Shown here: piece by piece, positions 1-64,000 of the stretch
Position numbering within the stretch: the first letter of the stretch is position 1
Layout of the letters: each line of letters opens with the position of its first letter
Origin: Agrobacterium fabrum str. C58
GTDB lineage: Bacteria; Pseudomonadota; Alphaproteobacteria; Rhizobiales; Rhizobiaceae
Assembly: GCF_000092025.1 (NCBI RefSeq)
Contig: NC_003063.2
Location: 1,169,001 to 1,233,000 of the forward strand
Direction of reading: 5' to 3'
Length of the DNA stretch: 64,000 nt
Notes under the pieces: generated by a model
The model's database searches: none
What the model was told of the DNA's origin: nothing
What the model saw: only the letters and a program-made list of their open reading frames with translations
Made by a program: the position numbers and the translations under genes

Positions 1-196
1 GAACACGCGGATCGATGGCGGCAATCGCCTCCACGAACGTGATGGTATCGTCAGCGGAACGGTCGTCTACAACGATCACCTCCAGCGTCACCCCCCGCTG
101 GTCGAGCGCGCTTTGAACGGCGGCTTCGATCGTATCGGCGGCATTATAGGCGGCGATGACGAAGCTGATATCGGGTGGCGAGGCAAGATTCTCCAT
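1..196 (-). CDS. exoO: Succinoglycan glucosyltransferase ExoO, N-terminal part
   Basis: The first ~65 codons of a family 2 glycosyltransferase run off the left edge of the window. The visible start is MENLASPPDISFVIAAYN, followed by a GT-A nucleotide-binding strand ending in VVDDRS. ExoO in Sinorhizobium adds a glucose to the growing lipid-linked succinoglycan octasaccharide at the inner membrane. The ATG at 196-194 overlaps the exoM stop as TGATG, so it is translationally coupled. The name rests on position (exoH-K-L-A-M-O order) more than on the short sequence; another GT2 is possible but unlikely. Confidence 0.8.
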   Translation of the reverse strand, partial: MENLASPPDISFVIAAYNAADTIEAAVQSALDQRGVTLEVIVVDDRSADDTITFVEAIAAIDPRV

Positions 197-1140
197 CAGG
201 TCGCCTCCACCGCACCATATTGGCGGATTTCACGCACCCCGAAGGCGCCGCTCATCGAGCCCATATGCAACGCGCCACGCAGCGCATAACGATTGCGGCG
301 CACGGCGTTGAAACCGTTCAGCGCGGCAAAGACGCCGCAATAAAGCGCCTTCGAGCCGGCCTTCAGTACCTGCACCACGCGGCGTGCACCGGGCTTTTTC
401 TCGGCCAGCACGCGGCCATGGGTCTGGCCGGAACGGAAGCGGCGCTTGGCAAGCCACATGAAGCTCGCCCGGTTTTCCGGAACCGGCTCCGACAGCACGG
501 CATCTTCCGCAAAGACGATGCGGCCGCCGGCGGCGTGAAGATGCGAGAAGAAATGCGTGTCCTCGCCGCCGCTCTGGCCGAGCGCCAGGGCGAAGCGCCG
601 GCCCTTCACCGCGGGCGCTTCCATCCTGAGAAGCGTGTTGCAGGTGTAACCGGTGATGATCTCGCCATTCACCCAGACCGGAACGGTCGAGTGGAAATCA
701 CCGCGTTTCATCCAGCCCGGGGCATTGTCCCGGTACACCGCCGTCACGGGGCCTAGAACGGTTTCCGCACCGGTTTCTTCGGCCGTTTCGAGAAGGGCGG
801 TGAGCCAATGTGGCGGGGCGGTTTCGTCATCATCGATGAAGGCGAGGTAATCCGCCTTGCATTCCGACAGGCAGGCATTGCGGGCAATCGAAATATTCGA
901 TTTCGGGCAATGCACATAGGTAATCTCGAACGGGGCGGTTTCGCGCAGGCGATCGACGCTCGCCTTGGCACTCGGCTGCTCGTCATTATCGGCGACGATC
1001 AAGCGAACTTTCACGCCTTCCGGCACGTCCAGCTCGAAGAGTGACAGAAGTGTGGCAACCAGCGCCGGGCGTCTGTAGGTGCAGATGCCGATATCGACGG
1101 TTTTCGAATCATGCGGGAGGGTGACGGTGTTGTCGGTCAT
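196..1140 (-). CDS. exoM: Succinoglycan glucosyltransferase ExoM
   Basis: This 314-residue family 2 glycosyltransferase has the GT-A start VDIGICTYRRP near residue 15, a DxD-type metal/sugar-nucleotide site FIDDDE near residue 100 and a conserved GGED segment around residue 200. ExoM adds the fourth sugar (glucose) of the succinoglycan repeat on undecaprenyl diphosphate at the cytoplasmic face of the membrane. Length agrees with S. meliloti ExoM (about 309). The start codon overlaps the exoA stop as ATGA and the stop overlaps the exoO start, so it lies inside a tightly coupled operon. Function is assigned by family plus synteny. Confidence 0.9.
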   Translation of the reverse strand: MTDNTVTLPHDSKTVDIGICTYRRPALVATLLSLFELDVPEGVKVRLIVADNDEQPSAKASVDRLRETAPFEITYVHCPKSNISIARNACLSECKADYLAFIDDDETAPPHWLTALLETAEETGAETVLGPVTAVYRDNAPGWMKRGDFHSTVPVWVNGEIITGYTCNTLLRMEAPAVKGRRFALALGQSGGEDTHFFSHLHAAGGRIVFAEDAVLSEPVPENRASFMWLAKRRFRSGQTHGRVLAEKKPGARRVVQVLKAGSKALYCGVFAALNGFNAVRRNRYALRGALHMGSMSGAFGVREIRQYGAVEAT

Positions 1141-2135
1141 GAGACAGCCTTTCTTCCCCGGAATTTCAGGAGTTCCAGCCAGAAGCCGGTGGACCAGGCC
1201 AGATGCATCACCATCGCCGAAAAGGCGGCGAGGGGGCCGTATGGGTTTTTCTGACCTATTGCCATCCACAAGCCATAACCCACACATGCGGCGATCCAGA
1301 GGCCGAGCGGAATAAGCGCCGCCCAATGCACGAGCGACAGCAATGCAAGCACGAAGACCGGCAGCACGGCGAGCGGAATCATCTGGCGGATCTTCGGGAT
1401 CGAACGATGTTTCAACAGGTTCTTCGCGCGGCCGCGACCATAGGCGAGATATTGCCTGAAGAGCGGCATGACGCTGGCGCGCGGATAATAGGTCATGCGG
1501 GTCTTGTCGGTCATCCAGATGCGAAAACCGGATTTGCGCAGCCGGAAATCAAGTTCGGCATCCTCGTTATGGCTGAAGCTCTCGTCATAACCGCCGACCG
1601 CATCGAAGGCGGCAATCCGCATCAAGGCGTGGTGGCCATGATCGATCCAGTGACCCTTGGCACCTTCGCGGTGCTTGGAACCACCATTGCCGAGCTTGGA
1701 ATTCTGGGCGATGGCCGTCGCCTTCTGAAACAGGCCGTGGCCGACCGTATCCATGGCGACGACGACGGAATCCGCGCCGGTACGATCGGCATCCTCGATC
1801 AGCCGCTGGCAATAATCATCGGGATAATCGCCATGGGCGTCGATGCGAATGAGGTAGTCGAAATCCTCGCCGAAGGTCGCAACGGCAAGGTTGATGCCGG
1901 CGCTCTGAATGCGCTTCGGATTGGCAAGCAGCGTGACGCGGTCATCCGTCGCTGCGAAGGCGGAAACGATATTGCGGGTTCCATCCGTGCTGCCGCCATC
2001 GGCAACGACGATGCGGAAAAGACGCCCCTGCATCGCGCCGGTGAATTTGACAAGCAGCCCCTCGATCGTCTTTGCCTCATTGAGGCAGGGAATGACGATC
2101 AGCGTTCTGATGCCGGAATGACCAAGACCTTCCAT
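1137..2135 (-). CDS. exoA: Succinoglycan glucosyltransferase ExoA
   Basis: This 332-residue GT2 enzyme begins its catalytic fold with LIVIPCLNEAKTI, then VVADGGSTDGT and an acidic RIDAHGDYP metal site. A hydrophobic C-terminus (about residues 255-300, IPLAVLPVFVLALLSL and onward) suggests membrane association. ExoA adds the first glucose to the galactose-primed lipid carrier in succinoglycan synthesis. I chose the ATG at 2135 because AGGGGG lies 7 bases upstream; in-frame codons further up overlap exoL and lack such a site. It follows exoL by 17 bases and overlaps exoM by four. Length matches S. meliloti ExoA (about 330). Confidence 0.9.
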   Translation of the reverse strand: MEGLGHSGIRTLIVIPCLNEAKTIEGLLVKFTGAMQGRLFRIVVADGGSTDGTRNIVSAFAATDDRVTLLANPKRIQSAGINLAVATFGEDFDYLIRIDAHGDYPDDYCQRLIEDADRTGADSVVVAMDTVGHGLFQKATAIAQNSKLGNGGSKHREGAKGHWIDHGHHALMRIAAFDAVGGYDESFSHNEDAELDFRLRKSGFRIWMTDKTRMTYYPRASVMPLFRQYLAYGRGRAKNLLKHRSIPKIRQMIPLAVLPVFVLALLSLVHWAALIPLGLWIAACVGYGLWMAIGQKNPYGPLAAFSAMVMHLAWSTGFWLELLKFRGRKAVS

Positions 2136-2152
2136 GATTTGCCCCCTACGCA

Positions 2153-3334
2153 CTACACGGGTGAAAACTGCGCTTCACGGGCATGGCCGGAAGCGGATTT
2201 GGAAAGCGAGGACAAGTGCTGCACCAGCTGACGGCAATCGTCGCGGTCCGTCAGCCATTGTTTCCTGTCGATTGCCGAGAGGGTGTTGAAGGCGCCCGCA
2301 TAGGTTTGCGGCGTCATCTGGCCGAACAGGGCGGCGAGATCGTCCGGGCGTGCATGTGACAGGACAAAGCCGATGTCGCGTTTTTCGATGAAACGGGCGG
2401 TTTCCGTGCCGGCAAGCGCAATCGGCAGCGTGCCGTAAAGGCAGCCCTCATAAAGCCGGTTGGGCAGCAGCCAGCTGGAATTCTGGCCCTCCTCGAAAAA
2501 GTCGATCGCCCAGGTGAACTGCACCTCGTTGTAGATGGCGGCAAGATCCTCGGGGTTTTTGTATGGCCCGTGGAAATGCACATGCGGGGCGGCAGCCACG
2601 AAACCGTCGAAATCGGCAAATTCAGAATAGGCCGGCCGGCCGCGCAGGATGATCTCGACCCTGCCTTCCATGCGACGGGCAAAGTCGGCGAGGATTTCGA
2701 GCGATTTGCGGCAGCGAAGTGCGCCGAACCAGCCGATTTTCCAGGGTTCTCCGGGGGCCGGTGCGCGCGGTTGCGGCGTGGCGGCAAAGGTGGCGTCGAG
2801 CGCCAGCACCTTGTTTTCCTGCAAGAGGACGGGAAGGTTAAGGCCGGAGACGGGCTTGAAATAATGCTCCACGAAGGCCGGAGAACTCGTCACCAGCAGC
2901 TTCGCGTCACGGGCGAAATAACGCTGCGCTGCATTCAGCATCTGACCGGGCTTGCCCTTGTTGAGAAGCAGGCGGTGAATGTCGAGACATTCGTAAACCA
3001 GCGCCGGCTGGCCGAAATAGATCGACATGGCCCGCTTTGCCAGCGCCAGCATTTCGAGGTTTCTGGCGAGAATGACGTCAGGGGCCGAAATGCCGCCCAA
3101 TGTCTTGCCCAGAGAGAGGCTGGCTTTCGCAACCGCCGCCATGCGCTGCAGAAACTGTCCGTCGGCGGTTTCCCCGAGCACAACGGGAACGACACCCTCG
3201 ATCTCCGCCAGCCGGTTCTGCCCGCGCCGGAAACCCGCCAGCGTGACCCGCGCCCCGCCCGCAAGCAGGGTCAGCACCCGCCGGCGAATGGCGGGGTCCG
3301 ACAGATCATGCGCGAGATAAAGAACATGGGTCAT
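2153..3334 (-). CDS. exoL: Succinoglycan glucosyltransferase ExoL
   Basis: This 393-residue cytoplasmic glycosyltransferase starts MTHVLYLAHDLSDPAIRRRV, a GT-B-like N-terminus. Mid-protein it has an IGWFGALRCRKSLEIL segment typical of GT4-type enzymes and a C-terminal nucleotide-sugar region (LPNRLYEGCLYGTLPIAL). ExoL adds the third sugar of the succinoglycan repeat. Length is close to S. meliloti ExoL (about 400). It lies 25 bases downstream of exoK and 17 bases upstream of exoA on the same strand. It is unlike the neighbouring GT2 enzymes in fold, as in the reference cluster. Confidence 0.9.
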   Translation of the reverse strand: MTHVLYLAHDLSDPAIRRRVLTLLAGGARVTLAGFRRGQNRLAEIEGVVPVVLGETADGQFLQRMAAVAKASLSLGKTLGGISAPDVILARNLEMLALAKRAMSIYFGQPALVYECLDIHRLLLNKGKPGQMLNAAQRYFARDAKLLVTSSPAFVEHYFKPVSGLNLPVLLQENKVLALDATFAATPQPRAPAPGEPWKIGWFGALRCRKSLEILADFARRMEGRVEIILRGRPAYSEFADFDGFVAAAPHVHFHGPYKNPEDLAAIYNEVQFTWAIDFFEEGQNSSWLLPNRLYEGCLYGTLPIALAGTETARFIEKRDIGFVLSHARPDDLAALFGQMTPQTYAGAFNTLSAIDRKQWLTDRDDCRQLVQHLSSLSKSASGHAREAQFSPV

Positions 3335-3359
3335 ACGGGGTTCCGGTTTTTAAAATCGG

Positions 3360-4151
3360 TTAGTTGAGGGCGCAGGCGATGGATTCCGGGAACTGGCACT
3401 TGTCGCCGAGCGCCGTGAAAGCGAAACGGTCGACGATCATCTGGGTTGCGCCGGTATAAGAAAACTTGCCCATCCAGTCCTTCAGCGTGTCCGTTCCCCA
3501 CAGGCTGAAGAAAATCTTCTGGGCGTTTTGCGGGATTTTCGTCTCGTCCGTCACTTCATGAACGAGCTTGCCATTGACGTAATAACGCAGGCGTTGCGGC
3601 TCCCAGACGAAAGCGTAGTCGTTAAAACCGGCATCGGCGCCGCCTTCCACCGGCACCAGCTTCTCATTGCCGCCCTTGGCGGCAATATACTGGTTGAGCT
3701 GCACCTTGCCGGTATTCTTTCCCAGCACCTCGAAGTCGATTTCATCGTGCGGTTTCTTGTCGGTTGGGCCGATATAGGTGAAGAAGGCCGAGTTCAAGCC
3801 CGAGCCGGTAGCGGCCTTCATGCGGGCCTCATAGGTGCCGTAACGATAACGCCCCTTGGTCTGGATTTCTCCGCAGGCGAAATTGCGCTCACCGGCCTTG
3901 GCCTCCTCGAAACCGAGCGTCAGCTGGCCGTTTTCGACCGTCGCCAGTTTCTTTGACCAAGTGCAATTCTGATGCGCGCCGTTGTTCCAGCCGTCGGAGA
4001 CGTACCAGAAGGATCTGTCCATCTGGTCGAAGTTCTCGATGAAGGACGTGCCATTGTCTTCCTGCGCGTGGATCGGTGCTGCGAAAGCCGTGATCGAGAG
4101 GGCTGCGGCAAGAAAAATGCGTGTCTGAACGCGGGTGACAAATGTTGTCAT
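3360..4151 (-). CDS. exoK: Secreted endo-beta-1,3-1,4-glycanase ExoK (GH16)
   Basis: This 263-residue secreted hydrolase has a signal peptide (basic MTTFVTRVQTR, hydrophobic core, cleavage near IHAQ at residue ~33). The GH16 catalytic motif EIDFEVLG carries nucleophile and acid/base glutamates. ExoK cleaves nascent succinoglycan, lowering its chain length outside the cell. The ATG at 4151 is chosen because AGAGGTGA lies just upstream and the signal peptide then begins properly; longer in-frame starts overlap exoH. It sits 4 bases after exoH. The Trp-rich glycan cleft residues (DRSFWYVSDGWNNG) fit the family. Confidence 0.93.
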   Translation of the reverse strand: MTTFVTRVQTRIFLAAALSITAFAAPIHAQEDNGTSFIENFDQMDRSFWYVSDGWNNGAHQNCTWSKKLATVENGQLTLGFEEAKAGERNFACGEIQTKGRYRYGTYEARMKAATGSGLNSAFFTYIGPTDKKPHDEIDFEVLGKNTGKVQLNQYIAAKGGNEKLVPVEGGADAGFNDYAFVWEPQRLRYYVNGKLVHEVTDETKIPQNAQKIFFSLWGTDTLKDWMGKFSYTGATQMIVDRFAFTALGDKCQFPESIACALN

Positions 4152-4155
4152 TGGT

Positions 4156-5304
4156 TCACCTCTGTCGTTGCGAATAAAGCGTTTCGGATGTGGGCGGGCC
4201 GATGATGGAATTCCGTTTGTTCGCAACATCGGCTTTCGTCCTGCGTTTGCCGTTACGGCTTCCCGTCAGCACGCCATAGATGGCCGGCAGGTATTTGCGG
4301 GTCTGGGCGTTGCTGATCACCAGAATGACGAAGGCGGAAAGCGTCGCGCTGATATAAAAGGCGGGATAGAAGTCCGGGCCACCCTTGTTCCAAACCATCC
4401 ACATGATGACAAGCAACGGGTAATGGGCACAGAATATCCAAAAGCTCAGGCTGCCGGTGTCGGCAAGCCGCTGGCCAAGCCGGCTGCGGATGAGGATCGA
4501 GGAAGAGACCCAGAAACCGAGCGCGCCGAAGACGGCGAGCAGATTGCGCGACATGTTGAGCCAGAAGGTAAATTCCGGGCCGGTGAAATAAAGGCCGGTC
4601 GCCAGCATGGCGGAGGCGGCGAAGGTCAGCGCCATGATCGGCAGGGCATAGGGATCGAGCGCCTTGACATCGACCCGGTGCAGCGCGAGCGCAATGCCGA
4701 GCGAAAAGCTGAAGAGGATGGATTTTTTCTGGACGATGAAGATTGTCAGGTCAGGCATCGCCGTAATGATGAGCAGGATCGCCAGTGTTGGCAGCGCGAA
4801 ACGGCGCATCAGAAAGGCAAGCACGGGCGACAGCAGGATGCAGACGAAGAGATCGCGCAGGAAATACAGCGGCACATTCACCGGCAACTCTTCGAGCGCC
4901 GTTCCGTGGCTGATGATTTCACGCGGGCTGGCGTTCCAGAGATCGGGGAAATAACCCACACCGACATCGAACAACTGCACCAGCAGCACAACGGCAAACA
5001 GCGCACCATTCCACAGCAGGAAGGGTAAAAGCACGGTTTTAGACTTGGAACGGATCGTTGCCGGATAATCGAAACCGCTCATGCCGCGACGAAACAGGAG
5101 GTAACCGGATATCGCGCTGAGACAGGGCACGCCGATACGGAACAGCGCATCGCCCAGGAAAACCCGCAGCCAGTCGAAGAAGCCGTAGAGGCCGAGAAAC
5201 GGGCTTGTCTCGGCATCGTGCGGCACATGCACGAACACGATCCCCGAGATCAACAATATGCGCATCAAATTGATACGGGAGGATAGGTTCTGATCGACAG
5301 TCAC
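4156..5304 (-). CDS. exoH: Succinoglycan succinyltransferase ExoH (acyltransferase 3 family)
   Basis: This is a polytopic membrane acyltransferase with about ten hydrophobic segments. It starts near SSRINLMRILLISGIVFVHV, whose R-x-x-H-like N-terminal helix is typical of acyltransferase family 3. ExoH adds the succinyl group to succinoglycan, a decoration needed for low-molecular-weight forms. The proposed start is a GTG at 5304 with AGGGG eight bases upstream, giving 382 residues (S. meliloti about 370); an in-frame opening extends up to 5466, so the start is not certain. It heads the exoH-K-L-A-M-O run; no exoI separates it from exoT. Confidence 0.85.
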   Translation of the reverse strand: MTVDQNLSSRINLMRILLISGIVFVHVPHDAETSPFLGLYGFFDWLRVFLGDALFRIGVPCLSAISGYLLFRRGMSGFDYPATIRSKSKTVLLPFLLWNGALFAVVLLVQLFDVGVGYFPDLWNASPREIISHGTALEELPVNVPLYFLRDLFVCILLSPVLAFLMRRFALPTLAILLIITAMPDLTIFIVQKKSILFSFSLGIALALHRVDVKALDPYALPIMALTFAASAMLATGLYFTGPEFTFWLNMSRNLLAVFGALGFWVSSSILIRSRLGQRLADTGSLSFWIFCAHYPLLVIMWMVWNKGGPDFYPAFYISATLSAFVILVISNAQTRKYLPAIYGVLTGSRNGKRRTKADVANKRNSIIGPPTSETLYSQRQR

Positions 5305-5675
5305 ATCAGTCACCCCTATTTGGCGGCGTCTCCCCACGCCGCGTTGCAACCAGAGCGAACTTGCGCCCGCACTGGAAAGTCTGGTTTCGACTTTGGGATA
5401 AAATGTGGCGACGCGGGAAAAACACAAGCTTAGATTTTGCGGGTGAATGTCTGGCGTTTTAGCCATTCCTGTTGGGGGTGAAGAGCAAGTAAATGAAATA
5501 AAACAACTTTTCTGAAATTCGGCCGTCGTTAAAAATCTCTGAACTGTGTGGATTTGTCATTTGTCGTGATGTTGCACTGCAAAAACAGCAGTGTCCGGCC
5601 TTGCTGCGGCAGAGGCAAGCGCCGCGGCAAGGACCGGTTAACGGCGGAAATGAGGCGTACTTCCCGAGGAAATTT
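5305..5675 (-). promoter_or_regulatory. Non-coding gap upstream of exoH; likely exoHKLAMO promoter region
   Basis: These 371 bases lie between the exoT stop and the chosen exoH start. They occupy the place of exoI in Sinorhizobium, but I see no nuclease-like reading frame. The minus strand holds an AT-rich stretch (about 5490-5520) suited to a promoter or MucR-type binding. A long imperfect hairpin (CCTTGCTGCGG pairing with CCGCGGCAAGG, about 5595-5637) could end exoT transcription. No precise promoter could be fixed. Confidence 0.4.
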
Positions 5676-7154
5676 CTAACCTTGGGTTGCGGTATCGCGC
5701 ATGCGCCGTGATTTCACCATCCCAAGGATTTTTCCCAGCAGCGCCCTTTCGGTCAGCAGGATCAGGACGCCATAGATAACGCCACCCGCGGCGGCACCGA
5801 CAAGGACCTGAAGGGTGGCGCTCGGAATATGACCGGAAAGGGCATGAAGCAGATAACGTACCGCAACGGCCATGATCAGCGCCGCGATCATCGGCCTGCT
5901 GCTGACATAGAGGCCGCGGAAAAACGGTGTATCGCTTGCCTTGAACACGGCCCAGGAATAGGCGACCAAAGTCACCGCATTGACGATGCAGAGCCACACC
6001 ATAGCGTCGATCAGCGTGCCATAAAGGGCGGCAAGCCACACCGCAACCGTGGTGACGATGGCGCGGACCGTCGCGGACCAGAACAGCACACGGCCGTACC
6101 CAGCGCCTTTGAGATAGGGGATGAAGGTGCTGCAGGGCGTGAGAATGGCCTTGGAAAGGGCAAGAAGACCGAGAACCGGCCAGGCATAAGCCCAGTTCTG
6201 CCCGAAGATCACGAGCATGGCCGGCTCGGCGACGGCCCAGAGGCCGAACATCATCGGCGCGAGCAGTACGGTCAGCACCTGCGTGCTGAACATCAGGGCA
6301 TCGCGGCGGCGCTGGGGATCGTCCATCATACGGCTGAAGGCCGGAAACAGAACGCCCATGACGGCCGACAGAACCACCTGATTGGGGATGCTCGCAAAAC
6401 GGTTGGAGGCGGAATAGGCGCCGGCATCGGCAAGACCGAGATGCCTGGCGATGACCACCATCGGCGACTGGAAGGTAACGAAATTAGCGATTTCCGAGCC
6501 CATCAGCCCGGAACTGAAGCCGAGAAGCGGCACCAGTCGGCGCGGTTTCATGACGAAACGCGGGCAATAGCGCGAGACGGCGTAAAGACCGACAAGCCGG
6601 ATGAGGGCCGCGGCAAAAAGCTGGATGATAAGCGCCCAGACGCCGAAGCCGAGAAGCGCCAGAGCCACCGCCACCACCGCCGCAATGCTTTCCGAAGCCA
6701 TGCTCCAGAGCGCGTCCTTGCTGAAGTTCATCCGCCGGGCCAAGAGCGAATAGGCGACATCGCCGGCCAGCTGCAATGGAATGAGGAAGGCCATGATGCG
6801 CAGCAGGTAGGCGCTTTCCACCGCGCCCAGCAGCCCGCCGAAAAATTCCGCGAAGATGTAGAGCACGGCGGCCATGGTGCAGGAGATCGCCAGATTGGCC
6901 CAGAAGACGGTATGGATCGTATCCATATCCTCTTCCTTCTCGACGATCAGCGCAGAGGTCAGTCCCGCGCCGGCAATCATGGTCAGGAACTGTACAACCG
7001 TTAGTCCTACCGCCACCACCCCGAACTCTTCCGGAGAGAGGAGACGTGCGAGGATGGGGACCGTGACAAACTTAAGCCCGAATGTCCCTGTTTTTGATAA
7101 AACGCTCCAGCCGACATTCGTGGTGATGGTCTTTACATTTGGCGCTGGGGGCAT
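5676..7154 (-). CDS. exoT: Succinoglycan repeat-unit flippase ExoT (Wzx/PST family)
   Basis: This 492-residue polytopic protein has about 12-14 hydrophobic helices. It starts with the polysaccharide-transporter signature region (NVGWSVLSKTGTFGLKFVTV, then LARLLSPEEFGVVAVG). ExoT-type proteins flip lipid-linked saccharides or export low-molecular-weight succinoglycan across the inner membrane. The frame is open far upstream into exoW on the other strand, so I place the start at the ATG at 7154, which gives the S. meliloti length (494) and leaves a 117-base divergent promoter region with exoW. A second ATG at 7214 is possible. Confidence 0.9.
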   Translation of the reverse strand: MPPAPNVKTITTNVGWSVLSKTGTFGLKFVTVPILARLLSPEEFGVVAVGLTVVQFLTMIAGAGLTSALIVEKEEDMDTIHTVFWANLAISCTMAAVLYIFAEFFGGLLGAVESAYLLRIMAFLIPLQLAGDVAYSLLARRMNFSKDALWSMASESIAAVVAVALALLGFGVWALIIQLFAAALIRLVGLYAVSRYCPRFVMKPRRLVPLLGFSSGLMGSEIANFVTFQSPMVVIARHLGLADAGAYSASNRFASIPNQVVLSAVMGVLFPAFSRMMDDPQRRRDALMFSTQVLTVLLAPMMFGLWAVAEPAMLVIFGQNWAYAWPVLGLLALSKAILTPCSTFIPYLKGAGYGRVLFWSATVRAIVTTVAVWLAALYGTLIDAMVWLCIVNAVTLVAYSWAVFKASDTPFFRGLYVSSRPMIAALIMAVAVRYLLHALSGHIPSATLQVLVGAAAGGVIYGVLILLTERALLGKILGMVKSRRMRDTATQG

Positions 7155-7271
7155 ACAAGCATCCTGTTTCTGGAGGCCGGCGGGAGGAAGCCGGTTGGGA
7201 GTTGCCGATACCATCGGGGCCGCTTTTAGGATCGGGCCCGACACTTCTTGATCAACGCAAGGGGCGAAACA

Positions 7272-8237
7272 ATGGCAAGATTTACTGTCGTCATTCCCTA
7301 CTACCAAAAGCAGCACGGTGTCTTGGGACGTGCACTCGCATCGGTTTTTGCGCAGACTTACCAGGACTTCGATCTTGTCATCGTCGATGACGAATCGCCA
7401 TACCCGATCGATCAGGAGCTTGCGGAAATTTCGCAGGAACAGAAAGACCGGATTGTTGTCATTAAGCAGGCCAATGCCGGTCCGGGCGGTGCGCGCAACA
7501 CGGGTCTCGACCATGTGCCTGATGGCACAGACTATGTCGCCTTTCTCGATTCCGACGATATGTGGACCCCCGATCATCTGCGCAATGCCGCCTTCGCGCT
7601 TAACACCTATGGCGGCGAATGCTACTGGGCATCCATGCAGGCAAGTGACGAATTTTATTATCATTTCGCCATTTCCGAGCTGGAGAAGAATGAGGGTGCG
7701 GCACGACTTTCCGAGAAACCGCTGGTGATCGAACTGCCGGATCTCGCAAGCGTCATGCTGCGCAACTGGAGCTTCCTGCATCTCTCCTGCATGGTGATCG
7801 GCCGTCCTCTTTTCGAGAAGATCCGCTTCGATCCAGCGCTCAGACTGGCGGCCGAAGATGTGCTGTTTTTCTGTGATTCCATCCTCGCATCGAAGCGCAC
7901 GCTGCTGTGTGACGATGCCGGCGCGATGCGCGGGATGGGCGTCAACATCTTTCACAGCATCGACAATACCTCGCCGGAATTCCTGCGCCAGCAGTTCAAT
8001 ACCTGGGTGGCGCTCGATACGCTGGAGGGGCGTTTTTCACGCCGGCCGGCCGATGTGGCCTCGATTGCTTCCTATAAAAACACCGCCCGCAAACAGGCGC
8101 TGTGGAGCCAGGCCGGCAATCTGAAACGGCGCAGGGCACCTCAATTCGGGCTGCTGTTCAAATGGGCGATGCGTGATCCCGCACTGCTGCGTGCCGCTTT
8201 CGAGCTCGGTGCAGGAAAAATCGTCCGCTCGAGATGA
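7272..8237 (+). CDS. exoW: Succinoglycan glucosyltransferase ExoW
   Basis: This 321-residue GT2 enzyme has the N-terminal strand FTVVIPYYQKQHGVLGRAL, DLVIVDDESPYPI and the DxD site FLDSDDMW near residue 95. ExoW adds the last (seventh) glucose of the succinoglycan side chain, the residue that ExoV then decorates. The ATG at 7272 has AAGGGGCG seven bases upstream; an earlier in-frame codon at 7248 lacks one. It is transcribed divergently from exoT and is followed after 51 bases by exoV, so the two probably form one operon. Length agrees with S. meliloti ExoW (about 319). Confidence 0.9.
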   Translation: MARFTVVIPYYQKQHGVLGRALASVFAQTYQDFDLVIVDDESPYPIDQELAEISQEQKDRIVVIKQANAGPGGARNTGLDHVPDGTDYVAFLDSDDMWTPDHLRNAAFALNTYGGECYWASMQASDEFYYHFAISELEKNEGAARLSEKPLVIELPDLASVMLRNWSFLHLSCMVIGRPLFEKIRFDPALRLAAEDVLFFCDSILASKRTLLCDDAGAMRGMGVNIFHSIDNTSPEFLRQQFNTWVALDTLEGRFSRRPADVASIASYKNTARKQALWSQAGNLKRRRAPQFGLLFKWAMRDPALLRAAFELGAGKIVRSR

Positions 8238-8288
8238 GCGAATTCTCGCCCGCAAGAATTTATATGTTTTTTACCCAGGAGTGACCTC

Positions 8289-9257
8289 ATGAAACCTTAC
8301 CACTGGGAATCGCATCATGGCAATTTTGGTGACGATCTCAACCTGTGGCTGTGGGATTTTCTGCTCCCCGGCCTTCGCGATGTGCATGACGACGTCATGC
8401 TGGTCGGCGTCGGCACTGTCCTGAACGATGTTCTTTTGCCCGGAAAACAGCGCAAGCTGGTGATCGGCAGCGGTTATGGTTATGGCGCGGTGCCAGATAC
8501 CAGCACCGAGTTCTGGGACATTCGCTGCGTGCGGGGCGAAAAAACCGCGGCGAAGCTCGGGCTCGCGCCCGAAAAGGGCATTGTCGATCCGGCCGTTATG
8601 GTCACCGAGATGCCAGACTTCAAAGGTCTGCCCAAGCTTTACAGGAAGACCTTCGTTCCCCATTGGGAATCGGCGGAATTCGGCATGTGGGAAACCGTGT
8701 GCGAACCGGCGGGGCTGACCTATCTCGACCCGCGGGGCGAGGCGAAAGCGGTCATCCGTGCCATCGCCCAGTCGGAATTCATCGTGGCCGAATCCATGCA
8801 CGGCGCAATCCTTGCCGATGCCTTCCGCGTGCCGTGGGTTGCGGTCAGCACCTCGCCGTCGATCAACAGCTTCAAATGGAGCGACTGGGCCGGCAGCGTG
8901 GGTGTCGACTATCAGCCGCGTTATGTTCCGGTCTCCACCCGCGCCGAGGCCGCGAAAAAAGGCTCGCGTTTCTGGGGCATGAGTTTCCCCTCGCCGTCAG
9001 CCCCCGTTGTCGCCGAGGCCGGTTCTGCCCAAGCGCATAGAAGCCCGGCGCATGAGGGTGACGTGCTGGTGCGGCCACAGGAAACGCAACCCCGGTCATT
9101 GCGCAAACTGGCCAAGCAGGTACTGGCCGCGCCTTCCACGCTGGCACTCTGGCAGGCAAGCCGCGCGGAACCGCGCCTCAGCCCGGATGGCCGGCTGGAG
9201 GAGCGCAAGGAGCGTTTCGCCGCCGTTCTGGAAACGGTGAAGCGGGATTATCTTTGA
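8289..9257 (+). CDS. exoV: Succinoglycan pyruvyltransferase ExoV
   Basis: This 322-residue protein begins MKPYHWESHHGNFGDDLN, the polysaccharide pyruvyl transferase signature (NFGDDL). It has a second family region FIVAESMHGAILADAF near residue 165. ExoV transfers pyruvate from PEP as a ketal onto the terminal glucose of the repeat, a step needed for polymerisation and export. AGGAG lies seven bases before the ATG. It follows exoW in the same direction and converges on exoU across a repeat-bearing gap. The C-terminal ~80 residues are low in complexity and weakly conserved. Confidence 0.9.
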   Translation: MKPYHWESHHGNFGDDLNLWLWDFLLPGLRDVHDDVMLVGVGTVLNDVLLPGKQRKLVIGSGYGYGAVPDTSTEFWDIRCVRGEKTAAKLGLAPEKGIVDPAVMVTEMPDFKGLPKLYRKTFVPHWESAEFGMWETVCEPAGLTYLDPRGEAKAVIRAIAQSEFIVAESMHGAILADAFRVPWVAVSTSPSINSFKWSDWAGSVGVDYQPRYVPVSTRAEAAKKGSRFWGMSFPSPSAPVVAEAGSAQAHRSPAHEGDVLVRPQETQPRSLRKLAKQVLAAPSTLALWQASRAEPRLSPDGRLEERKERFAAVLETVKRDYL

Positions 9258-9372
9258 GGGTGAAGGCCATAGATGCGGCAGAGAACTTTTTGCCGCCTTC
9301 GCGCTTGGGGACGCCGTTCTCTAACGTCTCTGTCGTCATTGCTCGCAATGCCGTTCATGCCAATTGCGCCGA

Positions 9373-9459
9373 CGTCATCCTCGGGCTTGTCCCGAGGATC
9401 CGCAACGTTTCGATTTTCTGCAACGAGATTAGATCCTCGGCACAGGGCCGAGGATGACG
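9373..9459. repeat. Palindromic intergenic repeat between exoV and exoU
   Basis: Two short palindromes, each built on TCCTCGG...CCGAGGA (9377-9398 and 9434-9455), sit in inverted orientation 31 bases apart. The outer ends CGTCATCCTCGG and CCGAGGATGACG are complementary. This is the common small mobile-type palindrome of rhizobial intergenic regions (RIME-like), here between two convergent genes, where it may also act as a bidirectional terminator or mRNA stabiliser. The exact repeat family is not certain. Confidence 0.75.
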
Positions 9460-9490
9460 GCAGAGAGTTTGGCGAGGTGGTCTTTCCCGC

Positions 9491-10480
9491 TCACGAAACC
9501 GGCGTGCCATCCAGCAGATAACGCACATCCCTGACCGGCGGCGTTTTACGGAAGCGCGCAGTCTTGTCGCTCCAGATGCCGCGCGTGATGGCGGGCAGGG
9601 CGGGTAGCCGCGTCAGGGCATGGCTCAGCGCGCCGCCCATGCCATTCTGCTTTTTTGCATCGAGAAAATGGCGAAGCTCGAACTTGGCGCGGATGTGTTT
9701 TTCATGTTCGCGCAGGATCGCCTTTTCCTCGGCCGAGAGCCGGCAGCCGGCCAGAATGGCGTTGTCCGCCTCGTATAAACGACGAAGATCTTCCGTGCGA
9801 TGGCGGCCGCTCAGGGAGTTGCCGCGAACGATCGCGCCGTAACCGCAATGGCGAATGACCTTGTAACGCGCGCCGGCAGCAAGGGCCCGCACGTAAAGTT
9901 CGTAATCCTCGCCGAGCCGCAGGCCCTCGTCATAACGCAGCGCATGTTTGTCGAGAAAATCGCGACGTATCACGGGTTTCAAGAAGCCAGTTTCTCCGCG
10001 TTCCACACCGGGCCTGGAAATATTGCCTTCCACGAATTCCGTGAGCGACAGATACCGCGCCTGCGGTTCGAAGCGGGCCGGCTGCATGGAGGATGCGCCG
10101 GGAACCGATTGCTGGATGAAGGCGATATTGTCTGCCACCAGGTCCCAGTCGTCATCGGCCAGCATGGCGGCAAAACGGCCGCGGAAAAAGAAATCGTCCG
10201 CATCGAGAATACTGATGAGCGGGGCAGAGGAAATCGAGATTGCATGGTTGCGCGCAGCCGAAGGGCCACGATTAACCTCGAATCGCACAACCCTTAGCCG
10301 CCCCGTGCCGTCATCCGCCGCATGCGCCACATCGCTTGTCGTATCGGTGGAACCGTCGTCGATCACCACGACCTCGCCGACCTCAGGTTCCACAAGTGCG
10401 GAGCGAATGGCGATATCGATCGTTTCGGATGCGTTTTTCGCAGCGATAATGACGCAAATGGGCTGTGAACCGCTCACCAT
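9491..10480 (-). CDS. exoU: Succinoglycan glucosyltransferase ExoU
   Basis: This 329-residue GT2 enzyme has the N-terminal ICVIIAAKNASETIDIAI, VVVIDDGSTDTT and DxD-like ISILDADDFF near residue 100. ExoU adds the sixth sugar (glucose) to the succinoglycan repeat. The ATG at 10480 is preceded by AGAAGGA eight bases upstream; an in-frame codon eight residues earlier has no such site. It is on the minus strand 110 bases downstream of exoX and converges with exoV. Length is near S. meliloti ExoU. Confidence 0.88.
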   Translation of the reverse strand: MVSGSQPICVIIAAKNASETIDIAIRSALVEPEVGEVVVIDDGSTDTTSDVAHAADDGTGRLRVVRFEVNRGPSAARNHAISISSAPLISILDADDFFFRGRFAAMLADDDWDLVADNIAFIQQSVPGASSMQPARFEPQARYLSLTEFVEGNISRPGVERGETGFLKPVIRRDFLDKHALRYDEGLRLGEDYELYVRALAAGARYKVIRHCGYGAIVRGNSLSGRHRTEDLRRLYEADNAILAGCRLSAEEKAILREHEKHIRAKFELRHFLDAKKQNGMGGALSHALTRLPALPAITRGIWSDKTARFRKTPPVRDVRYLLDGTPVS

Positions 10481-10590
10481 GTGTTGTCCTTCTGCTTTGA
10501 CCAACCGTCAGGATTTGGCCAGCAGAAAGTGTCATGGGTGTGGATGCAAGCGATTTTTTTGCGACGCAATAAATGAAGCTTCTTAAAAGC

Positions 10591-10869
10591 TCACATATCG
10601 GTGAGTTTGGCACCATGCGGCGGGGCGCTTTTGACCGTGTCCGTCGCAATTGTCTCGGCGTTGCGATCCAGCAAGAAGGTTTCCCGCATCCGCCGTTTTT
10701 CCCTGCTGACAAGAACCAGAATCCCAATAAAATAACCGACCTGCAGAATGACGGCACAGATGAGGGTCTGGATGAAGGCGGTATAGAACGATCCGTGGAT
10801 GAAGTATGTGGCAACCGCAAAAGCAAGCAATGCACCGATCATGCTGAAAAAAACACGAGGTGCATACAT
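10591..10869 (-). CDS. exoX: Exopolysaccharide production repressor ExoX
   Basis: This 92-residue inner-membrane protein has two hydrophobic helices (about residues 5-22 and 28-52) and a basic cytosolic tail (REKRRMRETFLLDRN). It matches ExoX/Psi, small proteins that post-translationally lower exopolysaccharide synthesis by acting on the priming galactosyltransferase ExoY. A strong GGGAGGAG lies upstream of the ATG at 10869. In Sinorhizobium exoX sits next to exoY; here exoY is absent and the next gene is unrelated, so ExoX is separated from its target gene. Confidence 0.85.
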   Translation of the reverse strand: MYAPRVFFSMIGALLAFAVATYFIHGSFYTAFIQTLICAVILQVGYFIGILVLVSREKRRMRETFLLDRNAETIATDTVKSAPPHGAKLTDM

Positions 10870-11213
10870 GGTGCTCTCCTCCCGAGAACGATTTCTCCGT
10901 TTTTGGCTGCGCTGCGGCATTTTTTTTCTTTGCAAGAAATATACGATGAGACCGGTGTTGTTTCAACACACATATATACTTCTTCTAACGCCAACCGCAT
11001 GAAATTTCGGTAATCCGGATTGGTAAATTGCTCGGTAATCGGTGACTTGCCCCCAATCGGGGCTGCCGCGCGACGCCGTTTCATGTTTCTCAAAGGGCAT
11101 GAAACCCTTCTCACGCAGCGATTGCAGGCTGTCTTACGCGTTCTGCAGACTTCGTTAACCATCTCGCCTTTAAAAAGTCGGTATTGATTCCTCAGCAAGA
11201 GCAAGGTGCCCGC
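10870..11213. promoter_or_regulatory. Divergent promoter region of exoX with nested inverted repeats
   Basis: This 344-base non-coding stretch lies between exoX (minus) and a DUF6074 gene (plus). It contains AT-rich sequence at about 10920-11000 suited to a promoter. A structured part holds CCCC-AAT-CGGGG (11051-11062) and GTTTCATG/CATGAAAC arms (11078-11085 and 11098-11105). The second arm is also the loop of a competing AAGGG/CCCTT hairpin. No protein-coding frame is convincing here. Confidence 0.45.
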
Positions 11214-11480
11214 GTGACAACGAGTTCAGAAGTAATCGCCTTTCCGGCAAAGAACCGCATTGCCGACGTAAAACGATGTGCAACCATGCTCGACCGACTG
11301 CATGGTGTGGAGGCGAATGATTTCTGGCGCAAGGAGTGCCGCGAACTGGCCGCCCGTCTGATGGCGCTCGGTTATGAGGATGCGGCCATGCGGCGCGAGG
11401 TCATGGAATTTCAAAACGCAGTGCAGGCGGAATTGTGGGCGGGCGACGCCACGCCCGAGGCGCGCCGCGACAGCCATTGA
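11214..11480 (+). CDS. DUF6074 family small protein
   Basis: This 88-residue cytosolic protein begins with the family's VIAFPAKNRIADVKR motif, followed by two amphipathic helices (DFWRKECRELAARLMALGYEDAAMRREVMEF). The family is widespread in rhizobia and its function is unknown to me. I chose the GTG at 11214, which has AAGGTG upstream; a TTG further up (11184) is also in frame. It ends just before a strong bidirectional terminator that it shares with the convergent TPR lipoprotein gene. Confidence 0.75.
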   Translation: MTTSSEVIAFPAKNRIADVKRCATMLDRLHGVEANDFWRKECRELAARLMALGYEDAAMRREVMEFQNAVQAELWAGDATPEARRDSH

Positions 11481-11498
11481 GGCGCTTTCGGTGCCATT

Positions 11499-11535
11499 AA
11501 AAAAGCCGGCGGGTGATACACCCGCCGGCTTTTTT
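11499..11535. terminator. Bidirectional intrinsic terminator
   Basis: A perfect 11-base-pair stem (GCCGGCGGGTG, 11505-11515, with its complement 11519-11529) around a three-base ATA loop is flanked by an A-run on the left and a T-run on the right. It works for both the plus-strand DUF6074 gene and the minus-strand TPR gene. Confidence 0.95.
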
Positions 11536-11551
11536 GTTCGTACCTGTTTGA

Positions 11552-12448
11552 TCAGGAAGCGCCCGCGCCGCGCGTGCGTGCAACACCATCGAGCGCCGGC
11601 TTGTATTTCGGGTCGAGCCGCGCTGCGTGCGAATAGGACTTTGCGGCCTTGGCCATGTCACCGCGGCGCTCATAGACCAGCGCCTGGTTGGCCCAGGATT
11701 CCGCCACCTTGTCATCGAGCGAAATGGCGTGGTTGAAATCGGCAAAGGCATTTTCGTCGTCGTTCAGCGCGACATAAGAAAGGCCGCGGCCGTTATAGGG
11801 CTCCGGCGATGTCGACGACAGCGAGATTGCCTTGGAGAAGTCCTCGATCGCCTGGGCATGCTGGTTGCGCAGCTGGTAGATCAGGCCGCGATTGTGCCAG
11901 GCGCGTCCGTCGGTGGTTTCCAGCTCGATGGCGCGGGAGAAATCGTTGAAGGCTTCGTTCACGCGGCCGGACTGGCGGTAAAGATTGCCGCGGCCGATCA
12001 ATGCAACATCATAGCTTGCATTGATCTGCAGAGCGGCGTTGTAGTCCTGCAGGGCCTGCTGCTGCTGTCCGCTATTGCGGTAAACGAGCGCGCGGTTGGC
12101 GTAGGCCTGGTAAAAGCGCGGGTTCAGCTGCAGCGCCTTGTTGAAGTCCTCGATGGCGCGGCGCGAATCGCCGGCGCGGCCATAAGCCGAGCCACGGACA
12201 TTGTAACCTTCCGGATCCTGCGGATTGGCGTTGATGACCGAGGTGAGCGAGGCGATGTTTTCCTGCGAGCCCTGGGCACGGTCGATCCTGAACACATCTT
12301 CCGTCTGGTTGGATGTCGCACAGCCGGAAAGACCGGCAAGCACAGTACAAATGACCAGAGAAGCGCGAAACCCTCTGTTGTTTTTCAATGGCAACCGGCG
12401 CGTGGAGGCATCGGCGTTTTTCACAACACAGGCGTCGACAGCGATCAT
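11552..12448 (-). CDS. TPR-repeat lipoprotein
   Basis: This 298-residue exported protein has an N-terminal hydrophobic stretch ending in a lipobox (VLAGLSGC, Cys near residue 43), so the mature form should be lipid-anchored. At least six tetratricopeptide repeats follow, seen as GxAYxRxGDxxxAIxDFxxALxLxPxxxxAYxNRAL units. TPR lipoproteins of this kind (NlpI-like) scaffold envelope complexes; the partner is unknown. The start at ATG 12448 gives a longish n-region, and GAGGG lies about 12 bases upstream. rpsU lies upstream on the same strand after 135 bases. Confidence 0.85.
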   Translation of the reverse strand: MIAVDACVVKNADASTRRLPLKNNRGFRASLVICTVLAGLSGCATSNQTEDVFRIDRAQGSQENIASLTSVINANPQDPEGYNVRGSAYGRAGDSRRAIEDFNKALQLNPRFYQAYANRALVYRNSGQQQQALQDYNAALQINASYDVALIGRGNLYRQSGRVNEAFNDFSRAIELETTDGRAWHNRGLIYQLRNQHAQAIEDFSKAISLSSTSPEPYNGRGLSYVALNDDENAFADFNHAISLDDKVAESWANQALVYERRGDMAKAAKSYSHAARLDPKYKPALDGVARTRGAGAS

Positions 12449-12583
12449 TCGGTGTGGGTTCCCTCGCAGGCCGGTCTCATAATCGTTGTCCCACGATTTG
12501 TCTCCGACCACAAACACAAAGAGCGGTGGCGAATTGATCGCCCCCGCCCAACAAGCATTCAAAAACGTCCAAAAGACGACCTA

Positions 12584-12811
12584 TTAACGGCTCGCGCGCG
12601 GGGCCGCAATCAGACCTTCGCGCTGCGCACGCTTGCGTGCCAGCTTGCGAACGCGGCGAACGGCTTCAGCCTTTTCGCGGGCGCGCTTCTGGGAGGGCTT
12701 TTCGTAATAATCGCGCATCTTCATTTCACGGAAAATGCCTTCGCGCTGCATCTTTTTCTTCAGGGCGCGGAGCGCCTGATCAACGTTATTGTCGCGGACT
12801 AGTACCTGCAC
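12584..12811 (-). CDS. rpsU: 30S ribosomal protein S21
   Basis: This 75-residue, strongly basic protein starts [25 protein letters not shown], the S21 signature, and ends in an Arg/Lys-rich tail that contacts 16S rRNA near the anti-Shine-Dalgarno end. S21 helps the 30S subunit initiate on natural mRNAs. The start codon is GTG with AAAGGAAC upstream. Its leader contains a stable hairpin whose loop is complementary to that ribosome-binding site. Rhizobia often carry more than one rpsU, and which copy this is cannot be told. Confidence 0.97.
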
Positions 12812-12845
12812 GTTAAACCCGTTCCTTTAGTTTGGTTATCTTGCT

Positions 12846-12867
12846 GTGCGAATAAAGGCATTCGCAC
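12846..12867 (-). promoter_or_regulatory. Leader hairpin of rpsU with anti-SD loop
   Basis: An 8-base-pair perfect inverted repeat (GTGCGAAT / ATTCGCAC) encloses the six-base loop GCCTTT as read on the rpsU strand. The loop bases CCTTT are complementary to AAAGG of the rpsU ribosome-binding site about 25 bases further on. It could be a translational control element or an operator at the promoter; the sequence alone does not decide. Confidence 0.45.
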
Positions 12868-13017
12868 GCAAACAAAAATGGTCCGTCCGGCTGGCGAGCC
12901 GGGCGATTGGTGTGGTGCAATATCAGATCATTTGCAGCAAGTCCAGCCGGTAGCGCATAATCCCCCTGCAAAATGCGGCGTGTCCCGCATTCTGACCGCA
13001 ATGTCGAAACAAAATCA

Positions 13018-13031
13018 TTGCGACGTCGCAA
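13018..13031. promoter_or_regulatory. 14-base perfect palindrome upstream of soxB
   Basis: TTGCGACGTCGCAA is a perfect palindrome 97 bases before the soxB start. A related half (CGCAATGTCG) lies about 15 bases upstream. It is a candidate operator for the sarcosine oxidase operon, in a 316-base non-coding region shared with rpsU. The regulator is unknown; an AraC-type (GlxA/GbdR-like) activator would fit the pathway. Confidence 0.4.
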
Positions 13032-13127
13032 AATGAATATTGCCTCCCCTCCCGATTTGCCATGTGTATGATACGGGCCGGGACTATGTTTACGGCCTCT
13101 GGCCGGTTCTTGAGGAGCAGACTGCGA

Positions 13128-14381
13128 ATGCGCAAATATTCCGTTTTTGCCGTGGCGCGTGAGGCGTTGCGGGGTCATAAAGGGTGGGATGCGCAATGGG
13201 CCTCGCCCGAGCCGCGCAAGGACTATGATGTCATCATCATCGGCGGCGGCGGCCACGGGTTGGGCGCTGCCTATTATCTGGCCAAGGAACACGGCATCAC
13301 CAATGTCGCGGTTCTGGAAAAAGGCTGGCTTGGCGGCGGCAACACCGGCCGTAACACCACCATCATCCGCTCCAACTATCTCTATGAAGAGAGCATGGAT
13401 ATTTATGAGCATTCCCTGAAACTGTGGGAAGGCTTGAGCCAGGACCTCAATTACAACGTCATGTATTCGGCGCGTGGCGTGATGATGCTGTCGCACAATA
13501 TTCATGATCGGCAATCCTTCAGCCGCCACATCAATGCCAACCGTCTTTATGGCATCGACAATGAGTGGCTGACGCCGGAGCAGGCAAAAGCCTATTGCCC
13601 GCCGCTCGATATATCAGGCAATGCGCGTTATCCCATCAATGGTGCTGCCCTTCAGCGCCGCGGCGGCACGGCGCGCCACGATGCGGTGGCATGGGGTTAT
13701 GCGCGCGCGGCCTCGGACCGCGGCGTGCATATCATCCAGAACTGCGAGGTCACGGGCATTCGCCGCGGGCCTGACGGGGCTGTAACTGGCGTCGAGACCA
13801 ATCGCGGTTTCATCGGCGCGAAGAAAATCGGCGTCTCCGCCGCTGGCCATTCCTCGGTCATCATGAAAATGGCTGATGTGCGCGTTCCCCTGCATTCCAA
13901 TCCATTGCAGGCGCTGGTGTCAGAGCCGCTGAAGCCGATCTTCCCCTGCGTTGTCATGTCCAACACGGTACATGCCTATATTTCACAGTCCGACAAGGGC
14001 GAGCTGGTGATTGGTGCCGGCACGGACCAGTATAATTCCTATTCCCAGACCGGTGGTCTGCAGATCATCACCCATACGCTCGACGCCATCTGCGAGCTCT
14101 TCCCGATTTTCCGGCGTGTGAAGATGATGCGGCAATGGGGCGGCATCACCGACAACACACCTGATCGTTCCGCCATCCAGAGCGTGACGCCGGTGCCGAA
14201 CCTCTTCGTTAATTGCGGCTGGGGTACGGGCGGCTTCAAGGCAACGCCGGGTTCGGCCAATCTCTTTGCGCATCTCATCGCCCGCGGTGAACCGCATCGT
14301 CTGGCGGCCGGCCTGACGCTCGACCGGTTCCGTACCGGCCGGCTTATCGACGAGGCTGCCGCTGCCGCGGTAGCGCATTGA
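13128..14381 (+). CDS. soxB: Sarcosine oxidase beta subunit
   Basis: This 417-residue flavoprotein is the beta subunit of heterotetrameric sarcosine oxidase, which oxidises sarcosine to glycine and passes the methyl group to tetrahydrofolate. The FAD-binding dinucleotide fold VIIIGGGGHGLGAAYYLA lies near residue 37 and the DAO-family C-terminus with NCGWGTGGFKATPGS near residue 365. Length matches SoxB (about 405-417). GAGGAG precedes the ATG at 13128. It is first in the operon soxB-(DUF2511-like)-soxD-soxA-soxG and its stop overlaps the next start as TGATG. Confidence 0.95.
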   Translation: MRKYSVFAVAREALRGHKGWDAQWASPEPRKDYDVIIIGGGGHGLGAAYYLAKEHGITNVAVLEKGWLGGGNTGRNTTIIRSNYLYEESMDIYEHSLKLWEGLSQDLNYNVMYSARGVMMLSHNIHDRQSFSRHINANRLYGIDNEWLTPEQAKAYCPPLDISGNARYPINGAALQRRGGTARHDAVAWGYARAASDRGVHIIQNCEVTGIRRGPDGAVTGVETNRGFIGAKKIGVSAAGHSSVIMKMADVRVPLHSNPLQALVSEPLKPIFPCVVMSNTVHAYISQSDKGELVIGAGTDQYNSYSQTGGLQIITHTLDAICELFPIFRRVKMMRQWGGITDNTPDRSAIQSVTPVPNLFVNCGWGTGGFKATPGSANLFAHLIARGEPHRLAAGLTLDRFRTGRLIDEAAAAAVAH

Positions 14382-14791
14382 TGCTGGCGGCGGCCATGCT
14401 TGCGATCAACATATCCGGCGTGGCCGCGGCCGTGCCCGTCGGCAGCGTCATTCCCGAGGTACAGGATTTTCGCAGCCAGAAAATCCGGAAGATGCAGGGT
14501 GAGAAAGACTGGCCTTTCATGGCGGAAAAAGGCCTGCTTCTCTGTGCGCCAAGTCTGGCGGACAAGATGGTCTATTTTGTCGGCGAGAAGGAGGATGGCG
14601 AGCAGGACTACCCCTTCGCGATCGACACCGACATGATGGCGGTTGCCATCGTCAATATGGGCCGGGCCTCGGCGCTGCGTCCCTTCGATAATTTCGAGCA
14701 GCTTTTAAAGCGGCTTTCCCCTTTCGTAGCCATGGGAAAGCGGCTGTGTGACCAACCCGCCGGAACAGCACTTCCGGAAAACTCTCTCTAG
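14381..14791 (+). CDS. Small exported YebY/DUF2511-like protein inside the sox operon
   Basis: This 136-residue protein starts at the ATG that overlaps the soxB stop. A signal peptide (MLAAAMLAINISGVAAA) predicts export. The mature part has KDWPFMAEKGLLLC, a middle VYFVGEKEDGEQDYPF and ends near LSPFVAMGKRLC. This spacing resembles E. coli YebY (DUF2511), which has a KDKWAF...LTC region and a final LAPFIERAEKLC, with two conserved cysteines. The similarity is from memory and short. No known role in sarcosine oxidation; the sox enzyme is cytosolic, so an exported protein here is unexpected. Confidence 0.6.
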   Translation: MLAAAMLAINISGVAAAVPVGSVIPEVQDFRSQKIRKMQGEKDWPFMAEKGLLLCAPSLADKMVYFVGEKEDGEQDYPFAIDTDMMAVAIVNMGRASALRPFDNFEQLLKRLSPFVAMGKRLCDQPAGTALPENSL

Positions 14792-14802
14792 GTGGAGCGA
14801 CG

Positions 14803-15117
14803 ATGCTTCTGATTCATTGCCCCTATTGCGGGGAAGACCGTTCCGAACTGGAATTCCGCTGGGCGGGCGAAGCCCATATCGCCCGGCCGGAAAACATCGC
14901 CGATATTTCCGACGAGGCCTTCGCGGAGTATTTCTTCATTCGCGACAACGACAAGGGCCTCGTTTTCGAGCGCTGGCGTCACATTCACGGCTGCGGCCGT
15001 TTCTTCAACGCCGCCCGCGATTCCGTCAGCGATAAATTCCTGATGACCTACAAGGCCGGCGAACCCAAACCGGATACTGAGACGGTCCTTTCCGCAGAAA
15101 AGGGAGCCGGACAATGA
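14803..15117 (+). CDS. soxD: Sarcosine oxidase delta subunit
   Basis: This 104-residue subunit has the zinc-binding pattern IHCPYCGEDRSELEF at the start and WRHIHGCGRFF in the middle, giving Cys/His ligands. SoxD is the small zinc subunit that stabilises the alpha/beta core. GGTGGAG lies upstream of the ATG, 11 bases after the preceding stop. Its TGA overlaps the soxA start (ATGA). Normal length for the family. Confidence 0.95.
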   Translation: MLLIHCPYCGEDRSELEFRWAGEAHIARPENIADISDEAFAEYFFIRDNDKGLVFERWRHIHGCGRFFNAARDSVSDKFLMTYKAGEPKPDTETVLSAEKGAGQ

Positions 15118-18074
15118 GCGGCGACTATCGTATCAAGGGCGCCGGTCGCCTCACCCCGGCCAGAACCGCGCGTTTCACCTTCGACGGCAAGATTTATCCG
15201 GCGCTGGAGGGCGATACCGTTGCGTCAGCGCTTCTGGCCAATGGCGTGCATCTGATCGGCCGCTCGTTCAAATATCACCGCCCGCGCGGTTTCCTGTCTG
15301 CCGGACCGGAGGAGCCGAACGCGCTGATTGACGTGTCGCGAGACAGCCTACGCAAGCAGCCCAATGTGCGCGCCACGGTGCAGGAGGTGTTCGACGGCGC
15401 CATCATTGCCTCGCAGAACCGTTTCCCGTCGCTGTCCTTTGATCTGAGCGCCGTCAACGACCTCCTGTCGCCGATGTTCGCGGCCGGTTTTTATTATAAG
15501 ACCTTCATGTGGCCGAAGGCCGCCTGGCACAAGATTTACGAACCGCTGATCCGCCGCGCTGCCGGTCTCGGCAAGGCGCCGAGCGAACCGGATGCTGATC
15601 ATTATTCCGGCCGTTATGCCCATTGCGACGTGTTGGTCGCCGGTGCCGGCGTTGCCGGCCTGACGGCGGCGCTGTCGGCGGCGAAAACAGGCGCCAGCGT
15701 CATTCTGGTGGATGAGAATGCCGAGATCGGCGGTGCGCTGCGCTTCGATACCGGCGCGGTGATCGACGGTCTGCCCGGTTACGAGTGGGCGCAGAAGGTT
15801 CTCGCCGAACTTCAGTCCATGTCGAATGTGCGGGTTCTGACGCGCACGACGGCCTTTGGTTATTACAACCACAATTTCGTGGCGCTGGCGGAGCGCGTCA
15901 CCGATCATCTCGCCACGCCGGCCAGACACCAGCCGCGCGAGCGGCTGTGGCAGGTGCGCGCCAAAAAGGTGGTGTTGGCCGCTGGTGCAATCGAGCGCCA
16001 CATGGTCTTTGCCAATAATGACCGGCCCGGGATCATGCTGGCTGCGGCTGCCCGCACCTATCTTAACCAGTACGGCGTGTCCGTTGGCCATAATGTCGGT
16101 GTCTATACGGCTCATGATTCGGCCTATGAGACAGCCTTCGACCTGAAAAAGGCCGGCGTGAAGATCGCCGCCATCGTCGATTGCCGCGAGAACCCGGACC
16201 AGCGCCTGCTGGACGAGGCACGGGCGCTCGGCATCGAAGTGCTGGCAGGCCACAGTGTTTACAACACCGCCGGCCGCCTGCGCGTGTCTTCCATGACCGT
16301 TGGCCGCAATGGCGGCTCCAACAAGCGCAAGATCGCCATAGACGCGCTTGTGGTTTCGGCGGGCTGGACGCCGTCCGTGCATCTCTTCTCACAATCGCGC
16401 GGCAAGCTGAAGTTTGACGCGGCTAACCAGCGTTTCCTGCCTGATATCCATGTGCAGAACTGCGTTTCCATTGGCGCCTGCAACGGCACGGACGATCTTG
16501 TCGCGATCATTGCCGAAGCGGCAGCTGCCGGCGGCGGTTCGGTGGCGTTTTCCGGCGAGAATGCAAGGGCCTGGACCGGTGGCATGATCGGTGCGGCCGA
16601 AGGGGCGGGTGAGGGCACCGGCGTCAAGGCCTTCATCGATTTCCAGCACGATGTCTGCGCCAAGGATATCCGCCTTGCCGTGCGCGAGGGCATGCATTCC
16701 GTCGAGCATATCAAGCGCTTCACCACCAATGGCATGGCGTCCGATCAGGGCAAGATGTCGAACATGCATGGCCTCGCCATCGCGTCGGAAGCGCTTGGCC
16801 GGGATTTGCCCAAGGTCGGTCTCACCACCTTCCGCCAGCCCTATACGCCGGTTACTTTCGGCACGCTCATCAACCATTCGCGCGGCGCGCTGTTCGACCC
16901 GACCCGCAAGACACCGATGCATGAGGAAGAACTGGCAGCCGGCGCGGTGTTCGAAGATGTCGGCAACTGGAAACGCGCCTGGTTCTTCCCGCGTGCGGGC
17001 GAGGACATGCATGAGGCGATCAACCGCGAATGCAAGACGGTGCGGACAAGCGTCGGCGTGTTCGATGCCTCCACACTCGGCAAGATTGAGGTGGTCGGTC
17101 CGGATGCGGCGAAGTTCCTGAACCTCATCTACACCAATGCCTGGGATACGCTGAAACCCGGCCGCTGCCGTTATGGCATCATGACCCGCGAAGACGGCTT
17201 CGTTTATGATGACGGCGTTGTCGGGCGTCTGGCCGAGGACCGCTTCCATGTGACGACGACGACAGGCGGTGCGCCGCGTGTGCTCCAGCACATGGAAGAT
17301 TATCTTCAGACCGAATTCCCCGATCTCAATGTCTGGCTCACCTCGGCGACCGAACAATGGGCGGTCATTGCCGTGCAGGGGCCGAAGGCGCGCGAGGTGA
17401 TCGCGCCCTTCGTCGAAGGTATCGATCTGTCGCCGGAAGCCTTCCCGCATATGGCGGTGGCCGAGGGCAAGTTCTGCGGTGTGCCGACGCGGCTTTTCCG
17501 CGTCTCTTTCACCGGCGAACTTGGTTTCGAAATCAATGTGCCGGCCGACTATGGCGCAGCCGTCTGGTCCGCGATCCGTGACAGGACGGAAGCCGTCGGC
17601 GGGTGCCTTTATGGCACCGAGACCATGCATATTCTGCGTGCGGAAAAGGGCTATATCATCGTCGGTCAGGATACGGATGGCACGGTGACACCTGACGATG
17701 CCGGGCTCGCCTGGGCCGTTTCCAAGAAGAAGACTGATTTCGTCGGCATTCGCGGCCTGAAACGCATTGACCTGACGCGCACCGGCCGCAAGCAGCTCGT
17801 CGGTTTGAAGACGAAGGACAGGCTGACCGTGCCCGACGAAGGCGGCCAGATCGTTACCGATCCGAACCAGCCGAAGCCGATGACCATGCTTGGCCATGTC
17901 ACCTCCGCCTATTGGTCGGAAAATCTCGGCCACTCCATCGCTTTTGCGCTGGTGGCGGATGGCAGGGCGCGCATGGGCGAAACGCTCTATATTCCGCTTG
18001 CCGATAAAACCATTGCCGTCGAAGTGACCGACATGGTCTTCCTCGACAAGGAAGGAACCCGTCTCAATGGCTGA
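15114..18074 (+). CDS. soxA: Sarcosine oxidase alpha subunit
   Basis: This 986-residue large subunit has an N-terminal 2Fe-2S-type fold region without the cluster (RFTFDGKIYPALEGDT, about 20-100). A nucleotide-binding Rossmann domain follows (DVLVAGAGVAGLTAALSAAK, about 173-195), then a pyridine nucleotide-disulphide oxidoreductase region to about 480. The C-terminal aminomethyltransferase (GcvT) domain, about 610-980, binds tetrahydrofolate and makes 5,10-methylene-THF. The subunit binds NAD and, with SoxB, the covalent FMN. AGGGAG precedes the start; it overlaps soxD by four bases and soxG by eight. Confidence 0.96.
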   Translation: MSGDYRIKGAGRLTPARTARFTFDGKIYPALEGDTVASALLANGVHLIGRSFKYHRPRGFLSAGPEEPNALIDVSRDSLRKQPNVRATVQEVFDGAIIASQNRFPSLSFDLSAVNDLLSPMFAAGFYYKTFMWPKAAWHKIYEPLIRRAAGLGKAPSEPDADHYSGRYAHCDVLVAGAGVAGLTAALSAAKTGASVILVDENAEIGGALRFDTGAVIDGLPGYEWAQKVLAELQSMSNVRVLTRTTAFGYYNHNFVALAERVTDHLATPARHQPRERLWQVRAKKVVLAAGAIERHMVFANNDRPGIMLAAAARTYLNQYGVSVGHNVGVYTAHDSAYETAFDLKKAGVKIAAIVDCRENPDQRLLDEARALGIEVLAGHSVYNTAGRLRVSSMTVGRNGGSNKRKIAIDALVVSAGWTPSVHLFSQSRGKLKFDAANQRFLPDIHVQNCVSIGACNGTDDLVAIIAEAAAAGGGSVAFSGENARAWTGGMIGAAEGAGEGTGVKAFIDFQHDVCAKDIRLAVREGMHSVEHIKRFTTNGMASDQGKMSNMHGLAIASEALGRDLPKVGLTTFRQPYTPVTFGTLINHSRGALFDPTRKTPMHEEELAAGAVFEDVGNWKRAWFFPRAGEDMHEAINRECKTVRTSVGVFDASTLGKIEVVGPDAAKFLNLIYTNAWDTLKPGRCRYGIMTREDGFVYDDGVVGRLAEDRFHVTTTTGGAPRVLQHMEDYLQTEFPDLNVWLTSATEQWAVIAVQGPKAREVIAPFVEGIDLSPEAFPHMAVAEGKFCGVPTRLFRVSFTGELGFEINVPADYGAAVWSAIRDRTEAVGGCLYGTETMHILRAEKGYIIVGQDTDGTVTPDDAGLAWAVSKKKTDFVGIRGLKRIDLTRTGRKQLVGLKTKDRLTVPDEGGQIVTDPNQPKPMTMLGHVTSAYWSENLGHSIAFALVADGRARMGETLYIPLADKTIAVEVTDMVFLDKEGTRLNG

Positions 18075-18621
18075 CATGCTGCACGCAAAACGCAAATCCG
18101 TGCTCGAGGATTTCCACGGCGGTTCGCCGTTCGTTTCGCTGAAACCCGCCGCTTCCGCCTCGCGGCTGTCGTTGCGGGCGCGGGAAAGTGCCGTGCCGGC
18201 GCTTTCGGAAGCACTAGGCCTTGCGCTTCCCACCAGCCCGAAAGGCTCCGTCACATCAGGCCTGCGCTTTGCTCTGTGGCTCGGCCCGGATGAGTGGCTG
18301 GTGATCGATCAGGGCGAAAGCGACCTGATGGCGGCGCTTGCCGGCGTCTCCGGGCTGTTTTCCGCGACCGATGTTTCCCACCGCAACACAGCCGTCAACG
18401 TTTCTGGCGCGGGCGCGGAAGCCGCACTCAATGCCGGCTGCCCGCAGGACCTGTCTCAAGCGAGGTTCCCTGTCGGCGCCTGCTCGCGCACGGTTTTCGG
18501 CAAGGCGGAAGTGGTGCTGCTGCGCACGGCGGATGATACATTCCGGGTGGAATGCTGGCGTTCCTTCGCGGAATATGTCGGTGGGCTATTGCAGGAAGCG
18601 GCGGCCGACGTGGCGGTTTAG
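18067..18621 (+). CDS. soxG: Sarcosine oxidase gamma subunit
   Basis: This 184-residue protein has the SoxG/GcvT-like fold: an N-terminal HAKRKSVLEDFHGG segment, LGPDEWLVID near residue 75 and DVSHRNTAVNVSG near residue 104. It completes the alpha-beta-gamma-delta complex. The start overlaps the soxA end by eight bases. Its stop overlaps by four bases the 3' end of the convergent DUF2332 gene, so no terminator fits between them. Confidence 0.93.
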   Translation: MADMLHAKRKSVLEDFHGGSPFVSLKPAASASRLSLRARESAVPALSEALGLALPTSPKGSVTSGLRFALWLGPDEWLVIDQGESDLMAALAGVSGLFSATDVSHRNTAVNVSGAGAEAALNAGCPQDLSQARFPVGACSRTVFGKAEVVLLRTADDTFRVECWRSFAEYVGGLLQEAAADVAV

Positions 18622-19658
18622 CCGCTCCAACCCCGCCATTCCACCCATTGTCCATGGAAATCGGCCCGGCCGATCTCCTGTTTATCGCCGGTGGGCCATA
18701 TCTGCAGGGTAATTGCGGCACCGCCAGGTGTCGCATCCGCCTCCATTTGCAGGCGCGCAAGCGGGGCTTCCGGCGTGGCGCGGGCTCCGGCTTCAGCGAT
18801 CAATGCCTCGCCCGCCTGTTTCAGGGCATCCGGCAGATATTGCCAGGCGATGGAGTGATAGACGACATGGGTCGCGCCAGTATGTTGCGTGGCAAGGCGG
18901 CGTTTCAGCCAGTCGACCGCATCGGCTTTCTCCACCTGCAGGCCGTTCTCCACCGCGATCCGTAAGGCAGCGGCAGTGCGCTCCAGCCTGTCGGTCTGGT
19001 CGGCCCAGATATAGGACATCAGCCGCAGGCGGTCCTCGGACGAAGAGGGATCGAGCGGATTGAGGTCGCATCCCGCACGCTCAATGACCTCGATCCGCCC
19101 ATCCGGCGGGGTGCCGCCGCGCCATTCCGGCGACAGGAAGACATCGGATTGTTCGCCCCATGCAAAGTCGCCGAGACGATAGCGGTATCGGTCAAATTGC
19201 AGGTTGAGCCCGGCGCTCGCCCCCACCTCGGACAGCACGAGCGGCTTGCCGGTGCGCTCGGCTATCGAAAGAAAGCCCGGCAACAGCACGGCGGAACGGC
19301 GGACCTCGTTGGTCTGCGGCGGTGATTTCAGCGTTTCGAGGATAAAGACCTGATGGAACCGCAGGGCGCTGGCGCAGGCCTGCCACAGCGCCTCCTCGTC
19401 ATCAGGCGGAATATCGACAAGTGGCGCGATCTTTTCTTGAATGGCGAGCGCGTGCAGCGCCCCCGCCAGCCGCAGGGGAACGGAATCACCGGAGGGGCCG
19501 ACATCGCCGGGCCAGGACAGGATCGTCTCGCCCACCTCCGTCTGGCGGTCGAGCCTTGCGGCCACGGCGCGACAAAGCCGTGCGGTAAAGGGAGACCCGA
19601 GGCTGTCGCAAGCCTTTGCCTGAACGAGAAACGCATTCCTCACGGCTTCGTCATGCAT
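18618..19658 (-). CDS. DUF2332 family protein
   Basis: This 346-residue cytosolic protein matches the DUF2332 family: an N-terminal QAKACDSLGSPFTARLC segment, GDSVPLRLAGALHAL, and the conserved core LVLSEVGASAGLNLQFDRYRY near residue 145, followed by ERAGCDLNPLD and WADQTDRL. The EVGASAGLN motif resembles a methyltransferase-like SAM loop, but no reaction is established. GGGAG precedes the ATG. It converges on and overlaps soxG by four bases and is 22 bases upstream of the MaoC gene's 3' end. Confidence 0.88.
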   Translation of the reverse strand: MHDEAVRNAFLVQAKACDSLGSPFTARLCRAVAARLDRQTEVGETILSWPGDVGPSGDSVPLRLAGALHALAIQEKIAPLVDIPPDDEEALWQACASALRFHQVFILETLKSPPQTNEVRRSAVLLPGFLSIAERTGKPLVLSEVGASAGLNLQFDRYRYRLGDFAWGEQSDVFLSPEWRGGTPPDGRIEVIERAGCDLNPLDPSSSEDRLRLMSYIWADQTDRLERTAAALRIAVENGLQVEKADAVDWLKRRLATQHTGATHVVYHSIAWQYLPDALKQAGEALIAEAGARATPEAPLARLQMEADATPGGAAITLQIWPTGDKQEIGRADFHGQWVEWRGWSG

Positions 19659-19680
19659 GCGGTTTCTCCCTAGCCATATC

Positions 19681-20169
19681 TCAGGCGTCTTCTGGCCTGT
19701 CTTCCGGGTTGAACTGGCTGATGGTGGTCCAGCGGGCGGTGAGCGCCGGCTTTTTTTCGTTTTCGATGTCCACTGTCACATCATAGGTCGTCATCAGCAT
19801 GGCCGCGCCGCGAAAACGCGCTTCCGCCAGCGTGAACCGGCCACGCACCCGCGCACCGCTTTTCACGGGGGTGACGAAACGGACGGTATCGAAGCCGTAA
19901 TTGATGCCCATGGTTTGCTCGCGAATGCGGGGCAGCGCGTCGTAATTCAGCGCCGAAAGCAGCGAAAGCGTCAGGAACCCATGGGCAATCGTGCCGCCAA
20001 AAGGGCTTTCAGCACGGGCGCGCTCGGGGTCCATATGGATGAACTGTTCATCCAGTGTCGCTTTCCCGAAGGCATTAATCATCGTCTGGTCGACGGTGAT
20101 CCAGTCGGAAACACCCATTTCCGTGCCGACGCGGCCCTTTATTTCCGCCAGCGCAATTTCTTTTGTCAT
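19681..20169 (-). CDS. MaoC/NodN-type hot-dog dehydratase
   Basis: This 162-residue single hot-dog domain protein has the (R)-hydratase motif area (FIHMDPERARAESPFGGTIAHGFLTLSLLS, about 43-72) with the catalytic Asp-His pair in D-x4-A-x3-PFGGTIAHG. Family members hydrate enoyl-CoA esters; NodN of rhizobia is a relative. GAGGTAAC lies directly before the ATG. The gene ends 22 bases before the start of the DUF2332 gene on the same strand and starts 54 bases after glgX, so it may be transcribed from its own promoter or by read-through. Confidence 0.85.
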   Translation of the reverse strand: MTKEIALAEIKGRVGTEMGVSDWITVDQTMINAFGKATLDEQFIHMDPERARAESPFGGTIAHGFLTLSLLSALNYDALPRIREQTMGINYGFDTVRFVTPVKSGARVRGRFTLAEARFRGAAMLMTTYDVTVDIENEKKPALTARWTTISQFNPEDRPEDA

Positions 20170-20223
20170 GTTACCTCGTCCGCATTGTTTCCCACGATTT
20201 ATACGGCTGGTGACGCGAAGGGA

Positions 20224-22179
20224 TCAACCGCGCAGATAAAACACCACGGAACGGGCGGGCAGGAAGGCGGGATTGCCGAAATCCGTGCCGATGGAGCGCC
20301 AACCATCGCCCGGCAAGGTGAAGGGAACGATGTCACGGCCGCGATTGATGAGCACGGCAAGCTCGGTAGCTTTGCCGGTTTCCCGGTCCGGGGTGGAAAG
20401 CACCATGGCGAAGGCCTGCCCATCCGGCCTCTCCCAGTCAGCAACCGTCATCGGTTCGCCGCCCGGGGCAAGCCATGTCACGTCGCCCCTGCCGGAGAAG
20501 AAGCCACTCTCAGAAAACACACCGAAGCGCTTGCGCAGTGCGGCGAGAAACGCCGTGTGGTCGATCAACTCAGGGACAAGCGATGACCAGTCGACCCAGC
20601 TGATCTCATTGTCCTGGCAATAGGCATTGTTATTGCCCTGCTGGCTGCGGCCACCCTCGTCGCCCGCCGTCAACATCAGGGTGCCGCGGCTGACGAAAAG
20701 CGTGGAAAGCAGCGCTTTCACATCCGCAAGGCGGGCGGCGACAATGGCGGGATCATCGGTCAGGCCTTCAAAACCATTGTTCCAGGAATGGTTGTCATTG
20801 TGGCCGTCGCGATTGTTCTCGCCGTTCTTTTCATTGTGCTTGCGCTCATGGCTGACGAGATCGAACAGGGTGAAACCGTCATGGGCGGCAAGGAAATTGA
20901 CGCTGCGACTTTTTAAGCGGCCATGGCGGGAAAAGATCGGCGAGGAGCCGGACAGCGCATTGGCAAGCGCCCCGGTCGTGCCGGCATCGCCACGCCAGAA
21001 CCGGCGCATGTCATCGCGGGCGCGGTCGTTCCACTCCAGGAAACTCTCAGGGAAATTGCCGAGTTGATAACCGCCGGGGCCGATATCCCAGGGTTCGGCG
21101 ATCAGCAGGCGGTCGTAAAGCACCGGGTCCGAATGCATGGCGGCCAGCGTCTCGCTCGCCATGTCGAAACCCGCGGCTGTTCTGCCGAGCACGGGCGCGA
21201 GATCGAAACGGAAGCCATCCACGCCGGCGTTGAGAACGAAATGCCGCAGCGAATCGACGATGAGCTGGCGGATATAGGGGTGGTCGCAGGCAACCGTATT
21301 GCCGGTGCCGGTATCGTTGACCAGCACGCCCGGCTTTCCCTGCGGGTGACGGAAAGCGGTGAGATTATCGAGGCCGCGCAGTGATAGAATCGAGCCTTCG
21401 ATATCGCTTTCACCCGTATGGTTGAAGACCAGATCGAGAATGACGCCAATACCTTCCGCATGCAAAGCTGCAACGGTGTCGCGAAGTTCCCGCACACCGC
21501 CGGGGCAGAGGCGCGGATCGAGCGCGATGAAGCCGACCGGATTATAACCCCAGGCATTGGAAAGCCCGAGCGGCGGCAGGTGGCGTTCGTCGATCCAGGC
21601 GGTAATCGGCATCAATTCCACAGCATCGACGCCGATTTTTTTCAAATGCGCGAGAATGGCGGGATGCGCCAGTGCCGCGACGGTGCCCCTGATATCTTCA
21701 GGCACATAAGGATGCAGCTGGGTGAAGGATTTGACGGCAAGTTCGTAAATCAACCCGCCTTCGGCAAAACGAGGCGGCTGGCGCTTGACCGGGTCATGCG
21801 CGGAAAGGATCGCCTTCGGCATGATCGCGCCGGTTTCAGCGCCAAAGGCATAAAGCGAGGGATCGTGCCGGAAGGGGCGGTCGATCTCGGTGGCATAGGG
21901 GTCGAGCAGCAGCTTTGCAGGATCAAACCACAGGCCATGTTCGGGGGCGTAAATGCCGTGGGCACGGAAGCCGTATCGCGTGCCGGGCCCGGCATTCTCA
22001 TGTGTGAGCCGATGAACGTCGTCTTCGCCGCGCATCATCGGCAGGCGCGCCGTCTCTTTCTCGCCAGCGTCATCGAACAGGCAGAGATCGATTTGCGAGG
22101 CGTGGCGGGAATAGACAGTGAACTCCACTCCGTTTTCCGTTCGGGTTGCGCCTTTGGGGAAAACGGGTGGTATCTGCAT
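20224..22179 (-). CDS. glgX: Glycogen debranching enzyme GlgX
   Basis: This 651-residue GH13 enzyme hydrolyses alpha-1,6 branches of phosphorylase-limit glycogen. It has an N-terminal CBM48 domain (about 1-110), then the GH13 barrel with VILDLVFNHTGE near 240, DGFRFDLA near 317 (nucleophile Asp), AEPWDIGPGGYQ near 355 and FLAAHDGFTLFD near 425, and a C-terminal beta domain. Length is typical of GlgX. It lies 104 bases downstream of pgm on the same strand, so it may be the last gene of the glycogen operon. Confidence 0.94.
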   Translation of the reverse strand: MQIPPVFPKGATRTENGVEFTVYSRHASQIDLCLFDDAGEKETARLPMMRGEDDVHRLTHENAGPGTRYGFRAHGIYAPEHGLWFDPAKLLLDPYATEIDRPFRHDPSLYAFGAETGAIMPKAILSAHDPVKRQPPRFAEGGLIYELAVKSFTQLHPYVPEDIRGTVAALAHPAILAHLKKIGVDAVELMPITAWIDERHLPPLGLSNAWGYNPVGFIALDPRLCPGGVRELRDTVAALHAEGIGVILDLVFNHTGESDIEGSILSLRGLDNLTAFRHPQGKPGVLVNDTGTGNTVACDHPYIRQLIVDSLRHFVLNAGVDGFRFDLAPVLGRTAAGFDMASETLAAMHSDPVLYDRLLIAEPWDIGPGGYQLGNFPESFLEWNDRARDDMRRFWRGDAGTTGALANALSGSSPIFSRHGRLKSRSVNFLAAHDGFTLFDLVSHERKHNEKNGENNRDGHNDNHSWNNGFEGLTDDPAIVAARLADVKALLSTLFVSRGTLMLTAGDEGGRSQQGNNNAYCQDNEISWVDWSSLVPELIDHTAFLAALRKRFGVFSESGFFSGRGDVTWLAPGGEPMTVADWERPDGQAFAMVLSTPDRETGKATELAVLINRGRDIVPFTLPGDGWRSIGTDFGNPAFLPARSVVFYLRG

Positions 22180-22283
22180 GGTCTGTCTCTCCGGAGAATG
22201 GTGTGCCTCCTCCAGATCGGAGAAAGCAGAGGCAAGGCCGAATGAGGGGCGCTTGCGCGTCCCTCATGAGCGGGCGGACGTTA

Positions 22284-25359
<3,076 letters not shown>

Positions 25360-25364
25360 GGGCT

Positions 25365-26627
25365 CTACAGGTCCAGCTTGTCGATCATCGATTGGGTGAT
25401 AAGGCAGATGCCGCTTTCCGTGCGGCGGAAGCGTTTGGCATCCAGTTCGGGGTCTTCTCCTACAATCAGTCCTTCCGGAATGACCACGCCATGGTCGATG
25501 ACGACATTGCTGAGCTGAGCATGACGCCCGATCTTCACACTCGGCAGTACTACGGCATTCTCAAGGCGGGAGTATGAATTGGCGCGCACGCCTGTGAACA
25601 GCAGGCTGCGGTTGAGCGCTGCACCGGAAATGATGCAGTCGCCCGAGACGACCGACGATACGGCCGAACCACGGCGATCTTCATCGTCATGCACGAATTT
25701 CGCCGGCGGGGTGATTTCCGCATAGGTCCAGATCGGCCAGGACTTGTCGTAGATATCGAGGTCCGGCACCACATCCGTGAGGTCGATATTGGCCTGCCAA
25801 TAGGCATCGATGGTGCCGACGTCTCGCCAGTAGGGTTCGTGCTCGAAATCCGAACGCACGCAGGAATCAGCGAAGCGGTGCGCAACGGCTTTACCGTGTT
25901 CGACGATATAGGGAATGATGTCCTTGCCGAAGTCGCGGCTGGAGGTCGGATCGGCGGCATCGCGGCGCAGCGCTTCCATCAGGAACTTCGTGTGGAAGAC
26001 GTAGATGCCCATCGAGGCGAGCGCAAAACCTTCATTGCCGGGAATGCCGGGCGGATCGGCCGGCTTTTCGATGAAGTCGATGATCTCGTCTTTTTCGTTC
26101 ACATGCATCACGCCGAAGCCGGTCGCTTCCATGCGCGGCACTTCAAGGCAGCCGATCGTGACGTCGGCACCGGAATCCACATGCTGTTGCAGCATGTATT
26201 CGTAGTCCATTTTGTAAATATGGTCGCCGGCCAGAATGACCATATATTCCGGGGCATAGGGCTCGATGATGTCGATGTTCTGGTAAACCGCGTCGGCGGT
26301 GCCTTCGTACCATTGCGTTTCGGACACGCGCTGCGAAGCCGGCAGAATGTCGAAGCTTTCGTTACGCTCGGGACGGAAGAAGTCCCAGCCGCGTTGCAGG
26401 TGGCGGATGAGGGAGTGAGCCTTATATTGCGTGGCGACGCCGATGCGGCGGATGCCGGAATTGAGCGCGTTGGAAAGCGCAAAATCGATGATGCGCGCCT
26501 TGCCGCCAAAATAAACCGCGGGTTTTGCCCGGCGGTCCGTCAGTTCCTTCAGACGGCTTCCTCTTCCGCCTGCGAGGACATAGGCCATTGCATCACGCGC
26601 CAAAGGCTGAACTCTTTTTTCCGACAT
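25365..26627 (-). CDS. glgC: Glucose-1-phosphate adenylyltransferase (ADP-glucose pyrophosphorylase)
   Basis: This 420-residue enzyme makes ADP-glucose from ATP and glucose 1-phosphate, the committed step of glycogen synthesis. The nucleotide loop [24 protein letters not shown] spans ~15-37 (split here: [12 protein letters not shown], then [12 protein letters not shown]), the sugar-phosphate site FIEKPADPP is near 184 and a C-terminal left-handed beta-helix follows from about 300. The A. tumefaciens enzyme, of the same length, is activated by fructose 6-phosphate and pyruvate. GGGAGGAC precedes the ATG. Confidence 0.98.
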
Positions 26628-26648
26628 GGTGTCCTCCCTCTCTGTCTG

Positions 26649-31318
<4,670 letters not shown>

Positions 31319-31802
31319 TGGTCGGTCAGCACCTTGGTGGGAGGAGAGGGTCTGAGAGGTCGATCCGTGTTGCCTTTGCTGATGCCAGTTTATGCATCGA
31401 TATGGAGGTGTGGCAACAGCAATTTTTACGGAAAGTTGAACGGCTTAGGATTATGAAAAATAAGACTTTTTCTTCCGCGTCCCAAGGATCGCCGAAGGCA
31501 TTGCCGGCCCTTTATCCGCCGTTACCGAAAAGGTTCGCGTGGTCGTTGCGATGCCGGGCATCGTTCAAAAAAGGGAAAGAGGCTGCAACACTTTATAAAT
31601 GGTTCACCGGTCCTGAAATCTGTTTCGCTCAATTATCATGTTTAAACACCGGGTCGAAAACCGCGCATGGGTTCCGGCCTGATGCCCTGAACCACACACT
31701 AGCCTTCGCGGCTGCAAAAATTCAATGAAAATAAATGGGTGTTCGCCGCAGCCGCACCGATCCCCGGCGGCTGCTGCGCGAAACCGGGCGATATTAACGT
31801 GT
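31319..31802. promoter_or_regulatory. 484-base non-coding region upstream of glgP
   Basis: No convincing gene is present. The plus-strand open frame here has no homologous features and no good ribosome-binding site. The part nearest glgP is AT-rich (31395-31470) and is the likely glg promoter. A 15-base palindrome, CGATGCC-G-GGCATCG, is centred at 31557 and could be an operator. The remainder shows nothing I recognise. Confidence 0.4.
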
Positions 31803-32573
31803 TCACCCCAGGCAAAAAGGCTGCGCCACCATTTCGCCTGCGCGGATCGTCACGCTGGTGTTGGGTGGAACGGCGCACCAGGGAGTGCAATCGAAGGAAA
31901 AGGGTTCGGAACTCAACGCAATGCCCTCTTCCAACCCGCGCCAGTAGAGGGTCGGTGGTTTGTCGTCGCTCGACCAGCGGAAGGCATGCACGCAATCGCC
32001 ATCCATCAGCACCGCGCTGAAGCGCAGAGCCGAAGACACGCCCGCCGCAACCATCTTTTCCTGGCAGAGGCGCAGCGCGGTAGAAATGGCGCGAACCGGA
32101 TCCGCATCGAGACCAAGGCCGGCGGCAATCAGGAAAATGGCTTCGCTGTCGCCGGTGCCGCGCCGGGATGCGTAGATATCGTCCGGGATAAGGGAATCGA
32201 TGTCGCGCCGGATCTGCTCGTAACCGCCGATCTGGCCGTTATGCATGAACAGATATTGGCCATGCGCAAAGGGATGGCAATTGGCACGGGATACCTCGCC
32301 TGACGTGGCGGAGCGGACATGGGCCATGAACATGCCGGAGCGCAATTGCTGGCAGAGCGCGGCCAGATTGGCATCGGACCAGGCGGGCCGGGTGTCGCGA
32401 AAGACGCCGGGCGTTCCCCGTTCGCCATACCAGCCAAGGCCGCAGCCATCGCCGTTGACGACGGTTTTTGCTTCCCGTGCGGCCATGGACTGGCTTACCA
32501 ATGATGCTTCCGGCTCGATCAGCAGGCTGTCGAGCCAGACAGGTTTACCGGAATAGGCAAAAAGGCGGCACAT
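31803..32573 (-). CDS. Class II glutamine amidotransferase (YafJ/EgtC-like)
   Basis: This 256-residue Ntn-type amidotransferase domain has the N-terminal nucleophile Cys2 in MCRLFAYSG, GDGCGLGWYG near 42, FMAHVRSATSGEV near 82 and NCHPFAHGQYLFMHNGQI near 98. Stand-alone proteins of this kind act on gamma-glutamyl compounds (EgtC) or have unknown amide substrates (YafJ). No egtB/egtD neighbours are present, so an ergothioneine role is not supported. It follows the racemase gene directly, with stop and start adjacent. Confidence 0.85.
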   Translation of the reverse strand: MCRLFAYSGKPVWLDSLLIEPEASLVSQSMAAREAKTVVNGDGCGLGWYGERGTPGVFRDTRPAWSDANLAALCQQLRSGMFMAHVRSATSGEVSRANCHPFAHGQYLFMHNGQIGGYEQIRRDIDSLIPDDIYASRRGTGDSEAIFLIAAGLGLDADPVRAISTALRLCQEKMVAAGVSSALRFSAVLMDGDCVHAFRWSSDDKPPTLYWRGLEEGIALSSEPFSFDCTPWCAVPPNTSVTIRAGEMVAQPFCLG

Positions 32574-33287
32574 TCATGCGGCTCTGTCGAATGCCTTGTC
32601 TCCGAGCGCGAAGTCGACGGCGGCCTTCGCGTGAATGGCGGTCGAATCATACCCCGGCAGCGGCAGCGTATCGGGATCGATCAGCAGGGAAATTTCCGTG
32701 CAGCCGAGAATGACGGAATCGACGCCCAGTGCACGGGCCTTTTCGATGACGGCAAGGTAGCGTTCGCGCGAGCAGGACTTGATTTCGCCCTGGCACAGTT
32801 CGCCGAAAATGATGTCATGGATCGCAGCGCGGTCGTCCGCTTCGGGCACGACCACGTCCACACCATGCTGGCGCATCCGGTCGGTATAGAAGCCATGTTC
32901 CATCGTGTAGCGGGTGGCGAGCAGCAGCGGCTTGCGACGCCCGTCCGCCTTCAGGGCGGCCGCCGTTTCGTCGATGATGTCGATCAGGGCGACGCCCGAC
33001 ATTTTCTCAACCGTGTCCGCAACGAGATGCATGGTGTTGGTGCAGATCAGCACACAATCGGCACCGGCATTGGCAAGGCGCGCACCGGCAGCGCCCAGCA
33101 GCGCGCCCGCTTCATCCCAGCGGTCAGCCTTCTGAAGGGCGACAACCTCGGAAAAATCGAGCGAATGCATGATGATATCGGCCGAGACCAGACCGCCGCG
33201 GCTGTCGCGCACGGCCTCGTTGATCATGCGGTAATAGGTTGCGGTGGATTCCCAGCTCATGCCGCCGATCAGGCCGATGCGTTTCAT
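32574..33287 (-). CDS. Aspartate/glutamate racemase family protein
   Basis: This 237-residue cofactor-independent racemase has both catalytic cysteines: the first in CVLICTNTMHL near residue 82 and the second in VILGCTEISLL near 194. The N-terminus MKRIGLIGGMSWESTATYY is typical of the YgeA/aspartate racemase branch. The ATG at 33287 is chosen for its AAGGGG site six bases upstream. It is divergent from an Lrp-type regulator and coupled to the amidotransferase gene, suggesting amino-acid racemisation or turnover under Lrp control. Confidence 0.88.
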   Translation of the reverse strand: MKRIGLIGGMSWESTATYYRMINEAVRDSRGGLVSADIIMHSLDFSEVVALQKADRWDEAGALLGAAGARLANAGADCVLICTNTMHLVADTVEKMSGVALIDIIDETAAALKADGRRKPLLLATRYTMEHGFYTDRMRQHGVDVVVPEADDRAAIHDIIFGELCQGEIKSCSRERYLAVIEKARALGVDSVILGCTEISLLIDPDTLPLPGYDSTAIHAKAAVDFALGDKAFDRAA

Positions 33288-33454
33288 AAGTTTCCCCTTA
33301 TCGAGTTTGATTGAAGACAAGAATGCCATCGCCGCCACGAAAACGGCGTGCGTTTTTTCGGGGATTTCAGGCTGCATATGCAAGTGCGAGGCGCAATTTG
33401 AGAAAACTCTGCAAAATTCTTGCGTTGTTGCGTTAACCTGTGCATTCTTTCCGG

Positions 33455-33916
33455 ATGATTGATGATCGCGACCGCCGAATCCTTGCGATTCTCCAGGAAA
33501 ATGCCGAAACGCCGCTCGCCGACATTGCGGAGCAGGTTTCCCTGTCGTTATCCGCCTGTTCGCGCCGTATCACGCGATTGCGCACGGAGGGCTATGTAAC
33601 GGGCACGATGGCGCTGCTTGACCGGCGGAAGATCAACCTTCCGACCACGGTTTTTCTACTCGTGAGGACGGGCCTGCATGCGGAAGACTGGCTGGACAGG
33701 TTCCATGCTGCCGTCAGCACGATACCTGAGATCGTCGAGGTTCACCGGCTGACCGGCAATTTCGACTATATTCTGAAACTGGTGCTGCCGAATGTCGAAT
33801 ATTACGACACGGTCTACAAACAGATCCTGCGCCGCGTCCAGCTTTACGACATGTCCGCCTATATCTCCATGGAAACGGTGAAGCTGTCTTCGTCGCTGCC
33901 GACGACGCATATCTGA
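33455..33916 (+). CDS. Lrp/AsnC family transcriptional regulator
   Basis: This 153-residue regulator has an N-terminal winged helix-turn-helix ([19 protein letters not shown], then [20 protein letters not shown]) and a C-terminal RAM ligand-binding domain (from about residue 65, with [20 protein letters not shown]). It is divergent from the racemase gene with a 167-base gap, so it most likely controls that gene and itself in response to an amino acid. The start at ATG 33455 has a weak ribosome-binding site; a GTG at 33440 is the alternative. Confidence 0.9.
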
Positions 33917-33934
33917 GGGACCATCGAGCTCCTC

Positions 33935-34918
33935 TCAGCGGCCCGCCTCAAAACGGACGCCGAAGCGGAAGCTGCGCGTCTCGCCCGGTTGCAAGGTAAT
34001 TGCAGCGGCGAGTTCCCCGTGGTTGAAGGCATTGGTGGGCGTTTCCACCGGTTCGAGTGCGATGGATCGCCGCCTGTCGCGGGCGAGCGTATCGCCGGTG
34101 AAGACATGCATGTGGCCACGCTCCTGCCAGACCGTGAGGCTCGAACCGTTATGCCGGTTTTCTAACCGCGTCTCGCAAAGTCCGTTTTCGGATGCGATCA
34201 GATCGGTGAAGCAGACATCCGCTACATGACCGGATAGCGGCGCATAAAGAAAGCGGGTGTCGTCCCGTGTGACGATGCCGCCCTGCTGATCCCGCAGGGG
34301 AATGAGATTGTCGTCCGTTTCGATCGCGGTTCGCGAGGGCAGCGTGAGAAGAAGGTCGTCGATGGAGGTCGAACCGGGCAGGCGGAAATAGGGATGCCAG
34401 CCGGCGGCGAAAGGCAAAGGCTGGTCGCCGCGATTGGTGCCGCGTATGTCGATGGTGACGTCGTGGCCGGCAAAGCGATACTCCACCTCGATGGTGAGCC
34501 GATAGGGGTAACCCTTGAAATCGCCAGGCGCGATTTCCGTCCGGAACACAAGAATTTGCGCGCCATTTTCCTCGAAGGACTGGTCGAGAACAAAGGGCAG
34601 GGCGCGGGCGAAGCCGTGGAAAACAAGGTCTTCATGGTCAAGCACCGGCTCGATGTGGTGCGTTTCGCCGCCGAAATCATATCGGCCTTGCGGAATGCGG
34701 TTGGTGAAGGGTGCAAGAATGCCGTTTCTCACGCCGTTCTGCGACTGCAATTCCGCGGCTGTCAGATATCCGTCAACCAGATCCTCGCCGTTTTCGCCAT
34801 CGGCAGAGAGCGGTCGCCAGCTGAGAAGCGTTGCGCCCTCATAAGCGATCTCGGCGCAAAAACCGTTGCCGGAAACGGTCAGACCGGCAATCCCCGTGCC
34901 TGTTGCGGAAATGGTCAT
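33935..34918 (-). CDS. Aldose 1-epimerase family protein
   Basis: This 327-residue beta-sandwich mutarotase-like protein has GVRNGILAPFTNRIPQGRYDFGG near 65 (split as GVRNGILAPF and TNRIPQGRYDFGG), HGFARALPF near 100, the catalytic-His segment AGWHPYFRLPG near 168 and a C-terminal ALEPVETPTNAFN carrying the expected glutamate. It interconverts sugar anomers. AAAGGA lies 10 bases before the ATG at 34918. It is the third of three minus-strand genes running from idnO, suggesting a sugar-acid catabolic operon, and ends 18 bases from the convergent Lrp gene. Confidence 0.85.
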   Translation of the reverse strand: MTISATGTGIAGLTVSGNGFCAEIAYEGATLLSWRPLSADGENGEDLVDGYLTAAELQSQNGVRNGILAPFTNRIPQGRYDFGGETHHIEPVLDHEDLVFHGFARALPFVLDQSFEENGAQILVFRTEIAPGDFKGYPYRLTIEVEYRFAGHDVTIDIRGTNRGDQPLPFAAGWHPYFRLPGSTSIDDLLLTLPSRTAIETDDNLIPLRDQQGGIVTRDDTRFLYAPLSGHVADVCFTDLIASENGLCETRLENRHNGSSLTVWQERGHMHVFTGDTLARDRRRSIALEPVETPTNAFNHGELAAAITLQPGETRSFRFGVRFEAGR

Positions 34919-35056
34919 CGGGAATTGTCCTTTGCATGCACGCATCTGCGACGGCCGGGCCGATTGCCTCGCCGATTCGCCCGATCATCTTCGCTGCAGC
35001 GACATTTCGCAATGGCTATGATGCGCCGCACACATCCGTGGCGCTCGCCATGAAAA

Positions 35057-35950
35057 TCAGTCAGGGAAGGTTCGTTTTGCGCCGCTGAAAAATTCCATCA
35101 GCGCCGCCTGGTCTTCTCCGCCGAGCCCCGCCGCCGTCAGCATGCGATGCACCTCGGCGCAAACCGCCGTCAGCGGCATGGCCGTGTTGGTGCGCCGGGC
35201 GAGATCCTGCGCGCCGTTCAGGTCCTTGACCATATTATCGATGCGGCCGGTGCGGCGGTAATCCTTCGCCACATAGCGTGGCATGTATTCCTGAAGGATG
35301 GCGCTATCGGCGCGGCCGCCCTTCAGCGCCTGCGGTATCTTGGCGGCATCGACGCCGGCATCCAGCGCGAGCTGCGTTGCTTCCGCCACCGCAAGGAAGT
35401 TCAGGCCGCACAGAACCTGATTGATGAGCTTGGTTGTCTGCCCGGCGCCACAGGGGCCCATATGGGTGTAGTTGCTGGCGACATGCTGCAGCACGCGATG
35501 GGCATCGGCCACATCCTTCTCGCTGCCGCCAGCCATCAGCGTCAATTGCCCGATGAGCGCCTTGGGTGCGCCGCCCGAAAGCGGGCTATCCACCCAGCGC
35601 AGGCCCTTTTCAGCGGCGTCAGCCGCCAGTTCCTTGGTTGCTTCCGGGTCGATGGAGGACATGTCGATAATCAGCGTGCCGGCTTTTGCCCCTGCCGCCA
35701 CGCCATCCTTGCCGAAGACGGCGATGCGAACAATTTTCGGCGAGTTGAGGCTGAGGATGACCACGTCGGAAACCGCGGCCGCCTCTGCCGCCGTGCGAGC
35801 GCTCTCCGCACCAAGGCTTGTCAGCGCCGCGACCTTTTCCGCATCCAGATCGAAAACCGTCAGGTGATTGCCGGTTTCCACCAGCCGTGTGCCGATCGCG
35901 CCGCCCATGGCGCCCGCGCCGATGAGGGCGACTTTATTCTTCTCGGTCAT
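35057..35950 (-). CDS. 3-hydroxyisobutyrate dehydrogenase-type oxidoreductase
   Basis: This 297-residue beta-hydroxyacid dehydrogenase has the NAD(P)-binding ALIGAGAMGGAIGTRLVETG near residue 7, the substrate loop DSPLSGGAPKAL near 118 and the catalytic lysine region GPCGAGQTTKLINQ near 163. Substrates of this family include 3-hydroxyisobutyrate, tartronate semialdehyde, L-threonate and 6-phosphogluconate-like acids. Its place between idnO and an aldose epimerase suggests a sugar-acid substrate. GGGAGGAGG lies 11 bases before the ATG. Confidence 0.85.
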   Translation of the reverse strand: MTEKNKVALIGAGAMGGAIGTRLVETGNHLTVFDLDAEKVAALTSLGAESARTAAEAAAVSDVVILSLNSPKIVRIAVFGKDGVAAGAKAGTLIIDMSSIDPEATKELAADAAEKGLRWVDSPLSGGAPKALIGQLTLMAGGSEKDVADAHRVLQHVASNYTHMGPCGAGQTTKLINQVLCGLNFLAVAEATQLALDAGVDAAKIPQALKGGRADSAILQEYMPRYVAKDYRRTGRIDNMVKDLNGAQDLARRTNTAMPLTAVCAEVHRMLTAAGLGGEDQAALMEFFSGAKRTFPD

Positions 35951-36037
35951 GCTGTTCACGGCCTCCTCCCAAAGTGTCGTGGTATCGTCAGGTCGCATCC
36001 GGATGGCGGCCGTGGCCCACCATCCGGAAACGGCATT

Positions 36038-36793
36038 TTAAAGCGAGGCGGTGATGCCGCCGTCGACGTAGAGAATATGGCCGTTCACGAAGGACGAGGC
36101 GTCGGACGACAGGAAAATGCAGGCGCCGACAAGCTCTTCCACCTTGCCCCAGCGTCCGGCCGGCGTGCGCTTTTCAAGCCAGGCCGAAAACGTCTCGTCT
36201 GCGACAAGGGCGGCGTTTAGCGGGGTATCGAAATAACCGGGTGCTATGGCATTGCACTGCAGGCCATATTTTGCCCAGTCCGTCGCCATGCCCTTAGTCA
36301 GATTGCCGACGGCGCCCTTGGTGGCGGTGTAGGGTGCGATGCCGGGGCGGGCAAGTGCTGTCTGAACGCTGGCGATATTGATGATCTTGCCGCGCCCGCG
36401 CGAAATCATGTGGCGCGCGGTGGCCTGTCCGACGTGGAATACCGAGGCGATGTTGGTTTGCAGCAGGCGCTCGAAGGCATCGGCCGGAAAATCCTCGAGC
36501 GGCGTGCGGTGCTGCATGCCGGCATTGTTGACGAGAATGTCGATCGCGCCAACCTCCGCCTCGAAGCGGTCGATAGCCTCGCGCACCGCGCCATGATCTG
36601 TGGCGTCGAAGGCAAGTGTTCTCGCGCCCTTGATGCCGGCAGCGGCGGCTTTCAGCTTCGCTTCGTCGCGCCCGTTCAGCACCACTTCCGCCCCGGCTTC
36701 CGAAAGCCCTTGCGCCAGCGCGAAACCGATGCCCTGGGACGAACCCGTGATCAGGGCGCGGCGGCCGGAAAGATCGAACAAATTAAGGCCCAC
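36038..36793 (-). CDS. idnO: Gluconate 5-dehydrogenase-type SDR
   Basis: This 251-residue classical short-chain dehydrogenase has the cofactor motif ALITGSSQGIGFALA near residue 12, NNAGMQHRTPL near 88 and the catalytic Ser and Tyr-x3-Lys in ASVQTALARPGIAPYTATKG near 142-160. It resembles 5-keto-gluconate reductase (IdnO), which converts 5-ketogluconate to gluconate. I chose the GTG at 36793 with GGAGGAAACA directly before it; upstream ATGs lie beyond the operator. It is divergent from idnD across a GntR/IdnR-like operator, which supports the idn assignment. Confidence 0.82.
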   Translation of the reverse strand: MGLNLFDLSGRRALITGSSQGIGFALAQGLSEAGAEVVLNGRDEAKLKAAAAGIKGARTLAFDATDHGAVREAIDRFEAEVGAIDILVNNAGMQHRTPLEDFPADAFERLLQTNIASVFHVGQATARHMISRGRGKIINIASVQTALARPGIAPYTATKGAVGNLTKGMATDWAKYGLQCNAIAPGYFDTPLNAALVADETFSAWLEKRTPAGRWGKVEELVGACIFLSSDASSFVNGHILYVDGGITASL

Positions 36794-36833
36794 TGTTTCC
36801 TCCAGTCTCTCGACATTGCATTCTTGAAGATAT

Positions 36834-36849
36834 ATGTTACCGATAACAT
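36834..36849. promoter_or_regulatory. GntR/IdnR-like operator
   Basis: ATGTTACCGATAACAT has perfect six-base inverted arms around a four-base centre. It closely resembles the operator bound by the LacI-family gluconate/idonate repressors GntR and IdnR of enterobacteria. It lies 41 bases upstream of the idnO start in the 215-base divergent gap with idnD, so it could control both directions. No LacI-family gene is in the window. Confidence 0.75.
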
Positions 36850-37008
36850 TCATCCGTTTGAGGGCGGATGTCAAGGCTGGCGCGCCCGTTTTCGGTACGT
36901 ATCGGGCGGGTGGCGAACTGGCAAGGCGGGTCAAGGTCCGCCTTGTGGCAGCAATTTGGATGCGGAATTTTATGCGCCGCAGTGGCGGGCGCTTGAACGG
37001 GAGTTGTC

Positions 37009-38040
37009 ATGAAAGCGATTGTCGCCCACGGGGCAAAGGATGTGCGCATCGAAGACCGGCCGGAGGAAAAGCCGGGTCCGGGCGAGGTGCGGCTCCGTCT
37101 GGCGAGGGGCGGGATCTGCGGCAGTGATCTGCATTATTACAATCATGGCGGTTTCGGCGCCGTGCGGCTTCGTGAACCCATGGTGCTGGGCCATGAGGTT
37201 TCCGCCGTCATCGAGGAACTGGGCGAAGGCGTTGAGGGGCTGAAGATCGGCGGTCTGGTGGCGGTTTCGCCGTCGCGCCCATGCCGAACCTGCCGCTTCT
37301 GCCAGGAGGGTCTGCACAATCAGTGCCTCAACATGCGGTTTTATGGCAGCGCCATGCCTTTCCCGCATATTCAGGGCGCGTTCCGGGAAATTCTGGTGGC
37401 GGACGCCCTGCAATGCGTGCCGGCCGATGGTCTCAGCGCCGGGGAAGCCGCCATGGCGGAACCGCTGGCGGTGACGCTGCATGCCACACGCCGGGCCGGC
37501 GATTTGCTGGGAAAACGTGTGCTCGTCACGGGTTGCGGCCCCATCGGCATTCTCTCCATTCTGGCTGCGCGCCGGGCGGGTGCTGCTGAAATCGTCGCCA
37601 CCGACCTTTCCGATTTCACGCTCGGCAAGGCGCGTGAAGCGGGGGCGGACCGTGTCATCAACAGCAAGGATGAGCCCGATGCGCTCGCCGCTTATGGTGC
37701 AAACAAGGGAACCTTCGACATTCTCTATGAATGCTCGGGTGCGGCCGTGGCGCTTGCCGGCGGCATTACGGCACTGCGGCCGCGCGGCATCATCGTCCAG
37801 CTCGGGCTCGGCGGCGATATGAGCCTGCCGATGATGGCGATCACAGCCAAGGAACTCGACCTGCGTGGTTCCTTTCGCTTCCACGAGGAATTCGCCACCG
37901 GCGTCGAGCTGATGCGCAAGGGCCTGATCGACGTCAAACCCTTCATCACCCAGACCGTCGATCTTGCCGACGCCATCTCGGCCTTCGAATTCGCCTCGGA
38001 TCGCAGCCGCGCCATGAAGGTGCAGATCGCCTTTTCCTAA
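37009..38040 (+). CDS. idnD: L-idonate 5-dehydrogenase (zinc MDR family)
   Basis: This 343-residue zinc-dependent medium-chain dehydrogenase shows the catalytic zinc ligands in GGICGSDLHYYNHGG (Cys near 37) and LGHEV (His-Glu near 60). The structural zinc cysteines are in PCRTCRFCQEGLHNQC near 92-107 and the NAD-binding loop VLVTGCGPIGILS near 170. It would oxidise L-idonate to 5-ketogluconate, the substrate of IdnO. GGGAG precedes the ATG. A good terminator follows. Other polyol dehydrogenases are close relatives, but the idnO pairing favours this role. Confidence 0.85.
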   Translation: MKAIVAHGAKDVRIEDRPEEKPGPGEVRLRLARGGICGSDLHYYNHGGFGAVRLREPMVLGHEVSAVIEELGEGVEGLKIGGLVAVSPSRPCRTCRFCQEGLHNQCLNMRFYGSAMPFPHIQGAFREILVADALQCVPADGLSAGEAAMAEPLAVTLHATRRAGDLLGKRVLVTGCGPIGILSILAARRAGAAEIVATDLSDFTLGKAREAGADRVINSKDEPDALAAYGANKGTFDILYECSGAAVALAGGITALRPRGIIVQLGLGGDMSLPMMAITAKELDLRGSFRFHEEFATGVELMRKGLIDVKPFITQTVDLADAISAFEFASDRSRAMKVQIAFS

Positions 38041-38074
38041 GCGCATTTGCTGCGGACAGTGATTAGCTATTTTC

Positions 38075-38108
38075 AATCGGTGGCGGATAATTCCGCCGCC
38101 GATTTTTT
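38075..38108 (+). terminator. Intrinsic terminator after idnD
   Basis: A 13-base-pair stem with one G-T pair (AATCGGTGGCGGA with TCCGCCGCCGATT) and a four-base loop is followed by six T's, 34 bases after the idnD stop. Confidence 0.9.
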
Positions 38109-38278
38109 ATGCATGGTTTTGGGCGTGGCGCGATCCAGCGGCGCTGTTACCGATATCATGGATTTGCGATGAGGCCGCGGCCTCAAGCAGCGCAATCCGC
38201 TATGATGCCGGGGATTCCAGTCTCATATTTGGCGACCCTGACCGTCCTTTGCCGATCTGCCCCACCGGTTTGCACATT

Positions 38279-38292
38279 TTGACGCAGGTCAA
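38279..38292. promoter_or_regulatory. FNR/FixK-type box upstream of the cyd operon
   Basis: TTGACGCAGGTCAA fits TTGAY-N4-RTCAA with perfect arms. It lies 76 bases before the regulator gene that heads the cytochrome bd operon. FnrN/FixK-type proteins bind such boxes and activate micro-oxic genes in rhizobia. The remainder of the 327-base gap (38041-38367) holds the idnD terminator and no gene. Confidence 0.75.
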
Positions 38293-38367
38293 AAAGGTGA
38301 TTTGCTGCCTGCGGTTTTTTGCGTTATCGAAATTTCAGAAATTACTGAAAATTCAGGAAGTGAAGAA

Positions 38368-38946
38368 ATGCCAACCAGCCTGTCACCGCTCGTTCAGTCC
38401 TTCGTGCTGCATTTTGGCGAGATGGGCAGCCGCTGGGGAATCAACCGTACCGTCGGCCAGGTCTATGCTTTGCTTTACATTTCGCCGCAGCCTCTCTGTG
38501 CGGACGAGATCGTCGAGGCGCTTGGCATTTCCCGTTCCAACGTGTCGATGAGCCTCAAGGAGCTTCAGGCGTGGAACCTTGCAATTCTCAAGCACTTCCC
38601 CGGTGACAGGCGCGATTTTTTCACGACGCCTGATGATGTCTGGCAGATTCTGCGCACGCTCGCCGAGGAGCGGAAAAAGCGCGAGATCGATCCCACGCTC
38701 AGCGTGCTGCGCGAAATCCTGATGGAGACGCCGGAAAACGAAGATGAGCGGCATGCGCAAAGGCGGATCGACGAGATGAAGACGCTGATCGAGCAGCTTA
38801 CCGGCTGGTATGACGATGTGAAGCGGCTGGAGACGGAGAGGCTGGCCTCGCTTCTGGCGCTCGGTTCCAAGGTCACGAAGCTTCTGGAGGCGAAAGACAA
38901 GATCGTCTCGCTTGCAAGACCCCGCGGCACGAAGAAGAAAGGGTGA
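38368..38946 (+). CDS. GbsR/MarR family transcriptional regulator of the cyd operon
   Basis: This 192-residue winged-helix protein has the GbsR/MarR layout: N-terminal helix, VGQVYALLYISPQPLCADEIVEAL and recognition helix SRSNVSMSLKELQAWN (about 45-75). A long basic/acidic coiled C-terminus from about residue 110 probably dimerises. AGGAAG lies before the ATG. It is seven bases upstream of cydD and most likely co-transcribed with and controlling the bd oxidase genes. The signal it senses is unknown. Confidence 0.85.
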   Translation: MPTSLSPLVQSFVLHFGEMGSRWGINRTVGQVYALLYISPQPLCADEIVEALGISRSNVSMSLKELQAWNLAILKHFPGDRRDFFTTPDDVWQILRTLAEERKKREIDPTLSVLREILMETPENEDERHAQRRIDEMKTLIEQLTGWYDDVKRLETERLASLLALGSKVTKLLEAKDKIVSLARPRGTKKKG

Positions 38947-38952
38947 TCGGTC

Positions 38953-40734
38953 GTGACCATGTCCGCACAAATCCCCCGTTCGGCCGATGGTGATGCCGCA
39001 GACTGTCCCGTGCCCGGTGCCGGGCAAAGGCGGTTCTTCGGTCGAGCCCGGCGCAACGTTGCCCCCGACAAGACCGCGGTAAAAACGCAACATGCGCCCG
39101 CGGTTGGCAGATCCGTCGCCCTGCTGCATGTGCTGCCGGCGCTGCTCTGGCTGCCGCAGGCGGGCCTGCTGGCCTTTTCAGTTGGAAAAATTGCCGATGG
39201 CGAGCCGATGATGGCGATCGTGCCGGCCGCCGTTGCGGTCCTTATCCTCGGGCTTCTCAAGGCGTGGCTGGAAAAAGTCGCGGCGCGGCTGTCCTTCCGG
39301 GCCGCGCGCGCAGCACTTTCGCAGCGGCGGTTCGAGGCGTTGCAGGCCGTGGCGAAGGTTTCCCCGCTCGATCTGTCGCGCACGGCCTCGGGTGAGGCGG
39401 CAGGTATCGTGGCGGAGGCTGCGGAAGCGCTGGTGCCCTATCTTTCCCGGTTCCAGCCGGCGCGCATGAAAGCCACCATCGTTCCCCTGGTTTTCGTGCT
39501 CGCCATCCTGCCCTTTAGCTGGATTGCGGCGCTTGTGCTTCTGCTCGCCATGCCCACCATCCCGCTTTTCATGGCCCTGATCGGCTGGCAGGCAAAGGCC
39601 GCCAGTGAAAAGCAGCTGGCCGAGACGGGCAACATCAACGCCTTCCTGCTCGATCGGCTGCGCGGGCTGGAAACGATCCGCACGCTCAAGGCCGTTGACC
39701 TGACGGCGGCGCGCCTCGATGCCGATGCGCAGAACCTCAAGAAGCGGACGATGGCCGTTCTGAGGATCGCCTTCCTCTCCTCCGCCGTGCTGGAGCTTTT
39801 TGCGGCGATCGGCGTTGCCATGACCGCCGTTTATATCGGTTTCCACCTGCTCGGTTTTCTCGATTTCGGCGCGTGGGGCGAAAAGCTTACGCTGGCCGAA
39901 GGCCTCTTCATCCTGCTGCTTGCACCCGCTTTTTTCGAGCCATTGCGCGAACTCTCCGCCGTCTGGCACGACCGCGCGGCCGGCGAGGCGTCACTTAATG
40001 CGCTCGCCACATTAACGGCCGGCGGTGCTGCCATCGTGGGTGAGGGCGCGGATGTGGTGCGCGCGCCATCTTCGACACCCGGCCTGCTGGAGATGGAAAA
40101 CCTTTCCTTCGCTTACCCGAATGCTCCGCCTGTCATCCGGAATTTCAACCTGACGGTTCAGCAGGGCGAGAGAGTTGCGATTCTTGGGGCTTCCGGTTGT
40201 GGCAAATCCACTATACTCTCCTTGATTGCCGGGCTGGCCGAGGCGGGTGAGGGCGTAATCAGGATCGGCGGCGTCACGCTTGATGACGCAACGGCTGATG
40301 GGCTGCGCGGAACGATCGGCTGGGTCAGTCAGAAGCCATTCTTTTTTGCCGCGTCCATGAAGGCGAATATTGGTTTTGGCCGCTTGGCGGTCAGCGAGGC
40401 CATGGTGGAAGAGGTCCTGCACCGCACCGGACTGGATGGATTGACGCAGGCGCGCCGGCATTTGCAGATCGGAGACGGCGGAAATGGCATTTCGGGCGGG
40501 GAGGCGGTGCGGCTCGCCATAGCGCGCGCTTTCGCCGATCCGGCAACGCAGCTTGTTCTGGCCGATGAGCCGACCGCGCATCTCGACCGGGAAACGGCTG
40601 CTCTCGTCACGGATAACCTGCTGCAACTGGCAAAGGGCAGGACATTGATCGTCGCGACCCATGATCCGGTACTTGCGGCACGCATGGACAGGATCGTGGA
40701 TATGACGGCGATCCATTCGAGGGGGCAGCCATGA
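38953..40734 (+). CDS. cydD: Heterodimeric ABC exporter subunit CydD
   Basis: This 593-residue ABC half-transporter is needed to assemble cytochrome bd and exports cysteine/glutathione to the periplasm. Its membrane domain (about 55-350) has six hydrophobic helices. The nucleotide-binding domain has Walker A ILGASGCGKST near 411, a degenerate signature ISGGEAVRLA near 511 and Walker B QLVLADEPTAHLD. The GTG at 38953 is favoured by the AGGGTG upstream; an ATG two codons later is possible. The N-terminal ~45 residues are a basic extension. It overlaps cydC by four bases. Confidence 0.93.
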   Translation: MTMSAQIPRSADGDAADCPVPGAGQRRFFGRARRNVAPDKTAVKTQHAPAVGRSVALLHVLPALLWLPQAGLLAFSVGKIADGEPMMAIVPAAVAVLILGLLKAWLEKVAARLSFRAARAALSQRRFEALQAVAKVSPLDLSRTASGEAAGIVAEAAEALVPYLSRFQPARMKATIVPLVFVLAILPFSWIAALVLLLAMPTIPLFMALIGWQAKAASEKQLAETGNINAFLLDRLRGLETIRTLKAVDLTAARLDADAQNLKKRTMAVLRIAFLSSAVLELFAAIGVAMTAVYIGFHLLGFLDFGAWGEKLTLAEGLFILLLAPAFFEPLRELSAVWHDRAAGEASLNALATLTAGGAAIVGEGADVVRAPSSTPGLLEMENLSFAYPNAPPVIRNFNLTVQQGERVAILGASGCGKSTILSLIAGLAEAGEGVIRIGGVTLDDATADGLRGTIGWVSQKPFFFAASMKANIGFGRLAVSEAMVEEVLHRTGLDGLTQARRHLQIGDGGNGISGGEAVRLAIARAFADPATQLVLADEPTAHLDRETAALVTDNLLQLAKGRTLIVATHDPVLAARMDRIVDMTAIHSRGQP

Positions 40735-42422
40735 TCGCGCGTTTTGCCATATTGAGACCCGTCATCGCCCTGTTCTGGTCGACACGGCGCGGCATGTTGC
40801 TTGCGGGCGCGGTTCTGGCGGTCACGACTGTTCTGGCGGGCATCGGTCTTCTCGGCGTGTCCGGCTGGTTCATCACCGCGACGGCCATTGCCGGCCTGCT
40901 ACCGGCGACGGCCTTCGCTTTCGATGTCTTTGCCCCTTCGGCAGCCATTCGCCTTCTGGCGCTGGCGCGCACCGCCGCCCGGTATGGCGAGCGCATGACG
41001 ACCCACGAAGCCACGCTTTCCGTGCTTGCGGCTCTTCGGGAGAAACTGTTTCGCGGTTTTGCCGCACCGCAGGCGGCGAAATCTCTGGAGGCGCGGCCCG
41101 CGCGCCTGCTGAACCGGCTGACGGCGGATATCGATGCGCTGGATTCGCTTTATCTGCGCGTTCTGGTTCCCGCTGCCGTCGCCATCCTTGCCGCGCTCGT
41201 GACCGGCTTCGGGCTTGCTTTCCTGCATCCGCTTGCCGGCGTGCTGGCGGCAACCTTCCTTATTGCAGCGGGGCTCGGGATTTCTGCGCGCTCTGCCTTG
41301 AAAGCGGAAAAATTCTCGCGCCGGCGGGCCATCGGGCTCGAGGCGTTGCGCGCCCGCACGGCCGATCTGGTGAGCGGACAGACGGAGCTGCTGACCACGG
41401 GCCGGCTTTCCGCGCAGGTGGCCGCGGTAAAGCGCGCGGATGACTATCTCGCTGCCTGTGATGACAGCCTCAACCGCATCGAGACCAATGCCGGCTTTTC
41501 CTTTGGTCTTTCAGCGGCCATTCTCTTGAGCGCCGCCCTTCTCGGCATGGCCTGTCTGGTGGAGCATGGGGCGGGGAGCGCACCGGCCGCCGCACTCGGA
41601 CTGCTGGTCTGTTTCGCTGCGCTGGAGCCTTTCACGGCGCTTCGCCGCGGGGCGATGGAGCTGGGCCGTACGCTGTTTTCCGCAAGGCGTATTGCGCCGC
41701 GCCTTTCTGCAACGGCCGAGGCGCACTGTCCCGCATTACCCGCGAGTGGCATCGCGGCGGAGCTTAGAGGCGTGCGTCTGGAGCGGGAAGGGAACGAGCA
41801 TCCGGTCCTGACGAATATCAACCTTGCAATCGCCTGCGGGGAACGGGTCGCGATCGTCGGTGCAAGCGGTGCGGGCAAGACGAGCCTCATCCAGCTGGTG
41901 GCGGGCGAGTTGCACCCGGCTGCGGGCTCGGTCCGTGCCTTGCCGTCCACCCTGATGACGCAGCGCAGCCAGCTTTTCCGTGACAGCATCGCTGACAATC
42001 TGCGGCTGGCAAAACCTGCGGCAACGGGGGTTGAGTTGTGGGAGGCGCTCGAGGCGGCCGGGCTTGCCGAACACGTCAGAACCTTGCCGAAACGGCTGGA
42101 AACGAAGCTCGGCGAGGCCGGGCAGGGTCTTTCCGGCGGCCAGTCGCGCCGACTGGCGCTTGCCCGTTTCCTGCTTGCCGACAGGCCGCTCTGGCTTCTC
42201 GACGAGGTGACGGAAGGGCTGGATGGCGAGACCGCCCGGGATGTGCTCGGCCGGCTTTTCGCGAGGGTAGAGGGAAAGACTGTCTTGATGATCACCCATA
42301 ATCGCCGCGAGGCGGAATTTGCCGATCGTATCATCGTGCTGAGAGAGGGACGCCAGTTTGATGAATGTCAAAGCGGTACCCTGGAATACGGCGTAGTGCT
42401 TGAGACACTGCGCCCGGACTGA
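40731..42422 (+). CDS. cydC: Heterodimeric ABC exporter subunit CydC
   Basis: This 563-residue partner of CydD has six transmembrane helices (about 15-310) and a nucleotide-binding domain. Walker A is IVGASGAGKTSL near 375, the signature is the canonical LSGGQSRRLALARF near 465 and Walker B is PLWLLDEVTEGLD. Having one canonical and one altered signature across the pair is usual for CydDC. The ATG overlaps the cydD stop (ATGA). cydA follows after 67 bases. Confidence 0.93.
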   Translation: MIARFAILRPVIALFWSTRRGMLLAGAVLAVTTVLAGIGLLGVSGWFITATAIAGLLPATAFAFDVFAPSAAIRLLALARTAARYGERMTTHEATLSVLAALREKLFRGFAAPQAAKSLEARPARLLNRLTADIDALDSLYLRVLVPAAVAILAALVTGFGLAFLHPLAGVLAATFLIAAGLGISARSALKAEKFSRRRAIGLEALRARTADLVSGQTELLTTGRLSAQVAAVKRADDYLAACDDSLNRIETNAGFSFGLSAAILLSAALLGMACLVEHGAGSAPAAALGLLVCFAALEPFTALRRGAMELGRTLFSARRIAPRLSATAEAHCPALPASGIAAELRGVRLEREGNEHPVLTNINLAIACGERVAIVGASGAGKTSLIQLVAGELHPAAGSVRALPSTLMTQRSQLFRDSIADNLRLAKPAATGVELWEALEAAGLAEHVRTLPKRLETKLGEAGQGLSGGQSRRLALARFLLADRPLWLLDEVTEGLDGETARDVLGRLFARVEGKTVLMITHNRREAEFADRIIVLREGRQFDECQSGTLEYGVVLETLRPD

Positions 42423-42489
42423 GATTTTTTGAGAGCCGGCGTCGTTTTGAAAATGGAAGGCCGGCCTTCCGGAAAAGGTGGGTAAGACT

Positions 42490-44067
42490 ATGGAACTCGA
42501 CATAGTGGCGCTGTCGCGCCTGCAATTTGCAGTGACGGCTTTATATCACTTCCTGTTCGTTCCCCTGACGATCGGGCTGTCGGTGGTGATCGCCATCATG
42601 GAAACGGTCTATGTCATGACCGGCCGCACGATCTGGCGGCAGATGACGAAATTCTGGGGCACCCTGTTCGGCATCAATTTCGTGCTCGGTGTTTCCACCG
42701 GCATCGTCATGGAATTCCAGTTCGGCATGAACTGGAGTTATTACAGTCACTATGTCGGCGATATCTTCGGCGCCCCGCTGGCGATCGAGGGCATGATGGC
42801 CTTCTTTCTGGAGGCCACCTTCGTCGGCCTGTTCTTTTTCGGCTGGGACAAGCTGTCGAAACTCGGCCACCTCGTCGCGACATGGTGCGTGGCGATCGGC
42901 TCGAATTTTTCGGCGCTGTGGATCTTGATCGCCAATGGCTGGATGCAGAACCCGACCGGTTCCGCCTTCAATCCCCAGACCATGCGCATGGAAGTGACTG
43001 ACTTCTTCGCGGTCCTGTTCAACCCGGTGGCGCAGGCGAAATTCGTGCACACGGTTTCAGCCGGCTACGTGACGGCCTCCATCTTCGTGCTCGGCGTCTC
43101 CGCCTGGTATGTGCTGAAAGGCCGCCACGTCGATCTCGCTAAGCGGTCGATGACGGTTGCCGCCTCCTTCGGTCTGGCGTCCGCGCTTTCGGTCGTCGTG
43201 CTGGGGGACGAAAGCGGTTATCTCTCGACAGAACACCAGAAGATGAAGCTCGCCTCCATCGAAGCAATGTGGGAAACCGAGCCGGCGCCCGCCCCCTTCA
43301 CCGCCATCGGCTTTCCGGATCAGGAAGCGCGCGAGACGCATTTTGCGGTCAAAATCCCATGGGTGATGGGCCTCATCGGCACCCGTTCGCTTGATACGCA
43401 AATCCCAGGCATCAACGATCTTGTCGAGCAGGCAAAGACCCGCATCCGCGACGGTATCAAGGCCTATGACGCGCTGATGCAGATACGCGCCACCGGCAAG
43501 GGCGCACAGCTGCCGGAAGAGGTGCGCGGCACCTTCGCCGAAGTCGGCCACGAGCTTGGTTACGCGCTGCTGTTGAAACGCTATGTCGACGATCCGCGTC
43601 AGGCGAGCGAAGAGCAGATCGCGAAAGCTGCGGCTGATACCATCCCGCATGTGCCGACGCTGTTCTGGTCGTTCCGCATCATGGTCGGCCTCGGCATGTT
43701 CTTCATCCTTTTGACGGCGACCTTCTTCTATCTCTCGGCCCGCCGCCGGCTGGATCATTATCCGCTGTTGCTGAAGGTGGCGGTCTTTGCCGTTCCGCTG
43801 CCGTGGATTGCCGCCGAAATGGGCTGGGTGGTCGCCGAATTCGGCCGCCAGCCATGGATCATCGAGGGTGTGCTGCCAACAGCCGCTGCCGTCTCCAGCC
43901 TCAGCGCTTCGACTGTCCTGATTACGCTTTTATGTTTCATCGCCATCTACACGGTGCTGTTCATCGTCGAAATGGGGCTGATGCTGAAGGCGATCCGCAA
44001 GGGGCCGGATCCGGACCATGAGCCGGAGGCACCGCTCGTTCCTGAAAAACTCGTCGCTGCGGAGTAA
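42490..44067 (+). CDS. cydA: Cytochrome bd ubiquinol oxidase subunit I
   Basis: This 525-residue membrane subunit carries the quinol site and haems. The b595/d ligand His20 is in ALYHFLFVP. The long Q-loop (from about residue 250, KMKLASIEAMWETEPAPAPF) marks the E. coli bd-I (L) subfamily rather than the short-loop cyanide-insensitive oxidases. The GRQPW signature is near 452. It reduces oxygen to water at high affinity without pumping protons. AGGTGGG precedes the ATG. It is part of the regulator-cydD-C-A-B-X operon behind an FNR-type box. Confidence 0.97.
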   Translation: MELDIVALSRLQFAVTALYHFLFVPLTIGLSVVIAIMETVYVMTGRTIWRQMTKFWGTLFGINFVLGVSTGIVMEFQFGMNWSYYSHYVGDIFGAPLAIEGMMAFFLEATFVGLFFFGWDKLSKLGHLVATWCVAIGSNFSALWILIANGWMQNPTGSAFNPQTMRMEVTDFFAVLFNPVAQAKFVHTVSAGYVTASIFVLGVSAWYVLKGRHVDLAKRSMTVAASFGLASALSVVVLGDESGYLSTEHQKMKLASIEAMWETEPAPAPFTAIGFPDQEARETHFAVKIPWVMGLIGTRSLDTQIPGINDLVEQAKTRIRDGIKAYDALMQIRATGKGAQLPEEVRGTFAEVGHELGYALLLKRYVDDPRQASEEQIAKAAADTIPHVPTLFWSFRIMVGLGMFFILLTATFFYLSARRRLDHYPLLLKVAVFAVPLPWIAAEMGWVVAEFGRQPWIIEGVLPTAAAVSSLSASTVLITLLCFIAIYTVLFIVEMGLMLKAIRKGPDPDHEPEAPLVPEKLVAAE

Positions 44068-44073
44068 GATATC

Positions 44074-45231
44074 ATGATCCTGCATCAACTCATCGACTAT
44101 GAAATCCTTCGCGTCATCTGGTGGCTGCTGCTCGGCGTATTGCTTATCGGTTTTGCCGTGACGGGTGGTTTCGATCTTGGCACGGGTGCGCTGCTGCCCT
44201 TCGTGGCGAAGACGGATATCGAGCGCCGTGTCGTCATCAATTCCATCGGCCCGGTCTGGGAAGGCAACCAGGTGTGGCTGATCCTTGGCGGCGGTGCGAT
44301 CTTTGCCGCCTGGCCGCCGCTTTATGCGGTTTCGTTTTCAGGTTTCTATCTGGCGATGTTTGCCACCCTGTTCGCGCTGATCCTGCGGCCGGTCGGTTTC
44401 AAATATCGCTCCAAGCGCGAGAGCCCGGCATGGCGCAGCGGCTGGGACTGGGCCCTGTTCGTCGGCGGCTTCGTGCCGGCGCTGATCTTTGGCGTGGCGA
44501 TCGGCAACGTGCTGCAGGGTGTTCCCTTCCACTTTAACGACGACCTCAGGATTTTCTACGACGGCACGACGCTGTTCGAGCTTCTGAACCCCTATGCCCT
44601 TCTTTGCGGCCTCGTTTCCGTCTCCATGCTGGTAATGCATGGTGCGGCCTGGTTGGTGCTGAAGACCGAAGGTCCGGTGGCTGCCCGTGCGCGCAGTTTC
44701 GGCAGCATTGCGGCCCTTGCGACCACAGTTCTTTTCGCGCTCGGCGGTGTCTTTCTCTGGCTCGGGGTCGATGGTTATCGCTTCACCTCTGAAGTCGTGA
44801 CCGATGGTCCCTCCAACCCGCTGTCCAAGACGGTCGAGGTTGCGGGTGGTGTCTGGTTTGCCAACTATGCGGCACATCCGTGGATGATGCTGGCGCCGGC
44901 GCTTGGTCTCGTCTTCCCGCTCTTCGCTTTCATCCTTTTCAGGGCCCGCAGGGAAGTCCTGGCACTGCTGTCCAGTTCGCTCGCGATTTTCGGCATCATC
45001 GCCACCGTCGGGCTTACGATGTTTCCCTTCATCCTGCCGTCCTCGGTCGATCCCAGGTCGAGCCTGACGGTGTGGGACGCATCGTCCAGCCACATGACGC
45101 TATTCAACATGCTGGTCGTCACGCTCATCTTCGTTCCGATGATCGTTGCCTACACTTCATGGGTCTATCGCGTGCTGTGGGGCAAGGTGGATGAAAAGGC
45201 GATCCGTGACGACAGCGGCCACGCTTATTGA
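44074..45231 (+). CDS. cydB: Cytochrome bd ubiquinol oxidase subunit II
   Basis: This 385-residue polytopic subunit has the N-terminal signature VTGGFDLGTGALLPF near residue 29 and INSIGPVWEGNQVWLILGGG near 59, both conserved in CydB, with eight to nine helices. It packs against CydA. GGAG lies before the ATG, six bases after cydA. cydX follows after 39 bases. Confidence 0.97.
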   Translation: MILHQLIDYEILRVIWWLLLGVLLIGFAVTGGFDLGTGALLPFVAKTDIERRVVINSIGPVWEGNQVWLILGGGAIFAAWPPLYAVSFSGFYLAMFATLFALILRPVGFKYRSKRESPAWRSGWDWALFVGGFVPALIFGVAIGNVLQGVPFHFNDDLRIFYDGTTLFELLNPYALLCGLVSVSMLVMHGAAWLVLKTEGPVAARARSFGSIAALATTVLFALGGVFLWLGVDGYRFTSEVVTDGPSNPLSKTVEVAGGVWFANYAAHPWMMLAPALGLVFPLFAFILFRARREVLALLSSSLAIFGIIATVGLTMFPFILPSSVDPRSSLTVWDASSSHMTLFNMLVVTLIFVPMIVAYTSWVYRVLWGKVDEKAIRDDSGHAY

Positions 45232-45270
45232 CGCAATTCCAGGAAAAGTTTGAAAAGAAGGAGATCGAAC

Positions 45271-45393
45271 ATGTGGTATTTCGCCTGGCTGCTCGGCCTG
45301 CCTCTCGCCGCCATCTTCGCCGTCATGAACGCCATGTGGTATGAGCTGATGGAAGAAAACGCGAAGAAGGCCGAAGCGAAGCCGGAAAAATGA
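45271..45393 (+). CDS. cydX: Cytochrome bd small subunit CydX
   Basis: This 40-residue single-helix protein starts MWYFAWLLGLPLAAIFAVMN and continues AMWYELMEE before a Lys/Glu/Ala-rich tail. It matches CydX (YbgT), which contains the conserved W-Y/F-x-W-x-L-G and E-x2-E pattern and stabilises the haems of the CydAB complex. GAAGGAG lies eight bases before the ATG. It is short enough to be missed by gene callers. A terminator follows 14 bases after the stop. Confidence 0.93.
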   Translation: MWYFAWLLGLPLAAIFAVMNAMWYELMEENAKKAEAKPEK

Positions 45394-45406
45394 CGCTTGA
45401 AGCAAA

Positions 45407-45437
45407 AAGGGCGGCACCCGGTCTGGATGCCGCCCTT
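45407..45437. terminator. Terminator between cydX and the convergent small gene
   Basis: A 10-base-pair stem (AAGGGCGGCA with TGCCGCCCTT) with an 11-base loop ends the cyd operon. The A-run on the left side makes a T-run for the minus-strand gene, so it probably acts mainly on that strand and partly on both. Confidence 0.75.
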
Positions 45438-45468
45438 CGTGTGAAACAGCCGCGCTTGTCGCGTGTGT

Positions 45469-45657
45469 TCAGTGGATCGCGATACCGCGCTTGTCCGCTT
45501 CTTCCTTGATGATGTCTTCGACGATGGCTCGCTTGAGATTTGGATCTCCCAGCAGATAGTCATCGGCGATCTCGAAAATCGACTTCGGGTTCTCGGTCCT
45601 GTGCAGGGTGTCGAGATCCTGGCCGATCTGCTCTCTCAGGCTGGAATAGTCGTCCAT
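45469..45657 (-). CDS. Small conserved-looking protein, function unknown
   Basis: This 62-residue acidic cytosolic protein starts MDDYSSLREQIGQDLDTLHR and is predicted to be helical, with no motif I recognise. GGGAG seven bases before the ATG and a convergent terminator after the stop support it as a real gene. It is 22 bases downstream of the DUF3597 gene on the same strand and probably co-transcribed with it. Confidence 0.65.
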   Translation of the reverse strand: MDDYSSLREQIGQDLDTLHRTENPKSIFEIADDYLLGDPNLKRAIVEDIIKEEADKRGIAIH

Positions 45658-45679
45658 CGCGGTTCTCCCGTTTATCGGT

Positions 45680-46099
45680 TCAATCCAGAAGGTCGGCCGG
45701 AACCTTGCCGCCGTTTTCGGAGAGCTTCTTGATGACCGCCTTGTGCAGCCAGATATTCATGGTCGCCGAATCCGAGGTGTCGCCGGTGTAGCCGAGTTCG
45801 CTCGCCAGTTCCTTTCGGGCGGTGAGGCTGCTGTCCAGATCAAGCGCCTTCAGAAGATCGACAATCGAATGTTTCCAGTCGAGCTTCTGTCCGTTCTTCT
45901 TGACTGCCGCATCCAGGATGGAGGCGACGTCGACGGTGCCGGTGGGCGCAGGAGCCGCAGCTGTCGGTGCCGGAGAGGCAGGCTGGGCCGGTGCTGCCGG
46001 GCTTGCGGTGGTTGTGGATGTGCCGGCCGGAGCCGAAGTCTGCGGCGCGGCCTCGGCCTTGCCAAAAATAGCGTCCTTGATCTTGTTGAAAAAGCTCAT
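45680..46099 (-). CDS. DUF3597 domain protein
   Basis: This 139-residue protein has a short N-terminal amphipathic helix (MSFFNKIKDAIFGKAEA), an Ala/Pro/Thr-rich linker (about 18-55) and the C-terminal DUF3597 domain (VDVASILDAAVKKNGQKLDWKHSIVDLLKAL and SSLTARKELASELGY). This family is thought to bind LysM/peptidoglycan-linked partners, but the role is unknown. GGGGAGGA precedes the ATG. It is 12 bases downstream of the GlsB-like membrane protein gene. Confidence 0.85.
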   Translation of the reverse strand: MSFFNKIKDAIFGKAEAAPQTSAPAGTSTTTASPAAPAQPASPAPTAAAPAPTGTVDVASILDAAVKKNGQKLDWKHSIVDLLKALDLDSSLTARKELASELGYTGDTSDSATMNIWLHKAVIKKLSENGGKVPADLLD

Positions 46100-46111
46100 T
46101 CTGTCCTCCCC

Positions 46112-46363
46112 TTATCTGCGAAATGCGCGCCCGACGGCGATGAGAATGCAGGCGCCGATGAAACCTGCGATGAGATAGCCAATCCAGCCTCCGAGCGAGA
46201 CGCCGATGAGCCCCAGAAGGAAATTGGCGACGATGGCCCCGATAATGCCGAGGATGATGTTCATGAAAACACCCATATTGCTTTTCATGAACTGTTCGGC
46301 GAGCCAACCGGCTACGCCGCCGATGATGATTGCTGCAATCCAGCCAACTTGTGCGTCTTCCAT
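46112..46363 (-). CDS. GlsB/YeaQ/YmgE family membrane protein
   Basis: This 83-residue protein has three hydrophobic glycine-rich helices (IAAIIIGGVAGWLAEQFM, IILGIIGAIVANFLLGLIG and GYLIAGFIGACILIAVG), the pattern of the transglycosylase-associated/YeaQ family. These proteins are linked to general stress responses in several bacteria, without a known activity. AAAGGAAAGG lies before the ATG. It heads a three-gene minus-strand run with the DUF3597 and 62-residue genes. Confidence 0.88.
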   Translation of the reverse strand: MEDAQVGWIAAIIIGGVAGWLAEQFMKSNMGVFMNIILGIIGAIVANFLLGLIGVSLGGWIGYLIAGFIGACILIAVGRAFRR

Positions 46364-46508
46364 AACAAGCCTTTCCTTTCTAGAGAGAGGTCATAGGCAT
46401 ATGGACCCGCATTTTTTGCGCACGTCCCCCCGCCTTGAATTGACCCCAGGCGATTATTAACGAAGACGCGGAAGTTTTGTTCCGTGAGGCGTGTACGTTA
46501 GCGCAAAC

Positions 46509-47366
46509 TCAACTCTGGCTCTCAAAATCCAGCCCGATATCAAGAACCGGCGCGCTGTGGGTGATCCAGCCGATGGAGATAAGATCGACGCCGGTGGCGG
46601 CGATGGCTGCCGCCGTCTGCGGATTGATCCGGCCAGAGGCTTCCGTGATGGCGCGACCGGCAACGATCTCTACCGCCTCGCGCAGCTGTTCCGGCGTCAT
46701 GTTATCGAGAAGAACCGCATCCACACCCTCTTCCATGGCCTCGTGCAACTGCACGAGCGTATCGACTTCGACCTCGATCTTGACGAGATGTCCGACGCCG
46801 TGCCTTGCGCGGCGGATGGCCTCACGCACGCCGCCGGCAACGGCGATATGATTGTCCTTGATGAGAACGGCATCATAAAGCGCAAAACGGTGGTTCATGC
46901 CGCCGCCGGCGCGCACGGCATATTTTTCCAGCGCCCGCAGCCCTGGCGTCGTCTTGCGGGTGCAGGCGACCGACGCTTTGGTGCCGGCAATGGCGGCGAC
47001 GATTTTTGCGGTGACGGAGGCGATGCCCGAGAGATGGCCGAGGAAATTCAGCGCCGTGCGTTCCCCGGTCAAAAGCCCGCGAGACGGCCCTTCGATGGTT
47101 GCGATGATATCGCCGGCCGCCACGGCTGCCCCATCCGCAATGTGCCTGTTCATCCTGATCGCCGGGTCCACAAGCTGGAAGGCGAGTTCCGCCGCATCGA
47201 GCCCAGCAATGACACCCTGCTCCCGCGCCGCCATGACAACGACCGAGCGGTGATCGGCGGGGATGACGGCAGTGGAGGTGATGTCGCCTGCAAGGCCCAG
47301 GTCTTCCAGAAGGGCATTGCGCACGGGCGGTTCGATGATGAGACGTGGCAGGGGAGAAAGGATCAT
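46509..47366 (-). CDS. nadC: Quinolinate phosphoribosyltransferase (decarboxylating)
   Basis: This 285-residue enzyme makes nicotinate mononucleotide from quinolinate and PRPP. Motifs visible are the RTALNFLGHLSGIAS segment near 103, the substrate-binding CTRKTTPGLR near 135, KDNHI near 171 and EVEVDTL. The ATG at 47366 lies one base after the nadB stop and has GGAGAAAGGA upstream; longer in-frame starts overlap nadB. Third gene of nadA-B-C. Confidence 0.96.
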   Translation of the reverse strand: MILSPLPRLIIEPPVRNALLEDLGLAGDITSTAVIPADHRSVVVMAAREQGVIAGLDAAELAFQLVDPAIRMNRHIADGAAVAAGDIIATIEGPSRGLLTGERTALNFLGHLSGIASVTAKIVAAIAGTKASVACTRKTTPGLRALEKYAVRAGGGMNHRFALYDAVLIKDNHIAVAGGVREAIRRARHGVGHLVKIEVEVDTLVQLHEAMEEGVDAVLLDNMTPEQLREAVEIVAGRAITEASGRINPQTAAAIAATGVDLISIGWITHSAPVLDIGLDFESQS

Positions 47367-47367
47367 G

Positions 47368-48936
47368 TCAGGCGCTCCGCGCGAAACCGGCTGTTGCAAG
47401 GCTGGAAGAGGAAAATTCATGGGCGACGGTGACGACGTCGTTCAGGCTCAGTCGGCGTCTCATGGCCTTGGCATCCTTCTGCGAAAAATCGTCACGGAAA
47501 TGCGCGCCGCGCGATTCCCTCCGCAGGGCTGCGAAAACGGCGATGGAGAGAGCGACCACCGCCGGGTCGGAGGCCGGGCCGTTTCGCTCGGCAAGCGGCA
47601 GTAAGTCCCTGATGGCTTCGGCCAGTCCCGCGGCATGTCTGACGATGCCGAGATGACGGGAAACGATGGGCCTGACAGCGGCGAGATCGGCGGGCGAAAA
47701 ATCAGCTGTCGCGTTGGGCGAAACGGCAGCCGCCGATCTTGCCGCGGGTGCGGGCCGGCCGGCAATATCCTGCGCCGCACGCATGCCCATCGCGGCGGCC
47801 TCCAGCAGCGAGTTGCTGGCAAGCCGGTTTGCGCCGTGAAGGCCGGTGCAGGCGGTTTCCCCCGCAACCCAGAGCCCGCGCACCGAACTTCTGCCTTTAT
47901 TATCCGTGGCGACACCGCCCATGTGGTAATGCACGGCCGGGCGGACCGGCACGAGTTCGCGGGCGGGGTCTATGCCCGCCTCGCGGCAAAGCAGGTCGAT
48001 TGACGGGAAACGGCTGGCAAAACCGGAGCCGAGCGCCTGGCGGGCATCGAGAAAGACCTGGCCGCCGCGCAGGATTTCACGGTCGATGGCGCGGGCGACA
48101 ATATCGCGCGACGCCAGTTCCGCGCCCGGCACTGCCGCCATGAACCTTTCGCCGTTTTCATTGAGAAGCAGGGCGCCTTCACCCCGCACCGCTTCGCTCA
48201 CCAGCGCCAGCGGTCGCCGGGGGGAGGAAAGTGCTGTCGGGTGAAACTGCACGAATTCCATGTCGGCAAGGATGGCGCCGGCGCGGGCGGCGAGCATGAT
48301 GCCCTGCCCGAAATTGCCGGAGGGATTGGTCGTGGCGTCATAAAGTCCGCCGAGACCGCCGGTGGCGAGAATGACCTGGCTTGCTGGCAGAAGGAAGCTG
48401 CCGTTCGGGCCGGCGCAGGCGAGACCGGCGATGACGCTGTCTTCCGTCAACAGGCGGCGCACTTCCGTGCCTTCCAGAACCGTGATCGAAGGTGTACGGC
48501 GAACGGCATCTGTAAGAGCCCTGACGATCGCCGCACCCGACCCGTCGCCTTCGGCATGCAGAATGCGCCGCCGACTATGGGCGGCTTCCAGCCCGAAGAC
48601 ATAGTTGCCGCCGGCGTCCCGGTCGAAGCGAACGCCTGCCCGCTCCAGCGCATCTATGACGGCGGGGGCCGAGGAAACGATGCCAACCACCATATCTTCA
48701 TCACAAAGGCCATCGCCCGCAGCGAGCGTATCGGCGACATGCAGGGCTGCGCGATCATCCGGCCCGAGGCTGGCCGCGATGCCGCCCTGCGCCCAGGCGC
48801 TTGAGGTTTCGCCGCCGAGCGCGCCGCGCGTCACAAGCAGCACGGGCTGCGGCGCCAGCGTCATCGCCGCCATCAGCCCGGCCATGCCGCTGCCGACGAT
48901 GACCGTCCAGTCCCGCTGCGGCAAAAACTCGCTCAT
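47368..48936 (-). CDS. nadB: L-aspartate oxidase
   Basis: This 522-residue FAD enzyme oxidises L-aspartate to iminoaspartate, the first step of bacterial NAD synthesis. FAD-binding [17 protein letters not shown] is near residue 12 and the succinate dehydrogenase-type flavoprotein signature [17 protein letters not shown] near 40; active-site segments are VQFHPTAL near 233 and [16 protein letters not shown] near 335. Its ATG overlaps the nadA stop by four bases. Confidence 0.96.
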
Positions 48937-49904
48937 ATCTGCAGCATCCTTTCCACGGCGCGACGGGCAGCACCGGCAATGGCCGGATCGACCGTCACTT
49001 CATGGCGATTTTCCTCCAGTGCCGTGCGGATATTGCCAAGCGTGATGCGCTTCATATGCGGGCAGAGATTGCAGGGGCGGATGAACTCGACATCGGGATG
49101 ATGCACGGCGACGTTGTCGCTCATCGAGCATTCCGTCAGAAGCACCACGCGGGCAGGGCGCTCGCGGCCGACATAGTCAGACATGACGGCGGTGGAGCCG
49201 GAGAAATCCGCAGCGTCTACGACCTCAGGCGGACATTCGGGATGCGCCAGCACGATAACGCCGGGATGGCTTTCGCGCAGTTCCCTGATGTCATCGGCGG
49301 TGAAAAGCTCGTGCACCTCGCAATGGCCACGCCAGGCGATCAGCTCGACACTGGTTTCCTTGGCGACGTTCTTCGCCAGATATTCATCCGGCAGCATCAG
49401 CACGCGCGGCACGCCGAGCGATTCCACCACCTGGCGGGCATTACCTGACGTGCAGCAGATGTCGGACGCCGCCTTCACCGCCGCTGACGTGTTCACATAG
49501 GTGACGACAGGAACGCCGGGATAGGCCTTGCGCAGAAGTGCGATGTCTTCGGGCGTGATGGAATCGGCAAGCGAGCAGCCAGCGGCCATATCCGGAATAA
49601 GTACGGTTTTTTCCGGATTGAGCAGCTTTGCCGTCTCGGCCATGAAATGCACGCCGGCCAGAACGATCACATCCGCTTCCACCTCCATTGCCTTGCGGGC
49701 AAGGGCGAGACTGTCCCCGACAATATCGGCGACGCCATGGAAGATTTCCGGCGTCTGGTAATTATGTGCGAGGATGACAGCGTTGCGCTTGCGCTTCAAT
49801 TCAAGGATTGCCTCGACATCATCCTGAAAGCCCATCCATTCGGCCTTGGGAATGACACGGGCAACGCGGTCATAAAGGCTAGCGGCTGAAATCTGCTCGT
49901 TCAC
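48933..49904 (-). CDS. nadA: Quinolinate synthase
   Basis: This 323-residue 4Fe-4S enzyme condenses iminoaspartate with dihydroxyacetone phosphate to quinolinate. Cluster cysteines are placed in [10 protein letters not shown] near 105, near 195 (DICCTSGN is nearby) and [12 protein letters not shown] near 285. Substrate motifs are AHNYQTPEI near 48 and [10 protein letters not shown]. The GTG at 49904 has GGGAGAG seven bases upstream. Two NadQ-type palindromes lie immediately before it, so the operon should be repressed when NAD is plentiful. Confidence 0.95.
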
Positions 49905-49918
49905 GGTGCTCTCCCATT

Positions 49919-49937
49919 TATACTCTTTTTGAGTATA
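49919..49937. promoter_or_regulatory. NadQ operator, site 1
   Basis: TATACTC and GAGTATA form perfect seven-base arms around TTTTT, 14 bases upstream of the nadA start. The arms match the second site nearby and the TATRCTCA-type NadQ motif known for alphaproteobacterial nad genes. Confidence 0.75.
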
Positions 49938-49950
49938 TGTAGCACGAAGA

Positions 49951-49973
49951 CATATTCTCATTGTGAGCATATG
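49951..49973. promoter_or_regulatory. NadQ operator, site 2
   Basis: CATATTCTCA and TGAGCATATG form ten-base arms with one mismatch around TTG. The site directly abuts the nadQ stop codon (49974). Together with site 1, about three helical turns away, it suggests cooperative binding over the nadA promoter. Confidence 0.78.
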
Positions 49974-50876
49974 TCAATTGCGGGAGAGGGGCAGTTTCGT
50001 TCCGGAAAGGGCGCGTTCATCAAGAACGGTCTGGCGGAAGCGGAAAAGCTTCGCCGGGCGGCCGCCGGTTTCAGTCGCCATGTCGCCGGTTTCCTCCACC
50101 AGCTGCTGCTGTTCGATCAGCCGGCGGAAATTCTGCTTGTGCAGCGTCAGCCCGGCCAGCGCCTCGATTGCGCGCTGCAATTGCAGCAGGGTGAAGCTAT
50201 CGGCCATAAGCTCGAACACCACCGGCCGGTATTTGATCTTGGCGCGCAGACGGGCGATGCCGGTGGCAAGGATGCGGCGGTGGTCGGCAAACATCGGCCT
50301 GCCGAAATTGATCCGCGGTTCGCTCTGCGCTTCCCCGACCAGCCCAGCCTCATAGAGCAGTTCGTAACGCTGCAGGGTCAGTTCCTCGTTCCAGCCACCT
50401 CCATCCAGCCCGAAGGTGAAATCGGCGCGCAGGTGACGCTGAGCCCTGCTGTCGGGCTCGGAATCGGCCCAGGCGCGCAGCTTGTCGATAATGCTGTCGA
50501 GAATATCCGGGCGTCCCTGGCGATGGTCCTCCCACGGGAAATATTCGTACCATCCGTGCCAGAAGGCGCTTTTGCCACTGGGCGCCTCCTGCTCGCGCAC
50601 CAGGCCGAGATAACCGATGGAAATGGTTCTGCCGCCCAAAATCTCGTTGTTGCGGTCGCGATCGGCGAAAGTATAGAGCTGTTCGAGATAACCGACGGGG
50701 TGATGGGTCTGTTCGTGGATCCATTCCCGTAGCCCGCTCTGAAGCGTCCTGTGTCCGAATTCGAACGGGCCCGAGGGAAGGGCCGCCCCTTCGCGAACGG
50801 TCATGACACGTGGTTCATCCGTGGTGATGGCGGTGACGACGGCGATGAGTTCGGCATGGGCAAGCCCGATGGTCAC
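49974..50876 (-). CDS. nadQ: NadQ-type repressor of NAD biosynthesis
   Basis: This 300-residue regulator has a Nudix-like N-terminal domain (about 1-150, with LREWIHEQTHHPVGYLEQLYTFAD, split here as LREWIHEQT and PVGYLEQLYTFAD). The Nudix catalytic glutamates are not evident, so it is a sensor rather than a hydrolase. A C-terminal winged helix follows (FTLLQLQRAIEALAG and NFRRLIEQQQLVEETG, about 225-290). I chose the GTG at 50876 for its AGAGGAG site. It is upstream of nadA on the same strand, with both candidate operators between the two genes. Confidence 0.85.
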   Translation of the reverse strand: MTIGLAHAELIAVVTAITTDEPRVMTVREGAALPSGPFEFGHRTLQSGLREWIHEQTHHPVGYLEQLYTFADRDRNNEILGGRTISIGYLGLVREQEAPSGKSAFWHGWYEYFPWEDHRQGRPDILDSIIDKLRAWADSEPDSRAQRHLRADFTFGLDGGGWNEELTLQRYELLYEAGLVGEAQSEPRINFGRPMFADHRRILATGIARLRAKIKYRPVVFELMADSFTLLQLQRAIEALAGLTLHKQNFRRLIEQQQLVEETGDMATETGGRPAKLFRFRQTVLDERALSGTKLPLSRN

Positions 50877-51082
50877 GGCGGCTCCTCTGGTCGCTGGCTG
50901 CGGTATCAGCCTTCTTGGCACAGGAAGGTTGCTTCGCCAACATGGCTGCCGAAAAGGCCTGTCGATAAATGGCGGCGCGGGAACAGGGTTTCGTCAGACA
51001 AAAGGATGAATTCTTGTGGTTAGCCGTCTGCCGTCATGTGTGTTACAGACCCGACACAAGCATTTCAGACTGTAGAAGGCCG

Positions 51083-51457
51083 ATGCTGGAAAACATATCT
51101 CTCGAAGAGACACTTGTGGGTTACTACACTTGGAACGTCGGGCAAAATCTGGTCTATCTGGATGCCGTGACCGCCCGCCTGCGTGAATTCTCCCCGGAAG
51201 AAGCCGCCCACGGCATTCCGGTTGAAGACTTCATTGCGCAGATCGAGAGTGGCTCGCGGGCCCGCGTCGCCAAGGCTGTTTATAATTCGCTGACGAATGG
51301 CGTGTTCTACGATCAGGAATACCGCATTCGGCTCAAATCCAGCGGTTTTCGCTGGTTGCGGACGACGGGAAGAGTGATTCTGGATGGCGACCGGATCCCG
51401 ATCATGGCCATGGGCACGGTGCGGGATGTCAGCGCGGGCAAGGTTTTGTTGATGTGA
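51083..51457 (+). CDS. Stand-alone PAS domain protein
   Basis: This 124-residue protein is one PAS_3-type domain: GYYTWNVGQNLVYLDAVTARL near residue 13 (split as GYYTWNVG and LVYLDAV), IPVEDFIAQIESGSRARV and the PAC end EYRIRLKSSGFRWLRTTGRV. No output domain (kinase, GGDEF, HTH) is attached, so it must act through a partner or bind a ligand. AGAAGG precedes the ATG. It is divergent from nadQ with a 206-base gap. Confidence 0.82.
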   Translation: MLENISLEETLVGYYTWNVGQNLVYLDAVTARLREFSPEEAAHGIPVEDFIAQIESGSRARVAKAVYNSLTNGVFYDQEYRIRLKSSGFRWLRTTGRVILDGDRIPIMAMGTVRDVSAGKVLLM

Positions 51458-51529
51458 CATGCAGCCGGCCGCAGCTTTATGAGGCGGCCTATCGATTTTA
51501 TGTCGTTCATTGTTTGATGTTGCGGTGAC

Positions 51530-52033
51530 ATGGTCCGGCAGATCGCAATTTTGCTGTTTCAGATCTTTCTGGCCATAGGCCTCGGCATAGCAGGCATCCG
51601 CATTGCCTCGCTTGTCGATGGCGAGTCGACCTCTGCGCCGACGGGTCTGGCCGCCAATACGGAACTGCTGTGGACGACCGCGCCGGTGCGGGTGGATCCT
51701 CGCAGCCAGACGTACGAGCGGATTGCGACACCGCCCGATCTCTATCCGCTGAAAATGCATGCCGACCAGCGCCTGCGGGTGATCTCCAGCAGCCGCTTCA
51801 CCTTCAAGGGTGAGGAATTCCAACTCGCCGGCGTGGAGGAGATCGAACGCAACCGCGTCTGCACCGGTCCCGACGGCCGCCGTTACGCCTGCGGCCTCAA
51901 TGCCTTCAAGGCGCTGCAGAACCGCCTGCGCGGCCGATATCTGGAGTGTCGCGAGATGGGGGAGGAGCGTAGTACGCCGCGGTCTGTCGAATGCCGGATC
52001 AACGGGCAGGATGTGCGGGCGTTGTTGCAATAA
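51530..52033 (+). CDS. Membrane-anchored nuclease-like (SNase-related) protein
   Basis: This 167-residue protein has an N-terminal hydrophobic anchor or uncleaved signal (about 5-25) and a C-terminal part with the small cysteine-bearing features of thermonuclease-like rhizobial proteins (RVCTGPDGRRYACGLNAFKAL, split as RVCTGPDG and RYACGLNAFKAL, then RGRYLECREMGE). The nuclease catalytic Arg/Glu set is not clearly complete, so activity is doubtful. Four cysteines suggest disulphides in the periplasm. It follows the PAS gene after 72 bases. Confidence 0.6.
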   Translation: MVRQIAILLFQIFLAIGLGIAGIRIASLVDGESTSAPTGLAANTELLWTTAPVRVDPRSQTYERIATPPDLYPLKMHADQRLRVISSSRFTFKGEEFQLAGVEEIERNRVCTGPDGRRYACGLNAFKALQNRLRGRYLECREMGEERSTPRSVECRINGQDVRALLQ

Positions 52034-52109
52034 CGATTGCTTCAAGCCGCGTTGCGCAACGTGATAAACCGGTTGGCCGAATTTGAGATATTTTTGTCTT
52101 GGAAAGATT

Positions 52110-52185
<76 letters not shown>

Positions 52186-52284
52186 ATAAGGGTTCCGGCA
52201 TTTCTTCCGGTTCCGGGAACCGAAGCGGTTGTTGTTCCGTTCGGTGGCGGCTTACTACTGCGGCTTTCCGGCGAGTGCAAGCAT

Positions 52285-52322
52285 AAAAAACGGCCCGGCG
52301 TCATTTTTTTGTCGTCGGGCCG
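52285..52322 (-). terminator. Terminator of the FYDLN-acid gene
   Basis: On the minus strand, CGGCCCG and CGGGCCG form a seven-base-pair stem (extended by weaker pairs) followed by six T's, 15 bases after the gene's stop. Confidence 0.85.
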
Positions 52323-52337
52323 AATTATCAAGTAAAA

Positions 52338-52727
52338 TCAAGCTTCTTCGTCGTCGCCCGGTACGCCGATGATGCCGGACATGTCGTCGTCGTCATCTTC
52401 GTCATCGGTTTCGAGGAAGGTGTCGTCGTCGTCGTCGATTTCGACATCATCGTCGTCGTCGCCCAGATCAGGGATATCGTCGCCGCTGTTGTCGCCATCG
52501 GCATCTTCCAGCGAAACGAGTTCGACTTCCGTGTTTTCGGCGTCGACTTCCGCCACTTCCTCTTCCTCAGCCTGCTCCATCTTGGCCTGAGCCGTGCTTT
52601 CCTCGAAGAAGGAGAGCGGCCAGGACTTGCCGCTATAGGGAGAAACGACCGGGTCGCGGTTCAGATCGTAGAATTTCTTGCCGGTATCGGGGTCTGTACG
52701 CTTGGTACCAAGTTCCGTTTTTGCCAC
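52338..52727 (-). CDS. FYDLN-acid domain protein (TIGR02300 family)
   Basis: This 129-residue protein has the conserved N-terminal zinc-ribbon-like segment TKRTDPDTGKKFYDLNRDPVVSPYSG (about 8-33; FYDLN is the family name motif), then a very acidic, Asp-rich low-complexity tail. The family is confined to alphaproteobacteria and its role is unknown. The start is GTG with GAGG upstream. It is divergent from cmk and is followed by a terminator and then tRNA-Ala(GGC). Confidence 0.92.
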   Translation of the reverse strand: MAKTELGTKRTDPDTGKKFYDLNRDPVVSPYSGKSWPLSFFEESTAQAKMEQAEEEEVAEVDAENTEVELVSLEDADGDNSGDDIPDLGDDDDDVEIDDDDDTFLETDDEDDDDDMSGIIGVPGDDEEA

Positions 52728-52953
52728 TGTCTAAGCCTCAAATTGTCGAATGAGTTTCGGTGTGTACGCCGTAAAACCGGCATAGACGGTAAAATTTATA
52801 GCCGGTCCCCTTAATCGTTGCGCTCTTTCGTGTCAAAGACAAACTTCGGGTGCTGCCTCCCATGGCGCAAGCCCGATGTGTGAATGCTGATATAAAAAGA
52901 GAGGCATTACACACTTTATTATATCTATAACGGATGCACAGACGGGACGCTTC

Positions 52954-53586
52954 ATGACCTTTACGATTGCCATAGACGGGCCCGCTGCGGCGGGCAAAGG
53001 AACGCTTTCGCGCAAGATCGCGGAGACCTATGGCTTTCATCATCTCGATACCGGGCTGACCTACAGGGCAACCGCCAAGGCTCTTCTGGATGCCGGCCTG
53101 CCGCTCGATAACGAGGCGGTGGCTGAGAAAATGGCGCTGGAGCTTGACCTTGCGGGGCTCGACCGCGCCGTTCTTTCCCGGCACGAGATTGGCGAGGCGG
53201 CGTCGAAAATCGCTGTCATGACGCCGGTGAGGCGTGCGCTCGTCAAAGCCCAGAAGCTTTTTGCCATGAGGGAGCCGGGCACGGTGCTTGACGGACGCGA
53301 TATCGGCACCGTGGTTTGCCCTGACGCGCCGGTGAAGCTCTACGTCACGGCCTCTGCCGACGTGCGGGCGCGGCGCCGTTACGATGAGATTCTGGCCAAT
53401 GGCGGTAACGGCGATTATGATGCCATTTTCGCCGAGGTGAAAAAACGCGACGAGCGCGACATGGGCCGCGCCGACAGCCCGTTGAGGCCAGCTGAAGACG
53501 CGCACTTGCTAGATACGTCGGAAATGAGTATAGAGGCGGCGTTTCAGGCCGCGCGCACGATTATCGACGCCGCTCTGAAGAGATAG
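52954..53586 (+). CDS. cmk: Cytidylate kinase
   Basis: This 210-residue P-loop kinase phosphorylates CMP and dCMP. It has [19 protein letters not shown] near residue 4, the NMP-binding [14 protein letters not shown] near 28, [12 protein letters not shown] near 111 and the Arg-rich lid [10 protein letters not shown] near 136. It is shorter than E. coli Cmk but normal for alphaproteobacteria. rpsA follows after 169 bases. aroA, which usually precedes cmk in rhizobia and Brucella, is not present in the 226-base gap to the FYDLN gene. Confidence 0.96.
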
Positions 53587-53755
53587 GTTTTTCGCGGAAC
53601 GGCTTGCCGCTGTCTGCGTTTAGTCCGGAATTGCCTGAAGACATGTCCTTGCGCCGGAAAGCCTTTTGAAAAGGCGGGCATGGGTTCGGGTATCAACAAC
53701 ACTAGCCCACCGGCGCTTTGTATTCGCCCCCGCGCGGATGCATTCAGGAGATTTC

Positions 53756-55456
53756 ATGTCAGTATCTACCCCCACGCGCGACGATTTCGCAGCGCTTCTC
53801 GAAGAATCCTTTGCCTCTAACGATCTTGCCGAAGGCTATGTTGCCAAGGGTATCGTCACGGCAATCGAGAAGGACGTCGCGATCGTTGACGTCGGTCTGA
53901 AGGTCGAAGGTCGCGTTCCGCTCAAGGAATTCGGCGCGAAGTCCAAAGACGGCACGCTGAAGGTCGGCGACGAAGTCGAAGTTTACGTCGAGCGCATCGA
54001 AAATGCTCTGGGCGAAGCCGTTCTGTCGCGCGAGAAGGCTCGCCGCGAAGAAAGCTGGGTCAAGCTCGAAGCCAAGTTCGAAGCTGGCGAGCGCGTCGAA
54101 GGCGTTATCTTCAACCAGGTCAAGGGTGGTTTCACCGTCGATCTGGACGGCGCTGTTGCCTTCCTTCCGCGTTCGCAGGTCGACATCCGTCCGATCCGCG
54201 ACGTTACCCCGCTGATGCACAACCCGCAGCCCTTCGAAATCCTCAAGATGGACAAGCGTCGCGGCAACATCGTTGTTTCTCGCCGTACGGTTCTCGAAGA
54301 GTCGCGTGCCGAGCAGCGTTCTGAAATCGTTCAGAACCTCGAAGAAGGCCAGGTTGTTGACGGCGTCGTCAAGAACATCACCGACTACGGTGCGTTCGTT
54401 GACCTCGGCGGCATCGACGGCCTGCTGCACGTTACCGACATGGCATGGCGCCGCGTCAACCATCCTTCGGAAATCCTCAACATTGGCCAGCAGGTCAAGG
54501 TTCAGATCATCCGCATCAACCAGGAAACCCACCGTATCTCGCTCGGCATGAAGCAGCTCGAGTCCGATCCGTGGGATGGCATCTCCGCCAAGTACCCGGT
54601 TGGCAAGAAGATCTCCGGTACGGTCACGAACATCACCGACTACGGCGCATTCGTTGAGCTGGAGCCGGGCATCGAAGGCCTGATCCACATTTCAGAAATG
54701 TCCTGGACCAAGAAGAACGTCCATCCCGGCAAGATCCTGTCCACGAGCCAGGAAGTCGACGTTGTCGTTCTCGAAGTCGATCCGTCCAAGCGCCGTATCT
54801 CGCTCGGCCTCAAGCAGACGCTGGAAAACCCGTGGCAGGCATTTGCCTTCAGCCATCCGGCCGGCACTGAAGTCGAAGGCGAAGTCAAGAACAAGACCGA
54901 ATTCGGCCTGTTCATTGGCCTCGAAGGCGATGTTGACGGCATGGTTCACCTGTCGGATCTCGACTGGAACCGTCCGGGCGAACAGGTCATCGAAGAGTTC
55001 AACAAGGGTGACGTGGTCAAGGCTGTCGTTCTCGATGTTGACGTCGAGAAGGAACGCATCTCGCTCGGCATCAAGCAGCTCGGCAAGGATGCTGTCGGTG
55101 AAGCCGCAACCTCCGGCGACCTGCGCAAGAACGCAGTCGTTTCGTGCGAAGTCATCGCCGTTAACGACGGTGGCGTGGAAGTGAAGCTCGTCAACCACGA
55201 GGACATCACCTCCTTCATCCGCCGCAACGACCTCGCACGCGATCGTGACGATCAGCGTCCGGAGCGTTTCGCAGTTGGCCAGGTTTTCGACGCCCGCGTC
55301 GTCAACTTCTCGAAGAAGGACCGCAAGGTCATGCTTTCGATCAAGGCTCTGGAAATCGCTGAAGAGAAGGAAGCCGTCGCACAGTTCGGTTCGTCCGACT
55401 CGGGCGCTTCGCTCGGCGACATCCTCGGCGCGGCTCTGAAGAACCGCGGCGAATAA
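53756..55456 (+). CDS. rpsA: 30S ribosomal protein S1
   Basis: This 566-residue protein carries six S1 RNA-binding repeats. Clear starts are at GYVAKGIVTAIEKDVAIVDVG (near 24, split as GYVAKGIVTA and IEKDVAIVDVG), VDGVVKNITDYGAFVDLGG near 202, ISGTVTNITDYGAFVELEPG near 287 and VEGEVKNKTEFGLFIGLEG near 375, plus weaker repeats 1-2 and 6. It recruits mRNA to the 30S subunit. Codon use is strongly biased, as expected for a highly expressed gene. CAGGAG precedes the ATG at 53756; longer in-frame starts lack a site. Confidence 0.98.
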   Translation: MSVSTPTRDDFAALLEESFASNDLAEGYVAKGIVTAIEKDVAIVDVGLKVEGRVPLKEFGAKSKDGTLKVGDEVEVYVERIENALGEAVLSREKARREESWVKLEAKFEAGERVEGVIFNQVKGGFTVDLDGAVAFLPRSQVDIRPIRDVTPLMHNPQPFEILKMDKRRGNIVVSRRTVLEESRAEQRSEIVQNLEEGQVVDGVVKNITDYGAFVDLGGIDGLLHVTDMAWRRVNHPSEILNIGQQVKVQIIRINQETHRISLGMKQLESDPWDGISAKYPVGKKISGTVTNITDYGAFVELEPGIEGLIHISEMSWTKKNVHPGKILSTSQEVDVVVLEVDPSKRRISLGLKQTLENPWQAFAFSHPAGTEVEGEVKNKTEFGLFIGLEGDVDGMVHLSDLDWNRPGEQVIEEFNKGDVVKAVVLDVDVEKERISLGIKQLGKDAVGEAATSGDLRKNAVVSCEVIAVNDGGVEVKLVNHEDITSFIRRNDLARDRDDQRPERFAVGQVFDARVVNFSKKDRKVMLSIKALEIAEEKEAVAQFGSSDSGASLGDILGAALKNRGE

Positions 55457-55480
55457 TCGCTTCGATCTTTTGACATGAAG

Positions 55481-55510
55481 AACCCGCCGGAATTTTCCGG
55501 CGGGTTTTTT
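55481..55510 (+). terminator. rpsA terminator
   Basis: A perfect 10-base-pair stem (AACCCGCCGG with CCGGCGGGTT) around a six-base loop is followed by a T-run, 24 bases after the rpsA stop. Confidence 0.95.
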
Positions 55511-55555
55511 ATTGGCCGTATGTTGAGCAGGTGAGCGGGTACAGCCGCACTCTTC

Positions 55556-57097
55556 TCAGAGCATGCCGCTCATCTTGAGATAATAATTCTCCGCGCTGTC
55601 GTCGGAAGCCGCTGCGGGCGTGCTTTCCCGCTCGTCGATCGCGTCATTGGCGGTGATGCGTTCTTCCGTTTCCCCCTGATCATCGGAATTGTCAGCGCCT
55701 GCCTCGGCCTCGTCTTCTGCTTCATCCTCGGAAAATGGACCGCCGCCACGGGGTGGTGTTTCCGATCCATGATCTTCATCTGCCGGCGGATAAGCGACGA
55801 GCGGCAATGGCGTGCCGTCTTTTACGAGAGCCGCGGCGATCAGGGATTGCGAGGCCGATTGCTCCAGCATGGCCATTCTCGCCTCTGGATCCAATGTGCC
55901 GCGGGGCAACGGCTGGGCATCGGATCGATGGGGCAAGGTCTCAGTGTCGTCGCCCGAAGGGCGGGCATTGGCCGTGGCGAAGGCGGCTTTTTCGGCGGGT
56001 TGGTCTTCGAGAGGCTGCGCCGGAACGCCCTGTGGCGTGATCGGAAGCTGCAGTGTTGCGTTCGCTCTGGTGGGGAGTTTGCCGGTCGCGGCGGCCAGCA
56101 GAAGATTGGCGACGGTCTCGCCGTCGCCTTCCGCCTGGCCGGCGAGGGACGGCAAGACCGGGCGGGCTTCCTTTTGCTCGATCTTCATCATCTCGCGATG
56201 CAAAAGGGTAGGGCGTGTCTCGCTGGTCTCCGCGCGTGGTAGATTGGCCGGGCGCGGCTCTGCCGGGGCCTCTTTGGGAGCGCTGTCCGTCTGTAGTGGA
56301 AGCGGACGCAGGGTGTTTTCCGTTTTTGCACCGGGTTTCGTCGCATCGCCGGGCAATTCGGCTGTGTCGGCAGGCGGGGCGGCAAGAGGGACGCGCACAT
56401 CCGGCTGTGCGGTCAGCGCCGCCACCGTGGCCTTTACTGCTGCGCCGCTGAAGGCAAGCGGGCCGATGAGCAGGGGCAGCAGCCGGCTCGCTATCGCGGA
56501 ATTTGCCGGCTGTGCCGTCGCGGTCGGGTTCTGTCGGCTTTCCGCATTCTGGCTCGGAGCGTTCGGCTGTTTCGGCTGGACGGGCTGTGCAGGAGCGGGA
56601 TTGTTCTGCTGATAGGAAGACACGACCGCCTTGGTCGCGAGATCCATTCCCCTGTATCGAGAAAGCTCGATCAGTAGCGCCAGGCGGGCGGCATCCGGCC
56701 CGGTCGGCTGTTTCAGGATTTCGGCGAGCATCGCAAGGGTCAGGCCCTGCAAGGCTTTTCCGACCTGCTGTTCCAGCGCCATACGCTGGGCAGCGGGCAG
56801 GGTGCGCAGGGCCTCCGTCAGCCGCGTCACATAGGTCTCGATGGCTTCACCATCCCGCCGGGGCAGGTTCATCAGCTTGCCCAGCGCTTCCGCCAGAACT
56901 GCCGTGCTGCGGGAAAGCTGGAATTCGCTGGTAAGGGAGGCGATTGCGGCGCGGGCGAAAAGGCTGCTGCTATTTTCAGGGACAGGATTGCTCGTCTGCG
57001 GTGGCACGGCGTCCTTCACCTGTGCACGCGGTGTCAGCGGTAAGTTCGTGCCATAGGCGGCATCGGCAGCCGCAATTTTCTGTACAGGCGGTAACAT
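55556..57097 (-). CDS. Uncharacterised protein C of the 55.5-59 kb locus (helical repeat, Pro/Ala-rich, acidic tail)
   Basis: I do not recognise this 513-residue protein. Residues about 66-137 (TAVLAEALGKLMNLP, TRLTEALRTLP and LTLAMLAEILKQPTGPDAAR) are helical and can be aligned with a repeat in the protein encoded at 57713-58942. Residues about 160-440 are Pro/Ala/Thr-rich and probably disordered; about 460-500 is very acidic; the end is DDSAENYYLKMSGML. The low-complexity centre resembles FliK-type hook-length proteins in composition only. The ATG at 57097 has GGAG seven bases upstream; an in-frame ATG at 57220 is an alternative. Confidence 0.75.
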   Translation of the reverse strand: MLPPVQKIAAADAAYGTNLPLTPRAQVKDAVPPQTSNPVPENSSSLFARAAIASLTSEFQLSRSTAVLAEALGKLMNLPRRDGEAIETYVTRLTEALRTLPAAQRMALEQQVGKALQGLTLAMLAEILKQPTGPDAARLALLIELSRYRGMDLATKAVVSSYQQNNPAPAQPVQPKQPNAPSQNAESRQNPTATAQPANSAIASRLLPLLIGPLAFSGAAVKATVAALTAQPDVRVPLAAPPADTAELPGDATKPGAKTENTLRPLPLQTDSAPKEAPAEPRPANLPRAETSETRPTLLHREMMKIEQKEARPVLPSLAGQAEGDGETVANLLLAAATGKLPTRANATLQLPITPQGVPAQPLEDQPAEKAAFATANARPSGDDTETLPHRSDAQPLPRGTLDPEARMAMLEQSASQSLIAAALVKDGTPLPLVAYPPADEDHGSETPPRGGGPFSEDEAEDEAEAGADNSDDQGETEERITANDAIDERESTPAAASDDSAENYYLKMSGML

Positions 57098-57356
57098 GCT
57101 GCGCTCCGTTCCTATCGGTGACCGCGGCTGGCTGCGAAAGGACCAATCCCCATTGGCTCTCTGATCCGCATCTGGCTTGAATGTTGAAAAATCGCCGCGC
57201 CGGTGATGTACAGGTGTCATCTCGCCCGCTCATGCGGGAGCGCCATATGCGCCCCGGCCGTTATGCCGGTTTCTGCGCATATAGAATCATCTGGTTCAAT
57301 CTTGGCTTGCAGATATTAAGATTTGGCTAACCAACGCATTGCGCACGACGGCGCGC

Positions 57357-57665
57357 TCAGGGTGAGATACCGATGAACATGCGGTAAAGGCCATTATCGT
57401 CTGAGTTGACAGAGGAAATATGGTCGGGGTCGCTGGTTGCGGCCTCAAAAGCCTCTGGTGGCATGGCGTCGAGCCAGCTTGCTTTGGGAAGGCTTCGTTC
57501 CGGTTGCATCTCCACGGGCGCGATGGGCTGGTCCTCGTCACCGGCTGCGGCAAAGGCAGCGTCATCGGGAACGAGTGGCGGGGCGGCCATGGACAGCAGG
57601 GCCTCCGCCGCATCGGGCTCGTTGTCGTAAACGACGCTGGGGGATAGGCCGGAAATATCGGTCAT
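57357..57665 (-). CDS. Uncharacterised small acidic protein A with DDNGLY tail
   Basis: I do not recognise this ~102-residue acidic protein. It is Asp/Glu/Ala/Pro-rich with no membrane segment or signal. Its C-terminus, SDDNGLYRMFIGISP, shares DDNGLY with the tail of the protein encoded just upstream (57713-58942). The start is uncertain: ATG 57665 or GTG 57677, both with weak ribosome-binding sites. It is 47 bases downstream of that gene and 259 bases upstream of the third gene. Confidence 0.65.
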   Translation of the reverse strand: MTDISGLSPSVVYDNEPDAAEALLSMAAPPLVPDDAAFAAAGDEDQPIAPVEMQPERSLPKASWLDAMPPEAFEAATSDPDHISSVNSDDNGLYRMFIGISP

Positions 57666-57712
57666 GTCTGAACTCACATCATGTTTCGCTCAAGTGACGT
57701 CGCAAGCGGCAA

Positions 57713-58942
57713 TCATGCCGCCTTTTTCTTCAGCAGTTCGTAAAGACCATTATCGTCGATCGAGATCGGCAGAATCGCAGTGCGGGCGTCTTTAACGAGC
57801 CCCTGCGCATCGAGCAGTTTTTTGGCCTCGTTTTCCGCATCGGCGGGATTGGCGGCCGCCTCTGTGCTTTCGGGTTCATTTTCGTTTTCAGCCGGGGCGG
57901 CTTCTTCCTTCGGTGTCGCCGCAAGCACGGAGATCAGGGCGGTTTCCGGTGAAATATCGACCGGCTCCTGCGTGTCGGCACCTTCGGCTTTGTCGTTCTT
58001 GGAAGCATCGATATGCTCCTTCACGACGTCCTGAAGTTCCTGCACGTCTTCAAGCTTGCCCTGCACATCGAGGGCCTTGATATCTTTTTCGCGCTCGGCC
58101 TTCACTTCGGCATCGTTGATTTCGCCAATGCGTTCTTCACCACGCTCGGCCTGCAACTCTTCCTTGGTCTTCGGGTCTGCGACGTCTTCGAGGCGCTGGA
58201 TGATCTTCAGAGTTTCCCGCGTCATGAAGCGGGTGCCCTGCGCCTGATCGTTCAGGGCATCCTTCACGGCACGCGCCTCGTCGCCATAGGGGTTGGCGAT
58301 GGCGGCGATCATCTGCCGGGCGGAGATGCCGAGTTGTTTGAGGCCGGTGGAATCTTCGAGATCGCTGACATTTTTCGGCAAGGTCGCGCGCATCGCCATG
58401 ATGGCTTTCGACATCTGCTCGCCGAAATCCTCTTCCTTGCCTGTCAGGCCGGCACCCTTTGCGATACGGGCGGCGAGGGCGGCCATGGGATCGGTCTTGG
58501 CGGTGACGCCGTTGTTCAGCACCTCCGTGACCTGCGTTTCCGAAACGCCGAAGGAGATCAGGGAAATCGGTGTGGCTTTTCCCTGCGCATCGGTCTTTTC
58601 GAAATTGTCGGTGAGGGTCAGCGCATCCTGAAGTCGCCGGGCGAAGGAGAAACTCGACTCGTCTGCGTCCTGCGTGACGCCGAGAGCGGAGGAAAAGCGC
58701 GAAACGAGGGAGGCGAAAGCATCGGCGTCCGGCTTCATGATGCCGAACAGGTAGGAACTTATCTTTTCATTGGCGACGCGATGGCTTTCATCCGGCTGCG
58801 GCTGGGTCTTGACCGCATCGTCCTTTTTGGTGCCGTTCGCCTTTTCACGCTCTTCGCGCTGGCGGTCCTCGATGGCTTCCACCATCGACCGCATGAGGTC
58901 GTTGACTGCAATGCCCGCCGTCTGCTGTAGCGGAGTGATCAT
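57713..58942 (-). CDS. Uncharacterised protein B of the 55.5-59 kb locus (two helical repeats, DDNGLY tail)
   Basis: I do not recognise this 409-residue cytosolic protein. Two ~70-residue helical segments look like tandem repeats: about 76-145 (ASLVSRFSSALGVT to LISFGVSETQVTEVLNNG) and about 153-222 (AALAARIAKGAGLT to LKQLGISARQMIAAIANPYG). The second also aligns with residues 66-137 of the 55556-57097 product. A charged coiled region follows (about 245-320), then an acidic Ala/Pro/Glu-rich linker and the tail ISIDDNGLYELLKKKAA. It is first of three minus-strand genes. GGGGA lies nine bases before the ATG. Confidence 0.75.
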   Translation of the reverse strand: MITPLQQTAGIAVNDLMRSMVEAIEDRQREEREKANGTKKDDAVKTQPQPDESHRVANEKISSYLFGIMKPDADAFASLVSRFSSALGVTQDADESSFSFARRLQDALTLTDNFEKTDAQGKATPISLISFGVSETQVTEVLNNGVTAKTDPMAALAARIAKGAGLTGKEEDFGEQMSKAIMAMRATLPKNVSDLEDSTGLKQLGISARQMIAAIANPYGDEARAVKDALNDQAQGTRFMTRETLKIIQRLEDVADPKTKEELQAERGEERIGEINDAEVKAEREKDIKALDVQGKLEDVQELQDVVKEHIDASKNDKAEGADTQEPVDISPETALISVLAATPKEEAAPAENENEPESTEAAANPADAENEAKKLLDAQGLVKDARTAILPISIDDNGLYELLKKKAA

Positions 58943-59026
58943 CCTTCAAAGTCCCCGGCCGTCCAAAGTTGCGGCCGAGAATAGGCAATTTCGGTAAATC
59001 AGTGCTTAAGCCAAGTGCAGACACGC

Positions 59027-59653
59027 TCAGCTATGGGCGAAAATATCCGTCTCGTCCCAGCCGAGAAGATCAAGCTTCGCACGGGTCGGCAGAAAGGCGA
59101 AACAGGCGTCGGCATGCTCGATGCGGCCATCGCGGATAAGACGCGCCGTCAGCTTGTCGCGCAGGGCATGCAGATAGAGCACGTCGGAGGCGGCATATTC
59201 GAGCTGCGCGGGCGACAGCGTCTCGGCCGCCCAGTCGGAGGATTGCTGCGCCTTGGAAATATCGACTTCCAGCATTTCCTTGAGATTGTCCTTCAGCCCA
59301 TGCCGATCTGTGTAGGTGCGGCAGAGGCGCGAGGCGATCTTGGTGCAGAAGACCGGCGTGGTCGTGACCCCGAAGGTGTGGAACAGAACGGCGATATCGA
59401 AACGGCCATAGTGAAAAATCTTCTGGCGGGCGGGATCAGCCAACATGTGGACGAGGTTCGGGGCTTGCTTCTGGCCGGCCGCGATGCGGATGACATCAGC
59501 CGTGCCGTCGCCGGACGAAAGCTGCACGACGCAGAGACGGTCGCGTCGCGGCACCAGCCCCAGCGTTTCCGTATCGATGGCGATGGCGCCCTTGTAGCGC
59601 GCGGCATCTTCGGCGGAAATATCGCCTTCGTGATAACGGATGGTGGCTGCCAT
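59027..59653 (-). CDS. RNase D family 3'-5' exonuclease
   Basis: This 208-residue DEDD-family exonuclease shows Exo I in IAIDTETLGL near residue 24, Exo II in KIFHYGRFDIAVL near 78 and Exo III YAASDVLYLHAL near 152 (Y-x3-D). It lacks the HRDC domains of full-length RNase D, as usual for the short alphaproteobacterial form that trims structured RNA 3' ends. CCGGAG precedes the ATG. It stands alone, 84 bases from the neighbouring uncharacterised gene. Confidence 0.92.
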   Translation of the reverse strand: MAATIRYHEGDISAEDAARYKGAIAIDTETLGLVPRRDRLCVVQLSSGDGTADVIRIAAGQKQAPNLVHMLADPARQKIFHYGRFDIAVLFHTFGVTTTPVFCTKIASRLCRTYTDRHGLKDNLKEMLEVDISKAQQSSDWAAETLSPAQLEYAASDVLYLHALRDKLTARLIRDGRIEHADACFAFLPTRAKLDLLGWDETDIFAHS

Positions 59654-59816
59654 GTCTTGCTCCGGAAATTTCCTGTCTGTGGCACCGGCTATAAAGGAAA
59701 GAGCGTCTGGGCGATACCGCTTTATGGACCGTTTCCGTGTTGCTGCGGCTTGCCTTTGCGAAACACCCCGGGTTAGTTTCGGATCATCCTTTCCTGACAG
59801 ATCGCATGAATTCCCG

Positions 59817-60413
59817 ATGACAAAGAAAATCTATCTCGCCGGCCCGGAAGTCTTTCTCCCGAATGCGCGTGAAATGCTCGACCTCAAGGCGTCACTGGCG
59901 CGGGAGGCAGGCTTTGTCCCGCTTTCCCCGGGTGACCTGCAGATTCCGCCGGCGGATACCAGGATCGGCCATGGCTGCAACATCAATGAAGTCGATGAGC
60001 GGATGATGCTGGAGGCGGATGCGGTGATTGCCAATCTCACCCCGTTCCGCGGCATCGCCGCCGATACCGGCACGAGCTACGAGCTGGGCTTCATGTGTGC
60101 GCTGGGCAAGCCGGTTTTCGCCTATACCAATGTCGCCGCCAATCATTTCACCCGCATCAAGGCGCATTATAGCGACGTTGTGGCGCTGGATGAAACAGGC
60201 CGGTATCGTGGACCGGACGGGCTGTCGATCGAGAATTTCGACATGGTCGACAATCTCATGCTGCATGGCGGGATCCTGCGGCGCGGCGGTTTGATCATCG
60301 TTGGCGATGCGCCGGAAGAGGCGCTTTATACGGATCTGGCCGCCTATAAACGTTGTCTCGCGGCGGCGGCTGAAAAATTACTGACACAAACTGACCCTGA
60401 AAAACTTATATAG
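59817..60413 (+). CDS. Nucleoside 2-deoxyribosyltransferase family protein
   Basis: This 198-residue protein starts KKIYLAGPEVFLPNA, the family's N-terminal strand. It has DAVIANLTPFRGIAADTGTSYELGF near 78-102 (DAVIANLTPFRG, then ADTGTSYELGF), where the glutamate of SYELG is the expected nucleophile, followed by ALGKPVFAYTN. It would cleave or exchange bases on deoxynucleosides (salvage or house-cleaning). The ATG at 59817 is chosen because the fold begins there. The next gene starts 13 bases after the stop, so they may be co-transcribed. Confidence 0.88.
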   Translation: MTKKIYLAGPEVFLPNAREMLDLKASLAREAGFVPLSPGDLQIPPADTRIGHGCNINEVDERMMLEADAVIANLTPFRGIAADTGTSYELGFMCALGKPVFAYTNVAANHFTRIKAHYSDVVALDETGRYRGPDGLSIENFDMVDNLMLHGGILRRGGLIIVGDAPEEALYTDLAAYKRCLAAAAEKLLTQTDPEKLI

Positions 60414-60426
60414 TGGAGGCATCATC

Positions 60427-61176
60427 ATGAGCGGCACCATCCTCATCACCGGCGCGACGTCCGGTTTCGGGCAGGCCACGGCGCGGCGTTTCGTCAAGGA
60501 AGGCTGGAAGGTCATCGGCACCGGCCGGCGGGCGGAACGGCTGGAGGCGCTGGCGGCTGAACTCGGCCAGGCCTTTCATGGTATCGCCTTCGACATCACC
60601 GACGAGGATGCGACCGAAAAGGCGCTCGCGGCTTTGCCTGATGGTTTCAGGGATATCGACATTCTCGTCAACAATGCCGGTCTGGCGCTTGGCACCGCGC
60701 CCGCGCCGCAGGTGGCGCTGAAGGACTGGCAGACCATGGTGGACACCAACATCACCGGTCTCCTGAACATTACCCATCATCTTCTGCCGACGCTGATCAA
60801 GCAGAAGGGCATTGTCGTCAACCTCTCGTCGGTGGCCGCCCATTACCCCTATTTGGGTGGCAATGTGTATGGTGGCACCAAAGCCTTCCTGCGGCAGTTC
60901 TCGCTCGGTCTTCGCTCCGACCTGCACGGCAAGGGTGTCAGGGTGACCTCGATCGAACCCGGCATGTGCGAAACGGAATTCACGCTGGTGCGCACCGGCG
61001 GCAATCAGGAAGCCTCGGATAATCTCTACAAGGGCGTCAATCCGATTACGGCCGACGATATCGCCAATACGATCTATTGGGTCGCCTCGCAGCCGAAGCA
61101 TATCAACATCAACAGCCTTGAACTGATGCCCGTCAACCAGTCCTTCGCGGGTTTCCAGGTCTATCGGGAAAGCTGA
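60427..61176 (+). CDS. NADP-dependent serine/3-hydroxy acid dehydrogenase (YdfG-type SDR)
   Basis: This 249-residue classical SDR has ILITGATSGFGQATARRF near residue 5 with a following RR pair that favours NADP, NNAGLALG near 82, and the catalytic Ser and Y-x3-K in NLSSVAAHYPYLGGNVYGGTK near 137-157 (shown as NLSSVAAHYPY and NVYGGTK). It matches YdfG and the characterised A. tumefaciens L-serine dehydrogenase, which oxidises L-serine and other 3-hydroxy acids at the beta carbon; the length is the same. The malonic semialdehyde reductase role of YdfG is an alternative. Confidence 0.9.
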   Translation: MSGTILITGATSGFGQATARRFVKEGWKVIGTGRRAERLEALAAELGQAFHGIAFDITDEDATEKALAALPDGFRDIDILVNNAGLALGTAPAPQVALKDWQTMVDTNITGLLNITHHLLPTLIKQKGIVVNLSSVAAHYPYLGGNVYGGTKAFLRQFSLGLRSDLHGKGVRVTSIEPGMCETEFTLVRTGGNQEASDNLYKGVNPITADDIANTIYWVASQPKHININSLELMPVNQSFAGFQVYRES

Positions 61177-61240
61177 TTTCTCAATGATTTCCGTGGGAGT
61201 GCCAAAAAACAAAGCAGGAATTTTCGAGCTATGCAAAAAT

Positions 61241-61255
61241 GCAATGCTGCATTGC
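61241..61255. promoter_or_regulatory. Palindrome upstream of the sRNA
   Basis: GCAATGC-T-GCATTGC is a perfect 15-base palindrome about 45 bases before the presumed sRNA start. A similar half, ATGCAAAAATGC, precedes it. It is a candidate operator for the sRNA promoter; the regulator is unknown. Confidence 0.4.
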
Positions 61256-61300
61256 GAGACTTGCTCTGGAAAAAATCGCTGAGGCCGCTATATTCAAATC

Positions 61301-61416
61301 ATCGAAGCGACGCACTCCTCCTCCCAGTGTCGCTCGATGTGGATCGGTGGTACTCCTCCTCCCAATCGCCGATCAAGTTTGAAGCCTGCCGCACCTCCTC
61401 CCGCGGCAGGCTTTTT
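61301..61416 (+). ncRNA. Three-hairpin sRNA with CCUCCUCCC loops (alpha-r14/CcsR-like)
   Basis: Three successive hairpins each expose CCTCCTCCC: loop 1 at 61317-61325 (closed by CACT/AGTG and AGCGA/TCGCT), loop 2 at 61355-61363 (closed by GATCGG/CCGATC) and loop 3 at 61394-61402 (closed by a nine-pair GCCTGCCGC/GCGGCAGGC stem). The last is followed by TTTTT, making it the terminator. The motif is an anti-Shine-Dalgarno sequence, as in alpha-r14 (NfeR1) sRNAs of Sinorhizobium and the CcsR/cuckoo RNAs of Rhodobacter. A -10-like CTATAT at 61288-61293 gives a start near 61300. The rest of the 542-base gap holds no gene I can support. Confidence 0.85.
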
Positions 61417-61718
61417 CCTTTTCTGGGCATCTTTTTCTTTGGAAGTTTTTTTGTCGGCCCCGCTTTATGCGGCAGGCTACGCTATACCCCTTAGATTTCC
61501 GGGGGATTTCAGATTTACACGTCAAGGCAAGCTGTGCGGGAATCGGGCCTGCGTCGATCACGATTTCGTTATGTCTAGATGAATATGCACAGTTTTGTGG
61601 CGCTGCACCCTGCCGGCCCATTGCTTAGGCCCATGCCTGTGTTTAAGCATGTGGAAAAGAACGCTTGGGAGGCTGCCGGCACGCTTGTGTCCGTGAGCCC
61701 GAAAGCGGCGGGGAGAGA

Positions 61719-62906
61719 ATGGCAGAGTTTCAAGAGGCGCTGAAGCGATTTCAGCCGATCGCGGTTTCATCGATCGCTGAAGACGAGTTCAGATTGCGAC
61801 TACGCGGCCTTCAGGCGCGGATGATCCAGCAAAATGTGAAGGCAGTCTGGCTCGATGCATCATCGTCGCTGACCTATTATACCGGTCTCTCGCTTGGCCT
61901 TTCCGAGCGCATTCACGGTGCTCTCATTCCTGCCGAGGGTGCGCCGCTCTATATCAGCCCAACCTTCGAAGAGCCGAAACTGCAGACGCTCATCCGCATT
62001 GCGGGTGACGTTGCCGTCTGGGAAGAGGATGAAAGTCCCTTCGACCTGATGGCAAGCCGCATTGGTGCGCTTTCCTGTCCCGGTCATCTTGTCGCGATCG
62101 ATCCCGCAACCCCCTTTGTCTTCGCATCCGCCCTGATGCAGCGCCTGGAAGGCCGGATCATTTCCGCCCAGCCGATGATCGTCGCGCAGCGGCAGGTCAA
62201 GTCTGCTGCCGAAATCGCACTCATACAGACGGCGATGGATGCGAGCTATGGCGTGCAGAAGGCTGTTTTCGAAGGGCTGCGTCCGGGGATCTCGACCACC
62301 GAAGTCGCCGATTTCGTCAACGCCGCCCATATTGCGCTCGGCCTGAAGCCGCTTTTCGTGGCGGTGCAGTTCGGCGAAGCGACGGCCTATCCGCATGGCG
62401 TGCCCTATGCGCAGACGCTTGTAGAAGGCGATATGGTGCTGGTCGATCTCGGCGCCATTCTTCACGGCTATCGTTCTGATATCACCCGCACCTATGTCTT
62501 CGGCACGCCGACCGAGCGCCAGCGTTTTCTCTGGAACGCCGAACGCGACGCGCAGGCTGCGGCCTTTGCGGCCGCCACACTGGGTGCCGCCTGCCAGGAT
62601 GTCGACAAGGCGGCGCGCGACAGCCTGAAAGCGGCCGGTTTCGGCCCCGATTATCAGGTTCCCGGCCTGCCGCACCGCACCGGCCACGGGCTTGGGCTGG
62701 ATATTCACGAAGAACCCTATATCGTTGCAGGAAATGCCACGGCGCTTGAGCCGGGCATGTGTTTTTCCATCGAGCCGATGTTGTGCGTTTATGGCGAGTG
62801 CGGCGTCCGTCTCGAAGATATTGCTTACATGACGGAGGCGGGGCCACGCTGGTTCTGCCCACCGGAAACGAACCTCGACCGGCTGTTTCAGCCGGTCGCC
62901 GGGTAA
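61719..62906 (+). CDS. M24 family Xaa-Pro peptidase
   Basis: This 395-residue pita-bread metallopeptidase has an N-terminal creatinase-like domain (about 25-165) and a catalytic domain. The metal ligands are the two Asp in LVDLGAILHGYRSDITR near 248-262, the His in PHRTGHGLGLDIHEEP near 325 and the two Glu in FSIEPMLCV and RLEDIAYMT near 350-375. It probably removes N-terminal residues before proline from peptides. GGGGAGAG lies directly before the ATG at 61719. It is 117 bases upstream of a dipeptide-binding protein gene, which suggests joint peptide use. Confidence 0.9.
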   Translation: MAEFQEALKRFQPIAVSSIAEDEFRLRLRGLQARMIQQNVKAVWLDASSSLTYYTGLSLGLSERIHGALIPAEGAPLYISPTFEEPKLQTLIRIAGDVAVWEEDESPFDLMASRIGALSCPGHLVAIDPATPFVFASALMQRLEGRIISAQPMIVAQRQVKSAAEIALIQTAMDASYGVQKAVFEGLRPGISTTEVADFVNAAHIALGLKPLFVAVQFGEATAYPHGVPYAQTLVEGDMVLVDLGAILHGYRSDITRTYVFGTPTERQRFLWNAERDAQAAAFAAATLGAACQDVDKAARDSLKAAGFGPDYQVPGLPHRTGHGLGLDIHEEPYIVAGNATALEPGMCFSIEPMLCVYGECGVRLEDIAYMTEAGPRWFCPPETNLDRLFQPVAG

Positions 62907-63023
62907 TTGGTCGGAAGGCGAAAGACCGAACGGCGACACGGGTTTCCGCGTCGTCGCTGACCAGAAGAGGTAGGCCCCCAACGGGGCCGCAGGAACTTAG
63001 AAAAAGAGGGAAAGGACCACCAG

Positions 63024-64000
63024 ATGAAAACGCTGACCCGCAGTTTGCTTATCGCCTCTGCGCTTGCCATGGCTTCCGCCATGCCAGCCATGGCAAAGAC
63101 CTTCGTTTATTGCTCCGAGGCATCGCCGGAAGGCTTCGATCCGTCGCCTTATACCGCAGGCGGCACCTTCGACGCTTCCGCGCATCCGGTCTACAACCGT
63201 CTGACCGAGTTCAAGAAGGGCACGACCGAGGTCGAGCCGGGCCTTGCCGAAAAATGGGACGTTTCGAGCGATGGTCTGGAATATACCTTCCACCTGCGCA
63301 AGGGTGTGAAGTTCCACTCCAACGACAAGTTCACGCCGAGCCGCGATTTCAACGCCGATGACGTGATCTTCAGTTACAATCGTCAGGGTGATACCAAGAA
63401 CCCGTGGAACCAGTATATCGCAGGCATCACCTACGAATATTACAACTCCATGGAAATGCCGTCGCTGATCAAGGAAATCGTCAAGGTTGACGATTATACC
63501 GTCAAGTTCGTGCTGACGCGCCCGGAAGCGCCGTTCCTCGCCAACATCGCCATGCCTTTCGCGTCGATCGTCTCGAAGGAATATGCCGATACGCTTGAGA
63601 AGGCCGGCACCAAGGAAGACTTCAACAACCTGCCGATCGGCACCGGTCCGTTCAAGTTCGTCGCCTATCAGAAGGACGCGGTCATCCGCTACCAGAAGAA
63701 TGCCGACTACTGGGGTGATGCACCGAAGATCGACGATCTGATTTTCGCGATCACGCCTGACGCGGCCGTTCGCCTGCAGAAGCTGAAGGCCGGCGAATGC
63801 CACCTGATGCCTTACCCGGCCCCTGCTGACCTTTCCACGATCCGCGCCGACAAGAACCTCAAGCTCGACGAGCAGCCGGGTCTGAACGTCGCCTACTTCG
63901 CCTACAACACGACCGTCGCGCCTTTCGACAAGCCGGAAGTGCGCAAGGCGCTGAACATGGCGATGAACAAGCAGGCGATCATCGACGCCGTGTTCCAGGG
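63024..64000 (+). CDS. dppA: Dipeptide ABC transporter substrate-binding protein DppA, 5' part
   Basis: The first 325 codons of a family 5 solute-binding protein run off the right edge. It has a signal peptide ([19 protein letters not shown], cleavage after MAKA-like MPAMA-K near residue 24), then [40 protein letters not shown] with KGVKFH, the DVIFSYNRQ region near 114 and [14 protein letters not shown] near 205. This is the DppA layout and the periplasmic receptor of the dipeptide (and haem-precursor) importer. GGGAAAGGA precedes the ATG. dppBCDF would be expected just beyond the window. Confidence 0.9.

Follow-up and report, generated by a model that had tools for sequence, protein, structure and literature searches.

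What do three acidic proteins encoded one after the other in Agrobacterium fabrum C58 have in common, and which cellular process might they serve? The locus was recognised in a 64,000-nucleotide stretch of the genome (the window), and the coordinates and lengths given in the original prediction for the three products were correct, as was their common direction; all of them are on the minus strand, a detail that had not been given. P3 (57713..58942, 409 aa) is composed of an N-terminal helix, two repeats of a core domain, a long helix, a disordered linker and a DDNGLY tail with a terminal -AA. P2 (57357..57665, 102 aa) is a small acidic protein in which the core domain was not found; an alternative GTG start at 57677 would extend it to 106 aa. 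P1 (55556..57097, 513 aa) starts with MLPP and has a single core domain followed by a long disordered linker, acidic and rich in Pro and Ala, and a tail of its own; a longer frame of 554 aa is present, and the homologues begin at the inner ATG. Net charges of -21 (P1), -16 (P2) and -27 (P3) confirmed the acidic character claimed for the three. The disorder also claimed was found in P1, with pLDDT below 50 in 389 of the 554 residues of the long frame (the predicted model is poor), and could not be maintained for most of P3 (124 of 409), since residues 72-232 of this protein are confidently folded with a pLDDT of about 90, its tail being low in confidence. Besides the domain and the tails, P2 contains a motif PKASWLDAMPP (57456..57488, minus strand) conserved in the P2 alignment, and the linker of P1 a short conserved motif LVKDGTPLPLVAYPPA (55781..55828, minus strand). 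The dN/dS values were 0.10-0.27 in 12 comparisons, in three of which dS was above 2, indicating that the genes of the locus are under purifying selection.

The feature that connects P1 and P3 is a helical domain of ~85 residues, found twice in P3 (repeat 1, residues 74-150, 58493..58723; repeat 2, residues 151-235, 58238..58492) and once in P1 (residues 65-145, 56663..56905), all on the minus strand. BLASTP detects no similarity between both proteins (best E 0.49). In profile-profile comparisons with hhalign the P1 domain matched repeat 2 with probabilities of 93.7 and 95.4 in two runs (the set used for the first includes duplicate genomes, present as a G-handle stretch and as a named record, e.g. 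L023/L073, L027/L108 and L034/L131) and repeat 1 with 72 and 87, and the two repeats matched each other at 97.6 and 97.7. As controls, column-shuffled versions of repeat 2 reached at most 3.05 in 100 shuffles, and the reversed profile 0.11. A profile made only of P3-type rows, without P1 (A5), matched P1 of its own genome at E=2.8e-5; it also recovered P1-type frames from ten further genomes, in one case at just 0.0014. The core profile made of the same P3-type rows recovered 242 stretches among 7,284 frames, duplicate genomes included, of which 175 were P3-class and 67 P1-class (49 of them below 1e-3), with zero unrelated frames. A five-row profile of the short relatives found 24 P1-class frames at E<=1, only 5 below 1e-3, and again none unrelated. 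These results indicate that the core domain is common to P1 and P3, as had been predicted, and that a likeness spotted by eye and invisible to BLASTP reflects a real homology.

We found no convincing relative of this domain in Pfam, NCBIfam, PDB sequences or Foldseek, and none of the three proteins had a convincing match to any characterised family, in agreement with the initial failure to recognise them. Weak Pfam matches to DUF4129 (5 of 51 members, best 0.00096) and DUF2780 (2 of 51, best 0.00065) are near chance given the large number of scans. A likeness to the C-terminal domain of retroviral-type Gag capsids was also considered: P1 matched Retrotrans_gag weakly in Pfam (E 0.3), Gag_p24_C appeared in 2 of 24 P3-type members (best E 0.0028, weak as well), all eight matches of the P1 profile to PDB at E<=1 were capsid chains (best E 0.061) and P3 matched one capsid chain at E 0.45. 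When the profile was restricted to the domain (51 rows), the capsid chains were outranked by prion, apolipoprotein and other helical chains; Retrotrans_gag matches a single member of the 51 (E 0.023), and no capsid is among the Foldseek matches listed. The likeness was provisionally taken as a chance resemblance of motifs.

The tails tell a different story for P1. The original prediction assigned one acidic tail to the three proteins, which stands for P2 and P3, sharing a C-terminal D[DE]xG[IL]Y, and is not supported for P1. The P3 tail SIDDNGLYELLKKKAA (57716..57763, minus strand) keeps D396 and G399 without exception, and Tyr401 almost without exception, across alignments of 30 and 24 sequences, and the strict form of the motif is found in 95 of 100 P3-class frames, a set with some duplicate genomes. 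In P2 the tail is ISSVNSDDNGLYRMFIGISP (57360..57419, minus strand), the protein ending in NSDDNGLYRMFIGISP. Searching the genome with the DNA form of the motif, GAYGANNNNGGNNTNTAY, with F, M and V also permitted for I/L, gave 18 places. Four of these have a stop no more than 14 codons away, namely P2, P3 and two frames with lengths of just 11 and 46 codons. P2 and P3 are thus the only frames longer than 46 codons in the whole genome with this tail at the stop, and it is for them that a shared tail holds. Actually, 10 of 10 weak non-P2 matches of a P2 profile are P3 proteins, and 13 of the 15 shorter or distant relatives examined have a similar end, so that the claimed conservation of the tail among proteins of different lengths applies to P2, P3 and the short relatives. 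Conservation within P2 is partly circular because the tail served to select the set (the profile that retrieved L216 and L217 also included it). P1 ends in DDSAENYYLKMSGML (55559..55603, minus strand), beyond the DDSAENYYLKM previously reported, which stopped at KM; Tyr506 is invariant in 23 diverse sequences. A relaxed pattern of this tail fits 83 of 90 P1 proteins versus 8 of 6,058 other frames, in a set that again contains some genomes twice. A matrix of the P2, P3 and short-family tails gives 4 bits or more in only 5 of 92 P1 proteins versus 38 of 6,042 other frames, and when a P1 matrix is used, 57 of 6,118 other frames score as high as the median P2 tail and 401 as high as the median P3 tail, the training windows of both matrices having been picked by loose tail patterns from sets with duplicate genomes. 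P1 thus has a conserved tail of its own, distinct from that of P2 and P3. As proposed originally, such tails might act as docking or export signals, and with this difference between the tails a single receptor for the three proteins is unlikely.

Upstream of P1 and P3 there are CtrA-type boxes, defined here as TTAA-N7-TTAA with at most one mismatch, following the consensus used in work on A. tumefaciens and S. meliloti (PMC7003649, PMC3616915). The P3 box (58995..59009, minus strand, TTAAGCACTGATTTA) begins 67 nt before the ATG and the P1 box (57316..57330, minus strand, TTAGCCAAATCTTAA) 233 nt before it, both with one mismatch. At steady positions, a box precedes 75 of 76 P1 and 69 of 77 P3 genes (37 exact), leaving out nine P3-class rows without a recognised start and fragments below 280 (P3) or 480 (P1) residues, versus 1 of 79 for rnd, 0 of 73 for cmk and 6 of 77 for rpsA, neighbouring genes taken as controls. 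Other spacings gave at most 24 of 76 (P1) and 18 of 77 (P3), indicating that the signal is spacing-specific; the shuffles made alongside the main box counts preserve base composition alone. Kinship among genomes inflates such counts, and in thinned sets the box was found in 17 of 18 and 8 of 9. Among the short relatives 7 of 14 have no box, with approximate gene starts and control windows that are random and mostly coding. The P1 leader also contains a hairpin, CCCGC-ATGA-GCGGG (57225..57238, minus strand), with covariation among P1 leaders in rows selected for having it, the ATGA loop pattern having been seen beforehand. The boxes are conserved at both genes, and CtrA may bind them in the cell, the single mismatch in both A. 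fabrum C58 boxes counting against this. The three genes need not form one operon, because P1 and P3 have separate boxes and two further genes, on the opposite strand where they lie between P3 and P1, occur in part of the loci: a DUF6665-like gene in 41 of 80 and a nicotinamide-phosphoribosyltransferase-like gene in 33 of 80. The neighbours in the loci examined are housekeeping genes; in S. meliloti the orthologues are next to rpsA (SMc00335).

Under CtrA, Rhizobiaceae show unipolar growth and asymmetric division. The explanation that we favour, tentatively and with somewhat less than even confidence, is that P1, P2 and P3 belong to an undescribed Rhizobiaceae family of cytoplasmic scaffold or adaptor proteins timed by CtrA and provided with a docking peptide. 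The family appears, from its boxes, to be under the control of this cell-cycle regulator, and its members would be produced during the cell-cycle phase that CtrA defines. In P1 and P3 the core domains might bind one another or a common surface, and P3, with two domains, linker and DDNGLY peptide, would dock through D[DE]xG[IL]Y on one receptor shared with P2, a DDNGLY-type peptide without detectable domain, in which case P2 may compete with or tune P3. P1 would join its single domain to its own peptide by a very long disordered linker, and the terminal -AA of P3 could let a ClpXP-type protease clear it. Where these proteins are located and which process they serve would likewise be a matter of conjecture among polar growth, division and motility. 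P3 and P2 are dispensable parts, which counts against this explanation: P1 occurs without an adjacent P3 in several genomes, two of which belong to the same genus, and P2 without P3 in two. It is rather doubtful, though conceivable, that the complete picture holds, with a new superfamily of helical domains, its own C-terminal D[DE]xG[IL]Y motif and a dedicated receptor forming an undescribed cell-cycle module that CtrA would turn on and proteolysis remove, P3 bridging, P1 spanning and domain-less P2 competing, elaborated at the rnd-rpsA locus from an ancestral form represented by the small single-domain relatives. Even so, the domain, the tail and the promoter box all show conservation, making the locus a source of candidates for a possible new receptor-peptide pair acting in the cell cycle of bacteria associated with plants.

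Several known systems offer parallels. With CtrA regulon genes of Rhizobiaceae the likeness lies in the boxes and their steady positions; a study of CtrA in S. meliloti counted hypothetical proteins among its targets, 19 of them direct and 24 indirect (PMC4433202). PopZ- and PodJ-type polar scaffolds of alphaproteobacteria also combine acidic disordered stretches, helical modules, small conserved C-terminal elements and a cell-cycle link, but P1, P2 and P3 lack a sequence match to them, the curated family of PopZ-type scaffolds being absent from Pfam-A scans of the three and of 23 and 24 relatives. The C-terminal hub peptides of FtsZ and SSB are similarly short, acidic-hydrophobic and placed at the extreme end after a disordered linker, although the motif is another one.

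Among the alternatives, the tails might be mainly proteolytic handles, a protease or adaptor reading the peptide at the end of P3 (and of P2), with P2 as an anti-adaptor shielding P3 or another client. Endings in -AA are typical of ClpXP substrates, P3 has them in 71 of 94 cases versus 81 of 3,416 other frames, and CtrA-type control would suit a timed turnover. However, DxxGxY is also kept in proteins with endings other than -AA (P2, the short relatives and Sinorhizobium-type P3, which ends in AGSQ or AGSEQ) and P1 never ends so (0 of 90), and we consider this explanation rather unlikely. Less probable still is a role in the flagellar programme, with CtrA-controlled accessory or export substrates and P1 as a FliK-like regulator of length or export. 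The homologue P0142 is called 'Flagellar hook-length control protein' in UniRef, the middle of P1 is disordered and rich in Pro/Ala (FliK too has a disordered, Pro-rich middle), and motility genes of S. meliloti are controlled by CtrA (PMC4433202), but Flg_hook (PF02120) matches none of 23 P1 relatives at E<=0.1, a separate Flg_hook protein scores above the cut-off on another contig of the genome, and the housekeeping neighbourhood does not fit either.

Exported or surface proteins, with the acidic-Tyr tail as a secretion signal or phosphorylated in a host, would account for the acidic residues, the conserved Tyr and the aliphatic residues at the extreme C-terminus. This seems very improbable, since no secretion genes adjoin in the loci read (frames judged by reading) and short relatives in other neighbourhoods also carry the tail. 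Least credible of all is a chance likeness among unrelated low-complexity proteins, which the BLASTP result, the few P1-class frames that the five-row profile finds below 1e-3 and the divergent P1 tail might suggest; none of the 100 column shuffles nor the reversed profile comes near the real scores and no unrelated frame was matched, so that for the domain and the P2/P3 tail chance is already contradicted.

At the family level, P3 was found in 18 of 151 genomes with a single-sequence query, and the short-family profile matched 33 of the 151. Three surveys at the order level gave at least 4, at least 5 and at least 7 of 297 genomes, lower bounds because few candidates per genome were scored. 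At the class level, 13 of 240 genomes, its own included, had matches at E<=0.01, the best among the 12 others being 1.4e-4.

Along the minus strand the locus reads rnd (59027-59653), P3 (409 aa, 57713-58942), P2 (102 aa, 57357-57665) and P1 (513 aa, 55556-57097), the last three running in one direction as the original prediction held, and it is flanked on the P1 side by the convergent rpsA (53666-55456, plus strand). The names rnd and rpsA are presumptive, being assigned from the two sequences. The S. meliloti rpsA is SMc00335 according to PMC2912261. Values of dN/dS were 0.10-0.27 for P1, P2 and P3 (12 comparisons, four per gene, with dS >2 in three). All three gave only weak matches to Pfam and NCBIfam. 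Their listed homologues, where named at the source, are mostly 'hypothetical' or 'uncharacterized'; among the others, one is called 'Flagellar hook-length control protein' and one 'TolA-binding protein', and two homologues carry the label 'phosphopantetheine adenylyltransferase'. Among the matches listed, the closest named proteins came from Agrobacterium. Foldseek, with the core domain folded within longer chains, matched no known fold, and a literature search by presumed locus tags, motif words and topics, which papers under other tags could escape, found no paper on P1, P2 or P3.

P1 and P3 gave no match to each other by BLASTP. Comparison of family alignments by hhalign indicates, at the sequence level, that their helical core domain is of common descent. 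The P1 domain aligned with P3 repeat 2 at probabilities of 93.7 and 95.4 in two runs and less firmly with repeat 1 (72 and 87), the two P3 repeats aligned with each other at 97.6 and 97.7, and the column-shuffled controls reached at most 3.05 in 100 trials (0.11 for the reversed version). Furthermore, a profile built from P3-type rows alone found the P1 of its own genome (E=2.8e-5) and, in ten other genomes, frames of P1 type, and the core profile of P3-type rows matched 242 stretches among 7,284 frames, every one of P1 or P3 class. Even when reduced to five short-family rows, it retrieved 24 P1-class frames at E<=1, only five of them <1e-3, and no unrelated frames. In the genome of the window (5.67 Mb, four contigs), a 51-row core profile that includes the very P1 and P3 rows it finds detected both repeats of P3 and the one copy in P1, the next best match having an E of 0.19. 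AlphaFold modelled residues 72-232 of P3 at pLDDT about 90, with helices in two repeats; the model of P1 is poor (mean pLDDT 44.8, helical domain about 55-70, tail helix near 79). Two distant relatives found by P3-type profiles, L196 5731-6909 (E 5.8e-14) and L148 7359-7952 (E 2e-15, from another family of the order), lack the Tyr tail.

The single tail originally predicted for all three proteins was borne out for P2 and P3 and not clearly for P1. In two alignments of P3, of 30 and 24 sequences, D396 and G399 never vary and Tyr401 hardly does, and the strict pattern D[DE]xG[IL]Y is present in 95/100 P3-class frames vs 44/18,377 others, these being 21 P2, 17 rnd (due to the loosened letters of the pattern) and six other frames. 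All ten weak non-P2 matches of the P2 profile were P3 proteins (E 0.0017-0.073). Searched as DNA, the tail has 18 matches in the genome, four of them <=14 codons from a stop, in P2, P3 and two frames of 11 and 46 codons. Judged by these patterns, the tail is common to P2 and P3. P1 has a conserved tail of its own, a different one: across 23 diverse sequences three columns are invariant, Tyr506 among them, a relaxed pattern matched 83/90 P1 vs 8/6,058 other frames, and matrices of the two tails do not clearly recognise each other. The 18 nt for DDNGLY differ by a single base between P2 and P3, which either a recent conversion or a similar use of codons may explain.

A P3-like tail closes 13 of the 15 short or distant relatives that were read (DEIGIYSF, DDIGLYSIHP and DELGLYGG are examples), the exceptions being L148 and L196. 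In three of the 13 a single residue differs, at the position of Gly or of Ile/Leu. Since the gene neighbours of the short relatives appear, from frames read by eye, to vary from genome to genome, a tail partner, if one exists, is likely encoded outside their loci.

By sequence, CtrA-type boxes are conserved upstream of P1 and P3. The sole TTAR-N7-TTAA of the window lies in the P2-P1 gap (0.36 expected; 0.03 for the longer form TTAA-N7-YTAACC). A survey of 80 loci for TTAA-N7-TTAA, with <=1 mismatch and within 400 nt upstream, found the box at 75/76 P1 (two exact) and 69/77 P3 genes (37 exact), both boxes being present in 64/73 loci; thinned sets gave 17/18 and 8/9, and other half-site spacings at most 24/76 and 18/77. 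Each of the two boxes of the window genome has one mismatch. The comparison genes had it in fewer cases (rnd 1/79, cmk 0/73, rpsA 6/77, DUF6665-like 11/41), and a nampt-like gene, divergent from P1 and with its upstream region in common, in 33/33. Short relatives had the box in 7/14 cases vs 187/2,393 random, mostly coding control windows. The same consensus is used for CtrA in A. tumefaciens (TTAANNNNNNGTTAAC, PMC7003649) and S. meliloti (TAA-N7-TTAAC, PMC3616915). Orthologues of P1, P2 and P3 may already be among the targets tabulated in another S. meliloti CtrA study, in which 19 hypothetical targets are direct and 24 indirect (PMC4433202).

The P1 leader, from the box to the start of the gene, contains a GC-rich hairpin whose loop is ATGA (57225-57238, minus strand) and which is kept in many genera. 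It was found in 54/76 P1 leaders (P3 0/77, rnd 1/79, rpsA 1/77, cmk 6/73), and in 11 chosen rows both partners had changed, in a compensatory manner, at five of the six stem pairs. It matches no Rfam family and is possibly an RNA regulatory element.

By its predicted sequence P3 typically ends in -AA (71/94 vs 81/3,416 other frames). In the mechanism that we propose, synthesis would be timed by CtrA, the proteins would assemble via their core domains, D[DE]xG[IL]Y would dock P3 and P2 on one receptor, for which P2 would compete, and P3 would be removed by proteolysis. The scheme resembles that of disordered scaffolds of the pole or of division and that of C-terminal hub peptides; membership of any family is not claimed.

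Of the 80 named loci, which were selected for having P3, 78 contain a P1-class frame and 77 contain rpsA, and rnd lies upstream on the same strand in most; in Sinorhizobium/Ensifer it is elsewhere or on the opposite strand. P1 occurs without an adjacent P3 in two genomes from the same genus as the window (loci L214, L215) and two loci of genus g29 (L150, L151), and P2 without P3 in loci L216 and L217. P1, P2 and P3 are combinable parts and no obligate trio. Tandem duplication is recurrent in the family, with two P3-type genes side by side in loci L098, L099 and L031 and two adjacent short relatives in L037. In Rhizobium sp. RCAM05350, P3 and P1 are broken into several frames (locus L113, 6923-8330 and 10395-12403), perhaps by sequencing errors or decay. 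The window also holds two Rfam small RNAs scoring above the gathering threshold, Atu_L1 (RF02504, 10740-10913, plus strand) and ar14 (RF02344, 61297-61418, plus strand).
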